64,000 nucleotides of DNA from Proteiniborus sp. MB09-C3 (GTDB lineage: Bacteria; Bacillota; Clostridia; Tissierellales; Proteiniboraceae), in contig NZ_CP127161.1 of the NCBI RefSeq assembly GCF_030263895.1, forward strand, positions 62,001 to 126,000, read 5' to 3'. Under the pieces are notes generated by a model, which saw only the letters and a list, made by a program, of their open reading frames with translations, did no database searches and was not told where the DNA came from. Position 1 is the stretch's first letter. Every line of letters starts with the position of its first letter. Below are positions 1 to 64,000 of this stretch, piece after piece. The translations under genes were made by a program, and so were the position numbers.

Positions 1-471
<471 letters not shown>

Positions 472-496
472 TCATTTAGAAAATTACCATCAAATA

Positions 497-946
497 TTAT
501 ATCACATACTTGTTTTCTATGTCTCTAATTTTATTTACTCTTCTTTCATGTTTTCCACCTTGAAATTCTGCTTTAAGCCAAGTATCTATTATTTCAAGAG
601 CTAGGTCTTTTCCTGTAACCCTTGCTCCTATGGCAAGTATATTGGCATTATTATGTTCTATTGACATTCTTGCAGAGTAGCAGTCACCACATAAAGCACA
701 TCTAATTCCTGGAACTTTATTAGCAGATATTGATATGCCTATTCCTGTGCCGCAACAAATAATTCCTCTGTCACATTCGCCATTTTTTACTGCCTCTGCA
801 ACCTTTTCTCCAAAATCCGGATAATCTACTGATTCTGTAGAGTTTGTGCCAAAATCTATATATTCTATACCTTTTTCATCTAGATATTCTTTAATATATC
901 CTTTAAGTTCATATCCGGCGTGATCACAGCCTAATCCAATTTTCAT
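497..946 (-). CDS. rpiB: Ribose-5-phosphate isomerase B (RpiB/LacA family)
   Basis: Interconverts ribose 5-phosphate and ribulose 5-phosphate in the pentose phosphate pathway. The 149-residue length is normal. The N-terminal GCDHAG motif (residues 6-11) and the catalytic cysteine region CCGTGIG (64-70) are intact, followed by GARVTG near residue 107. The start has GAGGAGG close upstream. Only two bases separate it from the upstream ywlE gene, so the two are probably co-transcribed. Galactose-6-phosphate isomerase subunits are related, but the synteny (ywlE, tsaC, upp) supports RpiB. Confidence 0.95.
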   Translation of the reverse strand: MKIGLGCDHAGYELKGYIKEYLDEKGIEYIDFGTNSTESVDYPDFGEKVAEAVKNGECDRGIICCGTGIGISISANKVPGIRCALCGDCYSARMSIEHNNANILAIGARVTGKDLALEIIDTWLKAEFQGGKHERRVNKIRDIENKYVI

Positions 947-948
947 GC

Positions 949-1428
949 TTATTCCTCCTCATTTTTTTCTGCTAATTTTTCTATAATATTAATAAGTGCA
1001 TTTTTTATCTCCATTAAGCTTTTTTCATATTCCTCCACAGGAGCTCCATATGGGTCCCTAATATCCCTGTGTTTTTCCATATTTTCATAAGCAAATTCGG
1101 TTAGTGTAAATGTTTTGTGTATAGACTTATCGTTAATGGATATTATTGCTCTTTTATGATCGTTTGTCATTGCAAGTATCAAGTCTGCATTATCTATCAT
1201 CTCTTTTGTAAGCTGCCTAGATTTATGATCAGATATATCTATAGATTGTCTTTCCATGGCTTCTATAGCCTGACTCGAGGCAGATTCTCCAGTTGCCGCA
1301 AATACTCCTGCGGATTCTACATTGAATTCCTTCTGCAAGCCTTTTTTATTTATCATGTCTCTAAATAGACCTTCTGCCATACTGCTTCTGCATGTATTTC
1401 CAGTACAAACAAAAAGAATAGTTCTCAA
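949..1428 (-). CDS. ywlE: Low-molecular-weight protein phosphatase (YwlE/LMWPTP family)
   Basis: Predicted cytoplasmic low-molecular-weight phosphatase. In Bacillus YwlE removes phosphate from protein arginine, reversing McsB; other members act on phosphotyrosine. The P-loop CTGNTCRSS carries the nucleophile Cys8 and Arg14, and the general-acid aspartate is in the DIRDPYG motif near the C-terminus. A longer reading frame begins at 1476, but its first 16 residues match nothing in the family and run into a dispersed repeat. AAAGGAGGAG seven bases before the TTG at 1428 makes that the start (160 residues). Thr9 following the catalytic Cys, as in YwlE, favours arginine phosphatase activity; this is inference. 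Confidence 0.88.
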   Translation of the reverse strand: MRTILFVCTGNTCRSSMAEGLFRDMINKKGLQKEFNVESAGVFAATGESASSQAIEAMERQSIDISDHKSRQLTKEMIDNADLILAMTNDHKRAIISINDKSIHKTFTLTEFAYENMEKHRDIRDPYGAPVEEYEKSLMEIKNALINIIEKLAEKNEEE

Positions 1429-1487
1429 CCTATCTCCTCCTTTACAAGTCATACTAAACGCAGTGAAGTATCTCATCCTTTAACCAA

Positions 1488-1514
1488 AGACCCGTTCGCT
1501 ATGCTCAGGGTGAC
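1488..1514. repeat. Dispersed palindromic repeat, short degenerate copy
   Basis: Contains TTCGCTATGCTCAGGGTGAC, one arm of the repeat family found throughout the window. It lies between tsaC and ywlE. Confidence 0.6.
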
Positions 1515-1542
1515 TATTTTCACGCAGCCTATATTTCTAAAA

Positions 1543-2595
1543 TTAAATTATTTTACCTCCTGCTGCTTTTTTCATTCTATTCATAATTGCCTTTCCTATA
1601 CCTTTTTCTTCTACAGCTTCAGCTATTATTATATCAACCTTTATTTTATCAAATTCTCTTAAGACATTGAATAAATTTGCTGCTATAGTCTCTGGAAGCT
1701 CTCTATCTCCAACTATAAGTATATTATTATTTTGATATTTTTCATAGGTTTGCTTAGTGGCCATTATCCCCACATTCATTCCCAGAGCCTCATATTCTCT
1801 ACAAAGCTCTGTAGTCCTTTGGATAATTTTTTCTATATTTCCCCTGACTATAACCATCTTTGCATCAGGTGAATAATGCTTATATTTTTGTCCAGGTGAT
1901 TTTGGAATAATATTAGTATTAGTCATTTCAATGGCTTTATCATATTCTACCTTTGGTAAAACAGTCAATAGGTCTTCAATAGTGATACCGCCTGGCCTCA
2001 ATATAGTAGGTACATCGCCAGAAATATCTAGAACAGTAGATTCTAGCCCCACTCCAGTACTTCCTCCATCTATTATCATATCTATTTTTCCAGATAAATC
2101 ATGTATTACATGAGAAGAATTTGTTGGACTTGGTTTCCCCGAAGTATTTGCACTTGGAGCTGCTATAGGAAGCTTTGAATATCTTATTAATTCTAATGCT
2201 ATATTATGATTTGGCATTCTAATGGCAACTGTTGATAATCCACCTGTTATTATATCAGGAATTTTATTTGTTCTTCTGAATATAAGGGTCAAAGGCCCTG
2301 GCCAGAACTTCTCCATGAGTATGTATGCTTGCTGCGGTATGGCTTCTACAAGCCCTTCAAGCTGAGATATACTGCTTATATGAACTATTAAGGGGTTGTC
2401 CTGAGGCCTGCCCTTAGCTAAATATATACTTTTTACTGCTGCTTCCTCTAATGCATTTGCTCCTAGACCGTATACTGTTTCTGTAGGAAATGCAACAGTT
2501 CCACCATTTTTAATTATTTCTGCAGCCTCCATAATCTTATCTATCTCTGGATAGAATGGGTCTATTGATAATATATTTGTGCTTTTTTCTTTCAT
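1543..2595 (-). CDS. tsaC: L-threonylcarbamoyladenylate synthase (Sua5/YwlC type)
   Basis: Makes threonylcarbamoyl-AMP from threonine, bicarbonate and ATP, the first step of t6A modification at position 37 of ANN-decoding tRNAs. It is 350 residues, the long Sua5 form: the YrdC domain covers about residues 15-210 with FPTETVYGLGANA near 36, KGRPQDNPLIVH near 63 and SANTSGKPSPT near 148, followed by the C-terminal Sua5 domain (about 225-345). The ATG has AAGAAGGG eight bases upstream. Position between prfA/prmC and ywlE/rpiB matches Bacillus ywlC. Confidence 0.95.
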   Translation of the reverse strand: MKEKSTNILSIDPFYPEIDKIMEAAEIIKNGGTVAFPTETVYGLGANALEEAAVKSIYLAKGRPQDNPLIVHISSISQLEGLVEAIPQQAYILMEKFWPGPLTLIFRRTNKIPDIITGGLSTVAIRMPNHNIALELIRYSKLPIAAPSANTSGKPSPTNSSHVIHDLSGKIDMIIDGGSTGVGLESTVLDISGDVPTILRPGGITIEDLLTVLPKVEYDKAIEMTNTNIIPKSPGQKYKHYSPDAKMVIVRGNIEKIIQRTTELCREYEALGMNVGIMATKQTYEKYQNNNILIVGDRELPETIAANLFNVLREFDKIKVDIIIAEAVEEKGIGKAIMNRMKKAAGGKII

Positions 2596-2659
2596 TATTT
2601 TTTCCCTTCTTTAATTTATCTTTAGCTCTGAAGAATAAATCCCCTGATGCCATCAATTT

Positions 2660-2686
2660 TGTCATCTTGAGCAAAACAAAGGATCT
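2660..2686. repeat. Dispersed palindromic repeat, degenerate single arm
   Basis: TGTCATCTTGAGCAAAACAA followed by AGGATCT resembles the TGTCATYCTGAGCG..GCGAAGRATCT arm of the window-wide repeat. It lies between the divergent tsaC and ZIP transporter genes. Confidence 0.5.
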
Positions 2687-2792
2687 ATTTTCATATTTGA
2701 TTTATATAATTCTATTATCTGCTTTCTTAAAATATATATTATATTAGCTTTATAAATAATTCAACATATTAATATGGATTGAGGTGTTCTTA

Positions 2793-3536
2793 TTGTCTCA
2801 AACTTTAATAATAACTATTATAGGAACATTGGTAGGCGTTGTTGGAACAGGCTTAGGCGGATTGATAGCATTGTTTATTGTTAAACCAAGTTCAAGATTT
2901 TTAGGAATTCTTATAGGAATTACTAGTGGCATCATGTTGAGTGTAGTTGCATTTGATTTGCTCCCAGAATCCTATGAAATAGCTGGTCTAGGAACGGAAA
3001 TACTGGGGATACTTCTTGGAGTACTTACTGTAGTAATTATTGAAGGTTTTTTTCCTGCTAATAAAAAAAATAAAACTTCATCGAATTCTAAAGTACACTT
3101 TTTCAGAACAGGGGCTCTTTTAGGAATAGCTATAGCTATCCACAATTTGCCTGAAGGATTAGCTATAGGCTCTGGATATATGTTTACCTCTAAAATGGGA
3201 ATCACAATGGCCATAATAATTGCTCTGCACAATTTCCCTGAAGGGTTAGCCATGGCCGCCCCTTTAAGATTAAGTGGCTCATCTGCATTTAGGGTAGTGC
3301 TTTATACGATTCTTGTAGGAATACCTACTGGTATTGGAGCATTTATTGGAGCATTATTAGGAAGTGTGTCTAACTTTTTTATTGGATTGTGTTTAGCCTT
3401 TGCTGGAGGAACCATGCTTTATATAACCTGTGGTGAAATGATTCCAGATGCTAAATCCTTACATGGAGGCAGAGCATCAGCCATAGGAATAGTTCTTGGA
3501 TTTATTATTGGGATCGTTGTGTCGGTTAGCTTGTAG
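2793..3536 (+). CDS. ZIP-family metal transporter
   Basis: Predicted inner-membrane importer of zinc or another divalent metal. The 248 residues are almost wholly hydrophobic, with about eight membrane segments. Two family signatures are present: IHNLPEGLAIG in TM4 and LHNFPEGLAMA in TM5, the His/Glu-containing metal site of ZIP proteins. A GTG at 2784 is possible, but GAGGTG lies six bases before the TTG at 2793, so I start there. It is the only plus-strand backbone gene in the first half of the window and is divergent from tsaC. The metal cannot be told from sequence; no regulatory site was recognised. Confidence 0.88.
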   Translation: MSQTLIITIIGTLVGVVGTGLGGLIALFIVKPSSRFLGILIGITSGIMLSVVAFDLLPESYEIAGLGTEILGILLGVLTVVIIEGFFPANKKNKTSSNSKVHFFRTGALLGIAIAIHNLPEGLAIGSGYMFTSKMGITMAIIIALHNFPEGLAMAAPLRLSGSSAFRVVLYTILVGIPTGIGAFIGALLGSVSNFFIGLCLAFAGGTMLYITCGEMIPDAKSLHGGRASAIGIVLGFIIGIVVSVSL

Positions 3537-3544
3537 GTAGGAGT

Positions 3545-3645
3545 AGAGTAGGGGAATGAAAATTTCATTCCTCCCTCATCAGACCGTACATACGACTTTC
3601 CCGCACACGGCTTTCCAATATTCTTTTTCCTTCAGAGCCTGTACA
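3545..3645 (-). mobile_element. Group II intron remnant (region around the missing reverse transcriptase)
   Basis: On the minus strand the stretch AAGCCGTGTGCGGGAAAG, then TCGTATGTACGGTCTGATGAGG and CCCTACTCTACTCC, matches the conserved hairpin and flanks that precede and follow the reverse transcriptase gene in bacterial group II introns. No reverse transcriptase, and no complete domain V, can be read nearby. A short palindrome (GGAATGAAA/TTTCATTCC) sits where the protein gene would be. It lies between the convergent ZIP and PIN genes. The assignment rests on recognised sequence, not on an alignment. Confidence 0.65.
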
Positions 3646-3659
3646 AAATCTATAAAACA

Positions 3660-4193
3660 CTATTTAATTGTTCTAAGGTACTCAGTAAAAGTCGCAGTTG
3701 GCAGTATTCTTCTTTTACCAATCATGTTTGTCCATATCTGATTCCCAGTTGTCTCATCAATATACCCTTCATTTAATGCAGCTACTAATATATCACCAGT
3801 AGCTACATGCTCTAAACCATATTTTTCAATATACTTAGATATATCTCTTAGATTATTAGATGCAATAATTCCATTATAAGTTTTAGCTAGGGCTATAGCT
3901 GCTGCTTCACCTTTACCAATTACCTTTTCTCCTTTAGGTGGTGCTATTGCCAATTCGTAATATAGATTGTACTCCTCTGTATTTACCAGTATTTCTTTTG
4001 TAGAAATATCTCCACTTAAACATAATTCACTCACCTTACGCTTTATGTGTGGAATACTAGGGCTAGATAATTCGTTAAATACAGGCCTTGGCAGTATTAT
4101 TTTTCCTGGATACAGCTTGAGTAGAATGTTCTCTTCCTTCACCCACAAGAAAGAAGAGATACAGTCAGTATCAAAAAAAAGTTTATCAGTCAT
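3660..4193 (-). CDS. PIN-like domain protein, last gene of an Xre/ImmA module
   Basis: 177 residues resembling PIN ribonucleases of toxin-antitoxin systems. The first strand FFDTDCISSFL carries Asp8 and Asp10, followed by FNEL (Glu41) and GKGEAAAIALAK (Glu96), the usual spacing of the PIN acidic cluster. The later canonical acidic pair is not clear: the segment reads ASNNLRD (111-117). Its ATG overlaps the end of the ImmA-type gene by eight bases (4186-4193), implying coupled translation. It may be an RNase toxin or effector held in check by the two genes before it; that role is inference, and catalytic activity is uncertain given the Asn residues. Confidence 0.7.
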   Translation of the reverse strand: MTDKLFFDTDCISSFLWVKEENILLKLYPGKIILPRPVFNELSSPSIPHIKRKVSELCLSGDISTKEILVNTEEYNLYYELAIAPPKGEKVIGKGEAAAIALAKTYNGIIASNNLRDISKYIEKYGLEHVATGDILVAALNEGYIDETTGNQIWTNMIGKRRILPTATFTEYLRTIK

Positions 4194-4944
4194 ATACTTC
4201 TTCCTCTTCTGTATCTAAACCATAAACAATATCGCTTCTAAATCCATCTAATAAAAGTTCCTCATATTTTCCATGTGATATCGCATCTTCATTTTTTAAC
4301 TTCTCAGCTAATCTAATATACTTTCCAAAAGTAACATACTGCCTATCTTCTGGCGTGGGTGTATATAATTCATCATCATATCCAAGTCTTCTAGCAGAAG
4401 CTATTATTCCAGTCTTCATAGTATTAGCTTTTTCATGACTTAGATATCCATCATTTATTAATCTCCATAATATAGCTTGCCTACTGATGCCAAAATTCTG
4501 TTCTATTCTTATAACATCTTCTATATCAAGTTCCTGCTTTTCTTTTTCAAGTTTATTTCTTACAAAGTAAGATAATGCTTCATAGGGTATTAAAAAGTAA
4601 GATGCGAACATATCTGCTTCCTTTTCTTGAGGGTCCTTATTTATTTCAAGGTCCGTAGAGCAGACAATGCTTTTAAAATCCTCGTGAAAAAACAGATGAT
4701 AAAGTTCATGGGCTATTGTAAAACGCTGTCTACCATAAGTTGAAGTGGAGTTAACTCCAATGATTTTATTCTTTCCATCTCTAATGCAAATCCCACTTAC
4801 TCGACCACTCATAGGATAAAATACTATAGTTAAATCATCGCTATTATGGATTAGAGAAAATATATCTATTGGAGAGTTGGCATCTTCGCCAAATTCTTTT
4901 CTTAAAATTATAGCTTCACTGTTCAGTTCAATCTTCTCTTTCAA
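4186..4944 (-). CDS. ImmA/IrrE-family metallopeptidase
   Basis: 252 residues. The zinc-protease motif HELYH (residues 79-83) is followed by EKEADMFASYFLIP near 110, supplying the third ligand; this is the COG2856/ImmA-IrrE signature. Known relatives (ICEBs1 ImmA, Deinococcus IrrE) cleave an Xre-type repressor from the same operon. The region after about residue 150 is less conserved. Translation probably starts at the TTG at 4944, with GAGGGGG upstream, three bases after the regulator ends, and the gene overlaps the PIN gene. It probably relieves repression by the upstream HTH protein when triggered; the trigger is unknown. Confidence 0.85.
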   Translation of the reverse strand: MKEKIELNSEAIILRKEFGEDANSPIDIFSLIHNSDDLTIVFYPMSGRVSGICIRDGKNKIIGVNSTSTYGRQRFTIAHELYHLFFHEDFKSIVCSTDLEINKDPQEKEADMFASYFLIPYEALSYFVRNKLEKEKQELDIEDVIRIEQNFGISRQAILWRLINDGYLSHEKANTMKTGIIASARRLGYDDELYTPTPEDRQYVTFGKYIRLAEKLKNEDAISHGKYEELLLDGFRSDIVYGLDTEEEEVYD

Positions 4945-4947
4945 GTT

Positions 4948-5286
4948 TTATTCCCCCTCAAGTAAGCCTTCCATAAACCGTAGATTTAGTGCTATCTTAT
5001 TCATAGCAGCTATGGTATTTAAATCTTCTATAGTAACACTTTTTGCCCTAAGAGCTATTGGCATCTGTACGAATTCACAAGACTCATCCATAAAATAATC
5101 CATAGTACATCCAAAAAGCTCTGCTGCCTTTTCGAGCACATCAACACTAAACTGCCTTTCATTTTTTTCACATTTTGAAATATAACTCTGGTCAACATCT
5201 AAATACTCAGCAATCATACTCTGTGTAAAACCGCTTCTATTTCGCAACTCACTAAATCTTTTACCTACTAAATCAAAATTTAGCAT
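4948..5286 (-). CDS. Xre-family helix-turn-helix regulator
   Basis: 112 residues. A Cro/C1-type HTH spans about residues 8-63 (GKRFSELRNRSGFTQSMIAE, then SYISKCEKNER as recognition helix region), followed by a short alpha-helical tail. GGGAGGTG precedes the ATG. It is the first gene of a three-gene unit with the ImmA/IrrE peptidase and PIN protein, and probably represses its own promoter, which holds a matching inverted repeat (5321-5362). It would be the substrate of the peptidase by analogy with ImmR/ImmA. Confidence 0.88.
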   Translation of the reverse strand: MLNFDLVGKRFSELRNRSGFTQSMIAEYLDVDQSYISKCEKNERQFSVDVLEKAAELFGCTMDYFMDESCEFVQMPIALRAKSVTIEDLNTIAAMNKIALNLRFMEGLLEGE

Positions 5287-5306
5287 AGTTACACCTCCCT
5301 AATTAC

Positions 5307-5362
5307 ATTATATGTTAGTCTTGTCATAATTGCAACTGAATATACAAGAAAAAATATGACAA
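5307..5362 (-). promoter_or_regulatory. Promoter and inverted-repeat operator of the Xre/ImmA/PIN operon
   Basis: On the minus strand TTGCAA (5330-5335) and TATAAT (5307-5312) are 17 bases apart. TTGTCATA (5321-5328) and TATGACAA (5355-5362) form an 8-base inverted repeat, one half between -35 and -10 and the other upstream, a layout fitting autorepression by the HTH protein. Binding is inferred. Confidence 0.6.
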
Positions 5363-5400
5363 ACTTAAGTTTTTATTTTGGATTCTACCTATTTCAAACA

Positions 5401-5445
5401 TAAAGAAAAGCATAACTCCTACAACTATAGTTGTATAAGTTATGC
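5401..5445 (-). terminator. Terminator downstream of prfA
   Basis: Near-perfect hairpin: GCATAACT and ACAACTATAGTTGT with AGTTATGC on the far side (5410-5445), followed on the minus strand by TTTTCTTTA. It ends the prmC-prfA transcription unit. Confidence 0.75.
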
Positions 5446-5462
5446 TCAATTTCTATTTAGCT

Positions 5463-5496
5463 AGAGCTTTTTCAGTGGCATCGGGAAACCCCGACT
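5463..5496. repeat. Solitary end of the large palindromic repeat, plus small hairpin
   Basis: Just after the prfA stop, GCTTTTTCAGTGGC matches the terminal sequence of the 120-125 bp repeats at 15.4, 33.5 and 41.0 kb. It adjoins TCGGG-AAAC-CCCGA with a T-run on the plus strand. No internal part of the element is present, so it may be a remnant. Confidence 0.45.
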
Positions 5497-5499
5497 TTT

Positions 5500-6567
5500 T
5501 TAGTCTACCTGCTGAAGTTTTTCTGCCTGTGCACTTGTTATTAGTGCATCAAGCATTTCATTTATATCTCCGTCTAAAAATGCTTCCAATTTATAAACAG
5601 TTACATTTATTCTGTGATCTGTTATTCTTCCTTGCGGGAAGTTATATGTTCTTATTTTAGCACTCCTATCTCCAGTTCCGACCTGATTTCTTCTAGCCTC
5701 TGCAATTTCAGCATTTTGTTCTTCCATCATCTGGTCATAAAGTCTAGCCTTTAGTATCTTAAAGGCTTTTTCTTTATTCTTTAACTGAGACTTTTCATCC
5801 TGACATGCTACAACCATTCCTGTAGGTATATGGGTAAGCCTAACAGCTGAGTCTGTAGTATTAACACTTTGCCCACCATTACCTGAAGAACGATACACGT
5901 CAACACGTACATCTGCTGGGTTAATTTCAAAATCAATATCATCTACTTCTGGAAGCACAGCTACAGTTGCAGTTGAAGTGTGAATTCTTCCACTTGATTC
6001 AGTAGCAGGAACTCTCTGAACCCTATGAACTCCACTTTCATATTTAAGCCTGCTATATGCGCCCTTACCCTTTATCATGAATATAACTTCTTTGAATCCA
6101 CCAATACCTTGATCGTTGGAATTCATCATCTCAACCTTCCAACGCTGTCTTTCAGCAAATCTAGTATACATTCTAAATAAGTCGCCCGCAAATATCCCTG
6201 CTTCGTCTCCACCAGCACCTGCACGGATCTCCACTATAACGTTCTTATCATCATTTGGATCCTTTGGAATAAGAAGTGTTCGCAATTCTTCAGTTAATTC
6301 ATCACATTTTTGAGTAAGTTCTTCCACTTCAAGCTTTACAAGCTCTCTGAAATCGTCATCTAACTTTTCCTTAAGCATTTCCTTTGAATCTTCTAGTTGA
6401 GTAACAGCTTCATTGTACTCTCTGTATTTTAATACTATAGGCTCAATTTCAGCATGTTCTTTCACATATTTTTGCCATTCTGGAATATTGTTTATTATCT
6501 CTGGATCAATTATCTTTTCACTTAATTCTTCGTATCTCTCTTCTGTAAATTTTAATTTATCTAACAC
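5500..6567 (-). CDS. prfA: Peptide chain release factor 1
   Basis: Recognises UAA and UAG in the ribosomal A site and triggers peptide release. The PAT anticodon-like motif lies in [18 protein letters not shown] and the catalytic GGQ in [14 protein letters not shown] (about residue 229). Length 355 is normal. An upstream GTG at 6576 lies inside the ribosome site; GAGGTG six bases before the GTG at 6567 gives [15 protein letters not shown], which fits the family N-terminus. It follows prmC, whose product methylates the GGQ glutamine of this protein. Confidence 0.97.
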
Positions 6568-6639
6568 GATTTTCACCTCATCACTACGGATTTATCCAGT
6601 GTAATATTATATCATATTTTTATACTGCACGCTACTATT

Positions 6640-6706
6640 TTATATCGTCATACCGGATACAGCAGATATAGATTAAACCCTTCGTAAGCAATACTTATAC
6701 TGCTAT
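6640..6706. repeat. Degenerate dispersed repeat upstream of prfA
   Basis: CCCTTCGTAAGCAATACTTA followed by TACTGC resembles the first half of the repeats at 28.2 and 29.1 kb (CTTCGTRAGTAAGGCTTATACTG), with a possible GTCATACCGGA partner arm. It fills most of the 140-base gap between prfA and prmC. Confidence 0.4.
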
Positions 6707-6707
6707 T

Positions 6708-7637
6708 TCAGGGCAACAGCTTGCAGTCTCCATTCTCAATTGCCTTAAAAAAACCTACAACTACTCTATCATGCCCAGCCAAATCTTTTATTATCTCTAC
6801 GCATGACAAGGGGACGTTTCCCTTGTCTTCTTCCAGCATTTTTCTGACGGCAGCTCCTTGATTATATCCTATTTCCATTGCTAAGACTCCATTATCTGAA
6901 AGGTATTTACCACTATCCTTTACTATTCTTCTATAGAAGTCTAGGCCATCATCCCCCCCATCTAATGCAAGCTTTGGCTCGTACTCTGCGACTTCTTTTT
7001 GTAACCCTGCTATATCATTTGTTGGGATGTATGGCGGATTTGATACGATTATGTCTATAGAATTCTGTAGTTTTAACTTCTCTAGCGGTTCAAATAAATC
7101 TCCATTGAGAAAAGTCACCTTTGATTCTAGACCTAGCTTCTTTGAATTTTCAGTAGCCACTTGAAGAGCTATGTCGCTTACATCTATAGAATATATATGA
7201 ACATTTTCTAGATAGTGCGCCAGGCTTAATGTAATAGCTCCACTTCCTGTTCCAATATCTACAATCTTTATAGTATCTTTATTATTAAAATACCCTTTAT
7301 TTACAATATCTATTATATACTCAACTAAAACTTCCGTATCAGGCCTTGGAATCAGTACTCCTTCTTTTACAAAAAAGTCAAGACCCATAAATTCTTGATT
7401 TTTCAATATATATTGAATAGGATATCCACTTTTTCTTTTATCAATAAGATTTAAAAACTTATCCACAAAATGACTATCAACTACTTGATCTTTATGTGTA
7501 TAAGTATAGATTTTGTCAACATTAAGCACATTACAAAGTAATAATTGAGAGTCAAGAAGGGGATTATTATATTCCCCTTCTTCTAAAGCTTCTAAGCCTT
7601 TTTTAATTAAATCAGCAATTGTATAGGCAACTACCAA
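6708..7637 (-). CDS. prmC: Release factor glutamine N5-methyltransferase
   Basis: Methylates the GGQ glutamine of release factors using S-adenosylmethionine. 309 residues: an N-terminal helical substrate-binding domain (about 1-85), then a Rossmann methyltransferase with VDIGTGSGA (126-134) and the catalytic NPPY (200-203). The TTG start at 7637 has AGGAGG seven bases upstream and overlaps the end of the DUF1385 gene by seven bases, so translation is likely coupled. prfA follows after about 140 bases. Confidence 0.95.
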   Translation of the reverse strand: MVVAYTIADLIKKGLEALEEGEYNNPLLDSQLLLCNVLNVDKIYTYTHKDQVVDSHFVDKFLNLIDKRKSGYPIQYILKNQEFMGLDFFVKEGVLIPRPDTEVLVEYIIDIVNKGYFNNKDTIKIVDIGTGSGAITLSLAHYLENVHIYSIDVSDIALQVATENSKKLGLESKVTFLNGDLFEPLEKLKLQNSIDIIVSNPPYIPTNDIAGLQKEVAEYEPKLALDGGDDGLDFYRRIVKDSGKYLSDNGVLAMEIGYNQGAAVRKMLEEDKGNVPLSCVEIIKDLAGHDRVVVGFFKAIENGDCKLLP

Positions 7638-8590
7638 CGGTCTGCCTCCTTGTCATCTACTAATACTCCTTTTAGTGCTTCTATGGCAACTTCTATCTGT
7701 GGACCATCTGGCTCCCTTGTAGTAGCTATTTTTTGTATCAATAGCCCTGGATAAGATAGCCAATATGCTAGCTTGCTGTTACTTCTACCTATAATTCTAT
7801 TTATCTCATATGATATTCCAGCTATAACTGGAAGCATTGCAATTCTTATTAAAAATCTTTTTAAAGGATTTGGCCAGCCAAAGAATGCAAACACTAATAT
7901 ACTTATTATCATTACCATGAAAAGAAAGCTGGTACCACATCTTGGGTGAAGAATAGGATATTTCTTTACATTTTCTACAGTAAGCTCCTCTTCATGCTCG
8001 TAGCAGTGAATGGTCTTATGCTCTGCACCATGATATTCAAATACTCTTTGTATATCCTTCATTTTTGAAATAGCAACTACATATGCTAAAAACATCAGTA
8101 TCCTTATAAGTCCTTCTATTGAATTTAGAATTATAGGAGATTCAATATTTCTTTTTATGAGGTTTGTTATAAATGTTGGTCCCAGCATAAATACTACTAT
8201 TGCAATCAACATAGAGATAAACACTGAAATGTACATTGCTACGTTTTCTGCTTTATCCTTAAAAACCTTATCGAAAAACTTATCTATTTTCCCGGGTTCG
8301 GTTGCTTCTTCTTCCTCATAAAACTGTGCTGAATACATAAGAGATTCTACACCTATGACCATAGCCTCTATAAGACCTACTACACCTCTCACAAATGGCC
8401 ACTTTAAAAATTTATATTTTGTAGATGGAGTTTTTATGGCTTCTTTTTTAAGCTCTATCTGATTATCAGGCTTTCTTACAGCAATGGCTATATCTTTTGG
8501 CCCCTTCATCATTACTCCTTCGATTAATGCCTGCCCGCCAATAGTAGTGCAGTGCTTTGGTTTTCTTTGTACATCTTTTATTTTTGGCAA
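7631..8590 (-). CDS. DUF1385 integral membrane protein (YqhQ-like)
   Basis: 319 residues of unknown biochemical role. The family signature GGQALIEGVMM lies near the N-terminus (18-28). Several membrane segments follow (about 100-125, 140-165 and 210-255), with the conserved EYHGAEHKTIHCYEH stretch and HPRCGTSFLF between them. DUF1385 genes are commonly found beside rpmE, prmC and prfA in clostridia, which matches here. The frame opens with a GTG at 8599 that overlaps AGGAG; the TTG at 8590, eight bases beyond, is better placed. The His/Cys-rich loops suggest metal binding, but this is not established. Confidence 0.88.
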   Translation of the reverse strand: MPKIKDVQRKPKHCTTIGGQALIEGVMMKGPKDIAIAVRKPDNQIELKKEAIKTPSTKYKFLKWPFVRGVVGLIEAMVIGVESLMYSAQFYEEEEATEPGKIDKFFDKVFKDKAENVAMYISVFISMLIAIVVFMLGPTFITNLIKRNIESPIILNSIEGLIRILMFLAYVVAISKMKDIQRVFEYHGAEHKTIHCYEHEEELTVENVKKYPILHPRCGTSFLFMVMIISILVFAFFGWPNPLKRFLIRIAMLPVIAGISYEINRIIGRSNSKLAYWLSYPGLLIQKIATTREPDGPQIEVAIEALKGVLVDDKEADRW

Positions 8591-8655
8591 AAAAACCACT
8601 CCTAAATTTTAGTCTTTGATTTTTATTATAACATACAATAATAATATTGAATACA

Positions 8656-8700
8656 AAAGTAAAAAGTCAGGGATTTTGAACAATTAATAGCCCCTGACTT
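8656..8700 (-). terminator. Terminator after the 91-residue coiled-coil gene
   Basis: AAGTCAGGG and CCCCTGACTT pair across a loop (8664-8700), followed on the minus strand by TTTTTACTTTTG. It separates the small gene from the DUF1385 gene. Confidence 0.75.
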
Positions 8701-8773
8701 GATAACATCAATAATTATACTTATTGTATTAATGACTTTATTTTTACTATATCTGACCAATTATTCGCTGTTA

Positions 8774-9049
8774 TTAGCTCAACACCTGTGAGGCTTTTTT
8801 AATACTTTCTATGTCTCCCTTCATGTGAGCTATGTCATTAGCCATATTATCGTGTTCTGCCTTATTTACCTGCGCTAAATGCTCTAATGCTCTAAGAATT
8901 TGGGTATGTTCGTCCAGTTTAATGCTATGCTGATTAAGTATTTCTGAATGATTTTTCAATATCACTGTATGATCATCTAGCTTTGCCTTAATAGGCTCTA
9001 ATTTTTCATCTAGTAAGTCACTTAATACTTTTATCATTTCTTCATCCAC
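8774..9049 (-). CDS. Small predicted coiled-coil protein
   Basis: 91 residues, cytoplasmic, no signal peptide. The middle is a heptad-like repeat rich in His: DDHTVIL, NHSEIL, NQHSIKL, DEHTQIL. I cannot name a function. It resembles the two other small coiled-coil proteins of this window (41295-41564 and 51461-51730) in size, charge and an N-terminal run of acidic and hydrophobic residues. The start is a GTG at 9049 with AAGGTGG seven bases upstream; it has its own terminator, so it is a single-gene unit. Confidence 0.65.
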   Translation of the reverse strand: MDEEMIKVLSDLLDEKLEPIKAKLDDHTVILKNHSEILNQHSIKLDEHTQILRALEHLAQVNKAEHDNMANDIAHMKGDIESIKKASQVLS

Positions 9050-9194
9050 AAACTCACCACCTTATACATATAACTTTTTTCATTTTTCGGACAATAGATA
9101 TATGTTAGATATTATTATATATTATTAATGATGGTTTTGGTAGTGGTAAGTGTAAATATTTTAGAAACAACCTAAGTATAGCTTCCCAGGTCTT

Positions 9195-9665
9195 TCAGTT
9201 TCTCAATGTAGCCTTCATTCTGTTTTCATATAAAATAATATTTATAGCATCATTTATGGAGCCAGTCACTATGTCTGAGTGAGCTAATAGTTTTCCGCTG
9301 CAGCCTTCGTTCTCCATGACAGCTATTGATATTTTGCATATTTTAAACATCTCAATGTCATTGTATCCGTTTCCTACACAAATAGTCTTTTCTGGATTAA
9401 GATTCTCTACTATTTCCTTTTTCGAAAGACTAGCCATTTCCTTTGGGAATGTGGCTACTTTTACACCTAGCTTCATACATTCTTTTTCTACTGTCCCATA
9501 GGTGTCAGCTGTGAGTATATGTATATTAGCATATTCCTTTAGCTTTAATATAAGCTTTTTAGCATCATCTATAAGCTTTCCATCTACTGCTATAGTACCA
9601 TTGTAGTCAAATACTACATTTTCTATCTCTATTTTTCCTATACCTGGTATGTTATAGATTAACAT
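9195..9665 (-). CDS. HAD-superfamily hydrolase, soluble P-type-ATPase-like
   Basis: 156 residues, only the core HAD domain without a cap. Motif I is FDYNGTIAVDG (residues 19-29), where the usual second Asp of DxD is Asn; motif II is ILTADT, motif III a Lys near 80, and motif IV GNGYNDIEMF (about 98-107). This combination matches the family often annotated as soluble P-type ATPase (COG4087) rather than ordinary phosphatases. The substrate is unknown. The Asn may limit phosphatase activity, but the nucleophile Asp20 remains. AGGAGG precedes the ATG. Confidence 0.8.
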   Translation of the reverse strand: MLIYNIPGIGKIEIENVVFDYNGTIAVDGKLIDDAKKLILKLKEYANIHILTADTYGTVEKECMKLGVKVATFPKEMASLSKKEIVENLNPEKTICVGNGYNDIEMFKICKISIAVMENEGCSGKLLAHSDIVTGSINDAINIILYENRMKATLRN

Positions 9666-9735
9666 AAAATATCCTCCTAGAAGTAATTTAGGTTCTATAC
9701 TGGTTATGAATCAATAGCAATATATATTTTAAAAT

Positions 9736-9764
9736 GTTTACTTTTATCCAACTTGTGGTATAAT
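9736..9764 (+). promoter_or_regulatory. Promoter of the plus-strand RNA of the type I toxin locus
   Basis: GTTTAC (9736-9741) and TATAAT (9759-9764) are 17 bases apart. The predicted RNA starts near AAGGTAATCGG at 9771. Confidence 0.6.
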
Positions 9765-9770
9765 AAAAGT

Positions 9771-9859
9771 AAGGTAATCGGTACCGCATGGTGCGGTTGC
9801 CGCAAAGGTGATTTAATTCATATAATCACACTGCGTGCAGGCAGGGTGATTATTTTTTT
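9771..9859 (+). ncRNA. Predicted antitoxin RNA of a type I toxin-antitoxin locus
   Basis: A short RNA predicted from a good promoter to an intrinsic terminator: AATCACaCTGC (9824-9834) pairs with GCAGgGTGATT (9841-9851), followed by seven T. GTGATT at 9808-9813 can pair with the same AATCAC, giving an alternative hairpin. Its 3' end is complementary to the end of the toxin reading frame and the mRNA beyond it. It contains no credible protein gene. Its first 33 bases share two blocks, AAGGTAATCGG and GGTTGCCGC with identical 13-base spacing, with the toxin mRNA leader. Antitoxin function is inference. Confidence 0.65.
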
Positions 9860-9948
9860 CGGCTTTTATCCCTATCTAAATAGGAGATAAGTGATATTAA
9901 TAGTACTCCAAACGCAATCATTAAAGATATCGCTTGATATGTACTCAT
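9850..9948 (-). CDS. Putative type I toxin, 32-residue membrane peptide (holin-like toxin family)
   Basis: An ORF of only 32 residues: MSTYQAISLMIAFGVLLISL, then ISYLDRDKSRKK. It has a single hydrophobic helix (about 5-24) and a charged basic tail, the form of the small hydrophobic toxins annotated as putative holin-like (Hol_Tox) in Firmicutes. A very strong site, AAGGAGG, lies about nine bases before the ATG. A convergent small RNA overlaps its 3' end and the promoter pair supports an expressed locus. The peptide would insert in the membrane and depolarise it if translated freely; toxicity is inferred. Confidence 0.75.
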   Translation of the reverse strand: MSTYQAISLMIAFGVLLISLISYLDRDKSRKK

Positions 9949-9979
9949 ACCACACCACCTCCTTCCTTTGTGAAATGAG

Positions 9980-10012
9980 GCGGCAACCACACCCTGCTTT
10001 TCCGATTACCTT
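9980..10012 (-). repeat. Leader repeat shared by toxin mRNA and antitoxin RNA
   Basis: Read on the minus strand from 10012: AAGGTAATCGG, 13 other bases, then GGTTGCCGC. The same arrangement starts the plus-strand RNA at 9771-9803. The two copies are inverted in the DNA, so both RNAs begin alike. Confidence 0.8.
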
Positions 10013-10018
10013 GTCCAT

Positions 10019-10047
10019 AGTTTACCATATTAGTATAGTATCTTCAA
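10019..10047 (-). promoter_or_regulatory. Promoter of the toxin mRNA
   Basis: TTGAAG (10042-10047) and TAAACT (10019-10024), 17 bases apart on the minus strand. As in the opposite promoter, exactly six bases separate the -10 from AAGGTAATCGG. Confidence 0.55.
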
Positions 10048-10104
10048 TTATTTTATTTTTACTTTATAAAATCTTAACTATCACCACCGCTTCCACGGCT
10101 TCTT

Positions 10105-10848
10105 TTAACCATATATTCCTTCGATATATTCTCTCGTTCTCTTGTCTTCTGGAGCATTAAATATTTTTTCAGTTTCGTCGTATTCCACAAGCTCTCCATC
10201 TAGTATGAATGCTGTATAGTCTGAAATTCTTTTAGCCTGCTGCAAATTATGTGTAACTATAATTATAGTATAGTTCTCTGAAAGCTTCAGAAGCATTTCT
10301 TCTATATTAGCTGTGTTTTTCACATCTAATGCAGAGCAGGGTTCATCTAGCAGCAATACCTCTGGCTCTACTGTAAGAGCTCTTGCTATGCAGAGTCTTT
10401 GTTGTTGTCCACCCGATAGCTTCAATGCAGACATATTTAAATCATTTTTTACTTCCTCTAAAAGTCCAGATACCTTTAATTTACTCTCTACCATTTCATC
10501 AAGCTTTTTTCTGTCCCTTATTCCATAGTACATAGGTGCATAGATAAGATTTTTATATATTGACATTGGAAATGGAGCAGGCTTTTGAAATACTATTCCA
10601 ATTCTTTTTCTTACGTCTTCTTTTGGATAAGATAATATATTTTTCCCGTCAAAAATTATCTCACCCTGTATTCCTCCACCATTTTCTTCTAGCATTCTAT
10701 TTAGAGCCGCTAAAAGAGTTGATTTACCACAGCCTGATGGCCCTATTATTGCGGTTATCTTATTCCTTTTAATTTTCATATTTATATTATTCAGTATTCT
10801 TTTATTTCCATAGTATGCCTCTAAAGAGGCTAATTCAATGATATTCAT
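10105..10848 (-). CDS. pstB: Phosphate ABC transporter ATPase PstB
   Basis: Energises high-affinity phosphate uptake with PstA and PstC. 247 residues with Walker A GPSGCGKST (36-44), Q-loop QKPAPFP, signature LSGGQQQR and Walker B LLLDEPCSALD. The CSALD..NT.NIE stretch and PAPFPMS are characteristic of PstB. The ATG follows the pstA stop directly, with AAGGAG inside the pstA end. It is the last gene of pstSCAB. No phoU or phoPR gene is next to it, so these must lie elsewhere if present. Confidence 0.95.
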   Translation of the reverse strand: MNIIELASLEAYYGNKRILNNINMKIKRNKITAIIGPSGCGKSTLLAALNRMLEENGGGIQGEIIFDGKNILSYPKEDVRKRIGIVFQKPAPFPMSIYKNLIYAPMYYGIRDRKKLDEMVESKLKVSGLLEEVKNDLNMSALKLSGGQQQRLCIARALTVEPEVLLLDEPCSALDVKNTANIEEMLLKLSENYTIIIVTHNLQQAKRISDYTAFILDGELVEYDETEKIFNAPEDKRTREYIEGIYG

Positions 10849-11685
10849 TTATTTAAGCTCCTTTCGTCTAAAGGTTAGAGCTAATGACAGTATATTTATA
10901 ATAAATAAAAGCAATATCAGCACTAATGCTGTTGCATATGATTTTTCTAATGAAATTCCTTCTCCTGTGAGAATGTAAAGGTGAAAAGGTAGTGCCATTA
11001 CTGGAGAAGATAATGATTTTGGAGTAGGGGCAAATATTACTGCTGCTGTAAGTATTATAGGAGCAGCCGCTCCCATGGCAAAGCCTCCTGCAAGTGTTAT
11101 AGCAGATACTATGTCTGCCCTACACATAGGTAATACTAGCTTAAAGAGAGTATATGATTTTGACACTCCAAGGGCATAGGATGAATTGACCAGCGAAAAG
11201 TTGATTTCTCTCAATGTTTTTTCCACCCTTACCTGTATAAAAGGAAATATCATTATTCCTAGAGTTATACCACCAGATAATAATGATCTGCCTAGCTTTA
11301 AATTAGCTACCAAAAGCGTATATCCAAAAAGTCCTAGAACTATAGATGGAACTCCAGCCATACATTGTACTATTACATGAACCATGCTTTCTATTTTTTT
11401 AGATTCACAGTAGAATACGACATATATTGCTGTAGAAATAGCCAGTATCATTGCAAAAATACAAGCAATAAGCGTTAACAGCAAGCTGCCTGCAATAGCT
11501 GGAAATATTCCTCCCTCTGAGCCTAATGGTATGCCTTTAGGTTTTCCAAATATGAATTCAAGATTTATGGAGCCTATCCCATTTTTTGTAATATATGCAA
11601 ATATAAATACCACAGAGGAAAGTACTATTATTGCACTTAATGTAATCCACAATTTAAATAGAATTGCCTTTATTTTTTCTCTCAT
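10849..11685 (-). CDS. pstA: Phosphate ABC transporter permease PstA
   Basis: 278-residue inner-membrane permease with about six helices and the BPD-transporter EAA-like loop (ALGVSKSYTLFKLVLPMCRA near 180-200). The conserved region AAPIILTAAVIFAPTPKSLS and MALPFHLYIL late in the protein match PstA. It sits 22 bases after pstC and abuts pstB, consistent with one operon and a fixed subunit ratio. Confidence 0.92.
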   Translation of the reverse strand: MREKIKAILFKLWITLSAIIVLSSVVFIFAYITKNGIGSINLEFIFGKPKGIPLGSEGGIFPAIAGSLLLTLIACIFAMILAISTAIYVVFYCESKKIESMVHVIVQCMAGVPSIVLGLFGYTLLVANLKLGRSLLSGGITLGIMIFPFIQVRVEKTLREINFSLVNSSYALGVSKSYTLFKLVLPMCRADIVSAITLAGGFAMGAAAPIILTAAVIFAPTPKSLSSPVMALPFHLYILTGEGISLEKSYATALVLILLLFIINILSLALTFRRKELK

Positions 11686-11707
11686 AAATAGGGTCCTCTC
11701 TAATAAT

Positions 11708-12571
11708 TTACAAGCTTATACTTCTCTTTACATAATATATGATTATGTTGATTATCAAAATCATAATCATCAATACAAATCCTGCTGCAAAAAGTCCATG
11801 ATAATGTAAGCTGCCTACCTCTGCCATGCCCATTTCAAGTGCAATAAGTGAAGGTATTGTCTGAGCTTTTCCAAGCAATTTTGGTGCCATAGGTGCATTT
11901 CCTATAACCATCATCACTGCCATGGTTTCCCCCATAGCTCTGCCCAGTGCCAGCACTACTGCTGCTATTATGCCTTTTTTACTCTCTACTAATACAAGCT
12001 TTCTTATAAAATAATTATTTGAAACACCTAGAGCCTGAGAAGAGGATAAATGAGAATTATATACCTTTTCCATAGTTTCATCACAGGTTGATATTATATA
12101 TGGAAGCACCATTAAGGAGAGAAGTATACCTCCTGCTAATACTGACTCTCCAGTGGGAAAATCAAATTTAACCTCAAAAAACTTTACTAACACCAAAAGA
12201 CCTATAAATCCATATACTACTGAAGGTATTCCTCCTAATATATCTATAATTCCTCTGATTATAGTTCTTCTTCTGCCTTTAATATATCCGGATAATAATA
12301 GGGCACTGCCTACACCTATTGGTAATGCTATGACAATGGCTACAAAGGCTACATACAATGTTCCCAGTATTATATTTAGTATTGATAATTTATCCGGAGA
12401 TGACAAAGGGTTCCATATTCTACCTGATATGAATTTGAATATTGATACTTCCTTGAAAAAAACAAAGCTTTCCTTGAATATAAATATTATTACGAAAGCC
12501 AATAGCAATAGAGAAAATAGTGTCAGTAGCTTTATTATAATGCTAAATGCTTTATCTAATATTCTATACAT
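11708..12571 (-). CDS. pstC: Phosphate ABC transporter permease PstC
   Basis: 287-residue membrane permease, partner of PstA. The N-terminal helix (about 10-35) leads into FIFKESFVFFKE, then RIWNPL, and the later GRAMGETMAVMMVIGNAP segment is diagnostic for PstC. The coupling loop reads SQALGVSNNYFIRKLVLVES. The gene is separated from pstS by about 140 bases carrying a dispersed repeat and a hairpin terminator. Confidence 0.93.
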   Translation of the reverse strand: MYRILDKAFSIIIKLLTLFSLLLLAFVIIFIFKESFVFFKEVSIFKFISGRIWNPLSSPDKLSILNIILGTLYVAFVAIVIALPIGVGSALLLSGYIKGRRRTIIRGIIDILGGIPSVVYGFIGLLVLVKFFEVKFDFPTGESVLAGGILLSLMVLPYIISTCDETMEKVYNSHLSSSQALGVSNNYFIRKLVLVESKKGIIAAVVLALGRAMGETMAVMMVIGNAPMAPKLLGKAQTIPSLIALEMGMAEVGSLHYHGLFAAGFVLMIMILIINIIIYYVKRSISL

Positions 12572-12587
12572 ATGTGCACCTCACAAA

Positions 12588-12656
12588 GAAATTCTTCGCT
12601 TCGCTTAGAATGATGCAGACGGGACACCTGTCATCCTAAGCCGTGGCAAAAATCTC
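12588..12656. repeat. Dispersed palindromic repeat, two-arm copy
   Basis: GAAATTCTTCGCTTCGCTTA then GAATGATG forms one arm and TGTCATCCTAAGCC..AAAATCTC the other, with about 13 bases between. It lies between pstS and pstC, downstream (in transcription) of the pstS hairpin. Confidence 0.7.
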
Positions 12657-12664
12657 ATTTAATT

Positions 12665-12699
12665 AAAAAATTCAGAGGACTGCATCCCCTGAATTTTTT
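12665..12699 (-). terminator. Hairpin between pstS and pstC
   Basis: AAAAAATTCAG and CTGAATTTTTT form a strong stem (12665-12699) with A/T tracts on both sides, so it could act in either direction. Placed just after pstS, it would reduce read-through into pstCAB, giving more binding protein than membrane complex. Confidence 0.7.
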
Positions 12700-12714
12700 A
12701 ATGACTAATAATAT

Positions 12715-13638
12715 TTATCTTACAGGTACAAATCCCATTTTTTCTATAGTATCTGCTCCCTTTTCAGATGTGACTAAATCCATAAAAGCTTTCTGTTCAG
12801 GAGTTAATTCTCCTCGCTTAACTGCTATAAGTGGTCTGGATATTTTATATGAACCATTTACTATATTTTCTTCTGTAGCTTCAACTCCATCTACTTTTAG
12901 AGGGATAAGCTTTCCTGCATTTTGATTAACCATTCCAAATGATGCATATCCTATTGCATCCTTATTTTCGATTATTTTAGTTACTAATGCTCCCATTGAT
13001 GGGGATTGTATAGCATCCTCTCTGATTTGTGCTTCTTTCATTACGCTTTTTTGAAATACCTCGTGAGCTCCACCACTTAGGTCTCTGATAACTACTACTA
13101 TTTCCTTATGTGGAAGACTGCTTTCTACTTCATCCCAGTATTTATATTCGCCTGCAAATATCTTTTTTACTTCCTCTGTAGTTAAATCATCTTTTATTTG
13201 TAATATAGGGTTTTCTGGATTTACAGATATTGTTAGCGCATCTATTCCAAGCATAAATACTTTTGCATCCCCTATTTTTTCTAATTCTTCGTCTTTGATT
13301 TCTCTAGCTAGCATACCGAAATCAGAAGTATTATCTAACACTGCCTTAACTCCTGCTCCTGAACCGCCAGCAGATACGTAAATTGCTATATTTTCTTCTG
13401 GAAAGCTTGCATCTACATTGTTCCATGTAGTATTTCCTTCTATAAAATCAGTTGCTATGGCTGAAATTACTGGTGCAAGTGTTGATGAGCCATTGAAAGT
13501 TATTTGAGCTTTAAATGAGCTATCATTGTTATTTTTTTCACCATCCACTGCCTGATTATTTTGTGTACATCCAGTCAATGCTAATGCAAAAACTAATAGT
13601 AAGCTTAACACAATAATTATTGATTTTCTTGTCTTCAT
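12715..13638 (-). CDS. pstS: Phosphate-binding lipoprotein PstS
   Basis: 307 residues. A lipoprotein signal ends in LALTGC (Cys about 24), so the protein is anchored to the outer face of the membrane. The phosphate-binding signature appears as FNGSSTLAPV (48-57), SAGGSGAGVKAV and RDLSGGAHEVFQ, typical of PstS. It is the first gene of the pst operon. The upstream 200 bases contain AATAGAATTCTATT, a 14-base palindrome at 13679-13692, but I cannot identify a Pho box with confidence. Confidence 0.93.
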   Translation of the reverse strand: MKTRKSIIIVLSLLLVFALALTGCTQNNQAVDGEKNNNDSSFKAQITFNGSSTLAPVISAIATDFIEGNTTWNNVDASFPEENIAIYVSAGGSGAGVKAVLDNTSDFGMLAREIKDEELEKIGDAKVFMLGIDALTISVNPENPILQIKDDLTTEEVKKIFAGEYKYWDEVESSLPHKEIVVVIRDLSGGAHEVFQKSVMKEAQIREDAIQSPSMGALVTKIIENKDAIGYASFGMVNQNAGKLIPLKVDGVEATEENIVNGSYKISRPLIAVKRGELTPEQKAFMDLVTSEKGADTIEKMGFVPVR

Positions 13639-13837
13639 TTTATGCCTCCTATGTATAGCTTGTTTTTATTTGTTCCCAATAGAATTCTATTACGAACAAT
13701 AAACTTTTACTAATAGTTTTTGTCTATAGCTAATCCTAACATTATAGATAAATTCTATTACATTAAAAATAATTTTCATTACTTTAAAAAAATAACCCCT
13801 TGCTTCTAGTACCCAAAATCCTTAGATACTATAAATA

Positions 13838-15121
13838 CTACCTTATCCTTTTAGTATTCACAATCACAATAACCATCAGTGCTACAGATAATACTCCACT
13901 AATTATAAACACCTTTAAGCCATATTCAGTAAGAAAGTCTACAAGTGTTTCAATATCAAATTTTCTATTGTCCTTCTCAATTCCATTCTCATTAAAAGCT
14001 TCATCATCAGATGAGCTTTCTGTTCCATCTACATCACTGCTGCCCTTTCCCTTGCCATTCTCTGACTCGTTATGAGATACATACTCTATATTCCCAATGA
14101 TATTTCCATTATCTAAAACCTTTGTGCCCCAATCCGATGACAGCTTATTTATTAGTTCTATTGTATTCTCCCTGTCTTCTCCCTCAGATATATTTGGTTG
14201 TCCTAGCTTTATTCTTCCTGGAATTATACTAGTATTTATTATCCCATCTTTATTTATTTCCATATTGAATATCATAGTTTGGGTAGTTCGTTCTCCTTTA
14301 GCACCAAATACAAAATTGCCTAAACTATAGACAATAGGTCTATTCTTGTAGAACTCAATTCCTTGAAGCACATGAGGATGATGTCCCATTATACAATCTG
14401 CTCCGCTGTCTATTAGCTCTTTAGCTATGGCTACATCATTATCCCTAGGATAATCTGCTTGTTCAGTCCCCCAATGAAGAGACACTATAAGAAAATCCAC
14501 ATTCTCCTTTGCCTGCTGCACTGCCTGAAGCATATTTTTCGCATTGCTGTCATATCCATTAGAAATTCCTGCCCTGTTTTCTGTAGCATACCAATCTACA
14601 TGAGGCGTTACTCTCGAAAAACCTATAAATCCAACATTTACTCCATTTATTTCCCATATAGCAGGTTCATATGCGGCTTTAATATCTTTACCGCCGCCTA
14701 CATATTTGATATTATAGTTCTCTAGATTATCTAGAGTCTCTACAAAGCATTCTCTCCCAAAGTCAAGAGAATGGTTATTAGCAAGTGAAACTCCATTAAT
14801 TCCAGCATTTACTAGACCTTTTAAGGTCTCTGGCTTTGCTCTATATGTATATTGCTTGTCTTGAGGCTCCCCAGCAGTTCCCACTGTACATTCCATATTA
14901 ACTAGTGATAAGTCAGAATCGAGAAGAATCTCCTTCACATTTTCCCAAGGATAATCCACACCATGTTTATCTATGTGGTTTCCTACTGAATCACCTAATA
15001 GCATGTCACCTGCCAACGAAATAGTCACACTATTTTTTCCTGCATAGGAAAAGCTTATAAGAGCTGAAGACAGTACAATAACCACTGAAATAATTGCTAT
15101 GTATTTTTTCTTTATAGTCAT
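13838..15121 (-). CDS. CapA-family (PGA_cap) metallophosphatase-like membrane protein
   Basis: 427 residues. An N-terminal membrane segment (about 7-27) places the domain outside the cell; a second helix near the end (about 398-422) precedes a short basic tail. The calcineurin-like CapA core shows SLAGDMLLGDS (34-44), GVSLANNHSLDFG, LIVSLHWGTE, IMGHHPHVLQG and YSLGNFVFG, with the metal-binding Asp/His residues in place. A low-complexity acidic stretch (about 355-390) links core and C-terminal helix. CapA proteins act in poly-gamma-glutamate synthesis or as surface phosphatases; with no capBC here, the role is uncertain. Confidence 0.85.
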   Translation of the reverse strand: MTIKKKYIAIISVVIVLSSALISFSYAGKNSVTISLAGDMLLGDSVGNHIDKHGVDYPWENVKEILLDSDLSLVNMECTVGTAGEPQDKQYTYRAKPETLKGLVNAGINGVSLANNHSLDFGRECFVETLDNLENYNIKYVGGGKDIKAAYEPAIWEINGVNVGFIGFSRVTPHVDWYATENRAGISNGYDSNAKNMLQAVQQAKENVDFLIVSLHWGTEQADYPRDNDVAIAKELIDSGADCIMGHHPHVLQGIEFYKNRPIVYSLGNFVFGAKGERTTQTMIFNMEINKDGIINTSIIPGRIKLGQPNISEGEDRENTIELINKLSSDWGTKVLDNGNIIGNIEYVSHNESENGKGKGSSDVDGTESSSDDEAFNENGIEKDNRKFDIETLVDFLTEYGLKVFIISGVLSVALMVIVIVNTKRIR

Positions 15122-15248
15122 TTGCTAATTCTCCTTCGAAGTTTTTTTACTTCTACCCTGTTTATTGAACATTATTACATACTATTATCAATAAGGCAAA
15201 ATTATTTATCAATCCTATTAGCTAGACGAATTATTTTAGTTTTTGTTT

Positions 15249-15298
15249 CAAAAAAATAAAATAGGAATAGTTCAAATCTCTAAAAAAAGAACTATTCC
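15249..15298 (-). terminator. Terminator of tdk, displaced by a repeat
   Basis: GGAATAGTTC and GAACTATTCC pair (15264-15298); the minus strand continues TATTTTATTTTTTTG. It lies about 130 bases after the tdk stop, with a dispersed repeat in between. Confidence 0.75.
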
Positions 15299-15313
15299 CA
15301 GCACACCTCGTTT

Positions 15314-15437
15314 TCCGCAGTCTCGAAGCACAGATTTATTTGTCATTCTGAGACGCAGTCGAAGAATCTTATGTTTTCAATGCATGAGAGCTCCTTCGCT
15401 GACGCTCTGGATGACAAAAAGGACTTTTTCAGTGGCC
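15314..15437. repeat. Long dispersed palindromic repeat overlapping the end of tdk
   Basis: Two arms, TGTCATTCTGAGACGCAGTC..GAAGAATCTT and GAGCTCCTTCGCTGACGCTC..GGATGACA, around ATGTTTTCAATGCAT. The right end is GGACTTTTTCAGTGGCC; the left end is degenerate. The window gap 15122-15428 contains only this element and the tdk terminator. Confidence 0.8.
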
Positions 15438-16034
15438 TTTAAAACCAGCCCTATGCATTTTTTCTCTAATATAACATTCTCCGCAAAGTGATTCATATTC
15501 AATATTGTTTTCACGATCTATGGCTACTTGCTCACCTTCAAATATATATTTACCGTTTACTTTTCTTGCATTGCATATTGCTTTTTTGCCACATGAGCAA
15601 ATAGTTTTTAACTCCTCTATACTGTGTGCTATAAGTAACAGTCTCTCACTACCTTCAAAGCCTACCATCTGAAAATCAGTTCTAAGTCCATAGCAAATGA
15701 CTGGAATATTCATCTTTACTGCAATCTCAAAAAATTCATCAATTTGATGCTTTGGAAAGAATTGTGCTTCATCTACAAGAATACAATCTATTTTCCAATT
15801 TTCCTCGTTCCATTTCTCAACTACATCATAAACATTTTTTTCCCTCTCCAATAACAGGTCAACATCCCTAGTTATACCTAATCTAGATACTACCTGATTT
15901 CCTCCCTTAGTATCTATTAAAGGCTTTATTATAATGACCTTCATGCCTCTTTCTTCATAGTTATAGGCTACCTGCATCAGGTTAGTTGATTTGCCACAGT
16001 TCATCGCTCCATATCTAAAATATAACTTGGCCAA
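15429..16034 (-). CDS. tdk: Thymidine kinase (zinc-containing class II)
   Basis: Phosphorylates thymidine to dTMP in salvage. 201 residues from a TTG at 16034, which has GGGGGTG seven bases upstream and gives the family N-terminus MAKLYFRYGAMNCGKSTNLM. A longer frame begins at 16073 but adds 13 unrelated residues. The P-loop is GAMNCGKST (9-17), the DEAQFF motif follows near 89, and CSCGKKAICNARK with CGECY late in the chain supplies the four zinc cysteines. The last codons (Gly-His-stop) come from the inverted end of a dispersed repeat, so the tail may have been remodelled by insertion. Confidence 0.95.
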   Translation of the reverse strand: MAKLYFRYGAMNCGKSTNLMQVAYNYEERGMKVIIIKPLIDTKGGNQVVSRLGITRDVDLLLEREKNVYDVVEKWNEENWKIDCILVDEAQFFPKHQIDEFFEIAVKMNIPVICYGLRTDFQMVGFEGSERLLLIAHSIEELKTICSCGKKAICNARKVNGKYIFEGEQVAIDRENNIEYESLCGECYIREKMHRAGFKGH

Positions 16035-16062
16035 CTTGCTACACCCCCAAAATATCAAGTAA

Positions 16063-16103
16063 GTCAAAAACAATAAAGGTTAGAAGCCAATGGCATCTAA
16101 CCT
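16063..16103 (-). terminator. Terminator of rpmE
   Basis: AGGTTAG and CTAACCT with inner CCATTGG form a hairpin (16077-16103), followed on the minus strand by TTATTGTTTTTG, just upstream of tdk. Confidence 0.75.
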
Positions 16104-16125
16104 ATCAGACAGACCTAAGTAGTTA

Positions 16126-16326
16126 TTATTTAATACCGTATTTTTTCTTGAATTTATCAACGCGTCCGCCTTTGTCAACAAATTTTTGACGTCCTGTAAA
16201 GAATGGATGACATTCTGAACAAATTTCTACTTTTAATTCATCCTTAACTGAACCTGTTTCGAATGTATTTCCACATGCACATGTTACAGTAGCTTTTTTG
16301 TAGTTTGGATGGATTCCTGCTTTCAT
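16126..16326 (-). CDS. rpmE: 50S ribosomal protein L31 (zinc type)
   Basis: 66 residues, starting [16 protein letters not shown]. Two CxxC pairs (CACG near 16 and CSEC near 36) make this the zinc-binding form, the one degraded or replaced under zinc starvation in bacteria that keep a second L31. The frame extends to a GTG at 16335, but that overlaps the ribosome site; GAGGTG lies six bases before the ATG at 16326. It follows rho as in Bacillus. Confidence 0.96.
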
Positions 16327-16493
16327 TGATTTCACCTCTCTTCAAACTCTGTTAACTGTATATTTAAAAGTAATCAGTTTTCAACTAGTATAGTATAGCA
16401 TAAATTTATAAGCATTTCAATAAAATAATACAGGCAAATCCTAGCTTGTCATCTTTAACGTTGGGGGGAGGATCTTCTATTTATTGAAAACAG

Positions 16494-16524
16494 GAGATTC
16501 TTCGACTTCTTCTCAGAATGACAA
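16494..16524. repeat. Dispersed palindromic repeat, short copy
   Basis: GAGATTCTTCGACTTCTTCT then CAGAATGACA, directly after the rho stop codon region and before rpmE. Confidence 0.6.
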
Positions 16525-16526
16525 AA

Positions 16527-17888
16527 CTATTCCCACATTTTATTTCTAATACTATTTATAAATTCATCATTAGTCTTTGTCAGCACTAACTGTTTTATTA
16601 GTGTTTCTGTAACCTCTGATACAGGAGCATTGCTTAATGCCTTTCTTATTCCCCATATTGTCTCAAGTTCTTTTTGATTCATAAGTAAATCTTCTCTTCT
16701 AGTACCAGATTTGTTTATATCTATGGCAGGGAATACTCTCTTTTCTGAAAGCTTTCTGTCTAGATGGATTTCCATGTTTCCTGTTCCCTTGAATTCTTCA
16801 AATATTACATCGTCCATTCTACTGCCTGTCTCTACAAGAGCCGTAGCAAGTATTGTAAGGCTTCCACCCTCTTCTATATTTCTTGCCGCACCAAAAAACC
16901 TTTTAGGTTTATGTAGTGCACCTGGATCCAATCCTCCTGATAATGTTCTCCCAGTTGGTGGTATTGTAAGATTATAGGCTCTAGCAAGTCTTGTAATACT
17001 ATCTAAAAGTATGACTACATCCTTACCGTGCTCCACTAGTCTCTTTGCTCTTTCAAGGACAATTTCTGCGACCTTTACGTGATTTCCAGGCAATTCATCA
17101 AATGTAGAATATACCACATCACCTTTTACAGATCTTTTCATATCTGTGACCTCTTCTGGTCTTTCATCTATCAATAATATTATTATTTCGATTTCAGGGT
17201 GATTTTGCACAATTCCATTGGCGATTTTCTTAAGAAAAGTAGTTTTACCTGCTTTAGGGGGGGCTACTATCATTCCTCTTTGCCCTTTTCCTATAGGTGC
17301 TATTAAATCTAATAATCTTGTCGATAGCTCGCTGTGGTTTGTTTCAAGTGATATTCTCCTATTGGGAAAAATGGGAGTCAATGTCTCAAAGTCTGGCCTT
17401 TTAGTGGCTGTTTCTGGATTTTCTCCATTCACTGCTTTTACGTATAATAAAGCCCTGTATCTTTCTCCTGATTTTGGCGGCCTGGTAATACCAAATATCT
17501 TGTCTCCAGTTCCTAAATTAAACCTTCTTATCTGAGAAGGAGATACATATATATCATCATCTCCAGATAAATAATTTTGTGAACGCAAAAAACCATAGCC
17601 ATCTGTATGAAGCTCTAGTATTCCCTCAGCTTCAGCAGATTCTCCATTTTGTACATATGCATGTATTTTTTCATGTGGTCTTTTTGCAATTGTCTCAGTT
17701 AATGTATAGCCATTATTTTCTTCTACGCTTACTGGCTTCAAAGTCTGAGACTCTTCCTTCATAGAATTCTGTAAAATAATATCTATTAGCTCGTCTTTTT
17801 TGTATTTTGTAATACTTTTAATTTCCAGATTTTTAGCTATCTGGCGAAGTTCATCTAACTTCTTTTTCTGTAAATCATTGGGATTCAA
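16527..17888 (-). CDS. rho: Transcription termination factor Rho
   Basis: RNA-dependent helicase that ends transcription. 453 residues: an N-terminal SAP-like domain (about 5-45), the OSB RNA-binding fold with [16 protein letters not shown] and [16 protein letters not shown], then the RecA-type ATPase with Walker [25 protein letters not shown] as Walker B and the Q/R-loop region [20 protein letters not shown]-like sequence ([13 protein letters not shown] here). A frame from 17969 adds 27 unrelated residues; the TTG at 17888 has GGAGGTG five bases before it. The insertion (residues 50-75) between domains is short and Glu-rich. Confidence 0.95.
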
Positions 17889-18060
17889 ACTTACACCTCC
17901 AAAAAACATTAAATATATATAATTAATTTCCATACTATTGTCATAATATATGGGAAAATTAAGACTCAAGATAACAATTGAATATTCGCAGGAAAAGCAA
18001 AGAGAAGTGTATTAAATTTATATTAATAGTATCATTATATAGGATTATAGTCAACTTTTT

Positions 18061-18096
18061 GAAAAATAAACAATAAAATGCCCAATAAAGGGCATC
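18061..18096 (-). terminator. Terminator of glpX
   Basis: ATGCCC-AATAAA-GGGCAT stem (18078-18095) beginning four bases after the glpX stop; the minus strand continues TTATTGTTTATTTTTC. Confidence 0.75.
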
Positions 18097-18099
18097 TTA

Positions 18100-19071
18100 T
18101 TATTTCGCATATTCAGGCTTTTTATCTAGTCTATGAATAGTATCAATAAATCTAACAGTTCCAGTTTCTGATCTTGCTACCATTGAATGAGTCTTAGCCA
18201 CATTGTTTTGATGGTAGACTACGCCTCTTAGCAGCTCGCCATCTGAAATACCTGTAGCTGCAAAAAACACTTCGTTTCCTTTAACTAAGTCGTCCATAGT
18301 AAGTACTTTATTTATATCTTCTACGCCCATTTTAATACATCTTTGTCTTTCCTCATCATTCATTGGATATAGCTTCCCTTGGAACTCTCCGCCCATGCAT
18401 TTTAATGCTGCTGCTGCAATTACTCCTTCCGGTGCTCCACCTATTCCTAAAAGTATATCAACTCCCGCATGTTCAAAGCAAGTAGCCATAGCTGCTGCCA
18501 CGTCTCCATCCGTAAATAGCTTTATTCTAGCTCCTGCTTTTCTTACCTTATCTATAAGCTCAGCATGTCTTGGTCTATCTATTATTGTAACAGTTAAATC
18601 AGATATGTCCTTGTTCAAAGCCTTAGCCACTGCTATTAGATTTTCTTCTACAGGTGCTTCTATGTCAATTTTACCTGCTGCCTTTGGCCCTACAGCTATT
18701 TTATCCATATACATGTCTGGTGCATGAAGTAAACAGCCTCTTGGAGCCATAGCCACTACTGCAATAGCATTTGGTAATCCCTTTGCCACTGCTGTAGTTC
18801 CATCTACTGGATCCACTGCAATATCTACCTTTAGGCTATTATTTATACATCTGCCGATTTGCTCTCCTATATAAAGCATAGGAGCCTCATCCATTTCTCC
18901 TTCGCCAATAACTACAATACCGTCGATATTAAGAGTATCAAACATCTTCCTCATACCGTCTACTGCAGCTTGGTCTGCTGCGTTTTTATCTCCTCTACCT
19001 AAGTACCTTGCGCTGGATAATGCAGCCGCTTCTGTAACCCTTACTAAATTCAAAGCCAGATTTCTGTCCAT
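18100..19071 (-). CDS. glpX: Class II fructose-1,6-bisphosphatase
   Basis: Dephosphorylates fructose 1,6-bisphosphate in gluconeogenesis. 323 residues with the GlpX signatures [17 protein letters not shown] (25-41), [16 protein letters not shown] (55-70) and [16 protein letters not shown], which carry the metal-binding acidic residues. The neighbours fsa and fba also handle sugar phosphates, but the LacI/ABC insertion now separates them. Its leader contains two tandem GAATACTAA repeats that might be an operator. Confidence 0.95.
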
Positions 19072-19090
19072 ATAATTAACCCTCCTAGGT

Positions 19091-19147
19091 TTAGTATTCC
19101 TTAGTATTCATATAAATAGTATATTCTATTTAATATTTATTTGTCAA
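19091..19147 (-). promoter_or_regulatory. glpX promoter and tandem repeat in the leader
   Basis: TTGACA (19142-19147) and TATACT (19118-19123) are 18 bases apart on the minus strand. Downstream, GAATACTAAGGAATACTAA (19091-19109) is a direct repeat of a 9-base word one base apart; a further GAATACTTA-like word lies at about 19170. A regulator site is possible but not identified. Confidence 0.5.
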
Positions 19148-19197
19148 AAGTATATCATATAAATTATTAAAATGACTAAGAATACTTATTTTATTTT

Positions 19198-20502
19198 TTA
19201 TAAGCTCCTAGCAGCAGACATTACTCTGTTTTTTATATTTTTAAATTCATTAGTCAAAATACTGTAATCTTGAGTAAGTAAAGCCTTATCCTTTACAATG
19301 ACTTTTCCATTAACTATAACTGTGGAGACATTGCTGGCATTGGCTGAATACACTAATACTGAATAATAATCATAGATGGGCTGCATATTTATGGATTTAG
19401 TTTCAACTATTACCAAGTCTGCTTTTTTTCCTATTTCTATTGAGCCGATTTTACTATCTAAATTTAAAGCTCTTGCTCCACCTAATGTAGCCATTTCCAC
19501 TATTTGATCTGCTGAAAAAATTGTTCTGTCATTGTTCACTAGCTTATGTATTTTTGCAACTAATCCCATCTGAGTAAATATATCTAAAGTATTGCCACTC
19601 ATAGGTCCGTCTGTACCTAATCCAAGCTTCAAATTCATATTATACATCTTATATGCAGGTGCAACACCATGTGCTCCTTTAGCATTAGCACCAATATTAT
19701 GTGAAATACCTACTTCTTTTTCCTTTAATATTCTTAAATCTTCATTATTTACGTATATAAGATGTGCACCAACCATTCTAGAGTTTAAGACTCCTATTTT
19801 ATCTAAATATTGCACAGGAGTTAAATTATACTCCTTCATATACTTTTCACTTTCATAAGTCATTTCTGCTATGTGCATCAATATAGGAACATCTTTGCTC
19901 TCAGCAAGGTTAAGGGCTTTTTGCAGGTGCTCAGTATCATTAGTATATGGTGCATGAGGTGCAACAGAAGGAATAATCAATTCATCCTCCTTCCACTTGT
20001 CAATGAACCACTGGCAATAATCCAATCCCTCATAGGCTTTGTCTGCATCAGGAGCTACGAAGTCCACTATGGTTTCTCCCAGTACTCCTCTTAGACCAAC
20101 CTCTTTAGTTGATTTTGCTACTTCATCCTCATAGTAGTACATATCAGCAAAGGTAGTCACTCCTGATAAGGCCATTTCACAGATACCGTATTTGGACCCT
20201 AGAGAAACTAATTCTTTGTCTACCAGCATTTTCTCTAAAGGAAATAAATATCTCTTTAATCTGTCAGCAACATCATCTCCAAGACTTCTAAAAGCTGTCA
20301 TGGCACAGTGAGTATGTGCATTTACAAAGCCTGGAACCAGTATACCTTCTTCTCCATCTATGATTTCATGGTCAGGGTATTTGCTCAATAATTCGTTTCC
20401 ACCAATATCTACAATAACATCATTATCAATAACAACTACACCGTTTTCAATTATATCCTTATTAGAGTTCATAGTTAAAACAATTACATTTTTTATCAGC
20501 AT
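19198..20502 (-). CDS. Amidohydrolase, S-adenosylhomocysteine/MTA or related deaminase family
   Basis: 434-residue metal-dependent hydrolase of the MtaD/chlorohydrolase group. Metal ligands are in PGFVNAHTHCAM (about 53-64), APHAPYTND, LMHIAE (His) and LGLGTDGPMSGN (Asp). Known relatives deaminate S-adenosylhomocysteine, methylthioadenosine or guanine-type bases. Next to a nucleoside hydrolase and ABC importer, a purine-derived substrate is plausible, though a terminator separates it from them. The frame could begin at 20529; I use the ATG at 20502, which gives the family-like MLIKNVIVLTMNSNK, although GGGAGG is 12 bases upstream. Confidence 0.82.
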   Translation of the reverse strand: MLIKNVIVLTMNSNKDIIENGVVVIDNDVIVDIGGNELLSKYPDHEIIDGEEGILVPGFVNAHTHCAMTAFRSLGDDVADRLKRYLFPLEKMLVDKELVSLGSKYGICEMALSGVTTFADMYYYEDEVAKSTKEVGLRGVLGETIVDFVAPDADKAYEGLDYCQWFIDKWKEDELIIPSVAPHAPYTNDTEHLQKALNLAESKDVPILMHIAEMTYESEKYMKEYNLTPVQYLDKIGVLNSRMVGAHLIYVNNEDLRILKEKEVGISHNIGANAKGAHGVAPAYKMYNMNLKLGLGTDGPMSGNTLDIFTQMGLVAKIHKLVNNDRTIFSADQIVEMATLGGARALNLDSKIGSIEIGKKADLVIVETKSINMQPIYDYYSVLVYSANASNVSTVIVNGKVIVKDKALLTQDYSILTNEFKNIKNRVMSAARSL

Positions 20503-20583
20503 ATCACTTATTCGCCTCCCTAGCATCAATTTTATTATGCTTTTAATAGTAAAGAATTTTCCCTAGACTAAAATATATTATAC

Positions 20584-20620
20584 AAGATAAGCACCTAGAT
20601 TTTCCTAGGTGCTTATCTTT
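20584..20620 (-). terminator. Terminator of the ABC transporter operon
   Basis: AAGATAAGCACCTAG and CCTAGGTGCTTATCTT form a long hairpin (20584-20619) after the binding-protein gene. T-tracts are short on both sides. Confidence 0.7.
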
Positions 20621-20628
20621 ATTGCTTA

Positions 20629-21720
20629 TTAATTGCCACTTGTTATTTCCTTATTCCATCTTTCTATCCATTCGCTATTAACGCTGTTAATGTAATCCCA
20701 GTCTGCTAATATCAATTTATCTATTACATCAGCACCATATGTCAATCCTTCAGCTTCTTCTTCTGTAAGTACTACATTTTTATTAGCTGGTGAATCTACT
20801 TTATCAATCGCATTAGCTTTCTGAACTTCTTCACTTAGAATCCAATCTATAAACTTTTCAGCTAATTCTTTGTTTTTAGTGCCTTTTACTATATTGATTG
20901 TATTTACTACAGCATAAGCACCTTCCTTAGGATCTACCCATTTTGCTGTAGGAACTGCTTCTTTAACTTGGCCAAATGAGAAGTCTTGTCCAGCAACTAC
21001 AGATACTTCACCTTGGCTGAACATGTTTACGACCTCAGATGATTTAGAATAAATCTTTACTATATTATTGTCTAAAGCTTTAATCTTGCCAAAAATTGCA
21101 TCTGTGTCTTTTTTAACATCAAGACCTTCTACATCAGCTACTATGAAAGGCATGAAAGGTCCAGCCGTTGTTGTGATATCTGGAACTGTTATCTGTTTAG
21201 CTAGAGATTCATCCCAAAGGTCAGCCCATGATTCAATTGGCTTACTTACTTTAGCTTCATCATACATGATTCCATATCTTCCTACAGTATATGCAGGACC
21301 ATAATCTTCACCAAATGGTGCCTTAGCAACATCATATAGATTTTCTATATTTGGTATATTTGAACGGTCAATCTTTTCAAATAATCCTTCTGATATTGCT
21401 TGGATTGCAAAGCCTTCTGCTATTTGAATAATATCCACATTGCTGCTGCCTAGTCTTAGTTTGTTAAGTCTGTCAGCATTGTTGCCTACTTCTAATACAA
21501 TCTTTACATTATTAGCCTTTTCAAATGGTTCATAGATATTCTTTCTTAATAAATCTTCATTAAATCCCCAAGTTGAAATAACTAATTCTGTAGGTTTACC
21601 TGAGTTCCCTTGTTCTGAGTTGTCACCATTAGGTTTATTGTCATCTGCTGCAGGTGAACATGCCACCATAAACATTGACAATGCTATTAATAGTACTAAT
21701 AATAAGCTAATCTTCTTCAT
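20629..21720 (-). CDS. ABC transporter substrate-binding lipoprotein (PotD-like)
   Basis: 363 residues. A lipobox (FMVAC, Cys 21) follows the signal peptide, then a Ser/Asn-rich linker and a type II periplasmic-binding fold starting TELVISTWGFNEDLL. Typical PotD/spermidine-type elements are seen: VGRYGIMYDEAKV and ETW-like SWADLWDE. It closes the operon with the two permeases and ATPase. The presence of a nucleoside hydrolase in the same operon argues that the ligand may not be a polyamine; the sequence alone does not decide it. Confidence 0.85.
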   Translation of the reverse strand: MKKISLLLVLLIALSMFMVACSPAADDNKPNGDNSEQGNSGKPTELVISTWGFNEDLLRKNIYEPFEKANNVKIVLEVGNNADRLNKLRLGSSNVDIIQIAEGFAIQAISEGLFEKIDRSNIPNIENLYDVAKAPFGEDYGPAYTVGRYGIMYDEAKVSKPIESWADLWDESLAKQITVPDITTTAGPFMPFIVADVEGLDVKKDTDAIFGKIKALDNNIVKIYSKSSEVVNMFSQGEVSVVAGQDFSFGQVKEAVPTAKWVDPKEGAYAVVNTINIVKGTKNKELAEKFIDWILSEEVQKANAIDKVDSPANKNVVLTEEEAEGLTYGADVIDKLILADWDYINSVNSEWIERWNKEITSGN

Positions 21721-21753
21721 TTGATAATCCTCCTCATAGATTAATAATTTATT

Positions 21754-22815
21754 TTATTTTACTAAAATAATCTTATCTTTAGGGAAGTAGACACTTACTT
21801 TATCGCCTACTTCAAAGGTCTCTAGAGCCTCGTGGTTTACAAGGAAGGTTCCAAGCTCTGTCTCTACCTCGTATTGATAATCCCTTCCCAGAAATGTTCT
21901 AACTAGTATCTTTCCATTTATCATGTTAGTACTTTCATTGGAGTTTATACTGCTAATTATTAAATCATCTGGCCTTATAACTCCTTTAGAAGGTTCTATA
22001 CTATCATACATATCTAAATTATCTACAATAAAGCTAGTATCATTATTGGCTTTTAGCTCTAAGGATTTGTCCTTTTTAGAAATCAGCTTTAAATCGACAA
22101 AGTTCTCAAAGCCAACAAATCTTGCTACGAATTCACTTGTTGGATACTTGTAAATCGTTGATGGCTCATCCATCTGCTCAATAACACCATTGTTCATGAT
22201 GGCAACACTATCTGAAATAGAGAAACACTCTTCCTGATCATGAGTTACATATACAGTTGTAATACCTAGCTCCTGCTGTATTTTTCTTATTTCAACCCTC
22301 ATTTTCACTCTCAATTTGGCATCTAGATTACTTAAGGGCTCATCCAACAATAACAGGTCGGGCTTAATTACTAAAGCTCTTGCCAAAGCAACTCTTTGCC
22401 TTTGACCACCTGATAGCTCTGCTGGAAATCTCTTTTCAAGAGGAAGTAAATCTACGATTTCGAGTATTTCTAAAACTCTTTTTCTCGTTTCAGACTTGCC
22501 AACCTTTCTAAGATTCAATCCAAAAGCTACATTGTCATATACACTTAGGTGTGGAAATAATGCATAGCTCTGAAAAACAAATCCGAAATTTCTCTTATGA
22601 ACAGGAATATTAGAATAATCTTTGCCATCAAAGATAAATTTTCCACCTTGCGAATCTAAGAAACCTGCAATCAATCTTAATGTAGTAGTCTTACCACAGC
22701 CACTAGGTCCTAATAAAGACACAAGCTGACCTTTTTCTACCTTTAAGTCTAAATCTTTTAAAATAACATTGTTACCATAAGCAACAGTTATTTTTTCTAA
22801 GTTAATCAGTGACAT
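21754..22815 (-). CDS. ABC transporter ATPase (PotA-like, with TOBE domain)
   Basis: 353 residues: ATPase core with Walker A GPSGCGKTT (36-44), signature LSGGQRQR, Walker B LLLDEPLSNLDAKLR and the H-loop THDQEE, then a TOBE regulatory domain (about 285-350) containing VIRPDDL. This matches ATPases of the spermidine/putrescine/Fe group. AGGAGGG is seven bases before the ATG. It energises the two permeases encoded just upstream. Confidence 0.9.
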   Translation of the reverse strand: MSLINLEKITVAYGNNVILKDLDLKVEKGQLVSLLGPSGCGKTTTLRLIAGFLDSQGGKFIFDGKDYSNIPVHKRNFGFVFQSYALFPHLSVYDNVAFGLNLRKVGKSETRKRVLEILEIVDLLPLEKRFPAELSGGQRQRVALARALVIKPDLLLLDEPLSNLDAKLRVKMRVEIRKIQQELGITTVYVTHDQEECFSISDSVAIMNNGVIEQMDEPSTIYKYPTSEFVARFVGFENFVDLKLISKKDKSLELKANNDTSFIVDNLDMYDSIEPSKGVIRPDDLIISSINSNESTNMINGKILVRTFLGRDYQYEVETELGTFLVNHEALETFEVGDKVSVYFPKDKIILVK

Positions 22816-22843
22816 CTGCTACCCTCCTATAATCTACTTGAGC

Positions 22844-23629
22844 CTATTTGGCAAAATACGCTAAACCCAGAGTTTTTTCAATAATAAACATCAATAAGGC
22901 TGTCATTGCCATGAGAATTACTGATAAAGCTGCAATTGTTGGATCAAAATTATATTCCACATGAATGAGCATCTGTATAGGTAAAGTGCTAATACCTGGT
23001 CCTGTTAAAAATAGCGATATCGGAACATTATTAAACGAGTTAATAAAAGCAAGAATAAATGCTGCAATCACACCAGACCTAATATTAGGCAATACAACAG
23101 TAAAAAAGGTCTTTATCTTATTAGCTCCTAAGCTCATGGAAGCCTCTTCTATAGAGTAATCAAAGCTGCTCAAGCTAGAAGATATAACTCTAATGATATA
23201 GGGCATTATAATAATCACATGTCCAATCAATAAGCTTGTGTAAACAGGTAGCTTACTATAAATAACTAGATATTTCAGCAGTGAAAACCCTAAGACTATT
23301 CCTGGTATTAATACAGGTGATAGAAATATACTATTAAAGAAGTTCTTTCCTTTAAAATTATATCTGCTAAGTGCATAGGCTGCAGGAATTCCCATTATTA
23401 AAGCTATGATAGTGCCAATAATAGATAACTGCATACTAATCAAAAAGGTCTTTCTAAACATCTCTATTTTAAATATATTCGCCATCCACTTTAATGAAAA
23501 GCCTTTTGGTGGAAATATCAAAGATTTATCAGGGCCAAAAGATGTTGCAAATATAATAACTAAAGGTGCTAGCAAAAAGAAATATACTAAGAAAGCAAAT
23601 ACTCTTAATCCTGTACTTTTTTTATTCAT
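22844..23629 (-). CDS. ABC transporter permease (PotC-like)
   Basis: 261 residues, about six helices, with the permease coupling loop EEASMSLGANKIKTFFTVVLP near 170-190. Together with the next gene upstream it forms the membrane channel. The frame allows a start at 23638, which would overlap the preceding permease by four bases; GGGGGTG six bases before the ATG at 23629 fits better. It is of the short permease type found second in pot-like operons. Confidence 0.87.
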   Translation of the reverse strand: MNKKSTGLRVFAFLVYFFLLAPLVIIFATSFGPDKSLIFPPKGFSLKWMANIFKIEMFRKTFLISMQLSIIGTIIALIMGIPAAYALSRYNFKGKNFFNSIFLSPVLIPGIVLGFSLLKYLVIYSKLPVYTSLLIGHVIIIMPYIIRVISSSLSSFDYSIEEASMSLGANKIKTFFTVVLPNIRSGVIAAFILAFINSFNNVPISLFLTGPGISTLPIQMLIHVEYNFDPTIAALSVILMAMTALLMFIIEKTLGLAYFAK

Positions 23630-23634
23630 TGACA

Positions 23635-24459
23635 TCACCCCCTAGAGTTTAATTTCCTTGCAAAGGAATTGATTATGCCACTAACTAAAATTGTGACTAC
23701 AATCATGACAGTTGCCACAACTGCTGCAGTATCCCAATTAAATAGTGTCATAGCATTTTGATATATAACCGTTGCTAATACTCTTGATTTTGTACCACCT
23801 AACAGCTGAGGTGTAGTATAGGCTGTTAAGCTTCCTGTAAATACTAGCACGCTTCCTACTATTAATCCTGGTACACTCAACGGGAAAATCACCTTCATAA
23901 AGGCTTTAAATCTTGTTGCGCCTAAGCTTTCAGCAGCCATTACTAAATCTTTATCTATATTTTCTAGTACTCCTACTAAAGATAAAATCATAAGGGGCAT
24001 AAATAGATATACAAATCCTACAACAATTGAAAACTCGTTATAGAGTAAGGATAAAGGCTCCTTTATTATACCTATCTTAGTGAGAACATTATTTACTATA
24101 CCATACTTCCCTAGGATAACCATCCAGCTAAAGGATCTGACTACAGGGCTAGTTAGCATAGGAAATACAGCTAGAGCAATATATAGTCCTCTTCTATTGA
24201 TGCTGGTCTTGCTAATATAATAGGCAGTTGGAAATCCTAAAGCTGCCGCAACTAAAGTCGATATCAACGATAGCTTTAAGGTTCTAAGTAAAATAGTAGT
24301 ATAGTAGCTATCTGTAAAGAAATCAATATATCTGCTTAATGTAATGCCTCCTTCACTAGTGAATGAGCCTGAAATCAACATAATGAGCGGAAATACTGCA
24401 AATATAAGCAGAAATAAAAAGCCCGGGGCTAAAAGTAAATAAAATGAATGTTTTTTCAC
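23635..24459 (-). CDS. ABC transporter permease (PotB-like)
   Basis: 274 residues, about six membrane helices, starting with a strongly hydrophobic segment (LLLAPGFLFLLIFAVFPLIM) as in PotB. The coupling loop reads MAAESLGATRFKAFMKVIFP. The start is a GTG at 24459, with AAAGGAGAGG upstream. It follows the nucleoside hydrolase by about 40 bases. Confidence 0.87.
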   Translation of the reverse strand: MKKHSFYLLLAPGFLFLLIFAVFPLIMLISGSFTSEGGITLSRYIDFFTDSYYTTILLRTLKLSLISTLVAAALGFPTAYYISKTSINRRGLYIALAVFPMLTSPVVRSFSWMVILGKYGIVNNVLTKIGIIKEPLSLLYNEFSIVVGFVYLFMPLMILSLVGVLENIDKDLVMAAESLGATRFKAFMKVIFPLSVPGLIVGSVLVFTGSLTAYTTPQLLGGTKSRVLATVIYQNAMTLFNWDTAAVVATVMIVVTILVSGIINSFARKLNSRG

Positions 24460-24501
24460 TTACACCATCCTCTCCTTTAAGTTAACTAGAACATATTCAA
24501 A

Positions 24502-25425
24502 TTACTTCATAATGCTTTGCAGAAACATACCCATGAATTTATCCCTATTTAGTTCTAAAGCTACTTTAGCATTTGGTTTTTTCCCATATTTATTATTAAA
24601 ATCACAGACACTCTGTCCATCACACAATCTACTGGAATATTCCACATCTACAAAATAGTCCTTCATACCGACTATATCTTCATCTATAGCCACAGCAACA
24701 GCAAGCGGATCATGAAGCAAGCATCTTCTAATAGGTTTTCCTGAAGAAACTCTATCTATGTAATGCTTTGTAATGCTCATGACAAACTGAGTTAATGCTG
24801 AGTTGTTTTCAATTCTATCTAAATCTGATTCAAAAAGCTCTGCCTTTCTAGTTACATCCAATCCAATTAGTTTAATAGGCACTCCGCTATGAAGCACCTC
24901 ATAGGCACTTTCTGGATCAATATAAAAATTAAATTCAGCTACGGCACTTTCATTGCCAGGTCCATTTACTACTCCCCCCATTATATAGAGTTCTTTTACC
25001 TTACCCTTTATTTCTGGGGCTTTTTCAAAGGCCTTTGCTAGATTTGTAAGAGGTGCCAGCATTATCATAGATATTTCATTAGGATGACTATTGATTTCAT
25101 CTATAATAAAGTCAACAGCATGCTTAGAATTTTTTCCCTTAGTAACAGCTTCCTTCAATTGTCCAGCTAAGCCATTCTCTCCATGTATTGACCCCTTAAA
25201 GTAAATTCCTCTAGCCTTAGGCTCATTGCTGCCTTCATAGACCTCTATATCATGACGTTTTAGTAGATTTAATACCTTAAGCGTGTTCTCTGTTGCTAGC
25301 TCTACTGGGATATTGCCGCAAACAGTTGTAACACCTCTAATATTAAGCTTTTCACTATTAACAGCTAAAATCAAAGCAAGGGCATCATCTATACCTGTAT
25401 CTACATCAATTATGACTTGTTTCAA
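24502..25425 (-). CDS. Nucleoside hydrolase (IunH/RihA family)
   Basis: Cleaves ribonucleosides into base and ribose. 307 residues with the Ca2+-binding N-terminal signature DVDTGIDDALAL (8-19), GNIPVELATENTL (38 on), the MGGVVNGPGNESAVAEFNFY loop that binds ribose, and HDPLAVA (His about 238). All expected acidic ligands are present. A TTG start at 25425 follows the LacI-type gene by one base. Being the second gene of an ABC-importer operon, it probably acts on what the transporter brings in. Base preference is unknown. Confidence 0.9.
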   Translation of the reverse strand: MKQVIIDVDTGIDDALALILAVNSEKLNIRGVTTVCGNIPVELATENTLKVLNLLKRHDIEVYEGSNEPKARGIYFKGSIHGENGLAGQLKEAVTKGKNSKHAVDFIIDEINSHPNEISMIMLAPLTNLAKAFEKAPEIKGKVKELYIMGGVVNGPGNESAVAEFNFYIDPESAYEVLHSGVPIKLIGLDVTRKAELFESDLDRIENNSALTQFVMSITKHYIDRVSSGKPIRRCLLHDPLAVAVAIDEDIVGMKDYFVDVEYSSRLCDGQSVCDFNNKYGKKPNAKVALELNRDKFMGMFLQSIMK

Positions 25426-25426
25426 T

Positions 25427-26407
25427 TTAAGTACTCATCCTTTCAATTATCTTATGATTAAATACTCTTAATAAATCTGTTTCTCTTTTTTCTATCATAT
25501 CTATCAGCAGATTAACCGCTTCAAGTCCCATATCGTATATAGGCTGCTTAACAGTAGTTATGGGAGGATTAAAATAGCTGCTTATAAATATATCATCTAG
25601 TCCGATTATCTTAACATCCTTGGGAATATCTATGTTTTTTTCTTTTAATGCCTTAATAGCTCCAATAGCGATTAGATCGTTGCCACAACAAATACCATCA
25701 ACTTCACTATTTTCAATTAGCTTTAAGGCTCCAGCGTATCCAGCTTCTACAGAATAATCCTTAAGGTATACAATCTTTTCGTCATAGGGAATGTCATTTT
25801 CCTTTAATGCACTCATATAGCCCTCAAGACGAGAACGTGACAAAGAATTAACTGTATCTGAAGATATGAAGCCAATATTGGTACATCCCTTATTGAGCAA
25901 AAATGTGACTGCATCATAGGTACATTTTTCATTGTCTATTTTTATTCTGCCGACTGGTCTATTAGTTTTAATATCCCTATCAAGTAATACAATGGGAGCT
26001 ATGCAGTTTTCAAAGCTAGTATCACTGCTATTCTCTACGGCAGTTATGATAATACCATCTACTCTTTTTGATTGTAGTACCTGAAGATATTTTTTCTCCT
26101 TATCAGTACTGTTATCCGTATTACAAAGTATAAGTGAATAGCCTCGCTTGTCAGCAGAATCCTCTACTCCTTTAGCTAATTCACTAAAAAACAAATTCAT
26201 CACATCAGGTATTATCAGCCCTATAGTCTTTGTGTTGTTTATCTTAAGGCTTTTGGCTATGGCATTGGGAATATATCCCTCTCTCTCTACGATTTCCAGA
26301 ACCCTCTGCCGCGTAGATTCGCTTATAGCTTGGTCTTTTCCATTTAGTATTTTTGAAACAGTAGCAGTTGATACTCCTGCCATTCTAGCTATTCTATTAA
26401 TACCCAT
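25427..26407 (-). CDS. LacI-family transcriptional regulator
   Basis: 326 residues. The HTH is at the N-terminus (MGINRIARMAGVSTATVSKI, then LNGK), followed by the hinge and a periplasmic-binding-type sensor domain (SQTIGLIIPDV-like start: NTKTIGLIIPDVMNLFFSEL). AAAGGG six bases before the ATG at 26407 sets the start; a longer frame reaches 26425. It is the first gene of the nucleoside hydrolase/ABC operon and overlaps its own operator region, so autoregulation by a nucleoside or sugar ligand is likely. Confidence 0.9.
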   Translation of the reverse strand: MGINRIARMAGVSTATVSKILNGKDQAISESTRQRVLEIVEREGYIPNAIAKSLKINNTKTIGLIIPDVMNLFFSELAKGVEDSADKRGYSLILCNTDNSTDKEKKYLQVLQSKRVDGIIITAVENSSDTSFENCIAPIVLLDRDIKTNRPVGRIKIDNEKCTYDAVTFLLNKGCTNIGFISSDTVNSLSRSRLEGYMSALKENDIPYDEKIVYLKDYSVEAGYAGALKLIENSEVDGICCGNDLIAIGAIKALKEKNIDIPKDVKIIGLDDIFISSYFNPPITTVKQPIYDMGLEAVNLLIDMIEKRETDLLRVFNHKIIERMST

Positions 26408-26440
26408 ATCTGACCCTTTCCTCATTACATAATATACTAA

Positions 26441-26485
26441 GGTAAACGATTACCCTATTATATTATATCCAACTCAATAAATCAA
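26441..26485 (-). promoter_or_regulatory. Promoter and LacI-type operator of the nucleoside-uptake operon
   Basis: TTGATT (26480-26485) and TATAAT (26457-26462), 17 bases apart on the minus strand. Right at the expected start lies GGTAATCGTTTACC (26441-26454), a near-perfect palindrome with the central CG typical of LacI-family operators. A repressor bound here would block RNA polymerase. Confidence 0.75.
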
Positions 26486-26531
26486 TATCTATTTATTACA
26501 TTTATTTTTCCCCTTTATTTTTTCTGCTCAT

Positions 26532-26570
26532 GAAAAAAGAGAAAATCTCCCAAAGGGTTAATTTTCTCTT
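26532..26570 (-). terminator. Terminator of fsa
   Basis: AAGAGAAAAT and ATTTTCTCTT pair (26537-26570); the minus strand then reads TTTTTCATG. Confidence 0.75.
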
Positions 26571-26594
26571 ATCTCATCATAATATTTTTAGTTT

Positions 26595-27239
26595 TTATTT
26601 TGGTACACCTTCCCAGTCCTTTAAAAACCTTTCTATACCTATATCAGTCAAAGGATGATTTAGCATAGCTTGAAATACCTTATATGGCACTGTAGCTATA
26701 TGAGCACCTGCCTTTGCAGATTGAATTACATGCATTGGATGTCTTATGCTCGCAGATATTATCTCTGTATCTATTCCATGTAAATCAAAGATATCGACTA
26801 TATCATCTATTACGTCTATACCTTCGTTGCTTATGTCATCCATTCTCCCTACAAATGGGCTTACATATGTGGCACCTGCCCTTGCTGCAAGAAGTGCCTG
26901 ACTTGCAGAGAATATAAGAGTTACATTAGTTTTGATTCCCTTTTTGCTAAGTACACTGACTGCCTTTAAGCCTTCCTTTGTCATTGGAATCTTTATGACT
27001 ATATTTTTGTGAATTTTAACTAATTCTAATGCTTCTTCCACCATCCCATCAGCATTTAGGCTTATAACCTCTGCACTAATAGGTCCGTCTACTATGCTGG
27101 TTATTTCGTGAATTACCTCTTTAAAATCTCTGCCTTCCTTTGCAATAAGTGATGGGTTTGTAGTTACTCCACATATTACTCCCCAGTCGTTTATTTCTCT
27201 TATTTCATCTATATTTGCTGTATCAATAAAAAGTTTCAA
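26595..27239 (-). CDS. fsa: Fructose-6-phosphate aldolase / transaldolase (TalC/FSA family)
   Basis: 214-residue small transaldolase. The Schiff-base lysine is in [12 protein letters not shown] (Lys about 83), with [10 protein letters not shown] at the N-terminus and [10 protein letters not shown] near residue 165. Short members are either transaldolases or fructose-6-phosphate aldolases; the assignment within the family is uncertain. It starts with TTG at 27239 after AAGGAG. It directly follows fba (11-base gap), as Bacillus ywjH follows fbaA. Confidence 0.92.
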
Positions 27240-27250
27240 TATATCACTCC

Positions 27251-28102
27251 TTACGCTCTGCCTGCTGAGCCAAACATTATCATCTTTTCTGCAATAATCT
27301 TCTGCATAGCTTTTCTTGCTGGATCTAAAAGCTTTCTAGGGTCATATTCTTTAGGATTATTTGTTACGACTTCTCTTACTGCATTAGAAAAAGCCATTCT
27401 AATATCTGTATCTATATTTATTTTATTTACACCAAGGCTTACTGCTTTTTTAATGCTTTCCTCAGGAACTCCTGATGAGCCGTGAAGTACTATAGGCATA
27501 TTCAATCTTTCTTTTATGGCCTTTAGTCTATCAAAGTCTAGCTTAGGCTCTCCCTTATATGGTCCATGAGCAGTGCCTATTGCTATGGCTAATGAATCTA
27601 CTCCTGTTTCTCTAACAAATCTATCGGCTTCATCTACATCTGTAAAAGTAGCTTCTCTATCTGATACTGTAACATCATCTTCTGTTCCGCCTATTTTCCC
27701 AAGCTCAGCCTCAACAGAAACTCCTACAGCATGGGCAAGCTCAATTATCTTTTTAGTAACTGCAATATTTCCATCTAGGTCATGTTTAGAGCCATCTATC
27801 ATAACTGAAGTAAAACCATGTCTAATACATTGCATTATCTGAACAAAATCTGTCCCGTGATCTAAATGTATAACTACTGGAACCTTCGCATTATATGCAG
27901 CTATCTGAGCCATTTTAGCAATATATTCAACTCCTGCATATTTGAGTCCACCTTGACTAGCTTGAAGAATAACTGGTGAGTTTGTTTCCTCTGCTGCTGC
28001 AACAATAGCCTGAACTATCTCCATATTATTCACATTGAAAGCACCTACAGCATATCCATTTTTATGTGCGTGTTGAAGAACTTCATTTCCTGATACTAGC
28101 AT
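27251..28102 (-). CDS. fba: Class II fructose-bisphosphate aldolase
   Basis: Splits fructose 1,6-bisphosphate to triose phosphates in glycolysis. 283 residues; zinc-binding HLDHGTD (80-86) and the later HGSSGVPEE and [12 protein letters not shown] motifs are intact. The short length and GTAHGPY motif are shared with GatY/KbaY tagatose-bisphosphate aldolases, but synteny with spo0F and fsa favours fructose-bisphosphate. AAGGAGG precedes the ATG. Confidence 0.94.
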
Positions 28103-28163
28103 GTGTAAAAAACCTCCTTATATTTATATAGCTAAGATATTTTAATCCTTTGTCTAATGTATA

Positions 28164-28253
28164 GAGATCCTTCGTGAGTAAGGCTTATACTGTCCGTCTC
28201 AGGATGACAAAAAAAGCTGTCATTCTGAACGTATGTGAAGAATCTCTTTTTAA
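28164..28253. repeat. 90-bp dispersed repeat, left member of a flanking pair
   Basis: GAGATCCTTCGTGAGTAAGG..GTCTCAGGATGACA, a short spacer, then TGTCATTCTGAACGTATGTG..AAGAATCTC. Nearly identical in the same orientation to 29098-29186; the two enclose the Cys-rich gene. Confidence 0.8.
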
Positions 28254-28265
28254 TCTTGCATTATA

Positions 28266-28925
28266 TCACTTCTTATTTGTATCTTTATTCTGATTTATTG
28301 CATCTATACATTCAAAACTGTTTTCGCGAAGAATTATTTTTTCCTTAGACATAAAATTCCTATAGTCATCATTAGTTTCTGCATATATTAGCTTAATACC
28401 CTCACAGCTCATGCATCTTAACTCTATTCTATCTGGAAATATGTTCATTTCTATGTTATTTTCACCACAGCTACAGCCTAAAAGTCCACTGCTATCTAGT
28501 TCCTTTATTCTTTCAAGGGACTTCATCATTATTTCAGGATTGTTAAAGTAATCTAAAAATTCTAGCTCCTTATAGAATCCATCGCAGTTCATTTCATATT
28601 TTTCTATTAATTCGTTGACATCCCCGCAGCTTACTATAAAGCATATTTCTACTCCTGTTTCAATGCATCTTGTAATTATATTTCCTCTTAAAAGCTGTTT
28701 TAATGTATATTTGAATGTATGTTTATCTTGACATACGTAGCAATCTATATCCATCCATAAAGACTTATGGTTCTTAGTCTTTATAATAGCATTATGCTGA
28801 CCACAAGTACATACTATCTCTGTTGTTTTATTTGTAAAAAGCTCAAACAACGAGGTCTCATGCACATTAAGATTATCACATGTACCGCATTTTACAGCAA
28901 TTGCTATTTTAGTATCAATAAGCAT
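28266..28925 (-). CDS. Cys-rich protein of unknown function with several CxxC/CxC pairs
   Basis: I do not recognise this 219-residue cytoplasmic protein. It carries paired cysteines along its length: CGTC (13-16), CTC (39-41), CYVC (62-65), CSC near 150 and CMSC near 172, each with nearby His or further Cys, which suggests three or more zinc-ribbon-like sites. The N- and C-terminal halves look like repeats of one ribbon module. AAGGAGGG precedes the ATG. It lies between fba and the kal-kce pair, bounded by two 90-bp direct repeats, with a terminator just upstream, so it has its own promoter. Confidence 0.6.
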   Translation of the reverse strand: MLIDTKIAIAVKCGTCDNLNVHETSLFELFTNKTTEIVCTCGQHNAIIKTKNHKSLWMDIDCYVCQDKHTFKYTLKQLLRGNIITRCIETGVEICFIVSCGDVNELIEKYEMNCDGFYKELEFLDYFNNPEIMMKSLERIKELDSSGLLGCSCGENNIEMNIFPDRIELRCMSCEGIKLIYAETNDDYRNFMSKEKIILRENSFECIDAINQNKDTNKK

Positions 28926-28997
28926 AACATTTTCCCTCCTTACTATATATTTTAATTCTTCATTTGAATAATAATTCCTTCTTGTAAAATATAAATT

Positions 28998-29046
28998 CGA
29001 AATAAAAAAGTAGCTAATACAGGTAATTTTACCTATTAGCTACTTT
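28998..29046 (-). terminator. Terminator of the kal-kce operon
   Basis: AAAGTAGCTAAT and ATTAGCTACTTT with inner GGTAA/TTACC pair (29008-29046); the minus strand then reads TTTTTATTTCG. Confidence 0.8.
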
Positions 29047-29097
29047 ATGAACAAAATTTAATATTTCTAACAGTAATTAAACTATGGTTAATCATGC

Positions 29098-29186
29098 GAG
29101 ATCTTTCGTAAGTAAGGCTTATACTGTCCGTCTCAGGATGACAAGAAAACTGTCATTCTGAACGTATGTGAAGAATCTCTTTTTAA
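29098..29186. repeat. 89-bp dispersed repeat, right member of a flanking pair
   Basis: Same sequence as 28164-28253 with a few differences and the same orientation; it follows the kce stop codon by about 30 bases. Confidence 0.8.
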
Positions 29187-29214
29187 ATCTCATTTCCTAA
29201 CTCTCAATTCTCAA

Positions 29215-30027
29215 TTACTTTAACCCTAATATCTTCCTTGCCTCATCCGGTGTGGCTACCTCTCTGCCTAATTCTTTAGCAAGTCTAACTATTCTTTCCA
29301 CAAGCTCAGCATTAGACTTTGCAAGGACTCCTTTGCTATAATATACATTATCCTCAAAACCAACTCTTACATGTCCTCCTAGGGTTATTGCAGCTGCTGC
29401 TAATGGAAGCTCAAATCTACCTATACCTGCAACAGTCCAAGTAGAGTCAGCCGGTATGCTTTCCACTAAGAATATAAGATCTCTAAGCTCTGCTGTCATG
29501 GCTCCTGGAACACCTAAAACAAAATCAAAATGCAATGGTGTATCTACAAGGCCCTTTTTGACAAGCTTTAAAGCATTATTTATCATTCCTCTTTCAAATA
29601 CTTCAATCTCAGGCTTTACCCCTAGCTCCTTCATTCTCTTCGCAAACTTTTCCATGTACTCTTCACTGTTCATAAATACATCAGGACCAAAGTTGCAGGT
29701 TCCACAGCTAAGTGTAGCCATCTCAGGCTTTAACTCTACAGGTTGAAGCCTTTCTTCTGGAGAATGCCATACTGCTCCCCCAGTTGAAGGCTGAAATATA
29801 ACTGGACATTTTGCTTCGATTTTTTCCTTAATTTCCTTATATACTTCATAATCCTGTGTAGGATTTCCTTCACTATCTCTGGCATGAACATGTACCATAG
29901 CTGCCCCTGCTTTATATGCTTCATATGCAGCTTCTGCTATTTCATCTGGAGTTAATGGCAAATTAGGCTGCTCTTTTCTAGTTACCTCTGCCCCTGTAAG
30001 TGCTACTGTAATTATTAGCTTCTCCAT
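29215..30027 (-). CDS. kce: 3-keto-5-aminohexanoate cleavage enzyme (BKACE family)
   Basis: In lysine fermentation Kce condenses 3-keto-5-aminohexanoate with acetyl-CoA to acetoacetate and 3-aminobutyryl-CoA. 270 residues; the zinc ligands are in MVHVHARD (44-51), and LSCGTCNFG, GVPGAMTAEL and VRVGFEDNVYYSKG match BKACE enzymes. The family includes other beta-keto acids, but the hot-dog partner gene next to it supports the lysine pathway. It starts three bases after the kal stop. Confidence 0.88.
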   Translation of the reverse strand: MEKLIITVALTGAEVTRKEQPNLPLTPDEIAEAAYEAYKAGAAMVHVHARDSEGNPTQDYEVYKEIKEKIEAKCPVIFQPSTGGAVWHSPEERLQPVELKPEMATLSCGTCNFGPDVFMNSEEYMEKFAKRMKELGVKPEIEVFERGMINNALKLVKKGLVDTPLHFDFVLGVPGAMTAELRDLIFLVESIPADSTWTVAGIGRFELPLAAAAITLGGHVRVGFEDNVYYSKGVLAKSNAELVERIVRLAKELGREVATPDEARKILGLK

Positions 30028-30030
30028 CAG

Positions 30031-30420
30031 CTATTCCTCCTTTTTTCTTTGCTTATCTTTAGGAACTACACAAGTCCCTACTGCTTTACATACTACTATA
30101 GGCTCTTCTAAAACATCACATGCAGATTCGCTGATATCTGGCCTTGGAGCTATGACTTTTCTAGCTTCAAATATCATTTTTCTAGAAGAATTGCCAGTTT
30201 GAGTTATTTCACCTACAGCTTCAATATAATCTCCTGCATACACAGGTGCTTTAAATTCGACACTTTCATATGCTACAAAAAGCCCCTCATCTCCATCGTG
30301 TCTTATCAATAATTCAGTTGCCACATCCCCAAATAGTTGAAGCATCTTTGCCCCATCAACTAGATTTCCACCATAATGTGCATCATGCATACTCATTCGC
30401 ACTCTTATCATAGACTTCAT
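30031..30420 (-). CDS. kal: 3-aminobutyryl-CoA ammonia-lyase (hot-dog fold)
   Basis: Removes ammonia from 3-aminobutyryl-CoA to give crotonyl-CoA. 129 residues of hot-dog type ([20 protein letters not shown], then [20 protein letters not shown]). A longer frame from 30474 is unlikely; GGAGGG seven bases before the ATG at 30420 sets the start. It is the first gene of a two-gene unit with kce. kamA, kamDE and kdd, the other lysine-fermentation genes, are not in the window. Confidence 0.85.
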
Positions 30421-30513
30421 AGTACATCCCTCCTGTTTTTTTTCCCTATATCCCATTATACAGGATGCTCTCAATATTTAGCAATTAATTAAGCAATTAT
30501 GACAAATATTTAG

Positions 30514-30555
30514 CAAAAAAACAAAAGAGAACAAGTAAGTTTATTCCTGTTCCCT
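30514..30555 (-). terminator. Terminator after the Spo0F-like gene
   Basis: GGGAACAG and CTTGTTCTC pair (30527-30554), followed on the minus strand by TTTTGTTTTTTTGC. It isolates the regulator from kal. Confidence 0.75.
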
Positions 30556-30570
30556 TCTGTTCCCCCCAAT

Positions 30571-30954
30571 TTAACAAACTCGAGTTCCTTTCGTGGATTT
30601 TTCTATAATCTCCTTGACACTGTTTTTAATCTGTTCAACCTCAAATGGCTTAATAATAATTTTTTCTGGATTGGATTGTTTAATTTCATTTATCAGGTCA
30701 TAGTCTTGGTACCCAGTTAAAATTATGGTTCCAATACTGCAGTTAATTTGCTTTATTGATTTTAATACCTCAGTTCCCTTCATCTTCTCTAACTTCATAT
30801 CTAGTATTACCACTTGAGGATCAAATTCCTGTACGTTTTCTATAGCCTCTTCCCCTGTTTCTACAGTCATCACCTCATAGTCACTTTTTAAAATTTCTTT
30901 CAGTAATACTCTTATGCCGTATTGGTCGTCTACACATAATACTTTCGGCTTCAT
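30571..30954 (-). CDS. spo0F: Single-domain response regulator, Spo0F-like
   Basis: 127 residues: only a receiver domain, no output domain. Acidic pair CVDDQYG (Asp9-Asp10), phosphoacceptor in VVILDMKLEK (Asp about 52), Thr in IILTGYQDYD and Lys in IIIKPFE are all present. In Bacillus Spo0F relays phosphate from sensor kinases to Spo0B and lies upstream of fbaA, exactly as here. Most clostridia lack the full phosphorelay, so a different role (a phosphate sink or relay to another regulator) is possible. GGGAG precedes the ATG. Confidence 0.85.
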   Translation of the reverse strand: MKPKVLCVDDQYGIRVLLKEILKSDYEVMTVETGEEAIENVQEFDPQVVILDMKLEKMKGTEVLKSIKQINCSIGTIILTGYQDYDLINEIKQSNPEKIIIKPFEVEQIKNSVKEIIEKSTKGTRVC

Positions 30955-31209
30955 TGAAGTTGTTCTCCCACAAAAATTCCCCCTTGATTACCTGAATCAA
31001 TTATATATATTCTTTTTTTGTAATTAAATTCCTGCTAAATATTTGCATTATTTCAAAAAAATTTATCAACCATATATGACACCATCTGACGTTTTTCTAA
31101 ATATTTTTTAAACTAACTTGATATGCTAGTTAATATAATACGGCATTAGGTCGAAACTTAATGAGTTTATTAGAAAAGCGAAGAAAAAATTTTGCTTCAC
31201 CTTAAAAAG
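30955..31209. other. Non-coding AT-rich region upstream of spo0F
   Basis: About 255 very AT-rich bases with no credible gene. It must contain the spo0F-like promoter; TTAGGTCGAAAC at about 31146 resembles half of a Spo0A box (TGTCGAA) in one position short, but I would not call it. Confidence 0.4.
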
Positions 31210-31236
31210 CAAAAAAAGCTGGAGCAATTCCAACTT
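31210..31236 (-). terminator. Terminator of the 679-residue SLH protein gene
   Basis: AGTTGGA-ATTGC-TCCAGCT stem followed by TTTTTTTGC on the minus strand. Confidence 0.75.
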
Positions 31237-31255
31237 TTTCTGCTAAATATGCGCT

Positions 31256-33295
31256 TTAATCTTCTATATCTATTTCAACAATGGATCCATTGAGTATTGT
31301 AAATTCGCCTTCGTCTCCTTTTAGTAAATCTTCAATTTTAGCATTTCTAACATTTTTTATATAAATCTTTACATTTTTGTGAACAGGATAAGAGTATTCC
31401 TTATCTGTATCTTCTTCCTTTATTTTTAGTGTAGTGCCTAGAAAATCTTTAGTTATGCTTATTATTTCACCTTCAATAATCTTTTCTGCATTCTCAGCAT
31501 CTATAGATACCACTACACCGTCTTCAAGCACTAGCTTAGCATACATACCTATCTTTAAATCAGCTAAAGCTTTATTTTTTCCATCTATTTTCACTTTTGC
31601 ATCTGCTTTTATATCATATGTTTTCTTATCTATGGCAATTTTATTGTATCTTCTAGTAAGCTCTAGGTTAGTTATGCTTCCCTCTACCTCTTCAGCCTTT
31701 GCTACAGTGTCGATATATACATCTACAATAACATCATTTAGTATCTCAAATTCTCCTTTGTCACCTTTTCTAATATCTTCTATCTTTGCATTTCTTAAGC
31801 CTTCTATATAAACACTAGCATCCTTTTGAACTAAATAAATATATTCCTTATTAGTTTTGTTCTCTTTTATTTTTAGTGAAGTACCTTGCACACTTTTAGT
31901 TATATCTATTACATTACCGCTGATAGTTTTTTCTTTATTTTCAGCATCTATATACATTACTACATCTTCTTCAAGCCTTGCATCGACATACATACCTAAT
32001 TTTAAATCTGCTAATTCTTTGTTTCTTCCGTCAATTTTTACTTTTGCTTCTGCATCTAAATCATAGGTTTTCTTATCTATAGTAATCTTGTTGTATCTTC
32101 TTGATAGCTCAATGTTAGTTATATAGCCTTTAACAGTTTCAACTGGCTTTACATATTTTCTTGCAACTTCGATTTTTATCACTCTATTTTTTCTATCAAC
32201 TACTGCTGTCACTTCGTCGTCCTTTTGAATGCCTGAAAAGCTTCCATTTTCACCTTTGAAGCTAACTTCTACATCATCTACCACTTCAAACATTATTATC
32301 ATAGTCTCTGCTTGTATAGCAAGTTTATATGGCTTTGATTTGTTTATTTCTTTTACAGTACCTTTATATCTGGTAATTATCTTATCATCTTCAATAACAT
32401 CTACTACTTCAATAAACACTACTTTTCCATCTTTAATTTCCATCTTTACCTTTGTACCTACTTTTATATCATCAATGTCTATTCTCTTATCATCCTGATA
32501 TACTCTTACTCTGCTATCCAAGTCAAAAGTTTCTGTCTTATCCTTTGTTTTGACTGATATTTTATTGCTATAAATTCTAGTTACCTCACCTGATACAGCC
32601 CCATCTTTTCCAGTATCTACCTTGTCGTCAATTCTTGAAAAAAGTACAGCCATTTCTGCTCTAGTCATAGTTCCCATTGGATTGAATCTTTTTTGGTTAT
32701 CACCTTGCATAAGTCCAAAATCATTTACAAGATACACATAGCCTACTGAACCCTGTGGTACTAGGGCAGCATCTACAAAAGGTATTTCCTTGTTCATATT
32801 TTTCTGAGCTTCCTTTTCGTAGCCCAAGGCTCTTACTACATATTTTGCAACTTCATGTCTCAATGCAGGATCATTAGGTTTGAAATACATCATATCAACA
32901 TCATCAAGTATTCCTTTTTCATAAGCAATTGTAACATAACCTGTAGCCCAATTAGCTACCTTATCTCCCTTATATTTCTTTGGAAGATTTGTTATTCCCT
33001 TAGCTTCCTCTTCCCAGCCCATTACTCTTAGCGACATTATAATGGCTTCTAGCTTTGTAACTGCAGCCTTAGGAGCAAACATATCATTGCCTACCCCAAA
33101 AATGAATCCTTTTTGGAACATCTTCTCTATAGATTTTTCTGCCCACTTGAAAGCATCGATATCATTAAAAGTTTTTTTAGCTAGTCCTGGCGGTACCATT
33201 CCATTTCCCCAGCCACTAGCATGTACAGACGTCATGCCTATACTAAACACTAATACTAGTGTTAATGTAAGTGAAATTATTTTCTTCATCCTCAT
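31256..33295 (-). CDS. Secreted SLH-domain protein with tandem beta modules
   Basis: 679 residues: signal peptide ending near HASG (about 27), three SLH repeats (about 40-225; FKPNDPALRHEVAKYVVRAL and FNPMGTMTRAEMAVLFSRI are typical), then small beta-barrel modules. Residues about 387-533 and 534-679 are a tandem duplication of some 146 residues, each starting VKGYITN/VEGSITN..RRYNKI..IDKKTYD. The SLH part should bind pyruvylated wall polymer and the modules face outward. The function of the modules is unknown. AGGAGG precedes the ATG. It shares a 20-base upstream motif with the SLH gene at 63052. Confidence 0.85.
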   Translation of the reverse strand: MRMKKIISLTLTLVLVFSIGMTSVHASGWGNGMVPPGLAKKTFNDIDAFKWAEKSIEKMFQKGFIFGVGNDMFAPKAAVTKLEAIIMSLRVMGWEEEAKGITNLPKKYKGDKVANWATGYVTIAYEKGILDDVDMMYFKPNDPALRHEVAKYVVRALGYEKEAQKNMNKEIPFVDAALVPQGSVGYVYLVNDFGLMQGDNQKRFNPMGTMTRAEMAVLFSRIDDKVDTGKDGAVSGEVTRIYSNKISVKTKDKTETFDLDSRVRVYQDDKRIDIDDIKVGTKVKMEIKDGKVVFIEVVDVIEDDKIITRYKGTVKEINKSKPYKLAIQAETMIIMFEVVDDVEVSFKGENGSFSGIQKDDEVTAVVDRKNRVIKIEVARKYVKPVETVKGYITNIELSRRYNKITIDKKTYDLDAEAKVKIDGRNKELADLKLGMYVDARLEEDVVMYIDAENKEKTISGNVIDITKSVQGTSLKIKENKTNKEYIYLVQKDASVYIEGLRNAKIEDIRKGDKGEFEILNDVIVDVYIDTVAKAEEVEGSITNLELTRRYNKIAIDKKTYDIKADAKVKIDGKNKALADLKIGMYAKLVLEDGVVVSIDAENAEKIIEGEIISITKDFLGTTLKIKEEDTDKEYSYPVHKNVKIYIKNVRNAKIEDLLKGDEGEFTILNGSIVEIDIED

Positions 33296-33366
33296 ACAAT
33301 ATTACCTCCTAATGTTTGTTTGTAATATATATTCGGGAATTTACGAGATTATTTTAGGGTGGTTAT

Positions 33367-33386
33367 ATTTCATTTGTGTTACAAAT
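33367..33386 (-). promoter_or_regulatory. 20-base motif upstream of an SLH gene, shared with 62955-62974
   Basis: ATTTGTAACACAAATGAAAT on the minus strand, 72 bases before the start. The copy at 62955 differs at one base. The core TTTGT-AAC-ACAAA is palindromic, so an operator or activator site is likely. Confidence 0.6.
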
Positions 33387-33464
33387 CAATGTTATTTTTT
33401 GTTACCCTAGCATAGGCAGGTTGCTGAAATATTTGATTTTGTGCAAGTCGCTTATACAGGAGCT

Positions 33465-33496
33465 AAAAAAAGGACAAAATGCATAGCATTCTGTCC
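33465..33496 (-). terminator. Terminator of the LtaS-GDPD gene, displaced by a repeat
   Basis: GGACAGAATGC-TAT-GCATTTTGTCC hairpin (33472-33496) followed by TTTTTTTAGC on the minus strand. The 120-bp repeat 33501-33620 lies between it and the gene. Confidence 0.8.
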
Positions 33497-33500
33497 GAGG

Positions 33501-33620
33501 TTGCTGAAAAAGTCCGTTTTTTGTTTGTCATTCTGAGACGCAGTCGAAGATATATGTTTTCAATGCAAGAGAGATCCTTCTCTTACGCTCAGGATGACAT
33601 AAATAGACTTTTTCAGCGGT
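33501..33620. repeat. Full-length dispersed palindromic repeat (about 120 bp)
   Basis: Ends TTGCTGAAAAAGTC and GACTTTTTCAGCGG are inverted repeats; inside are the TGTCATTCTGAGACGCAGTC and GAGATCCTTCTCTTACGCTC arms. CATTCTGTCC occurs directly on both sides (33487-33496 and 33623-33632), possibly a target duplication. Confidence 0.85.
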
Positions 33621-33643
33621 ATCATTCTGTCCCATATCTTTCT

Positions 33644-36220
33644 TTAAGGTAACAATTCATCAGTATAAAATCCGTCTACTCCATTTGCCTCCAACTCTTT
33701 TCTTAACTCAGGCTCATTTATAGTATGAGCATATACAAAGACATTTTCTGATTTAAGTTTTACTGGCAGCTCTGTTCTTGCCCTTTCTATGGGCATAGTA
33801 ACAGCAAAAATCTCATGTCTCCTTACAAAATCTATCAGCTCATCATCTGGATACTCAGATGAATATAAGGTCAATATAATATTTGTATAGCCCATCCCCT
33901 GTACAGGAATGAATTCGTCCATCTTATATATCTGTGGAATAAATTTAGCTATCAAGTCAGGATATCTTTCTTTAATAAGCTTCAAAGCCTTTATATTGTC
34001 ACTTTTTATGTCTGTAACTATATATACATCTCTATGCTCATAGAGCCACTCTGCCAAGTCCTCCAAGGACATTTGTGTAAGACCATTTATCATATTAAAG
34101 CTCTTGAATTCTTCAGTGCTATATGCCTTTGACTCTTCAGAGAATAGCTCATTCACCTTCTCCTTCCACTCATGAATAAGCACCAGGTTTTCATCAGTAG
34201 TCCATTCAAAATCCAGCTCTATGAATTTATATCCATTCTCAACGCTTTTATCAATTGCCTCTCTTGAATTAGTATAATATAGTCCCTCTATTTTCCCACC
34301 TGCATGAGAAATCAACGTTTCTGGCACAATACGCTTATTAGCAGCTTCTCCGTCTTTAGACATTTCTTCTCTATCCGTAAAGTATTTACTTAGCAAATCA
34401 TTTTTCAGAATATAATTTGACTTGTTTATTTCCCTAATGGCTCTTTCATAATCCTCTCTGCACTTTTCTAAATCCACAGGCTGTCTGGTATTTATATTCC
34501 AAGCTCTGCTATTATTGTATATTCCATCCCTAGACATAGAAAATACCATATCATCTTTTATATATGAGCCCTTTAGCATATAGGTTTGTTGGGCAACAAA
34601 GCCTTCTTTAGCATTTACTAAATCCTGTCCAAGCATTATACCCTTTTTGTTTTCAATTCCCAGTAGATTCAGTACTGTAGGTAAAAAATCTATTTGCCCG
34701 CCTGTGGTACTTATCCTCTGATTAATTCCTGATTTAGGCATATGGATTATGAAGGGTATATTCATCATTTCGTCAAAATCATACTCATAACCTAGATATT
34801 CTGTCATTTGTTTTTTATTTTCTTCGTCTATTGAAGATAATCCAAAATGATCCCCATATATATTGATTATTGTGTTTTCATATAATCCTTCTTCTTTCAA
34901 TTGTTGAATAAATTCACCTAAAGCAGTATCTGCATGGTTAATAGATTGAATATAGTTTCCAAACAAAGTGCTTTCATGTTCTTCTTTTAGCTTGATTTTC
35001 TTAAATTCATCAGGCATTTCAAAGGGATGATGACTTGATAAGGTAACTAAAAAGGCATAGTAAGGCTCCTTCATAGATTTAATATAATCCATTGACTGCA
35101 TAAAGAACTCACTATCATTTATTCCTAAACCAATTGTAGCTCCCACACTATTATAGTCGTTATCAGCATTGTAGTACCTGTCAAATCCCTGATAAGGGTA
35201 TGCCTTATCTCTGTTCCAAAAGTCCCCTTTATATCCATGGAAAGCTGCTGTACTATAGCCACTATCCTTTAATATCCAAGGCAGTCCATAGTATGTGTTG
35301 TTATAATACCATAGATAGGTCTGCCCATCCATTGCAGGATATAATGAATTATGAGACACAAACTCTGCATCAGATGTATTGCCTCTGCCTAGCTGCTGAT
35401 AATATTGGTCAAAATATATACTATCTTCCTTTATTAGCTTGTTTAAATTAGGTGTTATTTCCTGACCTTCGTATTCTCTATCTATGACAAAGTTTTGAAG
35501 TCCTTCTACTTGAATAGTTATTACATTTTTGTTCTTAGCTATTCCATACAGATTTTTTTCCTTATTACTTACTTTTTCTATTGATTCCTTCAACAATTCA
35601 TCTATATCTTCACCCTCATATTTTGAAAAAAAGGTATTGTATATATCACCTATATGATAAGTAAAAAATTCTTGATGAAACAAGTTAATGTTGTCACTAA
35701 AAGCATTCACAGAAACAACAGACAAAATTACTATAGCCAATGCGCCTAATGCAATGCCAAAGGATTGTTTTTTTCCTAAGGTATTTATCCTACTAGATAA
35801 TATGATTTTGCGACTATAGATATAGTAAATAATCAAAGGTATGATATCAGCAACTAATAGAAAATTGACTGGCTCTAGCACATAAGATATACTTTCTCCT
35901 ACTGAACTAAGCTGATTAACTTGCTTCAATACAACTATAGAAGTAAGTTGATTAAAATGCTTAAAATATGCTGAATCTATGAACATTATTAAAGCTATTA
36001 ATGAATATAGAGTTAGGAGAACTACATCACGTCTTTTCCCTTTGAACATGTTAATTAATGCAATGATAAAAACTATATACATTGAACTTATTATGCTTAG
36101 CCTTAGACTTACATTTCCATTGCCAATTAAGATATTATAGATTAATGCCTTAATTAGGAAAAGAACTAGCAATGCTATATTTTCAAGTTTTTGTACTCTG
36201 TGTTTTTTTGTTATATTCAT
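33644..36220 (-). CDS. LtaS-type membrane sulfatase fused to a glycerophosphodiester phosphodiesterase domain
   Basis: 858 residues. Five or so membrane segments (about 1-185), then an extracellular sulfatase/LtaS domain (about 225-590): EGLQNF supplies a metal Glu, GRGNTSDAEF the nucleophile Thr, and NIYGDHFG metal Asp/His. LtaS polymerises glycerol phosphate from phosphatidylglycerol. Fused to it is a GDPD domain (about 640-858): SHAGG, TNSREAI, IELDFEW and LIHEW. The last position, normally HD, is HE. The ATG at 36220 is preceded by GAGGATGG; the frame could start at 36262. The GDPD could trim or hydrolyse the polymer or deacylated lipid head groups. Fusion of synthase and hydrolase is unusual; roles are inferred. 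Confidence 0.85.
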   Translation of the reverse strand: MNITKKHRVQKLENIALLVLFLIKALIYNILIGNGNVSLRLSIISSMYIVFIIALINMFKGKRRDVVLLTLYSLIALIMFIDSAYFKHFNQLTSIVVLKQVNQLSSVGESISYVLEPVNFLLVADIIPLIIYYIYSRKIILSSRINTLGKKQSFGIALGALAIVILSVVSVNAFSDNINLFHQEFFTYHIGDIYNTFFSKYEGEDIDELLKESIEKVSNKEKNLYGIAKNKNVITIQVEGLQNFVIDREYEGQEITPNLNKLIKEDSIYFDQYYQQLGRGNTSDAEFVSHNSLYPAMDGQTYLWYYNNTYYGLPWILKDSGYSTAAFHGYKGDFWNRDKAYPYQGFDRYYNADNDYNSVGATIGLGINDSEFFMQSMDYIKSMKEPYYAFLVTLSSHHPFEMPDEFKKIKLKEEHESTLFGNYIQSINHADTALGEFIQQLKEEGLYENTIINIYGDHFGLSSIDEENKKQMTEYLGYEYDFDEMMNIPFIIHMPKSGINQRISTTGGQIDFLPTVLNLLGIENKKGIMLGQDLVNAKEGFVAQQTYMLKGSYIKDDMVFSMSRDGIYNNSRAWNINTRQPVDLEKCREDYERAIREINKSNYILKNDLLSKYFTDREEMSKDGEAANKRIVPETLISHAGGKIEGLYYTNSREAIDKSVENGYKFIELDFEWTTDENLVLIHEWKEKVNELFSEESKAYSTEEFKSFNMINGLTQMSLEDLAEWLYEHRDVYIVTDIKSDNIKALKLIKERYPDLIAKFIPQIYKMDEFIPVQGMGYTNIILTLYSSEYPDDELIDFVRRHEIFAVTMPIERARTELPVKLKSENVFVYAHTINEPELRKELEANGVDGFYTDELLP

Positions 36221-36305
36221 AGCAACCATCCTCATAAAGTAAAAAATTTTATTTACATTCAAATTAGATTATATAATACTGATGTCTCAATGGCAACTTT
36301 CCAAT

Positions 36306-36349
36306 ATAAAAAACCTAAGGCTTGGGAGTTTCCTCCTTGCCCTAGGCTC
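36306..36349 (-). terminator. Terminator after the 630-residue SLH protein gene
   Basis: CCTAGGGCAAGGAG pairs imperfectly with CTCCCAAGCCTTAGG, followed by TTTTTTATATTGG on the minus strand. Confidence 0.7.
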
Positions 36350-36365
36350 TTTTAATTACTAGCTC

Positions 36366-38258
36366 TTATTTTTCGTATGGAATAATTATACTCTTTGCTT
36401 CTATGAAGGAGTCATTGTAGTCGCCTATGATGATTACCTCGTCTCCAACCTCTAGCTTGCTTTCACGTACTGTATTCCCATACAAATCTATGAATGTAGT
36501 ATATCCTGAATATACTATTGTCTTTTCAGCATATGTGCCATCCTCATCATCTACTGTTACAGTGATGAGACTGTGTTTTGTTGTTATACTGCTTATATTT
36601 CCTATGATAATTTGATTCTTTTGTCTAGTGAGAGCATAAAGTGAAACTATTTCGTCACCCTCTACTGTGAAATCAACATAATACCCTACTTTTAAATCAT
36701 AAAGCTCTGCTCTTTCCTTATCTAGTCTTACGGTTGCTCCTAATCCAAGATAATAGGTCTCTTTTTCTCCTTTACTATTTAGTATAGTAATCTCAGGTTT
36801 TTTAGCCTGAAGTATAGAAACTATAGAGCCTTCTCCTTCTTTTTTAACTATCTTAGCTTCTATATCAGTGATTACTCCATCTTCTACTTCTATAGTTACA
36901 TCATCACCTTTTCTAAGGTCTGTAACCTTACCTCTGCTTTTATTTCTATATATAGACACGTTCTTGTCTAAGGGATATTCAAATGTTTCCTTATCTTTAT
37001 CTTGAATGACTAGTAAATAATCACTTGAAGATAATTTTATTTCTTTAATAGTTCCTGTAAGCTTTAAGTATTTACTTTTAGCCTTTATTACAGTTATCTT
37101 GCTATTTCTTACTTTAATTTCAATAGAATCTCCATCTTTAATATCCCTGAAAAATGCTTCCTCTCCATTTAAAGTGATATCTACATTAGGATCAAGATAG
37201 AAGGCTTTTCTTTCAGTTGTTTTTGATTTGTCATCTTTAGTATATTCTATTGTAAGCATTTGAGGACTAGTTTGGATAGTAGACCTTACCTTTCCCTCAT
37301 ATTCCTCATTTATTCCCTCTGCGCTAAAGGATATGACTTTATTATCCTCTGTAATCTCTGCTTCAAACTTTAGCCCTTCAATAAGCTCGCTATAATCTAT
37401 TTTACTTCCATCAAGCTTTACAATGGTCTTTTCATTGACTATATATGTAGTTTTAGTTCCTATTTTGTTTTCGATTGTGACATATAATTCATTAGGTGCT
37501 CTCAATATGCTAGATATAGTGCCCATTATGGTTTGAGTCTTAACTACAACTTCTTCATTATTTAAAGGTCTGTTTAATAAAAGGTTTGAAACCATATAAT
37601 CGTATCCTATGGATAGCATTTTTGCCATGGCATCCCTCGTAATAGGAGAAGTCGGATTGAACTTTCCTTGTGCATCTCCATCTGGGTTGATTATGCCTTT
37701 ATTTACCATCATATACACATATCTTTGATCTTCTGCTCCTATAAAGTCTACGTCTTTGAATGAAAGCTTAACTACAAGAGGTTTTTTTGCTTCTTCTTCA
37801 AGGGCCATAGCCTTAGTTAGCCAACGAGCTATCTCTACTCTTTGAGCAACTGCTTCTTTATTATTTAGGTAAAAACCTTTTGCTTCAGTTTCAGTTATTA
37901 CTCCTGCTGCCAATGCTACTGCTATGCCGTCTTGAGCCCATGTTGGTATGTTTTGCTGAGTTAAAAAGGCTTGATGTGTTTGTCTAGCCTGTGCTGTTTT
38001 AGTTGCATCCATTCCCATCATTCTCGCCATCATAATAGCTGCTTGTACCTTTGTAACATTCCCACTAGGGTTAAAATTTCCCGCTCCATCACCAGTAATT
38101 ATACCCGCTTTACTTACCTTATCTATGTAATCTTTTGCCCAATGGTTGCTAGGGACGTCCTTGAAATTTTGTGCAAATGCTACCGTGTTTGTAAAGATGA
38201 ATAATAAAGCTAATACAAGTGAAAGTTTTTTTAGATGCTTTTCTGTTCTTCTGTACAT
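36366..38258 (-). CDS. Secreted SLH-domain protein with beta modules
   Basis: 630 residues: signal peptide (about 1-29, ends VAFAQN), three SLH units (about 30-215; FNPSGNVTKVQAAIMMARMM and FNPTSPITRDAMAKMLSI), then at least four modules of the kind G.I..I......L.I....K.....Y.LD..V....., e.g. GTIKEIKLSSSDYLLVI and GSIVSILQAKKPEITIL. The modules resemble those of the SLH protein at 31256. GGAGGG precedes the ATG. No enzyme motif is visible; a structural or adhesive surface role is likely. Confidence 0.83.
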   Translation of the reverse strand: MYRRTEKHLKKLSLVLALLFIFTNTVAFAQNFKDVPSNHWAKDYIDKVSKAGIITGDGAGNFNPSGNVTKVQAAIMMARMMGMDATKTAQARQTHQAFLTQQNIPTWAQDGIAVALAAGVITETEAKGFYLNNKEAVAQRVEIARWLTKAMALEEEAKKPLVVKLSFKDVDFIGAEDQRYVYMMVNKGIINPDGDAQGKFNPTSPITRDAMAKMLSIGYDYMVSNLLLNRPLNNEEVVVKTQTIMGTISSILRAPNELYVTIENKIGTKTTYIVNEKTIVKLDGSKIDYSELIEGLKFEAEITEDNKVISFSAEGINEEYEGKVRSTIQTSPQMLTIEYTKDDKSKTTERKAFYLDPNVDITLNGEEAFFRDIKDGDSIEIKVRNSKITVIKAKSKYLKLTGTIKEIKLSSSDYLLVIQDKDKETFEYPLDKNVSIYRNKSRGKVTDLRKGDDVTIEVEDGVITDIEAKIVKKEGEGSIVSILQAKKPEITILNSKGEKETYYLGLGATVRLDKERAELYDLKVGYYVDFTVEGDEIVSLYALTRQKNQIIIGNISSITTKHSLITVTVDDEDGTYAEKTIVYSGYTTFIDLYGNTVRESKLEVGDEVIIIGDYNDSFIEAKSIIIPYEK

Positions 38259-38362
38259 TGATACTTCGCCCTCCCTCTTAAATTTAATAGATAATATATT
38301 CTTTAAATAATGCTTAAATCCTTCTATTTTCGATAAAATATATCGTTTTTAGGACATATTGA

Positions 38363-38399
38363 CTAACTATTAGACAGCTAATCAATATGTAAGACGATA
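38363..38399. repeat. Inverted repeat between SLH and GDPD-SLH genes
   Basis: ACATATTGA and TCAATATGT flank about 18 bases with a further short pairing. It lies after the GDPD-SLH gene and may act in termination, but no T-run follows. Confidence 0.45.
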
Positions 38400-38431
38400 T
38401 TTACAGATATTTGTTCCATATTTGGCTGCTT

Positions 38432-39853
38432 CTAATTTAATCTGAACTTTTCAAAGGTTCCTTTTACCAATATAATTCCTTCTTCTCTAGTAACATTACT
38501 TTTTGGTGATACTCTATTGTCTCCTACACCACTTAGAATGCCATAGTTATTCATAAAGCCTACGGCTTCTAATGCCCAATTAGAAATATCGCCTTTATCC
38601 GCAAAGCTAACATCGCAATTGCCCTCTATCAAGGATTCATCTACTGTTCTCAATGTTCTATAAAGCATAGCAGCTATTTCTTCTCTTGTAACTTTCGTAT
38701 TTGGTGAAAACTGTGTTTCGTCAACTCCATTTACGATGCCTAAAGCATTTGCCTTTAATATTTCTAGATTGCTTGTATCCATAAATCTATTTGTAACGGG
38801 TGCAATTGCTTCTTCTCCAGACATTGCTTCATATAACCTTACTATCAATTCACAAAGCTCTTCTCTTGTTATATCCTGTTGAAGATTTTCAATAATATTA
38901 TCTGTAACTAGATTATATTCTCTTGCCTTCTCAATTTGAGCTATGCCCCAGCTTGAAGGAAGTATATCATCAGTATAAAATCCATCAACTCCATATAGCT
39001 CTAGCTCTTGTCTTATCCCATGATTATTGATTGTATGAGCATATACAAACACATTTTCTATTTTTAGCTTACTTGGCAGTTCAGTCCTTGCCCTACTTAT
39101 TGGCATAGTGACAGCAAAGATCTGATGGTCTTTCACAAAATCTAACAGTTCATCATCTGAATAATTAGACATATATAAAGTCAGTATAACATTTGTATAA
39201 CCTAACTCTTGTACAGGAATAAACTCGTCTATTTTATATATCTGTGGTATAAATTGAGCTGTTAAATCAGGATATCTGTCTCTTATAAGCTTCAATGCTT
39301 CAATGTTACAAGTCTTTATGTCAGTAACTATATATACATCTTCATGACCATAAAGCCAATCTGCTAAATCATCTAAGATCATCTGATTAAGGCCTTCTAT
39401 CATACTAAAGCTCTTAAATTCCTCTGAACTATACATTTTAGACTCCACACCAAAAGCACTATTTACATATCCTCCCCAATCATGGATAAGAGCTAGGTTT
39501 CCATCAATAGTCCATTCAAAATCCAGTTCTATAAACCTATACCCATTTTCATAGCTTCTATCTATGGATTCTATAGAGTTAGTATAGGATTTTCCTTTTA
39601 CTCTCCCTCCAGCATGTGAAACCAAGTTTTCAGGAATAAGCTTCGTAATAGCAGGATTTATTTCATTTAATGTTTCTTTTTCATCTGTTATATGGAATTC
39701 TACATTTACATAGATATCATCATACCCATTTTCCATATTAGAATCAGAAGCATTTACCACAATGACTGATGTTGCAGCTAACAACAATGAACCTACCATA
39801 GCACTGATAATCTTTCTTTTCTCTAAACTAAAGCCTTTTCTAATTGCATCCAT
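38432..39853 (-). CDS. Surface glycerophosphodiesterase-like protein with SLH repeats
   Basis: 473 residues. Signal peptide (about 12-36); GDPD-like domain (about 75-300) with SHAGGRVKGKSYTNS, IELDFEW and LIHDWGG, here with the usual His-Asp; then SLH repeats (about 310-470) ending TREEGIILVKGTFEKF. The GDPD part is strongly similar to the C-terminus of the LtaS fusion encoded two genes upstream: IYKIDEFIPVQELGYTNVIL aligns with IYKMDEFIPVQGMGYTNIIL. The SLH part would hold the phosphodiesterase on the wall. Substrates may be teichoic-acid glycerophosphate; this is inference. Confidence 0.83.
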   Translation of the reverse strand: MDAIRKGFSLEKRKIISAMVGSLLLAATSVIVVNASDSNMENGYDDIYVNVEFHITDEKETLNEINPAITKLIPENLVSHAGGRVKGKSYTNSIESIDRSYENGYRFIELDFEWTIDGNLALIHDWGGYVNSAFGVESKMYSSEEFKSFSMIEGLNQMILDDLADWLYGHEDVYIVTDIKTCNIEALKLIRDRYPDLTAQFIPQIYKIDEFIPVQELGYTNVILTLYMSNYSDDELLDFVKDHQIFAVTMPISRARTELPSKLKIENVFVYAHTINNHGIRQELELYGVDGFYTDDILPSSWGIAQIEKAREYNLVTDNIIENLQQDITREELCELIVRLYEAMSGEEAIAPVTNRFMDTSNLEILKANALGIVNGVDETQFSPNTKVTREEIAAMLYRTLRTVDESLIEGNCDVSFADKGDISNWALEAVGFMNNYGILSGVGDNRVSPKSNVTREEGIILVKGTFEKFRLN

Positions 39854-39878
39854 GAGTCCATCTCCGTATATTGATTAT

Positions 39879-40961
39879 TTATTTTGGAACAACCTTATTT
39901 AATAATGGTATCCTTTGCAAAATCACAACTGCAAGATAGGATACTATAAATGTGATGCTGCCTACTAGTGGTATCCCTATTATAGGATTAAAGGATGAAG
40001 CATCTATGATGATGCCAATATCTCCAGAAGAAATAATGTCCAGTACCAGTAAATGTACTAGATATATTCCAAAGCTTGCCCTATTAAAGCTTGAAATCAG
40101 CTTATTTATAATAGGACTTTCCCCAATAATTTTATCCCAGTTTATATTTTTAAACAATAGATATACCATTATAGACATGAATATAATATTAGGAGCTAAA
40201 TATGAATACAGATGTGGAACAAGGACTCCGTCATTATTTTTAGTCAATACATATGTTCCATATACAGTCACAATCATTCCTAAAAGTCCAAGAGCATAAG
40301 CAGCTTTCCTTTGCTTCCTTGAAAAACTATATTTTTCGATGAAAAAACCTAACACATAGTAACCTAGACTCCAATGGAAAAAGCTTAAATTAAAGCCTAT
40401 ATTATACTCTGTAAATTTTTCAAGAAATGCAATTATTCCATTAGATATAAACCAGACTACTATAAAATATATCAAGCTCTCTTTTCTTGCATTATTTACA
40501 TATGGCTTGATAATAGGTGTAATCAAGTATAGTCCTACTAGCATATAAAGATACCACAAATGAATGTGTACATTACCTGTATAGATGTTTTTTAAAAATG
40601 ATATAATTAACGACACATCCCACTGAATAACTACTTCATTTTTTCTTATCATATACAATAAGCTCCAAAATACCAGAGGGATAATCACCTTTATAAGCCT
40701 TTTTCTTAAAAATAGAAGTACACTTTCTTCTCTATCATTGTATAGCATAAGTCTACCACTAATAAGTATTAGTACAGGTACACTCCATCTGGTAATAGAA
40801 TCTGCTAGATTACCTACCCACCACCATTTAATACCATAGGTATTCGTACTTGCTGCAAATGGGGCTGAGACATGTAATACTACAACTGCAAATATTGAAA
40901 GGATTCTCAATATATCTATATATATAATTCTAGAGGTTTTTTCAGTTCTAATGTGAATCAC
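39879..40961 (-). CDS. Acyltransferase-3 family membrane protein
   Basis: 360 residues, about ten membrane helices. The catalytic-region motif IYIDILRILSIFAVVVLH has the His typical of acyltransferase 3 (OafA/YrhL, O-acetylase) proteins. Such proteins acetylate surface polysaccharides or wall polymers. It lies next to LtaS/GDPD genes, so wall-polymer modification is likely. The start is uncertain: the GTG at 40961 overlaps AAGGAG, whereas an ATT nine bases later would have normal spacing; the family N-terminus is short, so either fits. Confidence 0.82.
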   Translation of the reverse strand: MIHIRTEKTSRIIYIDILRILSIFAVVVLHVSAPFAASTNTYGIKWWWVGNLADSITRWSVPVLILISGRLMLYNDREESVLLFLRKRLIKVIIPLVFWSLLYMIRKNEVVIQWDVSLIISFLKNIYTGNVHIHLWYLYMLVGLYLITPIIKPYVNNARKESLIYFIVVWFISNGIIAFLEKFTEYNIGFNLSFFHWSLGYYVLGFFIEKYSFSRKQRKAAYALGLLGMIVTVYGTYVLTKNNDGVLVPHLYSYLAPNIIFMSIMVYLLFKNINWDKIIGESPIINKLISSFNRASFGIYLVHLLVLDIISSGDIGIIIDASSFNPIIGIPLVGSITFIVSYLAVVILQRIPLLNKVVPK

Positions 40962-40988
40962 TCCTTAAAAAAGACTCTAAAATCCGAA

Positions 40989-41112
40989 GCCACTGAGAAA
41001 CCTTAATTTTCTTGCTTGTCATTCTGAAACGTAGTTGAAGATGTATGTTTTCAATACATGAGAGATCCTTCGCTAACGCTCAGGATGACAAAAGAGAACT
41101 TTTTCAGTGGCC
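40989..41112. repeat. Full-length dispersed palindromic repeat (about 124 bp)
   Basis: Ends GCCACTGAGAAA and TTTTTCAGTGGCC, with TGTCATTCTGAAACGTAGTT and GAGATCCTTCGCTAACGCTC arms around ATGTTTTCAATACAT. It lies in the leader between a promoter (41174-41203) and the acyltransferase gene. Confidence 0.85.
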
Positions 41113-41173
41113 TCTACAATCCACCGCTTATTGTTTTCCCTAGACTCATGCTATAAAATATGTATTTTACTTG

Positions 41174-41203
41174 ATTATAGCATAATTATGTCTACGACAT
41201 CAA
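41174..41203 (-). promoter_or_regulatory. Promoter upstream of the acyltransferase gene (twin of 44124-44153)
   Basis: TTGATG (41198-41203) and TATAAT (41174-41179), 18 bases apart, within 41160-41205. This 45-base stretch is nearly identical to 44110-44154. Confidence 0.65.
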
Positions 41204-41241
41204 GGAAAGTATTGCATTGAAGTTTTTTATTTGTCATTTCA

Positions 41242-41284
41242 AAATAAAAAGAGACAAGAATGATAAGAATATTATCCTCTTGTC
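41242..41284 (-). terminator. Terminator of the 89-residue coiled-coil gene
   Basis: GACAAGA..GATAA with TTATC..TCTTGTC form a hairpin (41253-41284); the minus strand continues TCTTTTTATTTTG. Confidence 0.75.
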
Positions 41285-41294
41285 CTAACCCTAA

Positions 41295-41564
41295 TTATTT
41301 TGCTCCTTTAATTACTCTAATTTCAACATCTTGTTTCTCAATCTTTTTATCTACTTCATCTACTTTCTTTTCAAGTGTTGTTAATTTCTCATAGGTTTGT
41401 TTATATCCATCAAATAATGTTTTTTGGTTCATATCCATTTTATCTTCCATTGCAACCAACTTCTGCTCAATTTTAATTAAATCTTCCCTAGTCACCATAT
41501 TAAGTTTCATATCTTGCATTTCGATATACATCTTTTCCATTAATTCAAATATCTTATCATCCAT
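41295..41564 (-). CDS. Small predicted coiled-coil protein
   Basis: 89 residues, highly charged, no signal peptide, predicted to be one long coiled coil (LTTLEKKVDEVDKKIEKQD). The N-terminus DDKIFELMEKMYIEMQDMK aligns with EERIFSLLEKVYIELQETK of the protein at 51461, so the two are homologous. I cannot assign a function. GAGGAG eight bases before the ATG at 41564 sets the start; a longer frame reaches 41597. It has its own terminator. Confidence 0.7.
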   Translation of the reverse strand: MDDKIFELMEKMYIEMQDMKLNMVTREDLIKIEQKLVAMEDKMDMNQKTLFDGYKQTYEKLTTLEKKVDEVDKKIEKQDVEIRVIKGAK

Positions 41565-41691
41565 TCGACATTCTCCTCTTGATAAGAAAATAATCATATC
41601 TATTATAATCTAATTATATTATATCATTTTGCAGATATTTTAAAAGTACTTTCTGCAACATAGCAATAGTCAATGCCCTTGAAATATGTCA

Positions 41692-41736
41692 TAAAAAAAT
41701 GAGACAATAAGAATAATTACTATCCTATTGTCTCAT
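41692..41736 (-). terminator. Terminator of the stalk-protein gene
   Basis: GAGACAATA..TATTGTCTC hairpin (41701-41735) followed by ATTTTTTTATG on the minus strand. Confidence 0.75.
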
Positions 41737-41741
41737 TATAC

Positions 41742-42767
41742 TTACCTTAGAGTTATATTCCCTCGTGAATCAAATTTAAAATAGTATTTTGTATAATTAT
41801 CTTCGATATAACCATCAATATAAGCATCTGGGAATTCATAACTTATTTCTGAATAAAGATCCTCTAAATAATCTTCTATCTCATATGTATATAGGTCATC
41901 TAAATAATTTCTGTTTGTAGCAGTAACATATACCTCAATATCATCTTCATCGCCATATAACGTGATTTTGAAATATACTCCCCCATACTCGTCATAATTT
42001 CTATTTAGATAATCTTCCAAATCGCTCAGATCTGTTACATATTTACTATTTTTAAGTTCTGTCACTAGTTTTCCCTTTGTACTCAAATAAAATTTTACTA
42101 ATTTTTTATCATTTGAACTATCTTCTATATAACCAGTTATATCAGCATTTTTAAATTCTTTTTTAACATCATCTATTATGTACTGAATAAACTTCTCAAT
42201 CTTAGTATCACTCAATGCATTCCATTTAGAATAATAATCATCAAGGTCTACATAAATCTCTACCTCAATATCATCTTTATCTCCATATAATTCTATGTCA
42301 AATGCAACCTTCTCATATTTTCCGTATTCTTTATTAAGATAGTCCTCTAATTCACCTAAAGTATACTTAGAACCTTTTTTTGTTGTAGCTAATTCAGCTT
42401 CAAGCTGTGCAACCTTTGTCTCTAATTCATTTATTTTCGTTTGTTTTTGCATTATTTGCTGACTTAGATACGCTATGTTTGGATCAGGTTTATCGGTGAT
42501 ATCAATTCTTAAATTTGTTCCATCCCAGTTAATATTTTTATTAAAAATATTGCTTAATGCCCTTAAAGGTACGTATGTAGTTCCGTCAATTATAAAGGGC
42601 TTTACTTCTAATTGTACCTGCTGATTGTTAGAAAAAATCTTAATGTCACCAAACCATGCTTTTAAGTCTTTAAAACCGTTATCGGCAAATGCTATTGAGG
42701 TCAAAAATAAGCTTAGTATCAAAGCAGTAGTGATTACTGCCATCCTTTTTCTTGATGTAGATTTCAT
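41742..42767 (-). CDS. Secreted stalk protein with copper-amine-oxidase N-terminal-like domain
   Basis: 341 residues. Signal peptide (ends IAFADN, about 29), then an amine-oxidase-N-like domain (about 40-95; KPFIIDGTTYVPLRALSNIF is diagnostic), a coiled coil (about 98-135), then two related modules of about 95 residues each, starting LGELEDYLNKEYGKYEKVAF and LSDLEDYLNRNYDEYGGVYF. These stalk domains are common in wall-associated clostridial proteins and do not imply oxidase activity. AAGGAG precedes the ATG. It is followed by the coiled-coil gene, and the TolC-family gene lies upstream. Confidence 0.83.
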   Translation of the reverse strand: MKSTSRKRMAVITTALILSLFLTSIAFADNGFKDLKAWFGDIKIFSNNQQVQLEVKPFIIDGTTYVPLRALSNIFNKNINWDGTNLRIDITDKPDPNIAYLSQQIMQKQTKINELETKVAQLEAELATTKKGSKYTLGELEDYLNKEYGKYEKVAFDIELYGDKDDIEVEIYVDLDDYYSKWNALSDTKIEKFIQYIIDDVKKEFKNADITGYIEDSSNDKKLVKFYLSTKGKLVTELKNSKYVTDLSDLEDYLNRNYDEYGGVYFKITLYGDEDDIEVYVTATNRNYLDDLYTYEIEDYLEDLYSEISYEFPDAYIDGYIEDNYTKYYFKFDSRGNITLR

Positions 42768-42855
42768 TTGTTACCATCTCCTTTATCACAGTTATTACTT
42801 ATATTTTATAACTATATCCATGATATGTCAAAGACCCTAATAGTTTGCCATTTTT

Positions 42856-42896
42856 TCAAAAGAATAAACAGGGACAAGATTTTATTCCTTGCCCCT
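42856..42896 (-). terminator. Terminator of the TolC-family gene
   Basis: GGGGCAAGG and CTTGTCCC pair around AATAAAAT; the minus strand then reads TGTTTATTCTTTTG. Confidence 0.7.
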
Positions 42897-42902
42897 TAGC
42901 TG

Positions 42903-44069
42903 TTAAAGCGCTCCGCCTATTGCATTTTTTCCTAAGCCTATGCTATATTTAAAATCTAATAATGCTAGATTATATGCATGTACTTGCTTTGAAAGGTTTT
43001 TCTTAGCATCCATAAGGTCTATCCTAGCCTTAGTTACATCATTTGAAGTATTTTGACCTAAATTATAGCTTAATTCGGTTAGCTCATATGCTTTTTGGGC
43101 ATTTTCCACTGCTTTTTCATAGGTCTTTATCTGCTTTTCAGCTGTGATTAGACTATGATAAGCAGACCTTACTGACATTTCAACTCCATTTTTAACTGTA
43201 TCAAGACTCTTAGCTGCCTGTTCTACTGCTATTTCTTGTTCTCTGTACTTATATTGGTTTGGAGTAGAGTATTTAGCTTTAACCGCTTTAAAAGTAAGTT
43301 CAGAAAGCTCATATCCTTCTTTAGCAGCCTTTAGTATTGCACTATTTTCATTAGCAGTTTCTATAGCTTCATCTAGTTTAATTTCATCATGCTTTTTATA
43401 CTCTATTTTATCTGTTAATTTTATCTTTTGGACTAAAGATAGTCCTAAGGTATTATTAAAGCTCATCTTTTGCAGCTCGTATCCCATTGTAGCCATATCA
43501 AAGCCTGATTGAGCCTGTGATACTGCAAGCTCTACTGATAAAAGCTGTTGATGAGAAATAGTACCTAGCTCATACATCTTTTTGCTCTGTTCATACTGTC
43601 TGTTTGCCAGCTCTAAACCTTCCTTAGCTATTTCCATATCTTTTTCACTCTGTAACAAATCAAAGTAGGCTTTTTCTACATTATATTTTATTTCATTTTC
43701 TTTTATTTCTTTGTTCCAAATAGATATTTGCTTTGAAAGCTTAGTTTGTCTGTCTAATATACCCAAATCAAAATATTCTTTAGGTAGTATTTCTGAATTA
43801 ATAAAATCTTGTTCTTCTCCTGATGCTCCATTGTAATCCCTCAATATCTTTCTATCTTGATCGTACTTAAGCTCTGCTCTCTTCATTTCTAAATCTTGTA
43901 TTTTCATATCCTTACTATTTTTTAAAGCATATTCTGTAGCTTGTTTAAGATTCAGTTCTATTTCTTTATTTGGATCGAATTCTTTAACAGCATCATCCTC
44001 TGCATATGTAATAATACTCATTGAAAAAAGCATAACAGCAACTAAAGCAAGTGACAAAAGTCTTTTCAT
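42903..44069 (-). CDS. TolC-family outer-membrane-efflux-like secreted protein
   Basis: 388 residues. Signal peptide (about 1-23, ends TYAED); the rest is alpha-helical and coiled-coil with the repeated pattern of TolC/OEP proteins: LNLKQATEYALKNSKDMKIQ near residue 40 and NLGQNTSNDVTKARIDLMDAKKNL-like helix near 340. Gram-positive members exist and have no outer membrane to span, so they may form a wall-spanning or scaffold structure. It has its own promoter (44124-44153) and terminator. No RND or MFP exporter gene is adjacent. Confidence 0.8.
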   Translation of the reverse strand: MKRLLSLALVAVMLFSMSIITYAEDDAVKEFDPNKEIELNLKQATEYALKNSKDMKIQDLEMKRAELKYDQDRKILRDYNGASGEEQDFINSEILPKEYFDLGILDRQTKLSKQISIWNKEIKENEIKYNVEKAYFDLLQSEKDMEIAKEGLELANRQYEQSKKMYELGTISHQQLLSVELAVSQAQSGFDMATMGYELQKMSFNNTLGLSLVQKIKLTDKIEYKKHDEIKLDEAIETANENSAILKAAKEGYELSELTFKAVKAKYSTPNQYKYREQEIAVEQAAKSLDTVKNGVEMSVRSAYHSLITAEKQIKTYEKAVENAQKAYELTELSYNLGQNTSNDVTKARIDLMDAKKNLSKQVHAYNLALLDFKYSIGLGKNAIGGAL

Positions 44070-44123
44070 AACTAATTCCTCCCTATATTTAACAGCATAT
44101 CAAGTATACATGTATTTTACCTG

Positions 44124-44153
44124 ATTATAGCATAACTATGTATACAACATCAA
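44124..44153 (-). promoter_or_regulatory. Promoter of the TolC-family gene (twin of 41174-41203)
   Basis: TTGATG (44148-44153) and TATAAT (44124-44129), 18 bases apart, preceded by TGC. The surrounding 45 bases match those upstream of the acyltransferase gene. Confidence 0.7.
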
Positions 44154-44198
44154 GATATGTATAGTTATGTTAGACTATAGTTTTTTATCTATTACTTC

Positions 44199-44241
44199 AA
44201 AAAAGCATTGCTTCTTAAAATGGAGAAGCATTGCTTTTTTT
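44199..44241. terminator. Bidirectional hairpin, second terminator after the S-layer gene
   Basis: AAAAAAGCATTGCTTC and GAAGCATTGCTTTTTT pair around TTAAAATGGA; A/T tracts on both sides. Confidence 0.65.
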
Positions 44242-44298
44242 GAATATGTTGCAACGTCCCATAAAGATTATTCACTTGATCTAACTCTTAGTTACTAC

Positions 44299-44339
44299 AA
44301 AAAGAGACCTGAGGTTAGAACCCCAGGTCTCTTTTTTTA
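44299..44339 (-). terminator. Strong terminator of the S-layer protein gene
   Basis: AAAGAGACCTGGGG and CCTCAGGTCTCTTT form a long GC-rich stem with T-runs on both strands, directly after the stop codon. Confidence 0.85.
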
Positions 44340-44347
44340 TAAGGTAA

Positions 44348-46990
44348 TTAGTTAAGAACTTGAATATATGCTATGTTGTCTGTTCCTTCTACTAATACAA
44401 AATTAATTACTTTATCTTTAGCAATATTTCCTGTCGTCATAACATTGCCATCAGCATCTTCTATTAGAGCTGTTTTTAATACAGTATAAACTTTTAAATT
44501 GTTTCCTACAGTTAGATAAATATTTTTATCGTTGCTGCTATCTATCGCAAACGCAGTTCTAACTGTTGCTTGACCTTTTGGAGTATCTGGAGTAGTTCCA
44601 GCTAATGCAGTTCTTACTACATATTTAACAAAAGTATCTGTTTCATCATCCATCATAAACACGTTTACTGTATCATTTTTACTTAAGTCTCTTAAGTTAA
44701 TTTTCTTAACTGAAGAGCCTGTTGCATCATAAACAACTGCTTCTGGTATCAACTCATATGTTAAGTCGCTATAAACAGCATCAGCAACTGTTAATTCATT
44801 TGATGATGTGCTTACTCTTACAACTTTTTTACCTGCTTCTTTGTATGGCTCTACTTCAACATAGCTTATCTTTCCAGCATCTGTTAAAGTGATTTCTACT
44901 ATTCTACCTTCTAATAATGTACTACTTACTCCAGTTATACCTTTAACTGTTTCGTATACTTTTTCTTCTCCAGCTATCATAATTGTAACTTCCCAGATAT
45001 CATCAGATGATCTAACTTTCTTAACATCTGTTACTAATCCAAGATGGTACTCTTCATGTATATCAGCTGAATCTGCAATTATTACGTCTACTCTTCCTCT
45101 AGATGTAGAATATATCTCTCCAGCTTTTATAACGCTGAATTTCTTAGCAGCATCTGTCCATTTTACTACATCATAGTCAGAAACTACAGTTCCTGAGCCT
45201 CTACCATCTGTTATGAATACAACTGTACTGTCTTGTATTTGGTATCCTTTAGCATGAGTAGCTTCTACTTTTATAGTATCATTTGAACCTAATGTAACAG
45301 GATTTTTTAGTGCTTCAGCTTTTACAAAATCTCCATCTTCATCAACTGTCACTTTAACTACTCTGCCTTTAACCATATCTGCAGCCCAAGAAGCACCGTA
45401 TTTTGTTACATAACTTGTTGAAACATCATATTTTTTAATCTTACCTTCATTATTTAATAAGTCAAATGTATAATATTGTCTTGATGCTGAAGTACCTTCA
45501 ACTTGTGAATTAGCAGTTAGCATTCCAAAGAAGTAATTTGTCTTAGTTTCTCCTCTTTCGCCTTTGATAACTACGATTGTTCCTGCAAAGTCAAAGAATA
45601 CTTCAACTTCACCTTCGTCTTTCATTGCAGCTGCAACATCTTTGTCAACTATACCTACAACGTCTTCATCAACAAACTTCACATCATAATTTCCAGCATT
45701 GTAGTCGTAGTCGTCTCCATCAAACTTAAAGGATTCTGTATAAACTTTTTCAATTTCTCCAACTTTGCTATCGTTATGAACTACAGCAAATTTAGCAGTT
45801 TTATTGAAGAATAGTACATCGCCTTCTTCTAAACCTTCAATACCTAAATCTTTGCCTTCTTTAACTATTGTATAGTTCTTTAATTCTAATTTATCTTTAT
45901 CGAAACTATAAGCAACTTCTTTTTCAGTTTCTTTAACTACAAAAGTATCATCCCAAGTATATCCTCTTGCCCATACAATTTCATCATCTGAGTTGAAAAC
46001 TATTCTTGCATAGTCAGCAGTAAATTTGCTAGCTTCTACTTCTTTATCATTTAACAATAAAGTAGCTTTATCAGCAACTGCATATTTTTTATTTTCGCTA
46101 ACTATAGTAATTTTTTCTCCACCTTTAGTTGCTTCGTATTTAGGAGTATCTGCTTTTGTATAGATAACTACTTTGCCTTTTCCATCTAACCAAGCATTAA
46201 GTCTTAATCCATAAACTTCTTCAAAATCAAATCCTTCTGCAACTTTTGCTTTTCCATATTTTTCGAATCTGATTTCATTTTTATCACTGTTAATTGAAAC
46301 TACTCTTTCTCTTGCAACTTTGTCAAATCCAAGATCATCAAGTAAATATACTTCTTTAGTATCTTCTGTTCCTGATACAACCCATTTAGTTTGTGTACCA
46401 AATCCAACTTGAACCATTAGAGGAATTTCTAATGCATTGTCAACTAATTGAGCTACTAGTCCTCTAGGAGCTGGAAGTCCTTGAGTTCCTTTAACTGCAT
46501 CAAGTAGACCATTTTCGTTAGCAACGATTAGGTATCCGTATGGATATCCCCCTCTAGCTTCTGCTGCTGGATCATAGCCAAGTGCTCTTATAACCATAGT
46601 TACAGCTTGCTCATAAGTAACAGGAGCTGATGGAGCAAATGTTCCGTCTCCCATACCTTTAACAAAGCCCATCTTAGAAGCTATGTTAATATATCCTGCT
46701 GCCCAGTTTCCTGCTGGAACGTCTGAAAATGCAGTAGCTCCCTTTGCAGCTTGAGCAGCAGCTTCTAAGCCTTTTACTCTAACTACTACAGCAGCAAATT
46801 CTGCTCTTGTTATAGTGTTATTTGGTTTAAATGTGCCATCTGTGTAGCCTTCTAGTACACCTAGTTGGCCTAGTCTTTCAACAGCTTCTTCGTATTCTGT
46901 ACCAACTACGTCGCTTGGAGCTGCGAAAGCGAAACTAAAGCTACCAAGTACTAATGTAAGTACTAGTACTAATGATAAAACTTTCTTCAT
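44348..46990 (-). CDS. Probable major S-layer protein with SLH repeats
   Basis: 880 residues: signal peptide (ends FAFAAPS, about 24), three SLH repeats (about 28-195: FKPNNTITRAEFAAVVVRV, AGYINIASKMGFVKGMGDGT, FAPSAPVTYEQAVTMVIRAL), then a long acidic, lysine-rich beta-domain without Cys. Features of an abundant wall protein: a consensus promoter (47138-47166), a leader of about 145 bases, GGGAGG close to the ATG, a strong terminator, and low-complexity regular composition. Signal and SLH order match self-assembling S-layer proteins. The SLH part should bind pyruvylated wall polymer; csaB, needed for pyruvylation, is not in the window. Confidence 0.88.
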   Translation of the reverse strand: MKKVLSLVLVLTLVLGSFSFAFAAPSDVVGTEYEEAVERLGQLGVLEGYTDGTFKPNNTITRAEFAAVVVRVKGLEAAAQAAKGATAFSDVPAGNWAAGYINIASKMGFVKGMGDGTFAPSAPVTYEQAVTMVIRALGYDPAAEARGGYPYGYLIVANENGLLDAVKGTQGLPAPRGLVAQLVDNALEIPLMVQVGFGTQTKWVVSGTEDTKEVYLLDDLGFDKVARERVVSINSDKNEIRFEKYGKAKVAEGFDFEEVYGLRLNAWLDGKGKVVIYTKADTPKYEATKGGEKITIVSENKKYAVADKATLLLNDKEVEASKFTADYARIVFNSDDEIVWARGYTWDDTFVVKETEKEVAYSFDKDKLELKNYTIVKEGKDLGIEGLEEGDVLFFNKTAKFAVVHNDSKVGEIEKVYTESFKFDGDDYDYNAGNYDVKFVDEDVVGIVDKDVAAAMKDEGEVEVFFDFAGTIVVIKGERGETKTNYFFGMLTANSQVEGTSASRQYYTFDLLNNEGKIKKYDVSTSYVTKYGASWAADMVKGRVVKVTVDEDGDFVKAEALKNPVTLGSNDTIKVEATHAKGYQIQDSTVVFITDGRGSGTVVSDYDVVKWTDAAKKFSVIKAGEIYSTSRGRVDVIIADSADIHEEYHLGLVTDVKKVRSSDDIWEVTIMIAGEEKVYETVKGITGVSSTLLEGRIVEITLTDAGKISYVEVEPYKEAGKKVVRVSTSSNELTVADAVYSDLTYELIPEAVVYDATGSSVKKINLRDLSKNDTVNVFMMDDETDTFVKYVVRTALAGTTPDTPKGQATVRTAFAIDSSNDKNIYLTVGNNLKVYTVLKTALIEDADGNVMTTGNIAKDKVINFVLVEGTDNIAYIQVLN

Positions 46991-47137
46991 TGAATAAAAC
47001 CTCCCTATAATATAATTTTATTTTTTTCTTTTGAAGGAATTTGGAAGTTGTGAGCCAGATTGTAACCCCTTCCCAAACCAACCTGACTTATACTTGTAGA
47101 ATTAGGCAATATGTATATTACCTGCATTCTATTCCTA

Positions 47138-47166
47138 ATTATAGCACTAACATATCTGCCCGTCAA
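47138..47166 (-). promoter_or_regulatory. Consensus promoter of the S-layer protein gene
   Basis: TTGACG (47161-47166) and TATAAT (47138-47143), 17 bases apart, with TG one base before the -10. Best match to consensus seen in the window, fitting a highly expressed gene. The remaining 130 bases to the start form a leader without a recognised riboswitch. Confidence 0.8.
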
Positions 47167-47298
47167 TTAGACAAGTATGTTTGTAATGAAAATGTAATAT
47201 TGGGTATTTACCTACTTCCCTATTACATTAGTTATTATATAACATAAATACTTAAATTAACATTACAGTTGTATTACATTTGCTTTACAGTTCTATGG

Positions 47299-48936
<1,638 letters not shown>

Positions 48937-49023
48937 TTAACCGTTTCCGAGTATGTTATTAAATAACTATAGTATTTTATCCTAAGAGTATGTGTATGTC
49001 AATGTGTAAAAGAAATATCCTTC

Positions 49024-49052
49024 GAGATTCTTCGCTATCGCTCAGAATGACA
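49024..49052. repeat. Dispersed palindromic repeat, short copy
   Basis: GAGATTCTTCGCTATCGCTC then AGAATGACA, between pyrG and the CtpA-type protease gene. Confidence 0.65.
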
Positions 49053-49077
49053 GTTCTCCATTCTCAACTCTCAATTC

Positions 49078-50232
49078 TCATTTCTTTTTTAACACTTCTA
49101 TTGCTTTCTTTAGCTGTAGGTCTTCTTCTGTTTTATTCTCCACTTCAATGTCTGGTTTTATACCTACTTTATTCACTGGGTTTTTATTTGCTGTTAGGTA
49201 TTCTGCTACGGTTAGTTTGATTCCCCCACCATTTACTAAAGGTATAATTGACTGTACTGTCCCCTTTCCAAAGGTAGTCGTGCCTATTATAGTGCCTACC
49301 CCTGTATCCTTGATAGTTCCTGCAAATATCTCTGATGCACTAGCACTGCCCTTATTGACTAGTACTGCAAGCTTGAAGTTTACCTCGTCATTATATGAGT
49401 AATGTGTTTGTATTTCTCCATCTGAATATTTAACATGAACTATAGGTCCTCTCGGTACAAGAAATCTAAGTACATTAACTACTTCACTTAAACTTCCTCC
49501 TGGATTGTTGCGTACATCAAACACTATCTTATCTACTTTGTTTATATTAAAGTGCCCCATTGCTTTAAGTACGTTTTCTAATGTGTGATTATTAAATTCT
49601 GTTATCTTTATGTAGCCTATATTATCTTTAAGTATTTCATATTCTATAGGATTATTGATTATTAGTTCTCTAACTATATCAAAATACAGAACTTTTGGCT
49701 CTCCTTCTCTTACGATACCTAGTTTAACCTTTGTGCCTGGTTCGCCTCGCATTAAATCTGCTGCTTTTTTTGTTGTAAAGCCTCTAATATCTATATTATC
49801 TACAGATACTATAGTATCATCTGGTTTTATTCCTGCTTTAAAGCCTGGAGTGTCTTTAATAGGTGTCACTACTGTTACATTTCCGTTTTTTTCTGTTACG
49901 TGAAGGCCTATGCCTCCAAAATCTCCTGTGACTATTTCATTAAGCTCATTGAATTCTTCTTCAGTATAATAGTTGCTGTAATCATCTAAATTATAGAATA
50001 ACCCCTTCATAGCTCCTTCTATGAGCTGTTGTTCTGTTACTTCGTATGCATAGTTAGCTTTTATAAGCTTTAATAGTTTGCCTAAAAACTCCAACTCTTG
50101 TTGGATGTCTGTTTCCTGTTGCTGCTGTGCTGTTGCTTCTTGGCTGAAGGCAAATGTACTAGGTACTGATATAATAAGTGTAAATACTAGTATAAAGAGT
50201 ATCCCTTTTTTGAGGATGTTTTTTACGTTCAT
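49078..50232 (-). CDS. C-terminal processing peptidase (CtpA, S41 family)
   Basis: 384 residues: signal peptide or membrane anchor (about 8-30), a helical N-region (FNELNEIVTGDFGGIGL), a PDZ domain (about 108-185) and the serine protease domain with NKGSASASE (293-301) and the catalytic Lys in TTTFGKGTVQ (Lys323). It acts outside the membrane, cutting proteins from their C-termini. It is next to an SLH protein with a PrcB-like tail, so the two may work together. AAGGAG precedes the ATG. Confidence 0.9.
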   Translation of the reverse strand: MNVKNILKKGILFILVFTLIISVPSTFAFSQEATAQQQQETDIQQELEFLGKLLKLIKANYAYEVTEQQLIEGAMKGLFYNLDDYSNYYTEEEFNELNEIVTGDFGGIGLHVTEKNGNVTVVTPIKDTPGFKAGIKPDDTIVSVDNIDIRGFTTKKAADLMRGEPGTKVKLGIVREGEPKVLYFDIVRELIINNPIEYEILKDNIGYIKITEFNNHTLENVLKAMGHFNINKVDKIVFDVRNNPGGSLSEVVNVLRFLVPRGPIVHVKYSDGEIQTHYSYNDEVNFKLAVLVNKGSASASEIFAGTIKDTGVGTIIGTTTFGKGTVQSIIPLVNGGGIKLTVAEYLTANKNPVNKVGIKPDIEVENKTEEDLQLKKAIEVLKKK

Positions 50233-50257
50233 TTGTTATCTCTCCTTTAGTTTATTT

Positions 50258-50315
50258 AGATCCTTCGCTTCACTCAGGATGACATAGAGACTCTTCGCTA
50301 TCGCTCAGAGTGACA
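50258..50315. repeat. Two tandem copies of the dispersed repeat core
   Basis: AGATCCTTCGCTTCACTCAG..GATGACA is followed at once by AGACTCTTCGCTATCGCTCA..GAGTGACA. It fills the gap between CtpA and the SLH/PrcB gene and touches that gene's stop codon. Confidence 0.75.
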
Positions 50316-51254
50316 TCATTTTGTTTTAACATCCGTACTTCCACCTGTCATTTCAAACGTGTAATTTCCACTATCTAATAGCTTTCTATCTATTTCTATG
50401 GTAATACTCTTGTAGGTTATAACTTGAAGTAATATGGAATTTGGTGCAGGCGCTTTAACGTCTACATGAATCTTGTATTTACCATAAGCATATTTTTCAA
50501 CTCTCTTTACTGTTAGATTATATCCTGACGTTGGAAATTCTTTTGTAACTGTAACTATGGCCTTGCCGCCACTTTGCTTTGCAGTCACTTGGTTGTTTGT
50601 CCCAGTTCCAGACCATTTTTCTTCTACTATTTTAAAAGGTATATTTTTATTCATTTCTTCTATCTCACCTTTCAACCTTTGCAAAAAGATTATACTTTCT
50701 ATGGCAGTTACATCTTCTTCTGGTCTGAAGGTACTGTCCCCATAGCCTTTGATTATACCTATCATACTAGCTTTAGCAACATACTTTTTATATTCATCAT
50801 TTAGACCTAGAATATCTTTAAAGGGCATAAAGCCTGTATCTGCTAGCTGTATCTCTCTTGAAAGCTCTAAGGTTTTTATAATATATTTTGCTGCTTCTTT
50901 TCTGGTAAGCTTTCCTTCTATGCTACCATTTTTCTCAAGTATTTGTTTATTTTTAAGGTATCTTGCTGCGTTTTCAATATTAGTCTTTTCAGAGGTCTTG
51001 TCTATGCTTTCTTTTTGGTGCTCATTTAGTATTGTATAAAGTGATAGCAAAAAGTATTTTTTATCTATAGCATTGTTCAAGTCCGATACCTTCATGCCTT
51101 CTTTCAATAAATACTTAAAATGATCTTGTATAATTTGTTTGTCTACGATGCTCTCTGCCCAGTGCCCCTTGAAATTTAATTCTATATCTGCAAATGCTAT
51201 TATGGAGCTTAGGAAGAGGGCTATGATTAAAATAAGTGCAATGTTTTTTTTCAT
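50316..51254 (-). CDS. SLH-domain protein with PrcB-like C-terminal domain
   Basis: 312 residues: signal peptide (about 1-22), SLH-like region (about 28-195; GIIKGYGDSTFRPEEDVTAI is a clear SLH end), and a beta domain (about 205-312) reading KEFPTSGYNLTVKRVEKYA and VDVKAPAPNSILLQVITYKS. That pattern is like PrcB_C domains, known from a lipoprotein that acts with Treponema PrcA/PrtP. The next gene downstream is the CtpA-family protease, so this could be a wall-held partner or inhibitor of it. This domain call is by eye only. Confidence 0.7.
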   Translation of the reverse strand: MKKNIALILIIALFLSSIIAFADIELNFKGHWAESIVDKQIIQDHFKYLLKEGMKVSDLNNAIDKKYFLLSLYTILNEHQKESIDKTSEKTNIENAARYLKNKQILEKNGSIEGKLTRKEAAKYIIKTLELSREIQLADTGFMPFKDILGLNDEYKKYVAKASMIGIIKGYGDSTFRPEEDVTAIESIIFLQRLKGEIEEMNKNIPFKIVEEKWSGTGTNNQVTAKQSGGKAIVTVTKEFPTSGYNLTVKRVEKYAYGKYKIHVDVKAPAPNSILLQVITYKSITIEIDRKLLDSGNYTFEMTGGSTDVKTK

Positions 51255-51332
51255 TGATACATCCCTCCCATTTATATTATATCATTGGAGAGATAATCTA
51301 ATATTTCATTAATATTACAAATTTGATGCAAG

Positions 51333-51360
51333 GAGATTCCTCACTGCGTTCGGAATGACA
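51333..51360. repeat. Dispersed palindromic repeat, short degenerate copy
   Basis: GAGATTCCTCACTGCGTTCG then GAATGACA, between divergent genes 50316-51254 and 51461-51730. Confidence 0.5.
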
Positions 51361-51460
51361 AAAGGGATATTCACGATAACAGAAAAGTGTTTACATTAAA
51401 TGTTTTTATGTTAAAATGTATTTAAGAAATAAAACGGAAAAAATTTTGGAGGTGAACAGG

Positions 51461-51730
51461 GTGAATAATGAGGAAAGAATATTTAGCTTGCTGGAAAAAG
51501 TTTATATTGAGTTACAGGAAACTAAAAAGGAACTTAAAGCTGAAGTTCAGAAAAATAGAGAAGGCATAGAAAGACTTGAAATTGAAGTTCAGAAAAATAG
51601 GGAAGGCATAGAAAAACTTCAGTCAGGAATGGATGAGCTAAAAATGGAAGTCAATAGTCTCACTGCAAAAACTGCTCATAATGAAAATAAAATAATTGAA
51701 CTTTCACGTGATTTAAAAAGAGTTAAATAA
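51461..51730 (+). CDS. Small predicted coiled-coil protein with 42-bp tandem repeat
   Basis: 89 residues from a GTG at 51461 with GGAGGTG six bases upstream; an earlier frame at 51416 lacks a site. It is highly charged and coiled-coil, with a 14-residue unit EVQKNREGIE(R/K)L.. repeated exactly twice (DNA 51542-51583 and 51584-51625, nearly identical). The N-terminus is homologous to the protein at 41295. Function unknown. It has its own terminator. Confidence 0.75.
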   Translation: MNNEERIFSLLEKVYIELQETKKELKAEVQKNREGIERLEIEVQKNREGIEKLQSGMDELKMEVNSLTAKTAHNENKIIELSRDLKRVK

Positions 51731-51757
51731 AGAGAGCCTAGGCTCTCTTATTTTTTT
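51730..51757. terminator. Bidirectional terminator between convergent genes
   Basis: AAGAGAGCCTAGGCTCTCTT is a perfect palindrome (51730-51749) with TTTTTTT on the plus side and TTTATTTAA on the minus side. It serves the coiled-coil gene and the SLH gene. Confidence 0.85.
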
Positions 51758-53246
51758 AATAATTTATTATATTTTCTCTATAATCTTTTTGTAAATCTTT
51801 TTCTAAGAACTCTAAGAATCTGACTAGCATAGATGAAGCTTCGGCTCTTGACATTTGTTTGTTTGGAGAAATGTTGTTAGCATTGTCTCCTTGTATGATA
51901 CCTAGCTCTCTAGCTACGTATATGCTATCCTTCGCCCATGCAGGTATCTGGGAACCGTCAGAAAATGTGAAATAATATCCTGGTGCTGGCGCTCTGTTTT
52001 CAAAGCCTAAGGCTCTTATGAGTATGGAAACAGCCTCTGCCTTGCTTAATGATCTTTCAGGCTCAAACTTGCCAGACAACTCTCCTTTAGCTATACCCTT
52101 TTCATAGGCTTCCTTAATATATGGATAGTTTTCATCTTCTGTTGATATATCTATAAATGGTGATTCTTCAACTTCTTTTTTTCTTCTACTAGATGTAGTC
52201 TTCTTTTTTTCTTCCATTGTAGGTCTTATATTGCAAGCCTTCATGACTGCTTTTGTAAACTCTAATCTTGATATAGGTATGTCAGGTGTAAAGAACTGTG
52301 AGACTTCGTCAAATACTTCTAATGAGTATAGCTTACTTATCTGGCTTTCTGCCCAATGGCCTCCTAAATCTCTAAATTTAGGTACTACTAGTCGTTCTAC
52401 CTTAGGAACCATATTTTTTGAAAGACTTATGCTTCCTCTATTTCTGGCCTTTTTATTAGGTTCATCTCCATTCATCTTAGGCAAATTATACTCATATCTA
52501 GAAACTATTTCGTTACTGGTAGTCTTTATATATCCACCGTCAAAGCTGGATAGATTAGCTTGATTATCTGAGTATTTAAGGTTTTTTACTAAGCTATCAG
52601 ATACTTGTACATCAACTGTGCCTTCCCATGTGATAGTATCATTGCTGTCTTCAGCCATATTTCTAGTGGAATTGAGAGTATAGTTTAGCAACTGGGTTTC
52701 TGTACTGCCCCAAAAATTTTCGTAGCCTACATCTCCTCCTGATATATTAAGAGTTACACTTCCTTGATTTTTGTTAACAGTGTAATACTTTCTTCCCTTT
52801 ATGCTTCCTGAGTAAAAATCTGATGCAGGTCTCTGATCTATAACTTCAGAATGGGATAGCTGATAGTCCTTTAGTTCAAAAGTATCTCCGTCTATGATTA
52901 TTTTTTCGCTATACTTTGTTAATTCTGTTTGCCCTATGGTTTGTCCCTTATCATTTTTAGGAGTGTATAGGGTTTTATAGCTTATAGTCCTTTTCAGAGA
53001 GCCTTCTATGGATTTGTCCTCTGGAACTAAGTCAAATTTGTATGAAACTGTTAATTCATTATCTTTTTCTTTTTCTGTTACTTTAACTTCTCCTATAAAA
53101 TTTACTGGCTTACCTGTAAGGAATACTATTTCTTCGTATTCATACTCATTGTTTACTCCGCCTGCAAAGTCCAAGGGTTTTGCCCATGAGGTTGTGGCTG
53201 TAGAGAGTAATATTAATGCGATAAATACTGCTATGATTCTTTTCAT
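51756..53246 (-). CDS. Secreted protein with C-terminal SLH repeats
   Basis: 496 residues. Signal peptide (about 1-22, ends TSWAKP); an N-terminal beta-rich region (about 23-290) of unknown type containing YEEIVFLTGKPVNFIGEVKV; then three SLH repeats (about 295-485; FTPDIPISRLEFTKAVMKA, FEPERSLSKAEAVSILIRAL, ISPNKQMSRAEASSMLVRFL). SLH at the C-terminus would display the N-domain outward. It is probably the last gene of the operon with the giant IPT protein, though a repeat lies in the 74-base gap. GAGGAG eight bases before the ATG at 53246 sets the start. Confidence 0.85.
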   Translation of the reverse strand: MKRIIAVFIALILLSTATTSWAKPLDFAGGVNNEYEYEEIVFLTGKPVNFIGEVKVTEKEKDNELTVSYKFDLVPEDKSIEGSLKRTISYKTLYTPKNDKGQTIGQTELTKYSEKIIIDGDTFELKDYQLSHSEVIDQRPASDFYSGSIKGRKYYTVNKNQGSVTLNISGGDVGYENFWGSTETQLLNYTLNSTRNMAEDSNDTITWEGTVDVQVSDSLVKNLKYSDNQANLSSFDGGYIKTTSNEIVSRYEYNLPKMNGDEPNKKARNRGSISLSKNMVPKVERLVVPKFRDLGGHWAESQISKLYSLEVFDEVSQFFTPDIPISRLEFTKAVMKACNIRPTMEEKKKTTSSRRKKEVEESPFIDISTEDENYPYIKEAYEKGIAKGELSGKFEPERSLSKAEAVSILIRALGFENRAPAPGYYFTFSDGSQIPAWAKDSIYVARELGIIQGDNANNISPNKQMSRAEASSMLVRFLEFLEKDLQKDYRENIINY

Positions 53247-53282
53247 TGTTATCACTCCTCGTGTTTTAAGGCTTTTAAAAGA

Positions 53283-53311
53283 GAGATCCTTTGCTGACGC
53301 TCAGGATGACA
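53283..53311. repeat. Dispersed palindromic repeat, short copy
   Basis: GAGATCCTTTGCTGACGCTC then AGGATGACA, in the gap between the SLH gene and the 559-residue protein gene. Confidence 0.65.
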
Positions 53312-53320
53312 ACTAATATA

Positions 53321-55000
53321 CTATTTTACTATGACAACCTTACCTTTATAGTCGTCTCTAATTACATAGACATTGTCTCCAGGTTTTAAGTCTTGGTAGG
53401 TTATGAGTTTATCCTGTTTTATTATTATTGCTTTATTTAAACTGACCTTCAATGACATTTCTTTTGGTATCCACTTTTCATGTCTTGCACTCCAGTCCTT
53501 AGCTTCTCTTATTATCATTTCTTTTCCTAGTATGTTACTATCTGAAGCAGACTCTACTATACCTATGGTCATTCTCTGCTTAAGTAGGGAATCCATTTCC
53601 TTCTGTACCCCTATTACACTTATATGGTCTCCATCTGTATATATATATCCATGCCAATCTCTAAGTCTATTATCTTTTGCATGCCTGCTTTTTTCATCTA
53701 CTGCATAATCCTTTGTATAAAATTCCTTTGAAGTTATTAGCTTGTCCTTTTCTAAATCATATATAAATGTATCGTTATCGTAATAAAGCTCTTTTATATC
53801 TTCAAAGCCTTCCCACTGATGCTTTACTACAAGAAAGGGATTTTTAAGCTTTACTGTGTTTTCTACTATTTCATCTAACCTTGCAACATATACATTGTTT
53901 TGTCCGATATTGGAATTGTTTATATCCTCATTATATATGTATATGACGTCTGCTGTAAGTCCTCCACCTTTGCCATTTGCTATAAAAAATCCATCTGATT
54001 TTGGGTTTAGTGAATACTTATCTACTAGCCTGTCGCTTTTTACTATTATAGTACCATCATTAAATTCTATGTTTTTATTGTTACCTAGTTCTAGGTTTTC
54101 TGAAAACCAGTTTATATCTTTTATTTTTTCTGAATATGTGGTTTCATAGGCTCCTTTTACTACTAGCCTTTCTATTTTTTCTTGTCCAAAGAAATTTTTT
54201 ATGGCTGCATATACTTCTTTTCCTTTGTAGTATTTAAGATTATTGCTGGGAACTACATATCCTTCTATATATATGGGGGAGTCCGATGAGTAGCTTATCC
54301 TAAGTCCTCCCTTTGTATCTTCCCATTTACCTTCTACTAGAGTCTTCACATTTTCTAGAAATATGGTGTTTTCTAGTTCATCTACTGCTGCTAGTTTCCC
54401 TTTGTACAAGTTTTGTATCTTTATAGAATCTCCTTCTATAGATATTCTACTGACTATATCTGTATTTATATCGTCAAAATGCAGTTTTACTCTATCTCCT
54501 ACATAAAGAACGCTTAAAGGTACATTTTCACCTTTTTTTATTGCTATAGTAGCTGGTGAAAAGTAGTAGGTTTCATCATTTCCTATTGATGTTTTAATGA
54601 TTATCTGATTTCTGTCTATAGTCTTTATTGTACCTGTTCTCATTTTGCTGCCTGGCTTTATATATCCTGGATTAAGGGTAGAGAAGCTATCCATGTACTG
54701 GATGCTTCTACCTCTTATCTCTGCATATACTTCCATGCCTGGTTTAAAATCTATTCTCTGAGCTTGATGCCCATCTATTAGTAGATTTGCTGTATTAGGT
54801 AATTGTATTTTATACGTTCCGCCTTCATATCTCTCTATAGTTACTGTCTCTGAATTTATTTCTTTTATATAGCCTTCTATATATCCAGTTCTAAGGGGCT
54901 GAGCATTATTCTCTGCTCCATAGGCTACAGCAGTAAATACAAGGGTTAGAATAAGCAAAAACATAATTATCTTTTTATTCAATATACTTTTTTTCAACAC
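53321..55000 (-). CDS. Secreted beta-module protein of unknown function
   Basis: 559 residues. Signal peptide (about 10-30, ends AYGAEN). The rest is a string of small beta-barrel modules such as YIEGYIKEINSETVTIERYE and MRTGTIKTIDRNQIIIKTSI, like the modules of the SLH proteins at 31256 and 36366, but there is no SLH or other wall anchor. It could be held by partner proteins. Translation starts at a GTG (55000) two bases after the giant IPT protein ends, so translation is coupled. No enzyme motif is seen. Confidence 0.75.
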   Translation of the reverse strand: MLKKSILNKKIIMFLLILTLVFTAVAYGAENNAQPLRTGYIEGYIKEINSETVTIERYEGGTYKIQLPNTANLLIDGHQAQRIDFKPGMEVYAEIRGRSIQYMDSFSTLNPGYIKPGSKMRTGTIKTIDRNQIIIKTSIGNDETYYFSPATIAIKKGENVPLSVLYVGDRVKLHFDDINTDIVSRISIEGDSIKIQNLYKGKLAAVDELENTIFLENVKTLVEGKWEDTKGGLRISYSSDSPIYIEGYVVPSNNLKYYKGKEVYAAIKNFFGQEKIERLVVKGAYETTYSEKIKDINWFSENLELGNNKNIEFNDGTIIVKSDRLVDKYSLNPKSDGFFIANGKGGGLTADVIYIYNEDINNSNIGQNNVYVARLDEIVENTVKLKNPFLVVKHQWEGFEDIKELYYDNDTFIYDLEKDKLITSKEFYTKDYAVDEKSRHAKDNRLRDWHGYIYTDGDHISVIGVQKEMDSLLKQRMTIGIVESASDSNILGKEMIIREAKDWSARHEKWIPKEMSLKVSLNKAIIIKQDKLITYQDLKPGDNVYVIRDDYKGKVVIVK

Positions 55001-55002
55001 TC

Positions 55003-58000
55003 CTACCCCCTCTTGCCAAATATTGTGTATATTCCAAGTTTGTTTATGGTTGCTTTTATTGAACTGTTAAATCCTCTTTTTTCAGTTGCTATGCTTTCCC
55101 AGGATGAATTATAGTCATTGTATCTTCCTAGATAAACTTCTTTTGTTCTTCTTAGGTCTGCCTTTGCACTGTCATATTCCAGAGTTAGGTCTATGGCTGA
55201 TATTAGCCCTTCCATTTTAGTACTGCTCTTTCCTGTAAAGAAGTCAGCATATAGTAAATATTGGTTTGATAGTACTGTTTCACTTCCTGTCTTAGTGTCA
55301 CCTTTATTTTTTTCTATAGTAAATCTAATGCCTGAGTCTTTTTTGTCACTGTTTGCTAAGACGTCTGAGTATGCAAAGACATTTGGATTAAATATCAATG
55401 CATAGTCTGGTCCTATTACGGTTATATTTCTTGAGTCTTTTGCTGCTACTATTTCCGCAGGCAATGTTATGATGGCTTTGTTAATTCCTGCATACTCTAT
55501 TTTGGTCAGATCTACTACTATATCTTTTTTATAATAATCTTCTGTGCCTATGCTTACATTCACTGTATCACCAGACTTACTGGTTGTAGTGCTTTCTGTG
55601 ATTCCACCGTCTGTATCTGGAGGACCTACCACCTTACCAGTTCTAACTGTATTGCTTTCATCTGAAGCTATGGATAGTCCATATTCTCCTATAGTCTTTA
55701 TTATAAATCTATATCTTGTATTAGGCTCTAGCTCTTGATATACAAAGGAAGTGAGAGTGGTATTTCCTATGTATTCTGTTTTTCTATCATTAATCACCAC
55801 ATATATCTCGTAGCCCTTTGCTCCTTCTGCTTCTAGCCAATGGACCTTTATATATCTGTCATATACTAACTCTGCCTCTACACCCATAGGTGGCTGCAGC
55901 TTTGGCAATCCATAGACTATGTCCTGGTATATTTCACTTGCACCTTTGTCAGGATTAATGACTATGACTCCCTTTTCACCCTCTTTATTGGGTGGTGTTT
56001 TAACTGTAATGGTCTCTGAGTCTAGTACATTTACTTCTGTACCATTGGAGCCTGACTCTAGTATATACCATTCTCCGTTAATGTTTATTGCATTTGCATT
56101 GTTTTCTTGGTCCTTTTCTGCTTTCTTCAGTACCGGTGCAAATACTACTCTAGCTCCAGCTGCAAAGCTTGAACCTTTAAGCTTTATAGTCTGTCCACCT
56201 TCTACCGATATGCTGGTTATTCTTGTAGTCTCCCTAGAGTCTAGGGGATCTACTACTGCCGATATGGTAGGCGAGCTTAGGTAGGTAAAGCTGCCTATTG
56301 GCTGTGCCAGCTCTCCATCTGGATTTTCTACTTTTACATCTACTTTTCCCGGCACATTTGGAGGCGTAATGACTTCTAATGTCTTATAGTCTATAAACTT
56401 TACATCTTTATCAGGTACTTTCACTTCTCCAAAGTATACTGATATTCTCTTGCCCTCGTAGCCATCCATTGTTTCTCTAAAGTCTTTTCCTTTTATAGTA
56501 ACTACAGTTCCGCCCTTTACTGGTCCTCTATCTGGAGTTATGCTTTCTATAGTCGGTGCTGATTCTCCTTTTATTATCTGTATATATATAGGCGGTGTTA
56601 GCTTATCAGATGATGCCGAGGCTCCATCTTCATTGATTACTGTTACTCTATATAGTCTGCCTACTAGGTTTTCATTTACTGCAGGCATAGTTACTCTAAG
56701 TCTATCTGGAAGCTGATATTCTATTTTATCTGGCGCAAATGTAAGCACATCTCCTATTTGGATTGTGGCATTTTCTCTAAAGTCACTTCCTATGATAGAT
56801 AATATGTTCCCACCTCTATAGGATATTTGGTGCACTTTCATGTCCTGATTATTTATCTTGCCTAATTGTGGATCCCTACCATCTTTTGTGATGTTTGTTA
56901 TTTGAGGCTTACTGTCTGGGTTTCTGTATTCAAATTTGCCTGTAGCTTGGCCTCCATCAGGATTAAATAGGGTTATAGGAACTGTACCTATGGAATGATA
57001 TGATGGAGAATACAGGCTAATTTGGTTGCTTGAAAAACTCATGTTTGAATGATATGGAGTATATCCTCTTTCAACAATAAGCTTCCTCTCAAGCCTATCT
57101 ACTTCTATCCTAACCATTTCATATGCACCATCATAGGATTTACCTTCACTGTCTTTTAAACTAATTATATTGACATATTTCACTGTATCATCATATCCAT
57201 TTACAGTAAAATTAAAGCTTTTTTCTTCCTTAGTTATTGATAGGGTTAACTTTTTAGTGCCTGAAGTAGCATCATAGTCTACAGATAGGTTTCCAATATC
57301 TACCTTGGCCTTTCCGTTTACTATACTGCCTCCTTGACCACTGGCATCTGTTACAGGTATATGTCTATTAGATATTCTTCTATCTTTAATGTCTCCAAAG
57401 TGAACTAAAGGCATTTCCACTGTTTCTATATTTTGCGTTCCAGAAGCATCAGTTCCTTCTATATATATCTGAAGTTCGCTCTGGGCAAAGTCAACTCCAT
57501 TTAATTCTATCTTGTCTCCACCTTGTTTTTTCCCTACAGCTGGTACTATGCTGTTTATTCGTGGATTCGTTGCTTCATATGTGAATTTCACCTTGTTGGA
57601 AACGCCAAAATCATTATTTACCAAAAATACATCTACTGCTCCCTTTTCTGCTTTAGGTAGCTTCGCAACTAAATAACCATCAGAAAACTCAATGATCTCT
57701 GCCTGTTCTTTTCCAAAGTAAACTCTTGGAAGTATCAATTTATCTTTATCGCTTAGGTCTTCTATTTTTTTCCCTTCTAGATTAGTCCATACAGGGTTTC
57801 CATCTGAATCTATATCACCATTTATATTTTCAAATCTCTCACCTTTATCATATTTGGCGTTACCATTTGCATCTTCATAAGGTTCAAAGAAACGGAAGTC
57901 AGAACCAAATATTCTTACTATCTCTCCTCCTGCAGCATTACCTTTATCAGGAGCTATACGATTTATTCTAGGATTACTAGTAGGTATTACATAGGTAAAT

Positions 58001-61000
58001 CCTTCTTGTAGGTATGCATTTCCCCCATCACTATTTACTATGACTACAGGTACTGTTTTTCTTCCACTTTCTGATTCTTTCTTTAAATCACCTGAGTATG
58101 CAGGCATTTTTCTAATAGTTATTTTTTTCTGATCTGTGCTAACTATTACATCTGCTTTAGGTACTTCTACTCCTCCAATGAACACACGGCTCTTATCTAT
58201 TCCATTGTCTTCAAAATCCTCACCTATAATGTCTACAGCATAACCTCCATCAGCAGAACCTTGAGATGGCTCTAAGCTGATAATGGTTGGATTTTTCTTG
58301 GGCTGTTTAAAGTAGTAGAACCCATTTTGTCCTGTACGTGTGTCTATTTTCGTATCTGGATTTTGTACAGAAAGGTCATACCATTTTTCAGTTCCTAGTT
58401 GTGGAACGTAGAAAATTATTTCACTACGACTCAATACTTGAACTCTATTTCCTGTGATGATTCCATCACTTATTGCATATGGGGTCATTATTTTCAACGT
58501 CGTACTAGTTCCATTGTTAGTGATGATAAGCTTATCTCCATCTGCTCCTGTACCTGACTGAATTTCCACTTCATATTCTAATCCATTTTTCGCAGCAATA
58601 TACTTTCCGTCAGCTCCACTGAATCTAAAGCCTTTATAAGTATTCTGAACTCCGTCTGAAAGTACTATTCGTTCTCCCGCATCTATCTCAAAGGTATAGT
58701 ACTTGTCTGTACCTTCTTCTACTAGTATTAGACTATGATAGTAATCTGCTAACTTTACTCCCATAGGCCCTTCATTTTTAAGTAGAGGACCTGCTTTGCT
58801 TGGATCTGGGTTAGACTGATATGGTTGTAATGCTATGTTGTTTCCAACTGTATAGTAACTGTTGATGTCTTTACCATCTAATAATATTCTTGTACCTATT
58901 AATCTATATATACCTATGCCTGAAGTATCTCTAGTGGTTGGATCAGGTTTTAGGAAATTGTCTCCCTTTACAAATACTAATGTGCCATTTCCTCCTTTAT
59001 TTGGAGAAAAGCCAGAAATCTGAGGGTCTTTTTGCAGGGTTTGAACATATATAAACTCTGCCACTGCCATCCCACCAGATGGGTTCATAACTAATAGCTG
59101 AGTAGTACCCTCTCTTCCTTTTGGAGCCTTAAACCGTAAAATAAATTTATCACCTTGAGGTGCAATATCTCTGCTTACTCCTGGTACCTCTTTTCCATCG
59201 ATGAACACTTTAACTCCTTCAAGGAAGTTGCTCCCCTTGACCTGTATCTCCTGTCCCCCGTCTACCGGCACAATATTAGGTACTACTTCGTCTATTTCTG
59301 GACTATCATTTGTTGTGATAAATTCTAATGCATCAATTTTTATATTAGATTGTCCAGCTTCATTAGATTCTCTGGTTGGATTAGTTATTTGGAGATTTTT
59401 CATTCCTATAGTAGCAGGTACCTCTTTAGGTAACCTCACTAAAAGTCTGGTACCTACTTCTCGACCTACAGTGCCATCTATTATACGGTCTGCATCGTCT
59501 AGGACTACTATCTCTGCCCCAGTAATCTCTACAAGATCTCCTCCGCCATCTCTATAATATGCCTTAGCCTCGCCGTTTCTTTTTTGTATCATGAATTCAT
59601 AATTGTTGGTATCTATATCATTGGCTGTTTTTATCAAAATACGCGGATAGTTTATAATAGCATCTCCATGATCATCCATATATCTATTAACTAAAAAGTT
59701 TTTACCTTTGATAGAAATTAAGGTATCATCTTTTAATTGCCCTTCTATAACTTGTACCCTTGAAGGTGTTATATTGTCTATACTAGGTATCAATGAGCTA
59801 GGATCAAATATGAAGCGCCTATCCCATAATGCCCTTTCTTCGAATACATACTCTTTGTTGGTATCTTTTTCTTTAACAACAGTTGTAATCTCTATAAGCA
59901 CTTCTTTTTGAGGACTTATATTTGCATCATCTACCTTCGGCGTGATTATGTAAAGCTTATCACTAGTTGAGCCAATATCAACCCTTGGTTTTCCTGATTC
60001 AGTCTCTTGAAAAACTACCTTGCTTCCTATTTGCACTTTTGCATTACGTATCACAATTGCTTCTTTTCCTTGATATGTAGCAGCATTATATGTAACTGTA
60101 ACCTCTTGTTTATCTGTAGATAATTTAATTTCTCGATTGCTTTCAGAATAATCAATAGTAAGTTCTGAAGGATTGATACTAGACCTTAAAAGATTTCTTC
60201 CTTCGATACCTACAGGTGTACCCCCTATATCTGGTCCTCTCCCTGGGTATACATCAGTGATACGAGGGCGGTTGGTAGCATCTACTACAGTATATTCAAC
60301 AAATTCAGTACCTTTTTTTATAACCTTCTGTGCTACTACTTGGTTATTTATAGTTTCTGCTAATACTACATAATGTCTTCCTAATGCCACTCCTTGCGGT
60401 ACTTCAACTGTCAGAAGTGCCGGACTTTCATTAGATTTAGGAACAAAGCCTTTAAATATAGCTCTGTTTTTGTCAGAAAATCCTTCTGTTCCATCTAAGG
60501 TTTTAAAAAAGTATACATCATAGGCTTTTGTGAATTCCTCTGAACGAAAATACACCTGATCGCCTTTAGAGCCTGTATTAGGATACATCTCAATATCATT
60601 TACATCTATGTCGCTTACAAAGCTGAATATGTTGTTATAGTTGTATTCCACTATGATTGCTGGGTCTACCGTCGCTCCAGCCTTTTTTTCTTTTATTAGC
60701 CTTATGCTTTGAAGTCCCTTATCTCCAGGAGGTGTTGCATTTGTAACAGTGATTGTATTAGAATCTGGATTACTCTCCCCAAAAGTTTTGTATTGCCCTG
60801 CCTTGCCATATTCCCCACGTACTACATAATCCCCTACTTCCTTAAATTGATCAAGATTTCGCCCATTGATAATCAAGCTCCCATTTGAGCTGACATTAAC
60901 TATCCTAGTAGTAGAATCTATAGTAGGAAAATTGCCTAAATCTAGATTAAATATTCCTGTGCCTATTCTAACTTCTCCAGTAAAACGTCCTACTTCTTCA

Positions 61001-61287
61001 GGCGTAAAGCTATATTGCAAAAAGTTTTCATACTGAAGCAGCTTTTTGCCCATAGCTTGAGTTCCCTGATCTGTTGAGAATAGTACTACTTTGTTTAATA
61101 AATTCTCTCCAGTAAATTCGACTAAAGCCTGTGTAATATTATAATTTTCGTCTCTTACTACCTGGTATTTTATTCTAGTGACTGTTGCCCCTCCACCAAT
61201 ATCTACTGCCATAGCTAAATTAGCCCCTTGAAGCAGTAGCATTACTGTCATCATTATAATGGCGGTTAATTTTCTCCATTGTTTCAT
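55003..61287 (-). CDS. Giant surface protein with about ten IPT/TIG repeats, Ca-binding-like loop and FN3
   Basis: About 2094 residues; ATG at 61287 preceded by GAGGTGG. Signal peptide (about 5-30). IPT/TIG (immunoglobulin-like) repeats are recognised from openings such as ITDVYPGRGPDIGGTPVGIE, IDEVVPNIVPVDGGQEIQVK, INRIAPDKGNAAGGEIVRIF, INSIVPAVGKKQGGDKIELN and IESITPDRGPVKGGTVVTIK; I count about ten. Between two of them an EF-hand-like segment reads EDANGNAKYDKGERFENING. A fibronectin type III domain lies near residue 1790 (PPMGVEAELVYDRYIKVHWL). There is no LPXTG or SLH anchor. Likely a long rod or matrix protein, expressed with the genes at 61307, 53321 and perhaps 51756. Confidence 0.85.
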   Translation of the reverse strand: MKQWRKLTAIIMMTVMLLLQGANLAMAVDIGGGATVTRIKYQVVRDENYNITQALVEFTGENLLNKVVLFSTDQGTQAMGKKLLQYENFLQYSFTPEEVGRFTGEVRIGTGIFNLDLGNFPTIDSTTRIVNVSSNGSLIINGRNLDQFKEVGDYVVRGEYGKAGQYKTFGESNPDSNTITVTNATPPGDKGLQSIRLIKEKKAGATVDPAIIVEYNYNNIFSFVSDIDVNDIEMYPNTGSKGDQVYFRSEEFTKAYDVYFFKTLDGTEGFSDKNRAIFKGFVPKSNESPALLTVEVPQGVALGRHYVVLAETINNQVVAQKVIKKGTEFVEYTVVDATNRPRITDVYPGRGPDIGGTPVGIEGRNLLRSSINPSELTIDYSESNREIKLSTDKQEVTVTYNAATYQGKEAIVIRNAKVQIGSKVVFQETESGKPRVDIGSTSDKLYIITPKVDDANISPQKEVLIEITTVVKEKDTNKEYVFEERALWDRRFIFDPSSLIPSIDNITPSRVQVIEGQLKDDTLISIKGKNFLVNRYMDDHGDAIINYPRILIKTANDIDTNNYEFMIQKRNGEAKAYYRDGGGDLVEITGAEIVVLDDADRIIDGTVGREVGTRLLVRLPKEVPATIGMKNLQITNPTRESNEAGQSNIKIDALEFITTNDSPEIDEVVPNIVPVDGGQEIQVKGSNFLEGVKVFIDGKEVPGVSRDIAPQGDKFILRFKAPKGREGTTQLLVMNPSGGMAVAEFIYVQTLQKDPQISGFSPNKGGNGTLVFVKGDNFLKPDPTTRDTSGIGIYRLIGTRILLDGKDINSYYTVGNNIALQPYQSNPDPSKAGPLLKNEGPMGVKLADYYHSLILVEEGTDKYYTFEIDAGERIVLSDGVQNTYKGFRFSGADGKYIAAKNGLEYEVEIQSGTGADGDKLIITNNGTSTTLKIMTPYAISDGIITGNRVQVLSRSEIIFYVPQLGTEKWYDLSVQNPDTKIDTRTGQNGFYYFKQPKKNPTIISLEPSQGSADGGYAVDIIGEDFEDNGIDKSRVFIGGVEVPKADVIVSTDQKKITIRKMPAYSGDLKKESESGRKTVPVVIVNSDGGNAYLQEGFTYVIPTSNPRINRIAPDKGNAAGGEIVRIFGSDFRFFEPYEDANGNAKYDKGERFENINGDIDSDGNPVWTNLEGKKIEDLSDKDKLILPRVYFGKEQAEIIEFSDGYLVAKLPKAEKGAVDVFLVNNDFGVSNKVKFTYEATNPRINSIVPAVGKKQGGDKIELNGVDFAQSELQIYIEGTDASGTQNIETVEMPLVHFGDIKDRRISNRHIPVTDASGQGGSIVNGKAKVDIGNLSVDYDATSGTKKLTLSITKEEKSFNFTVNGYDDTVKYVNIISLKDSEGKSYDGAYEMVRIEVDRLERKLIVERGYTPYHSNMSFSSNQISLYSPSYHSIGTVPITLFNPDGGQATGKFEYRNPDSKPQITNITKDGRDPQLGKINNQDMKVHQISYRGGNILSIIGSDFRENATIQIGDVLTFAPDKIEYQLPDRLRVTMPAVNENLVGRLYRVTVINEDGASASSDKLTPPIYIQIIKGESAPTIESITPDRGPVKGGTVVTIKGKDFRETMDGYEGKRISVYFGEVKVPDKDVKFIDYKTLEVITPPNVPGKVDVKVENPDGELAQPIGSFTYLSSPTISAVVDPLDSRETTRITSISVEGGQTIKLKGSSFAAGARVVFAPVLKKAEKDQENNANAININGEWYILESGSNGTEVNVLDSETITVKTPPNKEGEKGVIVINPDKGASEIYQDIVYGLPKLQPPMGVEAELVYDRYIKVHWLEAEGAKGYEIYVVINDRKTEYIGNTTLTSFVYQELEPNTRYRFIIKTIGEYGLSIASDESNTVRTGKVVGPPDTDGGITESTTTSKSGDTVNVSIGTEDYYKKDIVVDLTKIEYAGINKAIITLPAEIVAAKDSRNITVIGPDYALIFNPNVFAYSDVLANSDKKDSGIRFTIEKNKGDTKTGSETVLSNQYLLYADFFTGKSSTKMEGLISAIDLTLEYDSAKADLRRTKEVYLGRYNDYNSSWESIATEKRGFNSSIKATINKLGIYTIFGKRG

Positions 61288-61306
61288 ACTATCCACCTCA
61301 CTTTAT

Positions 61307-62764
61307 CTAGTCCTGAGTTTCTATTATCACAAATATTCCTTTGTTGTTGGTTGTTATAATTACCTTCTTTTCTACTTCATCTATATAAAAGAATTCGTCT
61401 TCCCATCTTCTAGTGGTTTCGTCATATCTTAGTGCCTTTAGATGTTTCCCATCACTTTCTCTGTAAGGAATTGATAGGGTAATATCGCTTACGTAATAAC
61501 CGCTGCCTGATGCATTTATGAAATCTGATTTTATTTCAAAGCCTTTAAGCTTTTCTTTCAGGACTTGTGCTGTATATGGATCTACCCGCCCTGTTATTAT
61601 TTCTACATCATCTTTTCTATTGATCGTTGAAGCTCTTACATGAGTAAAGCTTATATCTGCCCATTTGGATCTGGTAACTAGCCAGCTTATATTGTCCCCT
61701 CTGTGAGCTTCGTATTTTATTCTTCTAATCAGTGTATCTTGTCCTAGAATATCATCTAAATCCACTTGAAGTATTGTAGTATTTGAATACCTTGAAGATA
61801 GCATTAATGTAGTATCACTGGTATTTACTGATTCTATTACATCGCCTATTCTTGTAGTACTGTTTAGTCTTTCTGTTTCATTTGGTAAATGATGGCCTTC
61901 TTCAACTACGCTAAAGGCTGATAGTAATACTGTTTCATGGTCGTATCCGTTAGATACTACAATATCATATGTACCCGGTATTAGCCGGTTCTTCCCTCTT
62001 GGAAGATAAACTCTTAAATATGTTTCTTCTAAATATTTATCTGAAAGTATATCTACATCATGCGCTTCTGTCGAGTTAAAATATACTGTTACATAGTCAT
62101 ATGACGTATTTACAAAAAAATCTCCTTTTATGATTATTGGTTCTTTTTCATTGTAGTTTTCTGTTACGCTTCCAACTATAATTGAATCTACTTGCGGAAA
62201 TGTTCTAGTTGTAAACTCTATATTAACTGGTGGTGTATATGCTGTCGCTGTTTTACTTGAATCATTTGGATCGGCTACTGTTAAAGATACTAATCCCTCT
62301 CCTATATTTATATAGTATTCTGTATTTGGGCTTAAACCTTTTGTTTGTATGGTTATCGTAGATTTGCCATCACCTCTGCTAAGAGCTGTACTGGTGTTTT
62401 CAAAGTCAATAAGATTTTCTGTTGCTCCTTTTGCATATAGTGTAATTCCTCTTAGAACTTCTTCACTTAATTTGATATTGTTTTTGTCGTCTTTATGATG
62501 ATTAAAGGTAATTAACAGCATGTTAAAATCCTTAGAATATTCAACATCCCAGTTGCCTCGATTTTCTCTTAGAAGCCATAGATATCTTCCTCTTGCTCTA
62601 AGGTGTACGCTGTCTATATATGGCTTTCTGTTTGCTGGCACAACTATAGGCTGGGGATTTTCAGTATTGTCTTCTGCCAATGATATTTGTGGTACACCCA
62701 GTAATGAGACAAATAGTAGTGCTGCTATAAATGATATCATGAATTTTTTTGTGATTTCTTTCAT
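61307..62764 (-). CDS. Secreted protein with one IPT-like domain, first gene of the giant-protein operon
   Basis: 485 residues. Signal peptide (about 8-30, ends ISLAED). An N-terminal domain (about 45-185) contains LLITFNHHKDDKNNIKLSEE and TIQTKGLSPNTEYYINIGEG, a bacterial-Ig-like (Ig-5-type) pattern; an IPT-like domain follows (about 190-295; GTYDIVVSNGYDHETVLLSA) and then a domain with RRWEDEFFYIDEVEKKVIIT at the end, where GIFVIIE closes the chain. The giant gene starts about 20 bases later. AAAGGAAG precedes the ATG. No known enzymatic domain. Confidence 0.75.
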   Translation of the reverse strand: MKEITKKFMISFIAALLFVSLLGVPQISLAEDNTENPQPIVVPANRKPYIDSVHLRARGRYLWLLRENRGNWDVEYSKDFNMLLITFNHHKDDKNNIKLSEEVLRGITLYAKGATENLIDFENTSTALSRGDGKSTITIQTKGLSPNTEYYINIGEGLVSLTVADPNDSSKTATAYTPPVNIEFTTRTFPQVDSIIVGSVTENYNEKEPIIIKGDFFVNTSYDYVTVYFNSTEAHDVDILSDKYLEETYLRVYLPRGKNRLIPGTYDIVVSNGYDHETVLLSAFSVVEEGHHLPNETERLNSTTRIGDVIESVNTSDTTLMLSSRYSNTTILQVDLDDILGQDTLIRRIKYEAHRGDNISWLVTRSKWADISFTHVRASTINRKDDVEIITGRVDPYTAQVLKEKLKGFEIKSDFINASGSGYYVSDITLSIPYRESDGKHLKALRYDETTRRWEDEFFYIDEVEKKVIITTNNKGIFVIIETQD

Positions 62765-62871
62765 AGGGTTCTCTTCCTTTCTTATTTGACTAGTGCCTCA
62801 TAATATTATCGACATAAAGGGCTATTTTGTAAATTACAATATGATTACAATACATATAAGAATATACTTGT

Positions 62872-62890
62872 TAATGCTCAGTATGACAGA
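62872..62890. repeat. Dispersed repeat, solitary arm
   Basis: TTAATGCTCAGTATGACAG resembles the GCTCAGRATGACA end of the repeat family. Upstream region 62765-63051 holds this and the promoter of the next gene. Confidence 0.4.
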
Positions 62891-62954
62891 CCTTTACATC
62901 ATTCTATTTATTATTCAACAAATTTCCCTTTTTTCCTGCAATACTAGATGCCCA

Positions 62955-62974
62955 ATTTGTAACACAAACGAAAT
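62955..62974 (+). promoter_or_regulatory. 20-base motif upstream of SLH gene 63052 and its -10 box
   Basis: ATTTGTAACACAAACGAAAT, one base different from the copy before the SLH gene at 31256-33295. It lies 78 bases before the start. TATAAT at 62997-63002 follows 22 bases later; the motif covers the -35 position. Confidence 0.6.
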
Positions 62975-63051
62975 GAAAATATTCTGTTTTCTTTGATATA
63001 ATGTATATAAAATAGTGCTATCCCTGTGCATAAATATAAGGAGGTGTTGAT

Positions 63052-63633
63052 GTGTTTAAAAAGGCTACAAGCTTTTTACTAGTATTTGTGATTATGTTTA
63101 GCTCTATGGCTTTTGCTACTGACATAGATAAGCAAAGACAAGAGTCTGCCGAGAAGCTAATAGCTATGGGAATACTAACTGGCTTTGAGGATGGCTCCTT
63201 AAGACTTGAGGAAAACATAACTAGGGAACAATTTGCTACTTTAGCTGTTAAGCTGCTTAACAAGGAAAGTGAAGCAGAAAAGCTTAAGAAGGATTCCATA
63301 TTTAAGGATGTCAAAAAAGACCGATGGTCAGTTGGATATATCAATGTGGCTGTAAATCAGGGTCTTATAGTAGGCCGTGGTGACGGTACCTTTGCTCCAA
63401 GTGCTAATATTACACATGGAGAAATATTGACTATTTTAGTTAGACTTCTTGGATATACAAATACTGTAGATCCAAATAAGAAATGGCCTCAAAACTATGT
63501 GGACAAGGCTAAAGAGTTAGGTATTGATATAGCGAATGGTATTGACCCTTCTGCTCCTGCTATCAGGGGAGATGTGGTGGTATATATTGATAAAAGTCTT
63601 ATAGTTAAGCTAAATGGAGTGAGTCGAAAGTAA
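63052..63633 (+). CDS. Short SLH-domain protein
   Basis: 193 residues. Signal peptide (about 1-22, ends AFATD) and almost nothing but SLH repeats: NITREQFATLAVKLLNKESE, VGYINVAVNQGLIVGRGDGT, FAPSANITHGEILTILVRLL. A third unit is partial (DKAKELGIDIANGIDPSAP). It has no other domain, so it may be a wall-binding adaptor. The start is the GTG at 63052 with AAGGAGG seven bases upstream. It is divergent from the giant-protein operon and has its own terminator. Confidence 0.88.
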   Translation: MFKKATSFLLVFVIMFSSMAFATDIDKQRQESAEKLIAMGILTGFEDGSLRLEENITREQFATLAVKLLNKESEAEKLKKDSIFKDVKKDRWSVGYINVAVNQGLIVGRGDGTFAPSANITHGEILTILVRLLGYTNTVDPNKKWPQNYVDKAKELGIDIANGIDPSAPAIRGDVVVYIDKSLIVKLNGVSRK

Positions 63634-63650
63634 TCGACTCACTTTTTTTA
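63619..63650 (+). terminator. Terminator of the short SLH gene
   Basis: AGTGAGTCGA and TCGACTCACT pair around AAGTAA, followed by TTTTTTT. Confidence 0.85.
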
Positions 63651-63659
63651 TGACCTAGA

Positions 63660-63800
63660 AAACCAAATTTGCACGGCCGAAGGAGTAAACAAATTTGTAT
63701 TTCGAAACTGCGGTTTATGTGAGCATTAATGTGGTTTGTGCCTAATATAATTTAGTGTAGGCGATATGTCACACTGCATAAAAATCTGTATTACGTATAT
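63660..63800. ncRNA. Possible structured RNA in the region after the SLH gene
   Basis: The stretch has an unusual density of short matching arms: CAAATTTG repeated around CACGGCCGAAGGAGTAAA (can pair with itself, 63664-63697), GCCTA..TAGGC (around 63739-63761) and GTGA..TCAC pairing across GC-poor sequence. GC-rich loop sequence like CACGGCCGAAGGAG is out of character for this AT-rich spacer. No ORF. Strand is unknown. The gap 63634-63934 contains this, a dispersed repeat and the start of the next gene's leader. Confidence 0.35.
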
Positions 63801-63830
63801 TTTTATCATTCTAATTGTATATGAAGAATC

Positions 63831-63893
63831 AAGAAATCCTTCGCTTCGCTCAGTATGACAAAAAATGAAGCTCAGGATGACAGTTTTAACGCA
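63831..63893. repeat. Dispersed palindromic repeat, one and a half copies
   Basis: GAAATCCTTCGCTTCGCTCA..GTATGACA followed by GAAGCTCAGGATGACA. Confidence 0.65.
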
Positions 63894-63934
63894 GTCTGAC
63901 TTTCCTACATTAATGTTTTTACATGAAGGAGTTG

Positions 63935-64000
63935 ATGTTTTTGCATAAAGATAATGTTAACAATCCTACCAATCTTGAAAGATATAGTATTATGGAAGAA
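63935..64000 (+). CDS. Start of an unidentified gene, cut by window end
   Basis: 22 codons visible, reading MFLHKDNVNNPTNLERYSIM then EE, open to the edge. AAGGAG lies at 63926-63931, three bases before the ATG at 63935 and nine before the TTG at 63941, so the TTG start may be the real one. Too short to identify; the reading is supported only by the ribosome site and the open frame. Confidence 0.5.
   Translation, partial: MFLHKDNVNNPTNLERYSIMEE

Follow-up and report, generated by a model that had tools for sequence, protein, structure and literature searches.

A predicted lipoteichoic acid synthase fused to a candidate lipoteichoic acid diesterase domain in Proteiniborus sp. MB09-C3

The window analyzed here, a 64,000-nucleotide stretch of the Proteiniborus sp. 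MB09-C3 genome (contig NZ_CP127161.1, positions 62,001 to 126,000), encodes on its reverse strand a protein combining a region of lipoteichoic acid (LTA) synthase (LtaS) homology with a C-terminal glycerophosphodiesterase (GDPD) domain (Table 1). The open reading frame was uninterrupted over its mechanical extent (33644-36262) and would yield 872 residues from a TTG at 36262; the ATG at 36220, with a GAGG Shine-Dalgarno-like sequence approximately 9 nt upstream, is better placed than the TTG. Pfam searches assigned Sulfatase (PF00884; residues 245-536, 4e-39) and GDPD (PF03009; residues 662-869, 3e-11; 44.5 bits, cut-off 23.6) to the protein. The single reading frame, the two Pfam domains and the LtaS homology bore out a sequence-only reading of the locus, which had described an LtaS-type synthase joined to a GDPD. 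Full-length orthologues with the same layout were present in two other genomes of the genus (77% and 70% identity) and elsewhere in the order (43-54% identity). Because such fusions recur in many genomes, an assembly error at the join, one of the two refutations foreseen in that reading, was ruled out.

Table 1. Features of the LtaS-GDPD locus, in window coordinates. Residues are numbered in the 872-residue frame; subtract 14 for numbering from the ATG.
Feature	Position	Strand	Remarks
LtaS-GDPD fusion coding sequence	33644..36220	-	858 aa from ATG at 36220
N-terminal membrane part, then linker	35600..36220	-	five predicted long helices, approximately residues 24-190 (AlphaFold2 secondary structure)
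Extracytoplasmic LtaS catalytic (sulfatase-fold) domain	34655..35530	-	residues 245-536
Codon of T296	35375..35377	-	predicted nucleophile (GRGNTSD motif)
C-terminal HAGG-type GDPD domain	33647..34321	-	residues 648-872
Codon of H653	34304..34306	-	first catalytic His (H-A-G-G versus canonical H-R-G-A)
Codons of E682-L-D684	34211..34219	-	predicted metal ligands
Codon of H697	34172..34174	-	second catalytic His, then E698
Codons of D751-I-K753	34004..34012	-	D-x-K versus canonical E-x-K
SLH-domain surface protein	36366..38258	-	located between the GDPD genes; order conserved in G002
SLH-GDPD, secreted, with S-layer homology repeats	38432..39853	-	catalytic set intact
Acyltransferase-3 membrane protein	39879..40961	-	upstream neighbor of SLH-GDPD; order kept in G002

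The first 630 residues of the fusion protein aligned with the solved structure of eLtaS (2w5q; 1e-67). Residues E253, T296, H342, W349, R351, H411, D471 and H472 aligned with the active site of S. aureus LtaS, such that the nucleophile Thr, the metal-binding Glu, Asp and His, and the substrate-binding Trp, Arg and His were all present. In the AlphaFold2 model (mean pLDDT of 84), the LtaS domain was predicted confidently, and five long helices preceding residue 190 corresponded to a predicted N-terminal transmembrane part. LtaS is known for the same five-helix membrane layout. A Foldseek search placed the model beside LtaP/LtaS (4uop; 1e-31, TM-score on the target of approximately 0.85). The score against the NCBIfam LtaS equivalog (338.8 bits) did not reach the cut-off of 970, although nearly the whole model was covered, and by these comparisons the protein is LtaS-like and lies outside this curated, narrow equivalog. 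It is the sole close LtaS of the genome, the next two matches being distant (75 and 18 bits).

The GDPD domain was modeled with pLDDT values mostly of at least 90 and displayed the strand-helix alternation of a TIM barrel, and the solved structures matching it were generic GDPD matches only. Alignment with canonical GDPDs of the order revealed that H653, H697, Glu682, Asp684 and Lys753 were retained, whereas Asp751 replaced Glu, Ala654 replaced the phosphate-binding Arg, and the DRTT motif was absent. The sequence-only reading had called for a structural comparison of both active sites and had regarded missing GDPD metal ligands as damaging; both domains were predicted confidently with their catalytic residues present, and the ligands occupied canonical GDPD positions. 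Relatives of the domain shared the signature HAGG...YTNS...E-x-D-F...H-x-W...TD-I/V-K, with H653, E682, D684, H697, D751 and K753 invariant across its active members and Ala, Gly or Ser in place of the Arg of the H-R motif in all catalytically intact ones. From this alignment, the fused domain is assigned to a distinct "HAGG" subfamily of GDPDs with its catalytic residues in place. PF03009 domains numbered only three in the genome. The same earlier reading had correctly noted a Glu (E698) after the second His; its suggestion that activity might differ for this reason was not upheld, since the position is variable, relatives having D, S, G, N or E there and two outliers K or P, and this residue was set aside as a functional change. 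The replacements of HR by HA and of E-x-K by D-x-K are the more telling ones and escaped that reading, as did the second GDPD copy of the locus and the prevalence of degenerate GDPDs in the order; the missing Arg, a phosphate contact in canonical GDPDs, counts against hydrolysis by the domain. Within the genus, the dN/dS ratio was approximately 0.1 for both the LtaS and the intact GDPD domains, with dS near saturation; both domains of the fusion are under purifying selection.

GDPD-derived enzymes can be synthetases, as exemplified by AvrBs2, whose catalytic set H/E/D/H/D likewise ends in Asp (PMC12807533). The loss of the Arg and the presence of D-x-K in HAGG domains would also fit a synthetase or transferase of this kind, which would add or move a phosphodiester-linked group on the polymer. 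A weak match of the AvrBs2 model to the second GDPD protein of the locus (24 bits) points the same way; however, this similarity is generic and far under the cut-off of 1000 bits, and we regard a synthetase as very improbable. Membership in the AvrBs2 family itself was ruled out on this score, which was obtained with that copy only.

The second GDPD protein (SLH-GDPD) also carries a HAGG-subfamily domain, which shares 68% identity with the fused one. In the GDPD tree, it fell within the LtaS-GDPD clade of the genus (support 100/99), and it therefore appears to be derived from the fused domain. The gene order acyltransferase-3, SLH-GDPD, SLH protein and LtaS-GDPD was conserved in one of the other genomes of the genus (G002), and the fusion alone of this block was present in another (G001). 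The GDPD domain of the G001 LtaS (L082) clustered with the SLH-GDPD copies (99/96), apart from its counterparts on the other LtaS proteins of the genus, a placement suggestive of gene conversion or an exchange between paralogues. Two features of the surrounding DNA were also recorded. A repeat of approximately 120 bp, whose inverted ends (AAAAAGTC...GACTTTTT) are MITE-like, had 42 matches in the genome including the query; copies in the window lay at 33499-33625, ~41008-41110, ~15335-15435, ~16469-16525 and ~53279-53326, and the first two of these, in the same orientation, exactly flanked the block from the acyltransferase to the fusion (33644-40961). A TolC-type outer-membrane efflux domain (PF02321, 4e-35) was encoded at 42903-44069 and is conserved in the two further species of the genus, in an apparently Gram-positive, S-layer-bearing genome.

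Beyond the order, HAGG domains were fused to an LtaS/GacH-like transferase in a Myxococcota bin (L044) and to an MdoB-like transferase in a Falkowibacteria bin (L045), each of these two fusions coming from one metagenome bin, and to an LtaP-like domain in a Spirochaetota bin (L053). Standalone HAGG genes adjoined genes for AP-superfamily transferase-like proteins in Omnitrophota (L039 and L041) and at clostridial loci (L043, L048, L050, L052, L064 and L074). Across 14 standalone loci, a transferase-like gene occupied 6 of 28 flanking slots, compared with none of the 173 other genes (p = 4e-6, a value that overstates independence and is effectively weaker because several of the counted loci are related). 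No transferase was found near the standalone HAGG genes of L038, L040, L047, L049 and L055-L058. For 30 canonical GDPDs of the order, no transferase-type neighbor was present within approximately 1.5 kb. In the GDPD tree, the label fused or alone required seven changes, at least three of which were forced by well-supported branches. The HAGG subfamily is thus repeatedly linked to genes of the phosphoglycerol-transferase type (LtaS/GacH/MdoB) across several phyla. Another domain partner was observed at L065 (115-2211), where a C-terminal HAGG GDPD follows an N-terminal part of approximately 460 residues with no match to the LtaS model.

This linkage bears on what the domain would act upon. GDPD-family enzymes act on lyso-phosphatidylglycerol (8ghi, among the fold matches) and on wall teichoic acid (GlpQ and WhyD), and the locus is surrounded by genes for SLH proteins and includes the SLH-anchored GDPD copy. 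These observations are compatible with activity on a different component of the envelope, be it lyso-phosphatidylglycerol, a deacylated lipid, wall teichoic acid or an S-layer-binding wall polymer, in phosphate or glycerol salvage, the fusion only positioning the enzyme at the membrane. We consider such a role improbable, as the recurrent partner is specifically of the phosphoglycerol-transferase type even in Omnitrophota and Myxococcota, which are expected to have neither LTA nor wall teichoic acids nor S-layer wall polymers.

The distribution of the fusion was surveyed in 100 relatives and in class and phylum samples. The HAGG subfamily was sparse, occurring in 20 of 390 other genomes of the class sample and 6 of 397 of the phylum sample, and LtaS-GDPD fusions were nearly restricted to the order of the window. 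For the other clostridia, in which the sequence-only reading had proposed to look for the fusion, orthologues were found across the order and in each of the two species sampled from the genus. Three states were distinguished. Both LtaS and GDPD were catalytically intact in ten genomes, including that of the window. An intact LtaS was fused to a degenerate GDPD in 24 domains from 22 genomes (21 of the order and G271), the damage extending from point substitutions (L086) to deletion of the segment bearing the second His, and such degenerate GDPDs constituted the majority of LtaS-GDPD proteins in the order. Finally, in L106 and L107, the GDPD was intact and the LtaS had lost its motif and had no membrane part. 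These two proteins, from Peptoniphilaceae-like genomes (G075 and G095), carry a secreted LtaS-like domain that has lost the catalytic residues and thus mirror the degenerate fusions.

No intact HAGG domain was found anywhere in the genome for 16 of the genomes with a degenerate GDPD, several of which are draft assemblies. The degenerate GDPDs remained under constraint, with dN/dS ratios of approximately 0.08-0.36, compared with approximately 0.05-0.13 for the LtaS domains of these pairs; these figures are rough because dS is near saturation. A model of a degenerate domain retained a GDPD-like fold, although the alignment used included active relatives and is biased accordingly, making the fold match weak evidence. 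Since 22 genomes carry degenerate domains and 16 of these lack an active copy, many relatives can dispense with hydrolysis, and there must be a non-catalytic role as well. An additional binding role is taken here as the main rival, favored by the many degenerate relatives: the C-terminal domain would serve chiefly to bind the polymer or substrate, gauging or tethering the chain as it grows, with catalysis ancestral and incidental. The persistence of degenerate domains on intact LtaS proteins, their dN/dS ratios and fold, the genomes with the degenerate form only and the mirror case of L106 and L107 all fit this reading. We nonetheless consider it rather unlikely for the window protein, as the full catalytic set, needless for a binder, is invariant and strongly constrained in the window, the genus and several other families. 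In a quick LtaS tree with several long branches, proteins with an active, a degenerate and no GDPD domain were intermixed, and the best reading of this topology suggests an ancestral fusion followed by repeated decay and loss; such repeated loss from an active ancestor speaks against a mainly binding role.

Further LtaS variants were seen in the survey. At several loci, an LtaS with a degenerate GDPD was encoded in tandem with a second, plain LtaS (L097, L098, L103, L105 and L109), and at L092/L093 the second LtaS also carried a degenerate GDPD. By analogy with Listeria LtaP/LtaS, these tandem operons possibly encode primase/synthase pairs. A 917-residue LtaS (L108, 10762-13512) had approximately 315 extra C-terminal residues that matched neither GDPD nor any Pfam family.

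LtaS takes sn-glycerol-1-phosphate (Gro1P) from phosphatidylglycerol and releases diacylglycerol; no glycerophosphodiester is set free. The earlier reading had entertained a use of lipid head groups generated by the synthase; this was therefore discarded, and the GDPD substrate is likely to be the polymer or the primed glycolipid. GlpQ-type GDPDs are strictly sn-3-specific and cannot hydrolyze LTA because LTA is built of Gro1P (PMC7086022), and the membrane-anchored WhyD of S. pneumoniae offers a precedent for a GDPD-type teichoic-acid hydrolase (PMC9208761). On these grounds, HAGG domains are proposed to hydrolyze the products of phosphoglycerol transferases. The window protein would be a membrane-anchored LTA synthase whose extracytoplasmic domain polymerizes Gro1P from phosphatidylglycerol and which bears a metal-dependent phosphodiesterase of the HAGG GDPD type on that same side of the membrane. 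This domain would most likely cleave glycerophosphodiester bonds in the polymer, or in the primed glycolipid, delivered by the linked transferase, and chains would be trimmed, proof-read or recycled where they are made; the SLH-anchored copy would act likewise farther out in the wall. The control of polymer length may be one of several outcomes of such trimming. We assign this reading of the window protein, which builds on the fusion itself, the intact catalytic residues and purifying selection in both domains and the recurrent linkage, a probability of roughly 50%, and we infer the hydrolysis, the substrate and the Gro1P stereochemistry of the HAGG domain. A broader proposal, possible but more doubtful, is that HAGG domains are sn-glycerol-1-phosphate diesterases in general, the enantiomeric counterpart of GlpQ for products of LtaS/MdoB-type transferases across phyla (LTA and glycans decorated with phosphoglycerol), sometimes fused to the transferase and repeatedly turned into non-catalytic binders.

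LTA turnover is poorly understood. We found no LtaS-GDPD fusion in the open-licence literature and no LTA-specific diesterase in a limited open-access search. The HAGG subfamily, fused or adjacent to Gro1P transferases, represents a concrete and directly assayable candidate for an LTA diesterase, and its recurrent pairing across distant bacteria suggests a hitherto unreported partner for trimming or recycling LTA. The series of dead GDPDs on live LtaS and of live GDPDs on dead LtaS additionally provides natural variants with which binding could be separated from catalysis.

Among known systems, LtaS and LtaP (S. aureus LtaS, 2w5q; L. monocytogenes LtaP, 4uop; B. subtilis YflE, 2w8d) share with the window protein the five-helix membrane part and an extracytoplasmic sulfatase-fold domain with a Glu/Thr/Asp/His metal site at approximately 30% identity; they have no GDPD, whereas the window protein adds a C-terminal GDPD domain of approximately 225 residues. 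GacH and MdoB (OpgB) belong to the same AP-superfamily branch, of which the GacH/LtaS-like (L044) and MdoB-like (L045) partners of HAGG are representatives, and we know of no previously described GacH or MdoB member with a GDPD domain. GDPDs of the GlpQ/UgpQ type (PF03009) share the fold and, at equivalent positions, the His pair, the Glu/Asp metal ligands and the Lys, but have H-R-G-A, E-x-K and the DRTT motif where the HAGG domain has H-A-G-G, D-x-K and no DRTT; teichoicases of the GlpQ type are characterized by exolytic release of sn-glycerol-3-phosphate. AvrBs2 resembles HAGG in its GDPD-derived domain with a catalytic set ending in Asp; the similarity is marginal, and AvrBs2 itself is a type III effector synthesizing a sugar phosphodiester (PMC12807533). 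WhyD, like the HAGG domain of the fusion, is a membrane-anchored extracytoplasmic domain of the GlpQ/GDPD type and acts on teichoic acid, but it has no fused synthase and cuts wall teichoic acid rather than LTA (PMC9208761).
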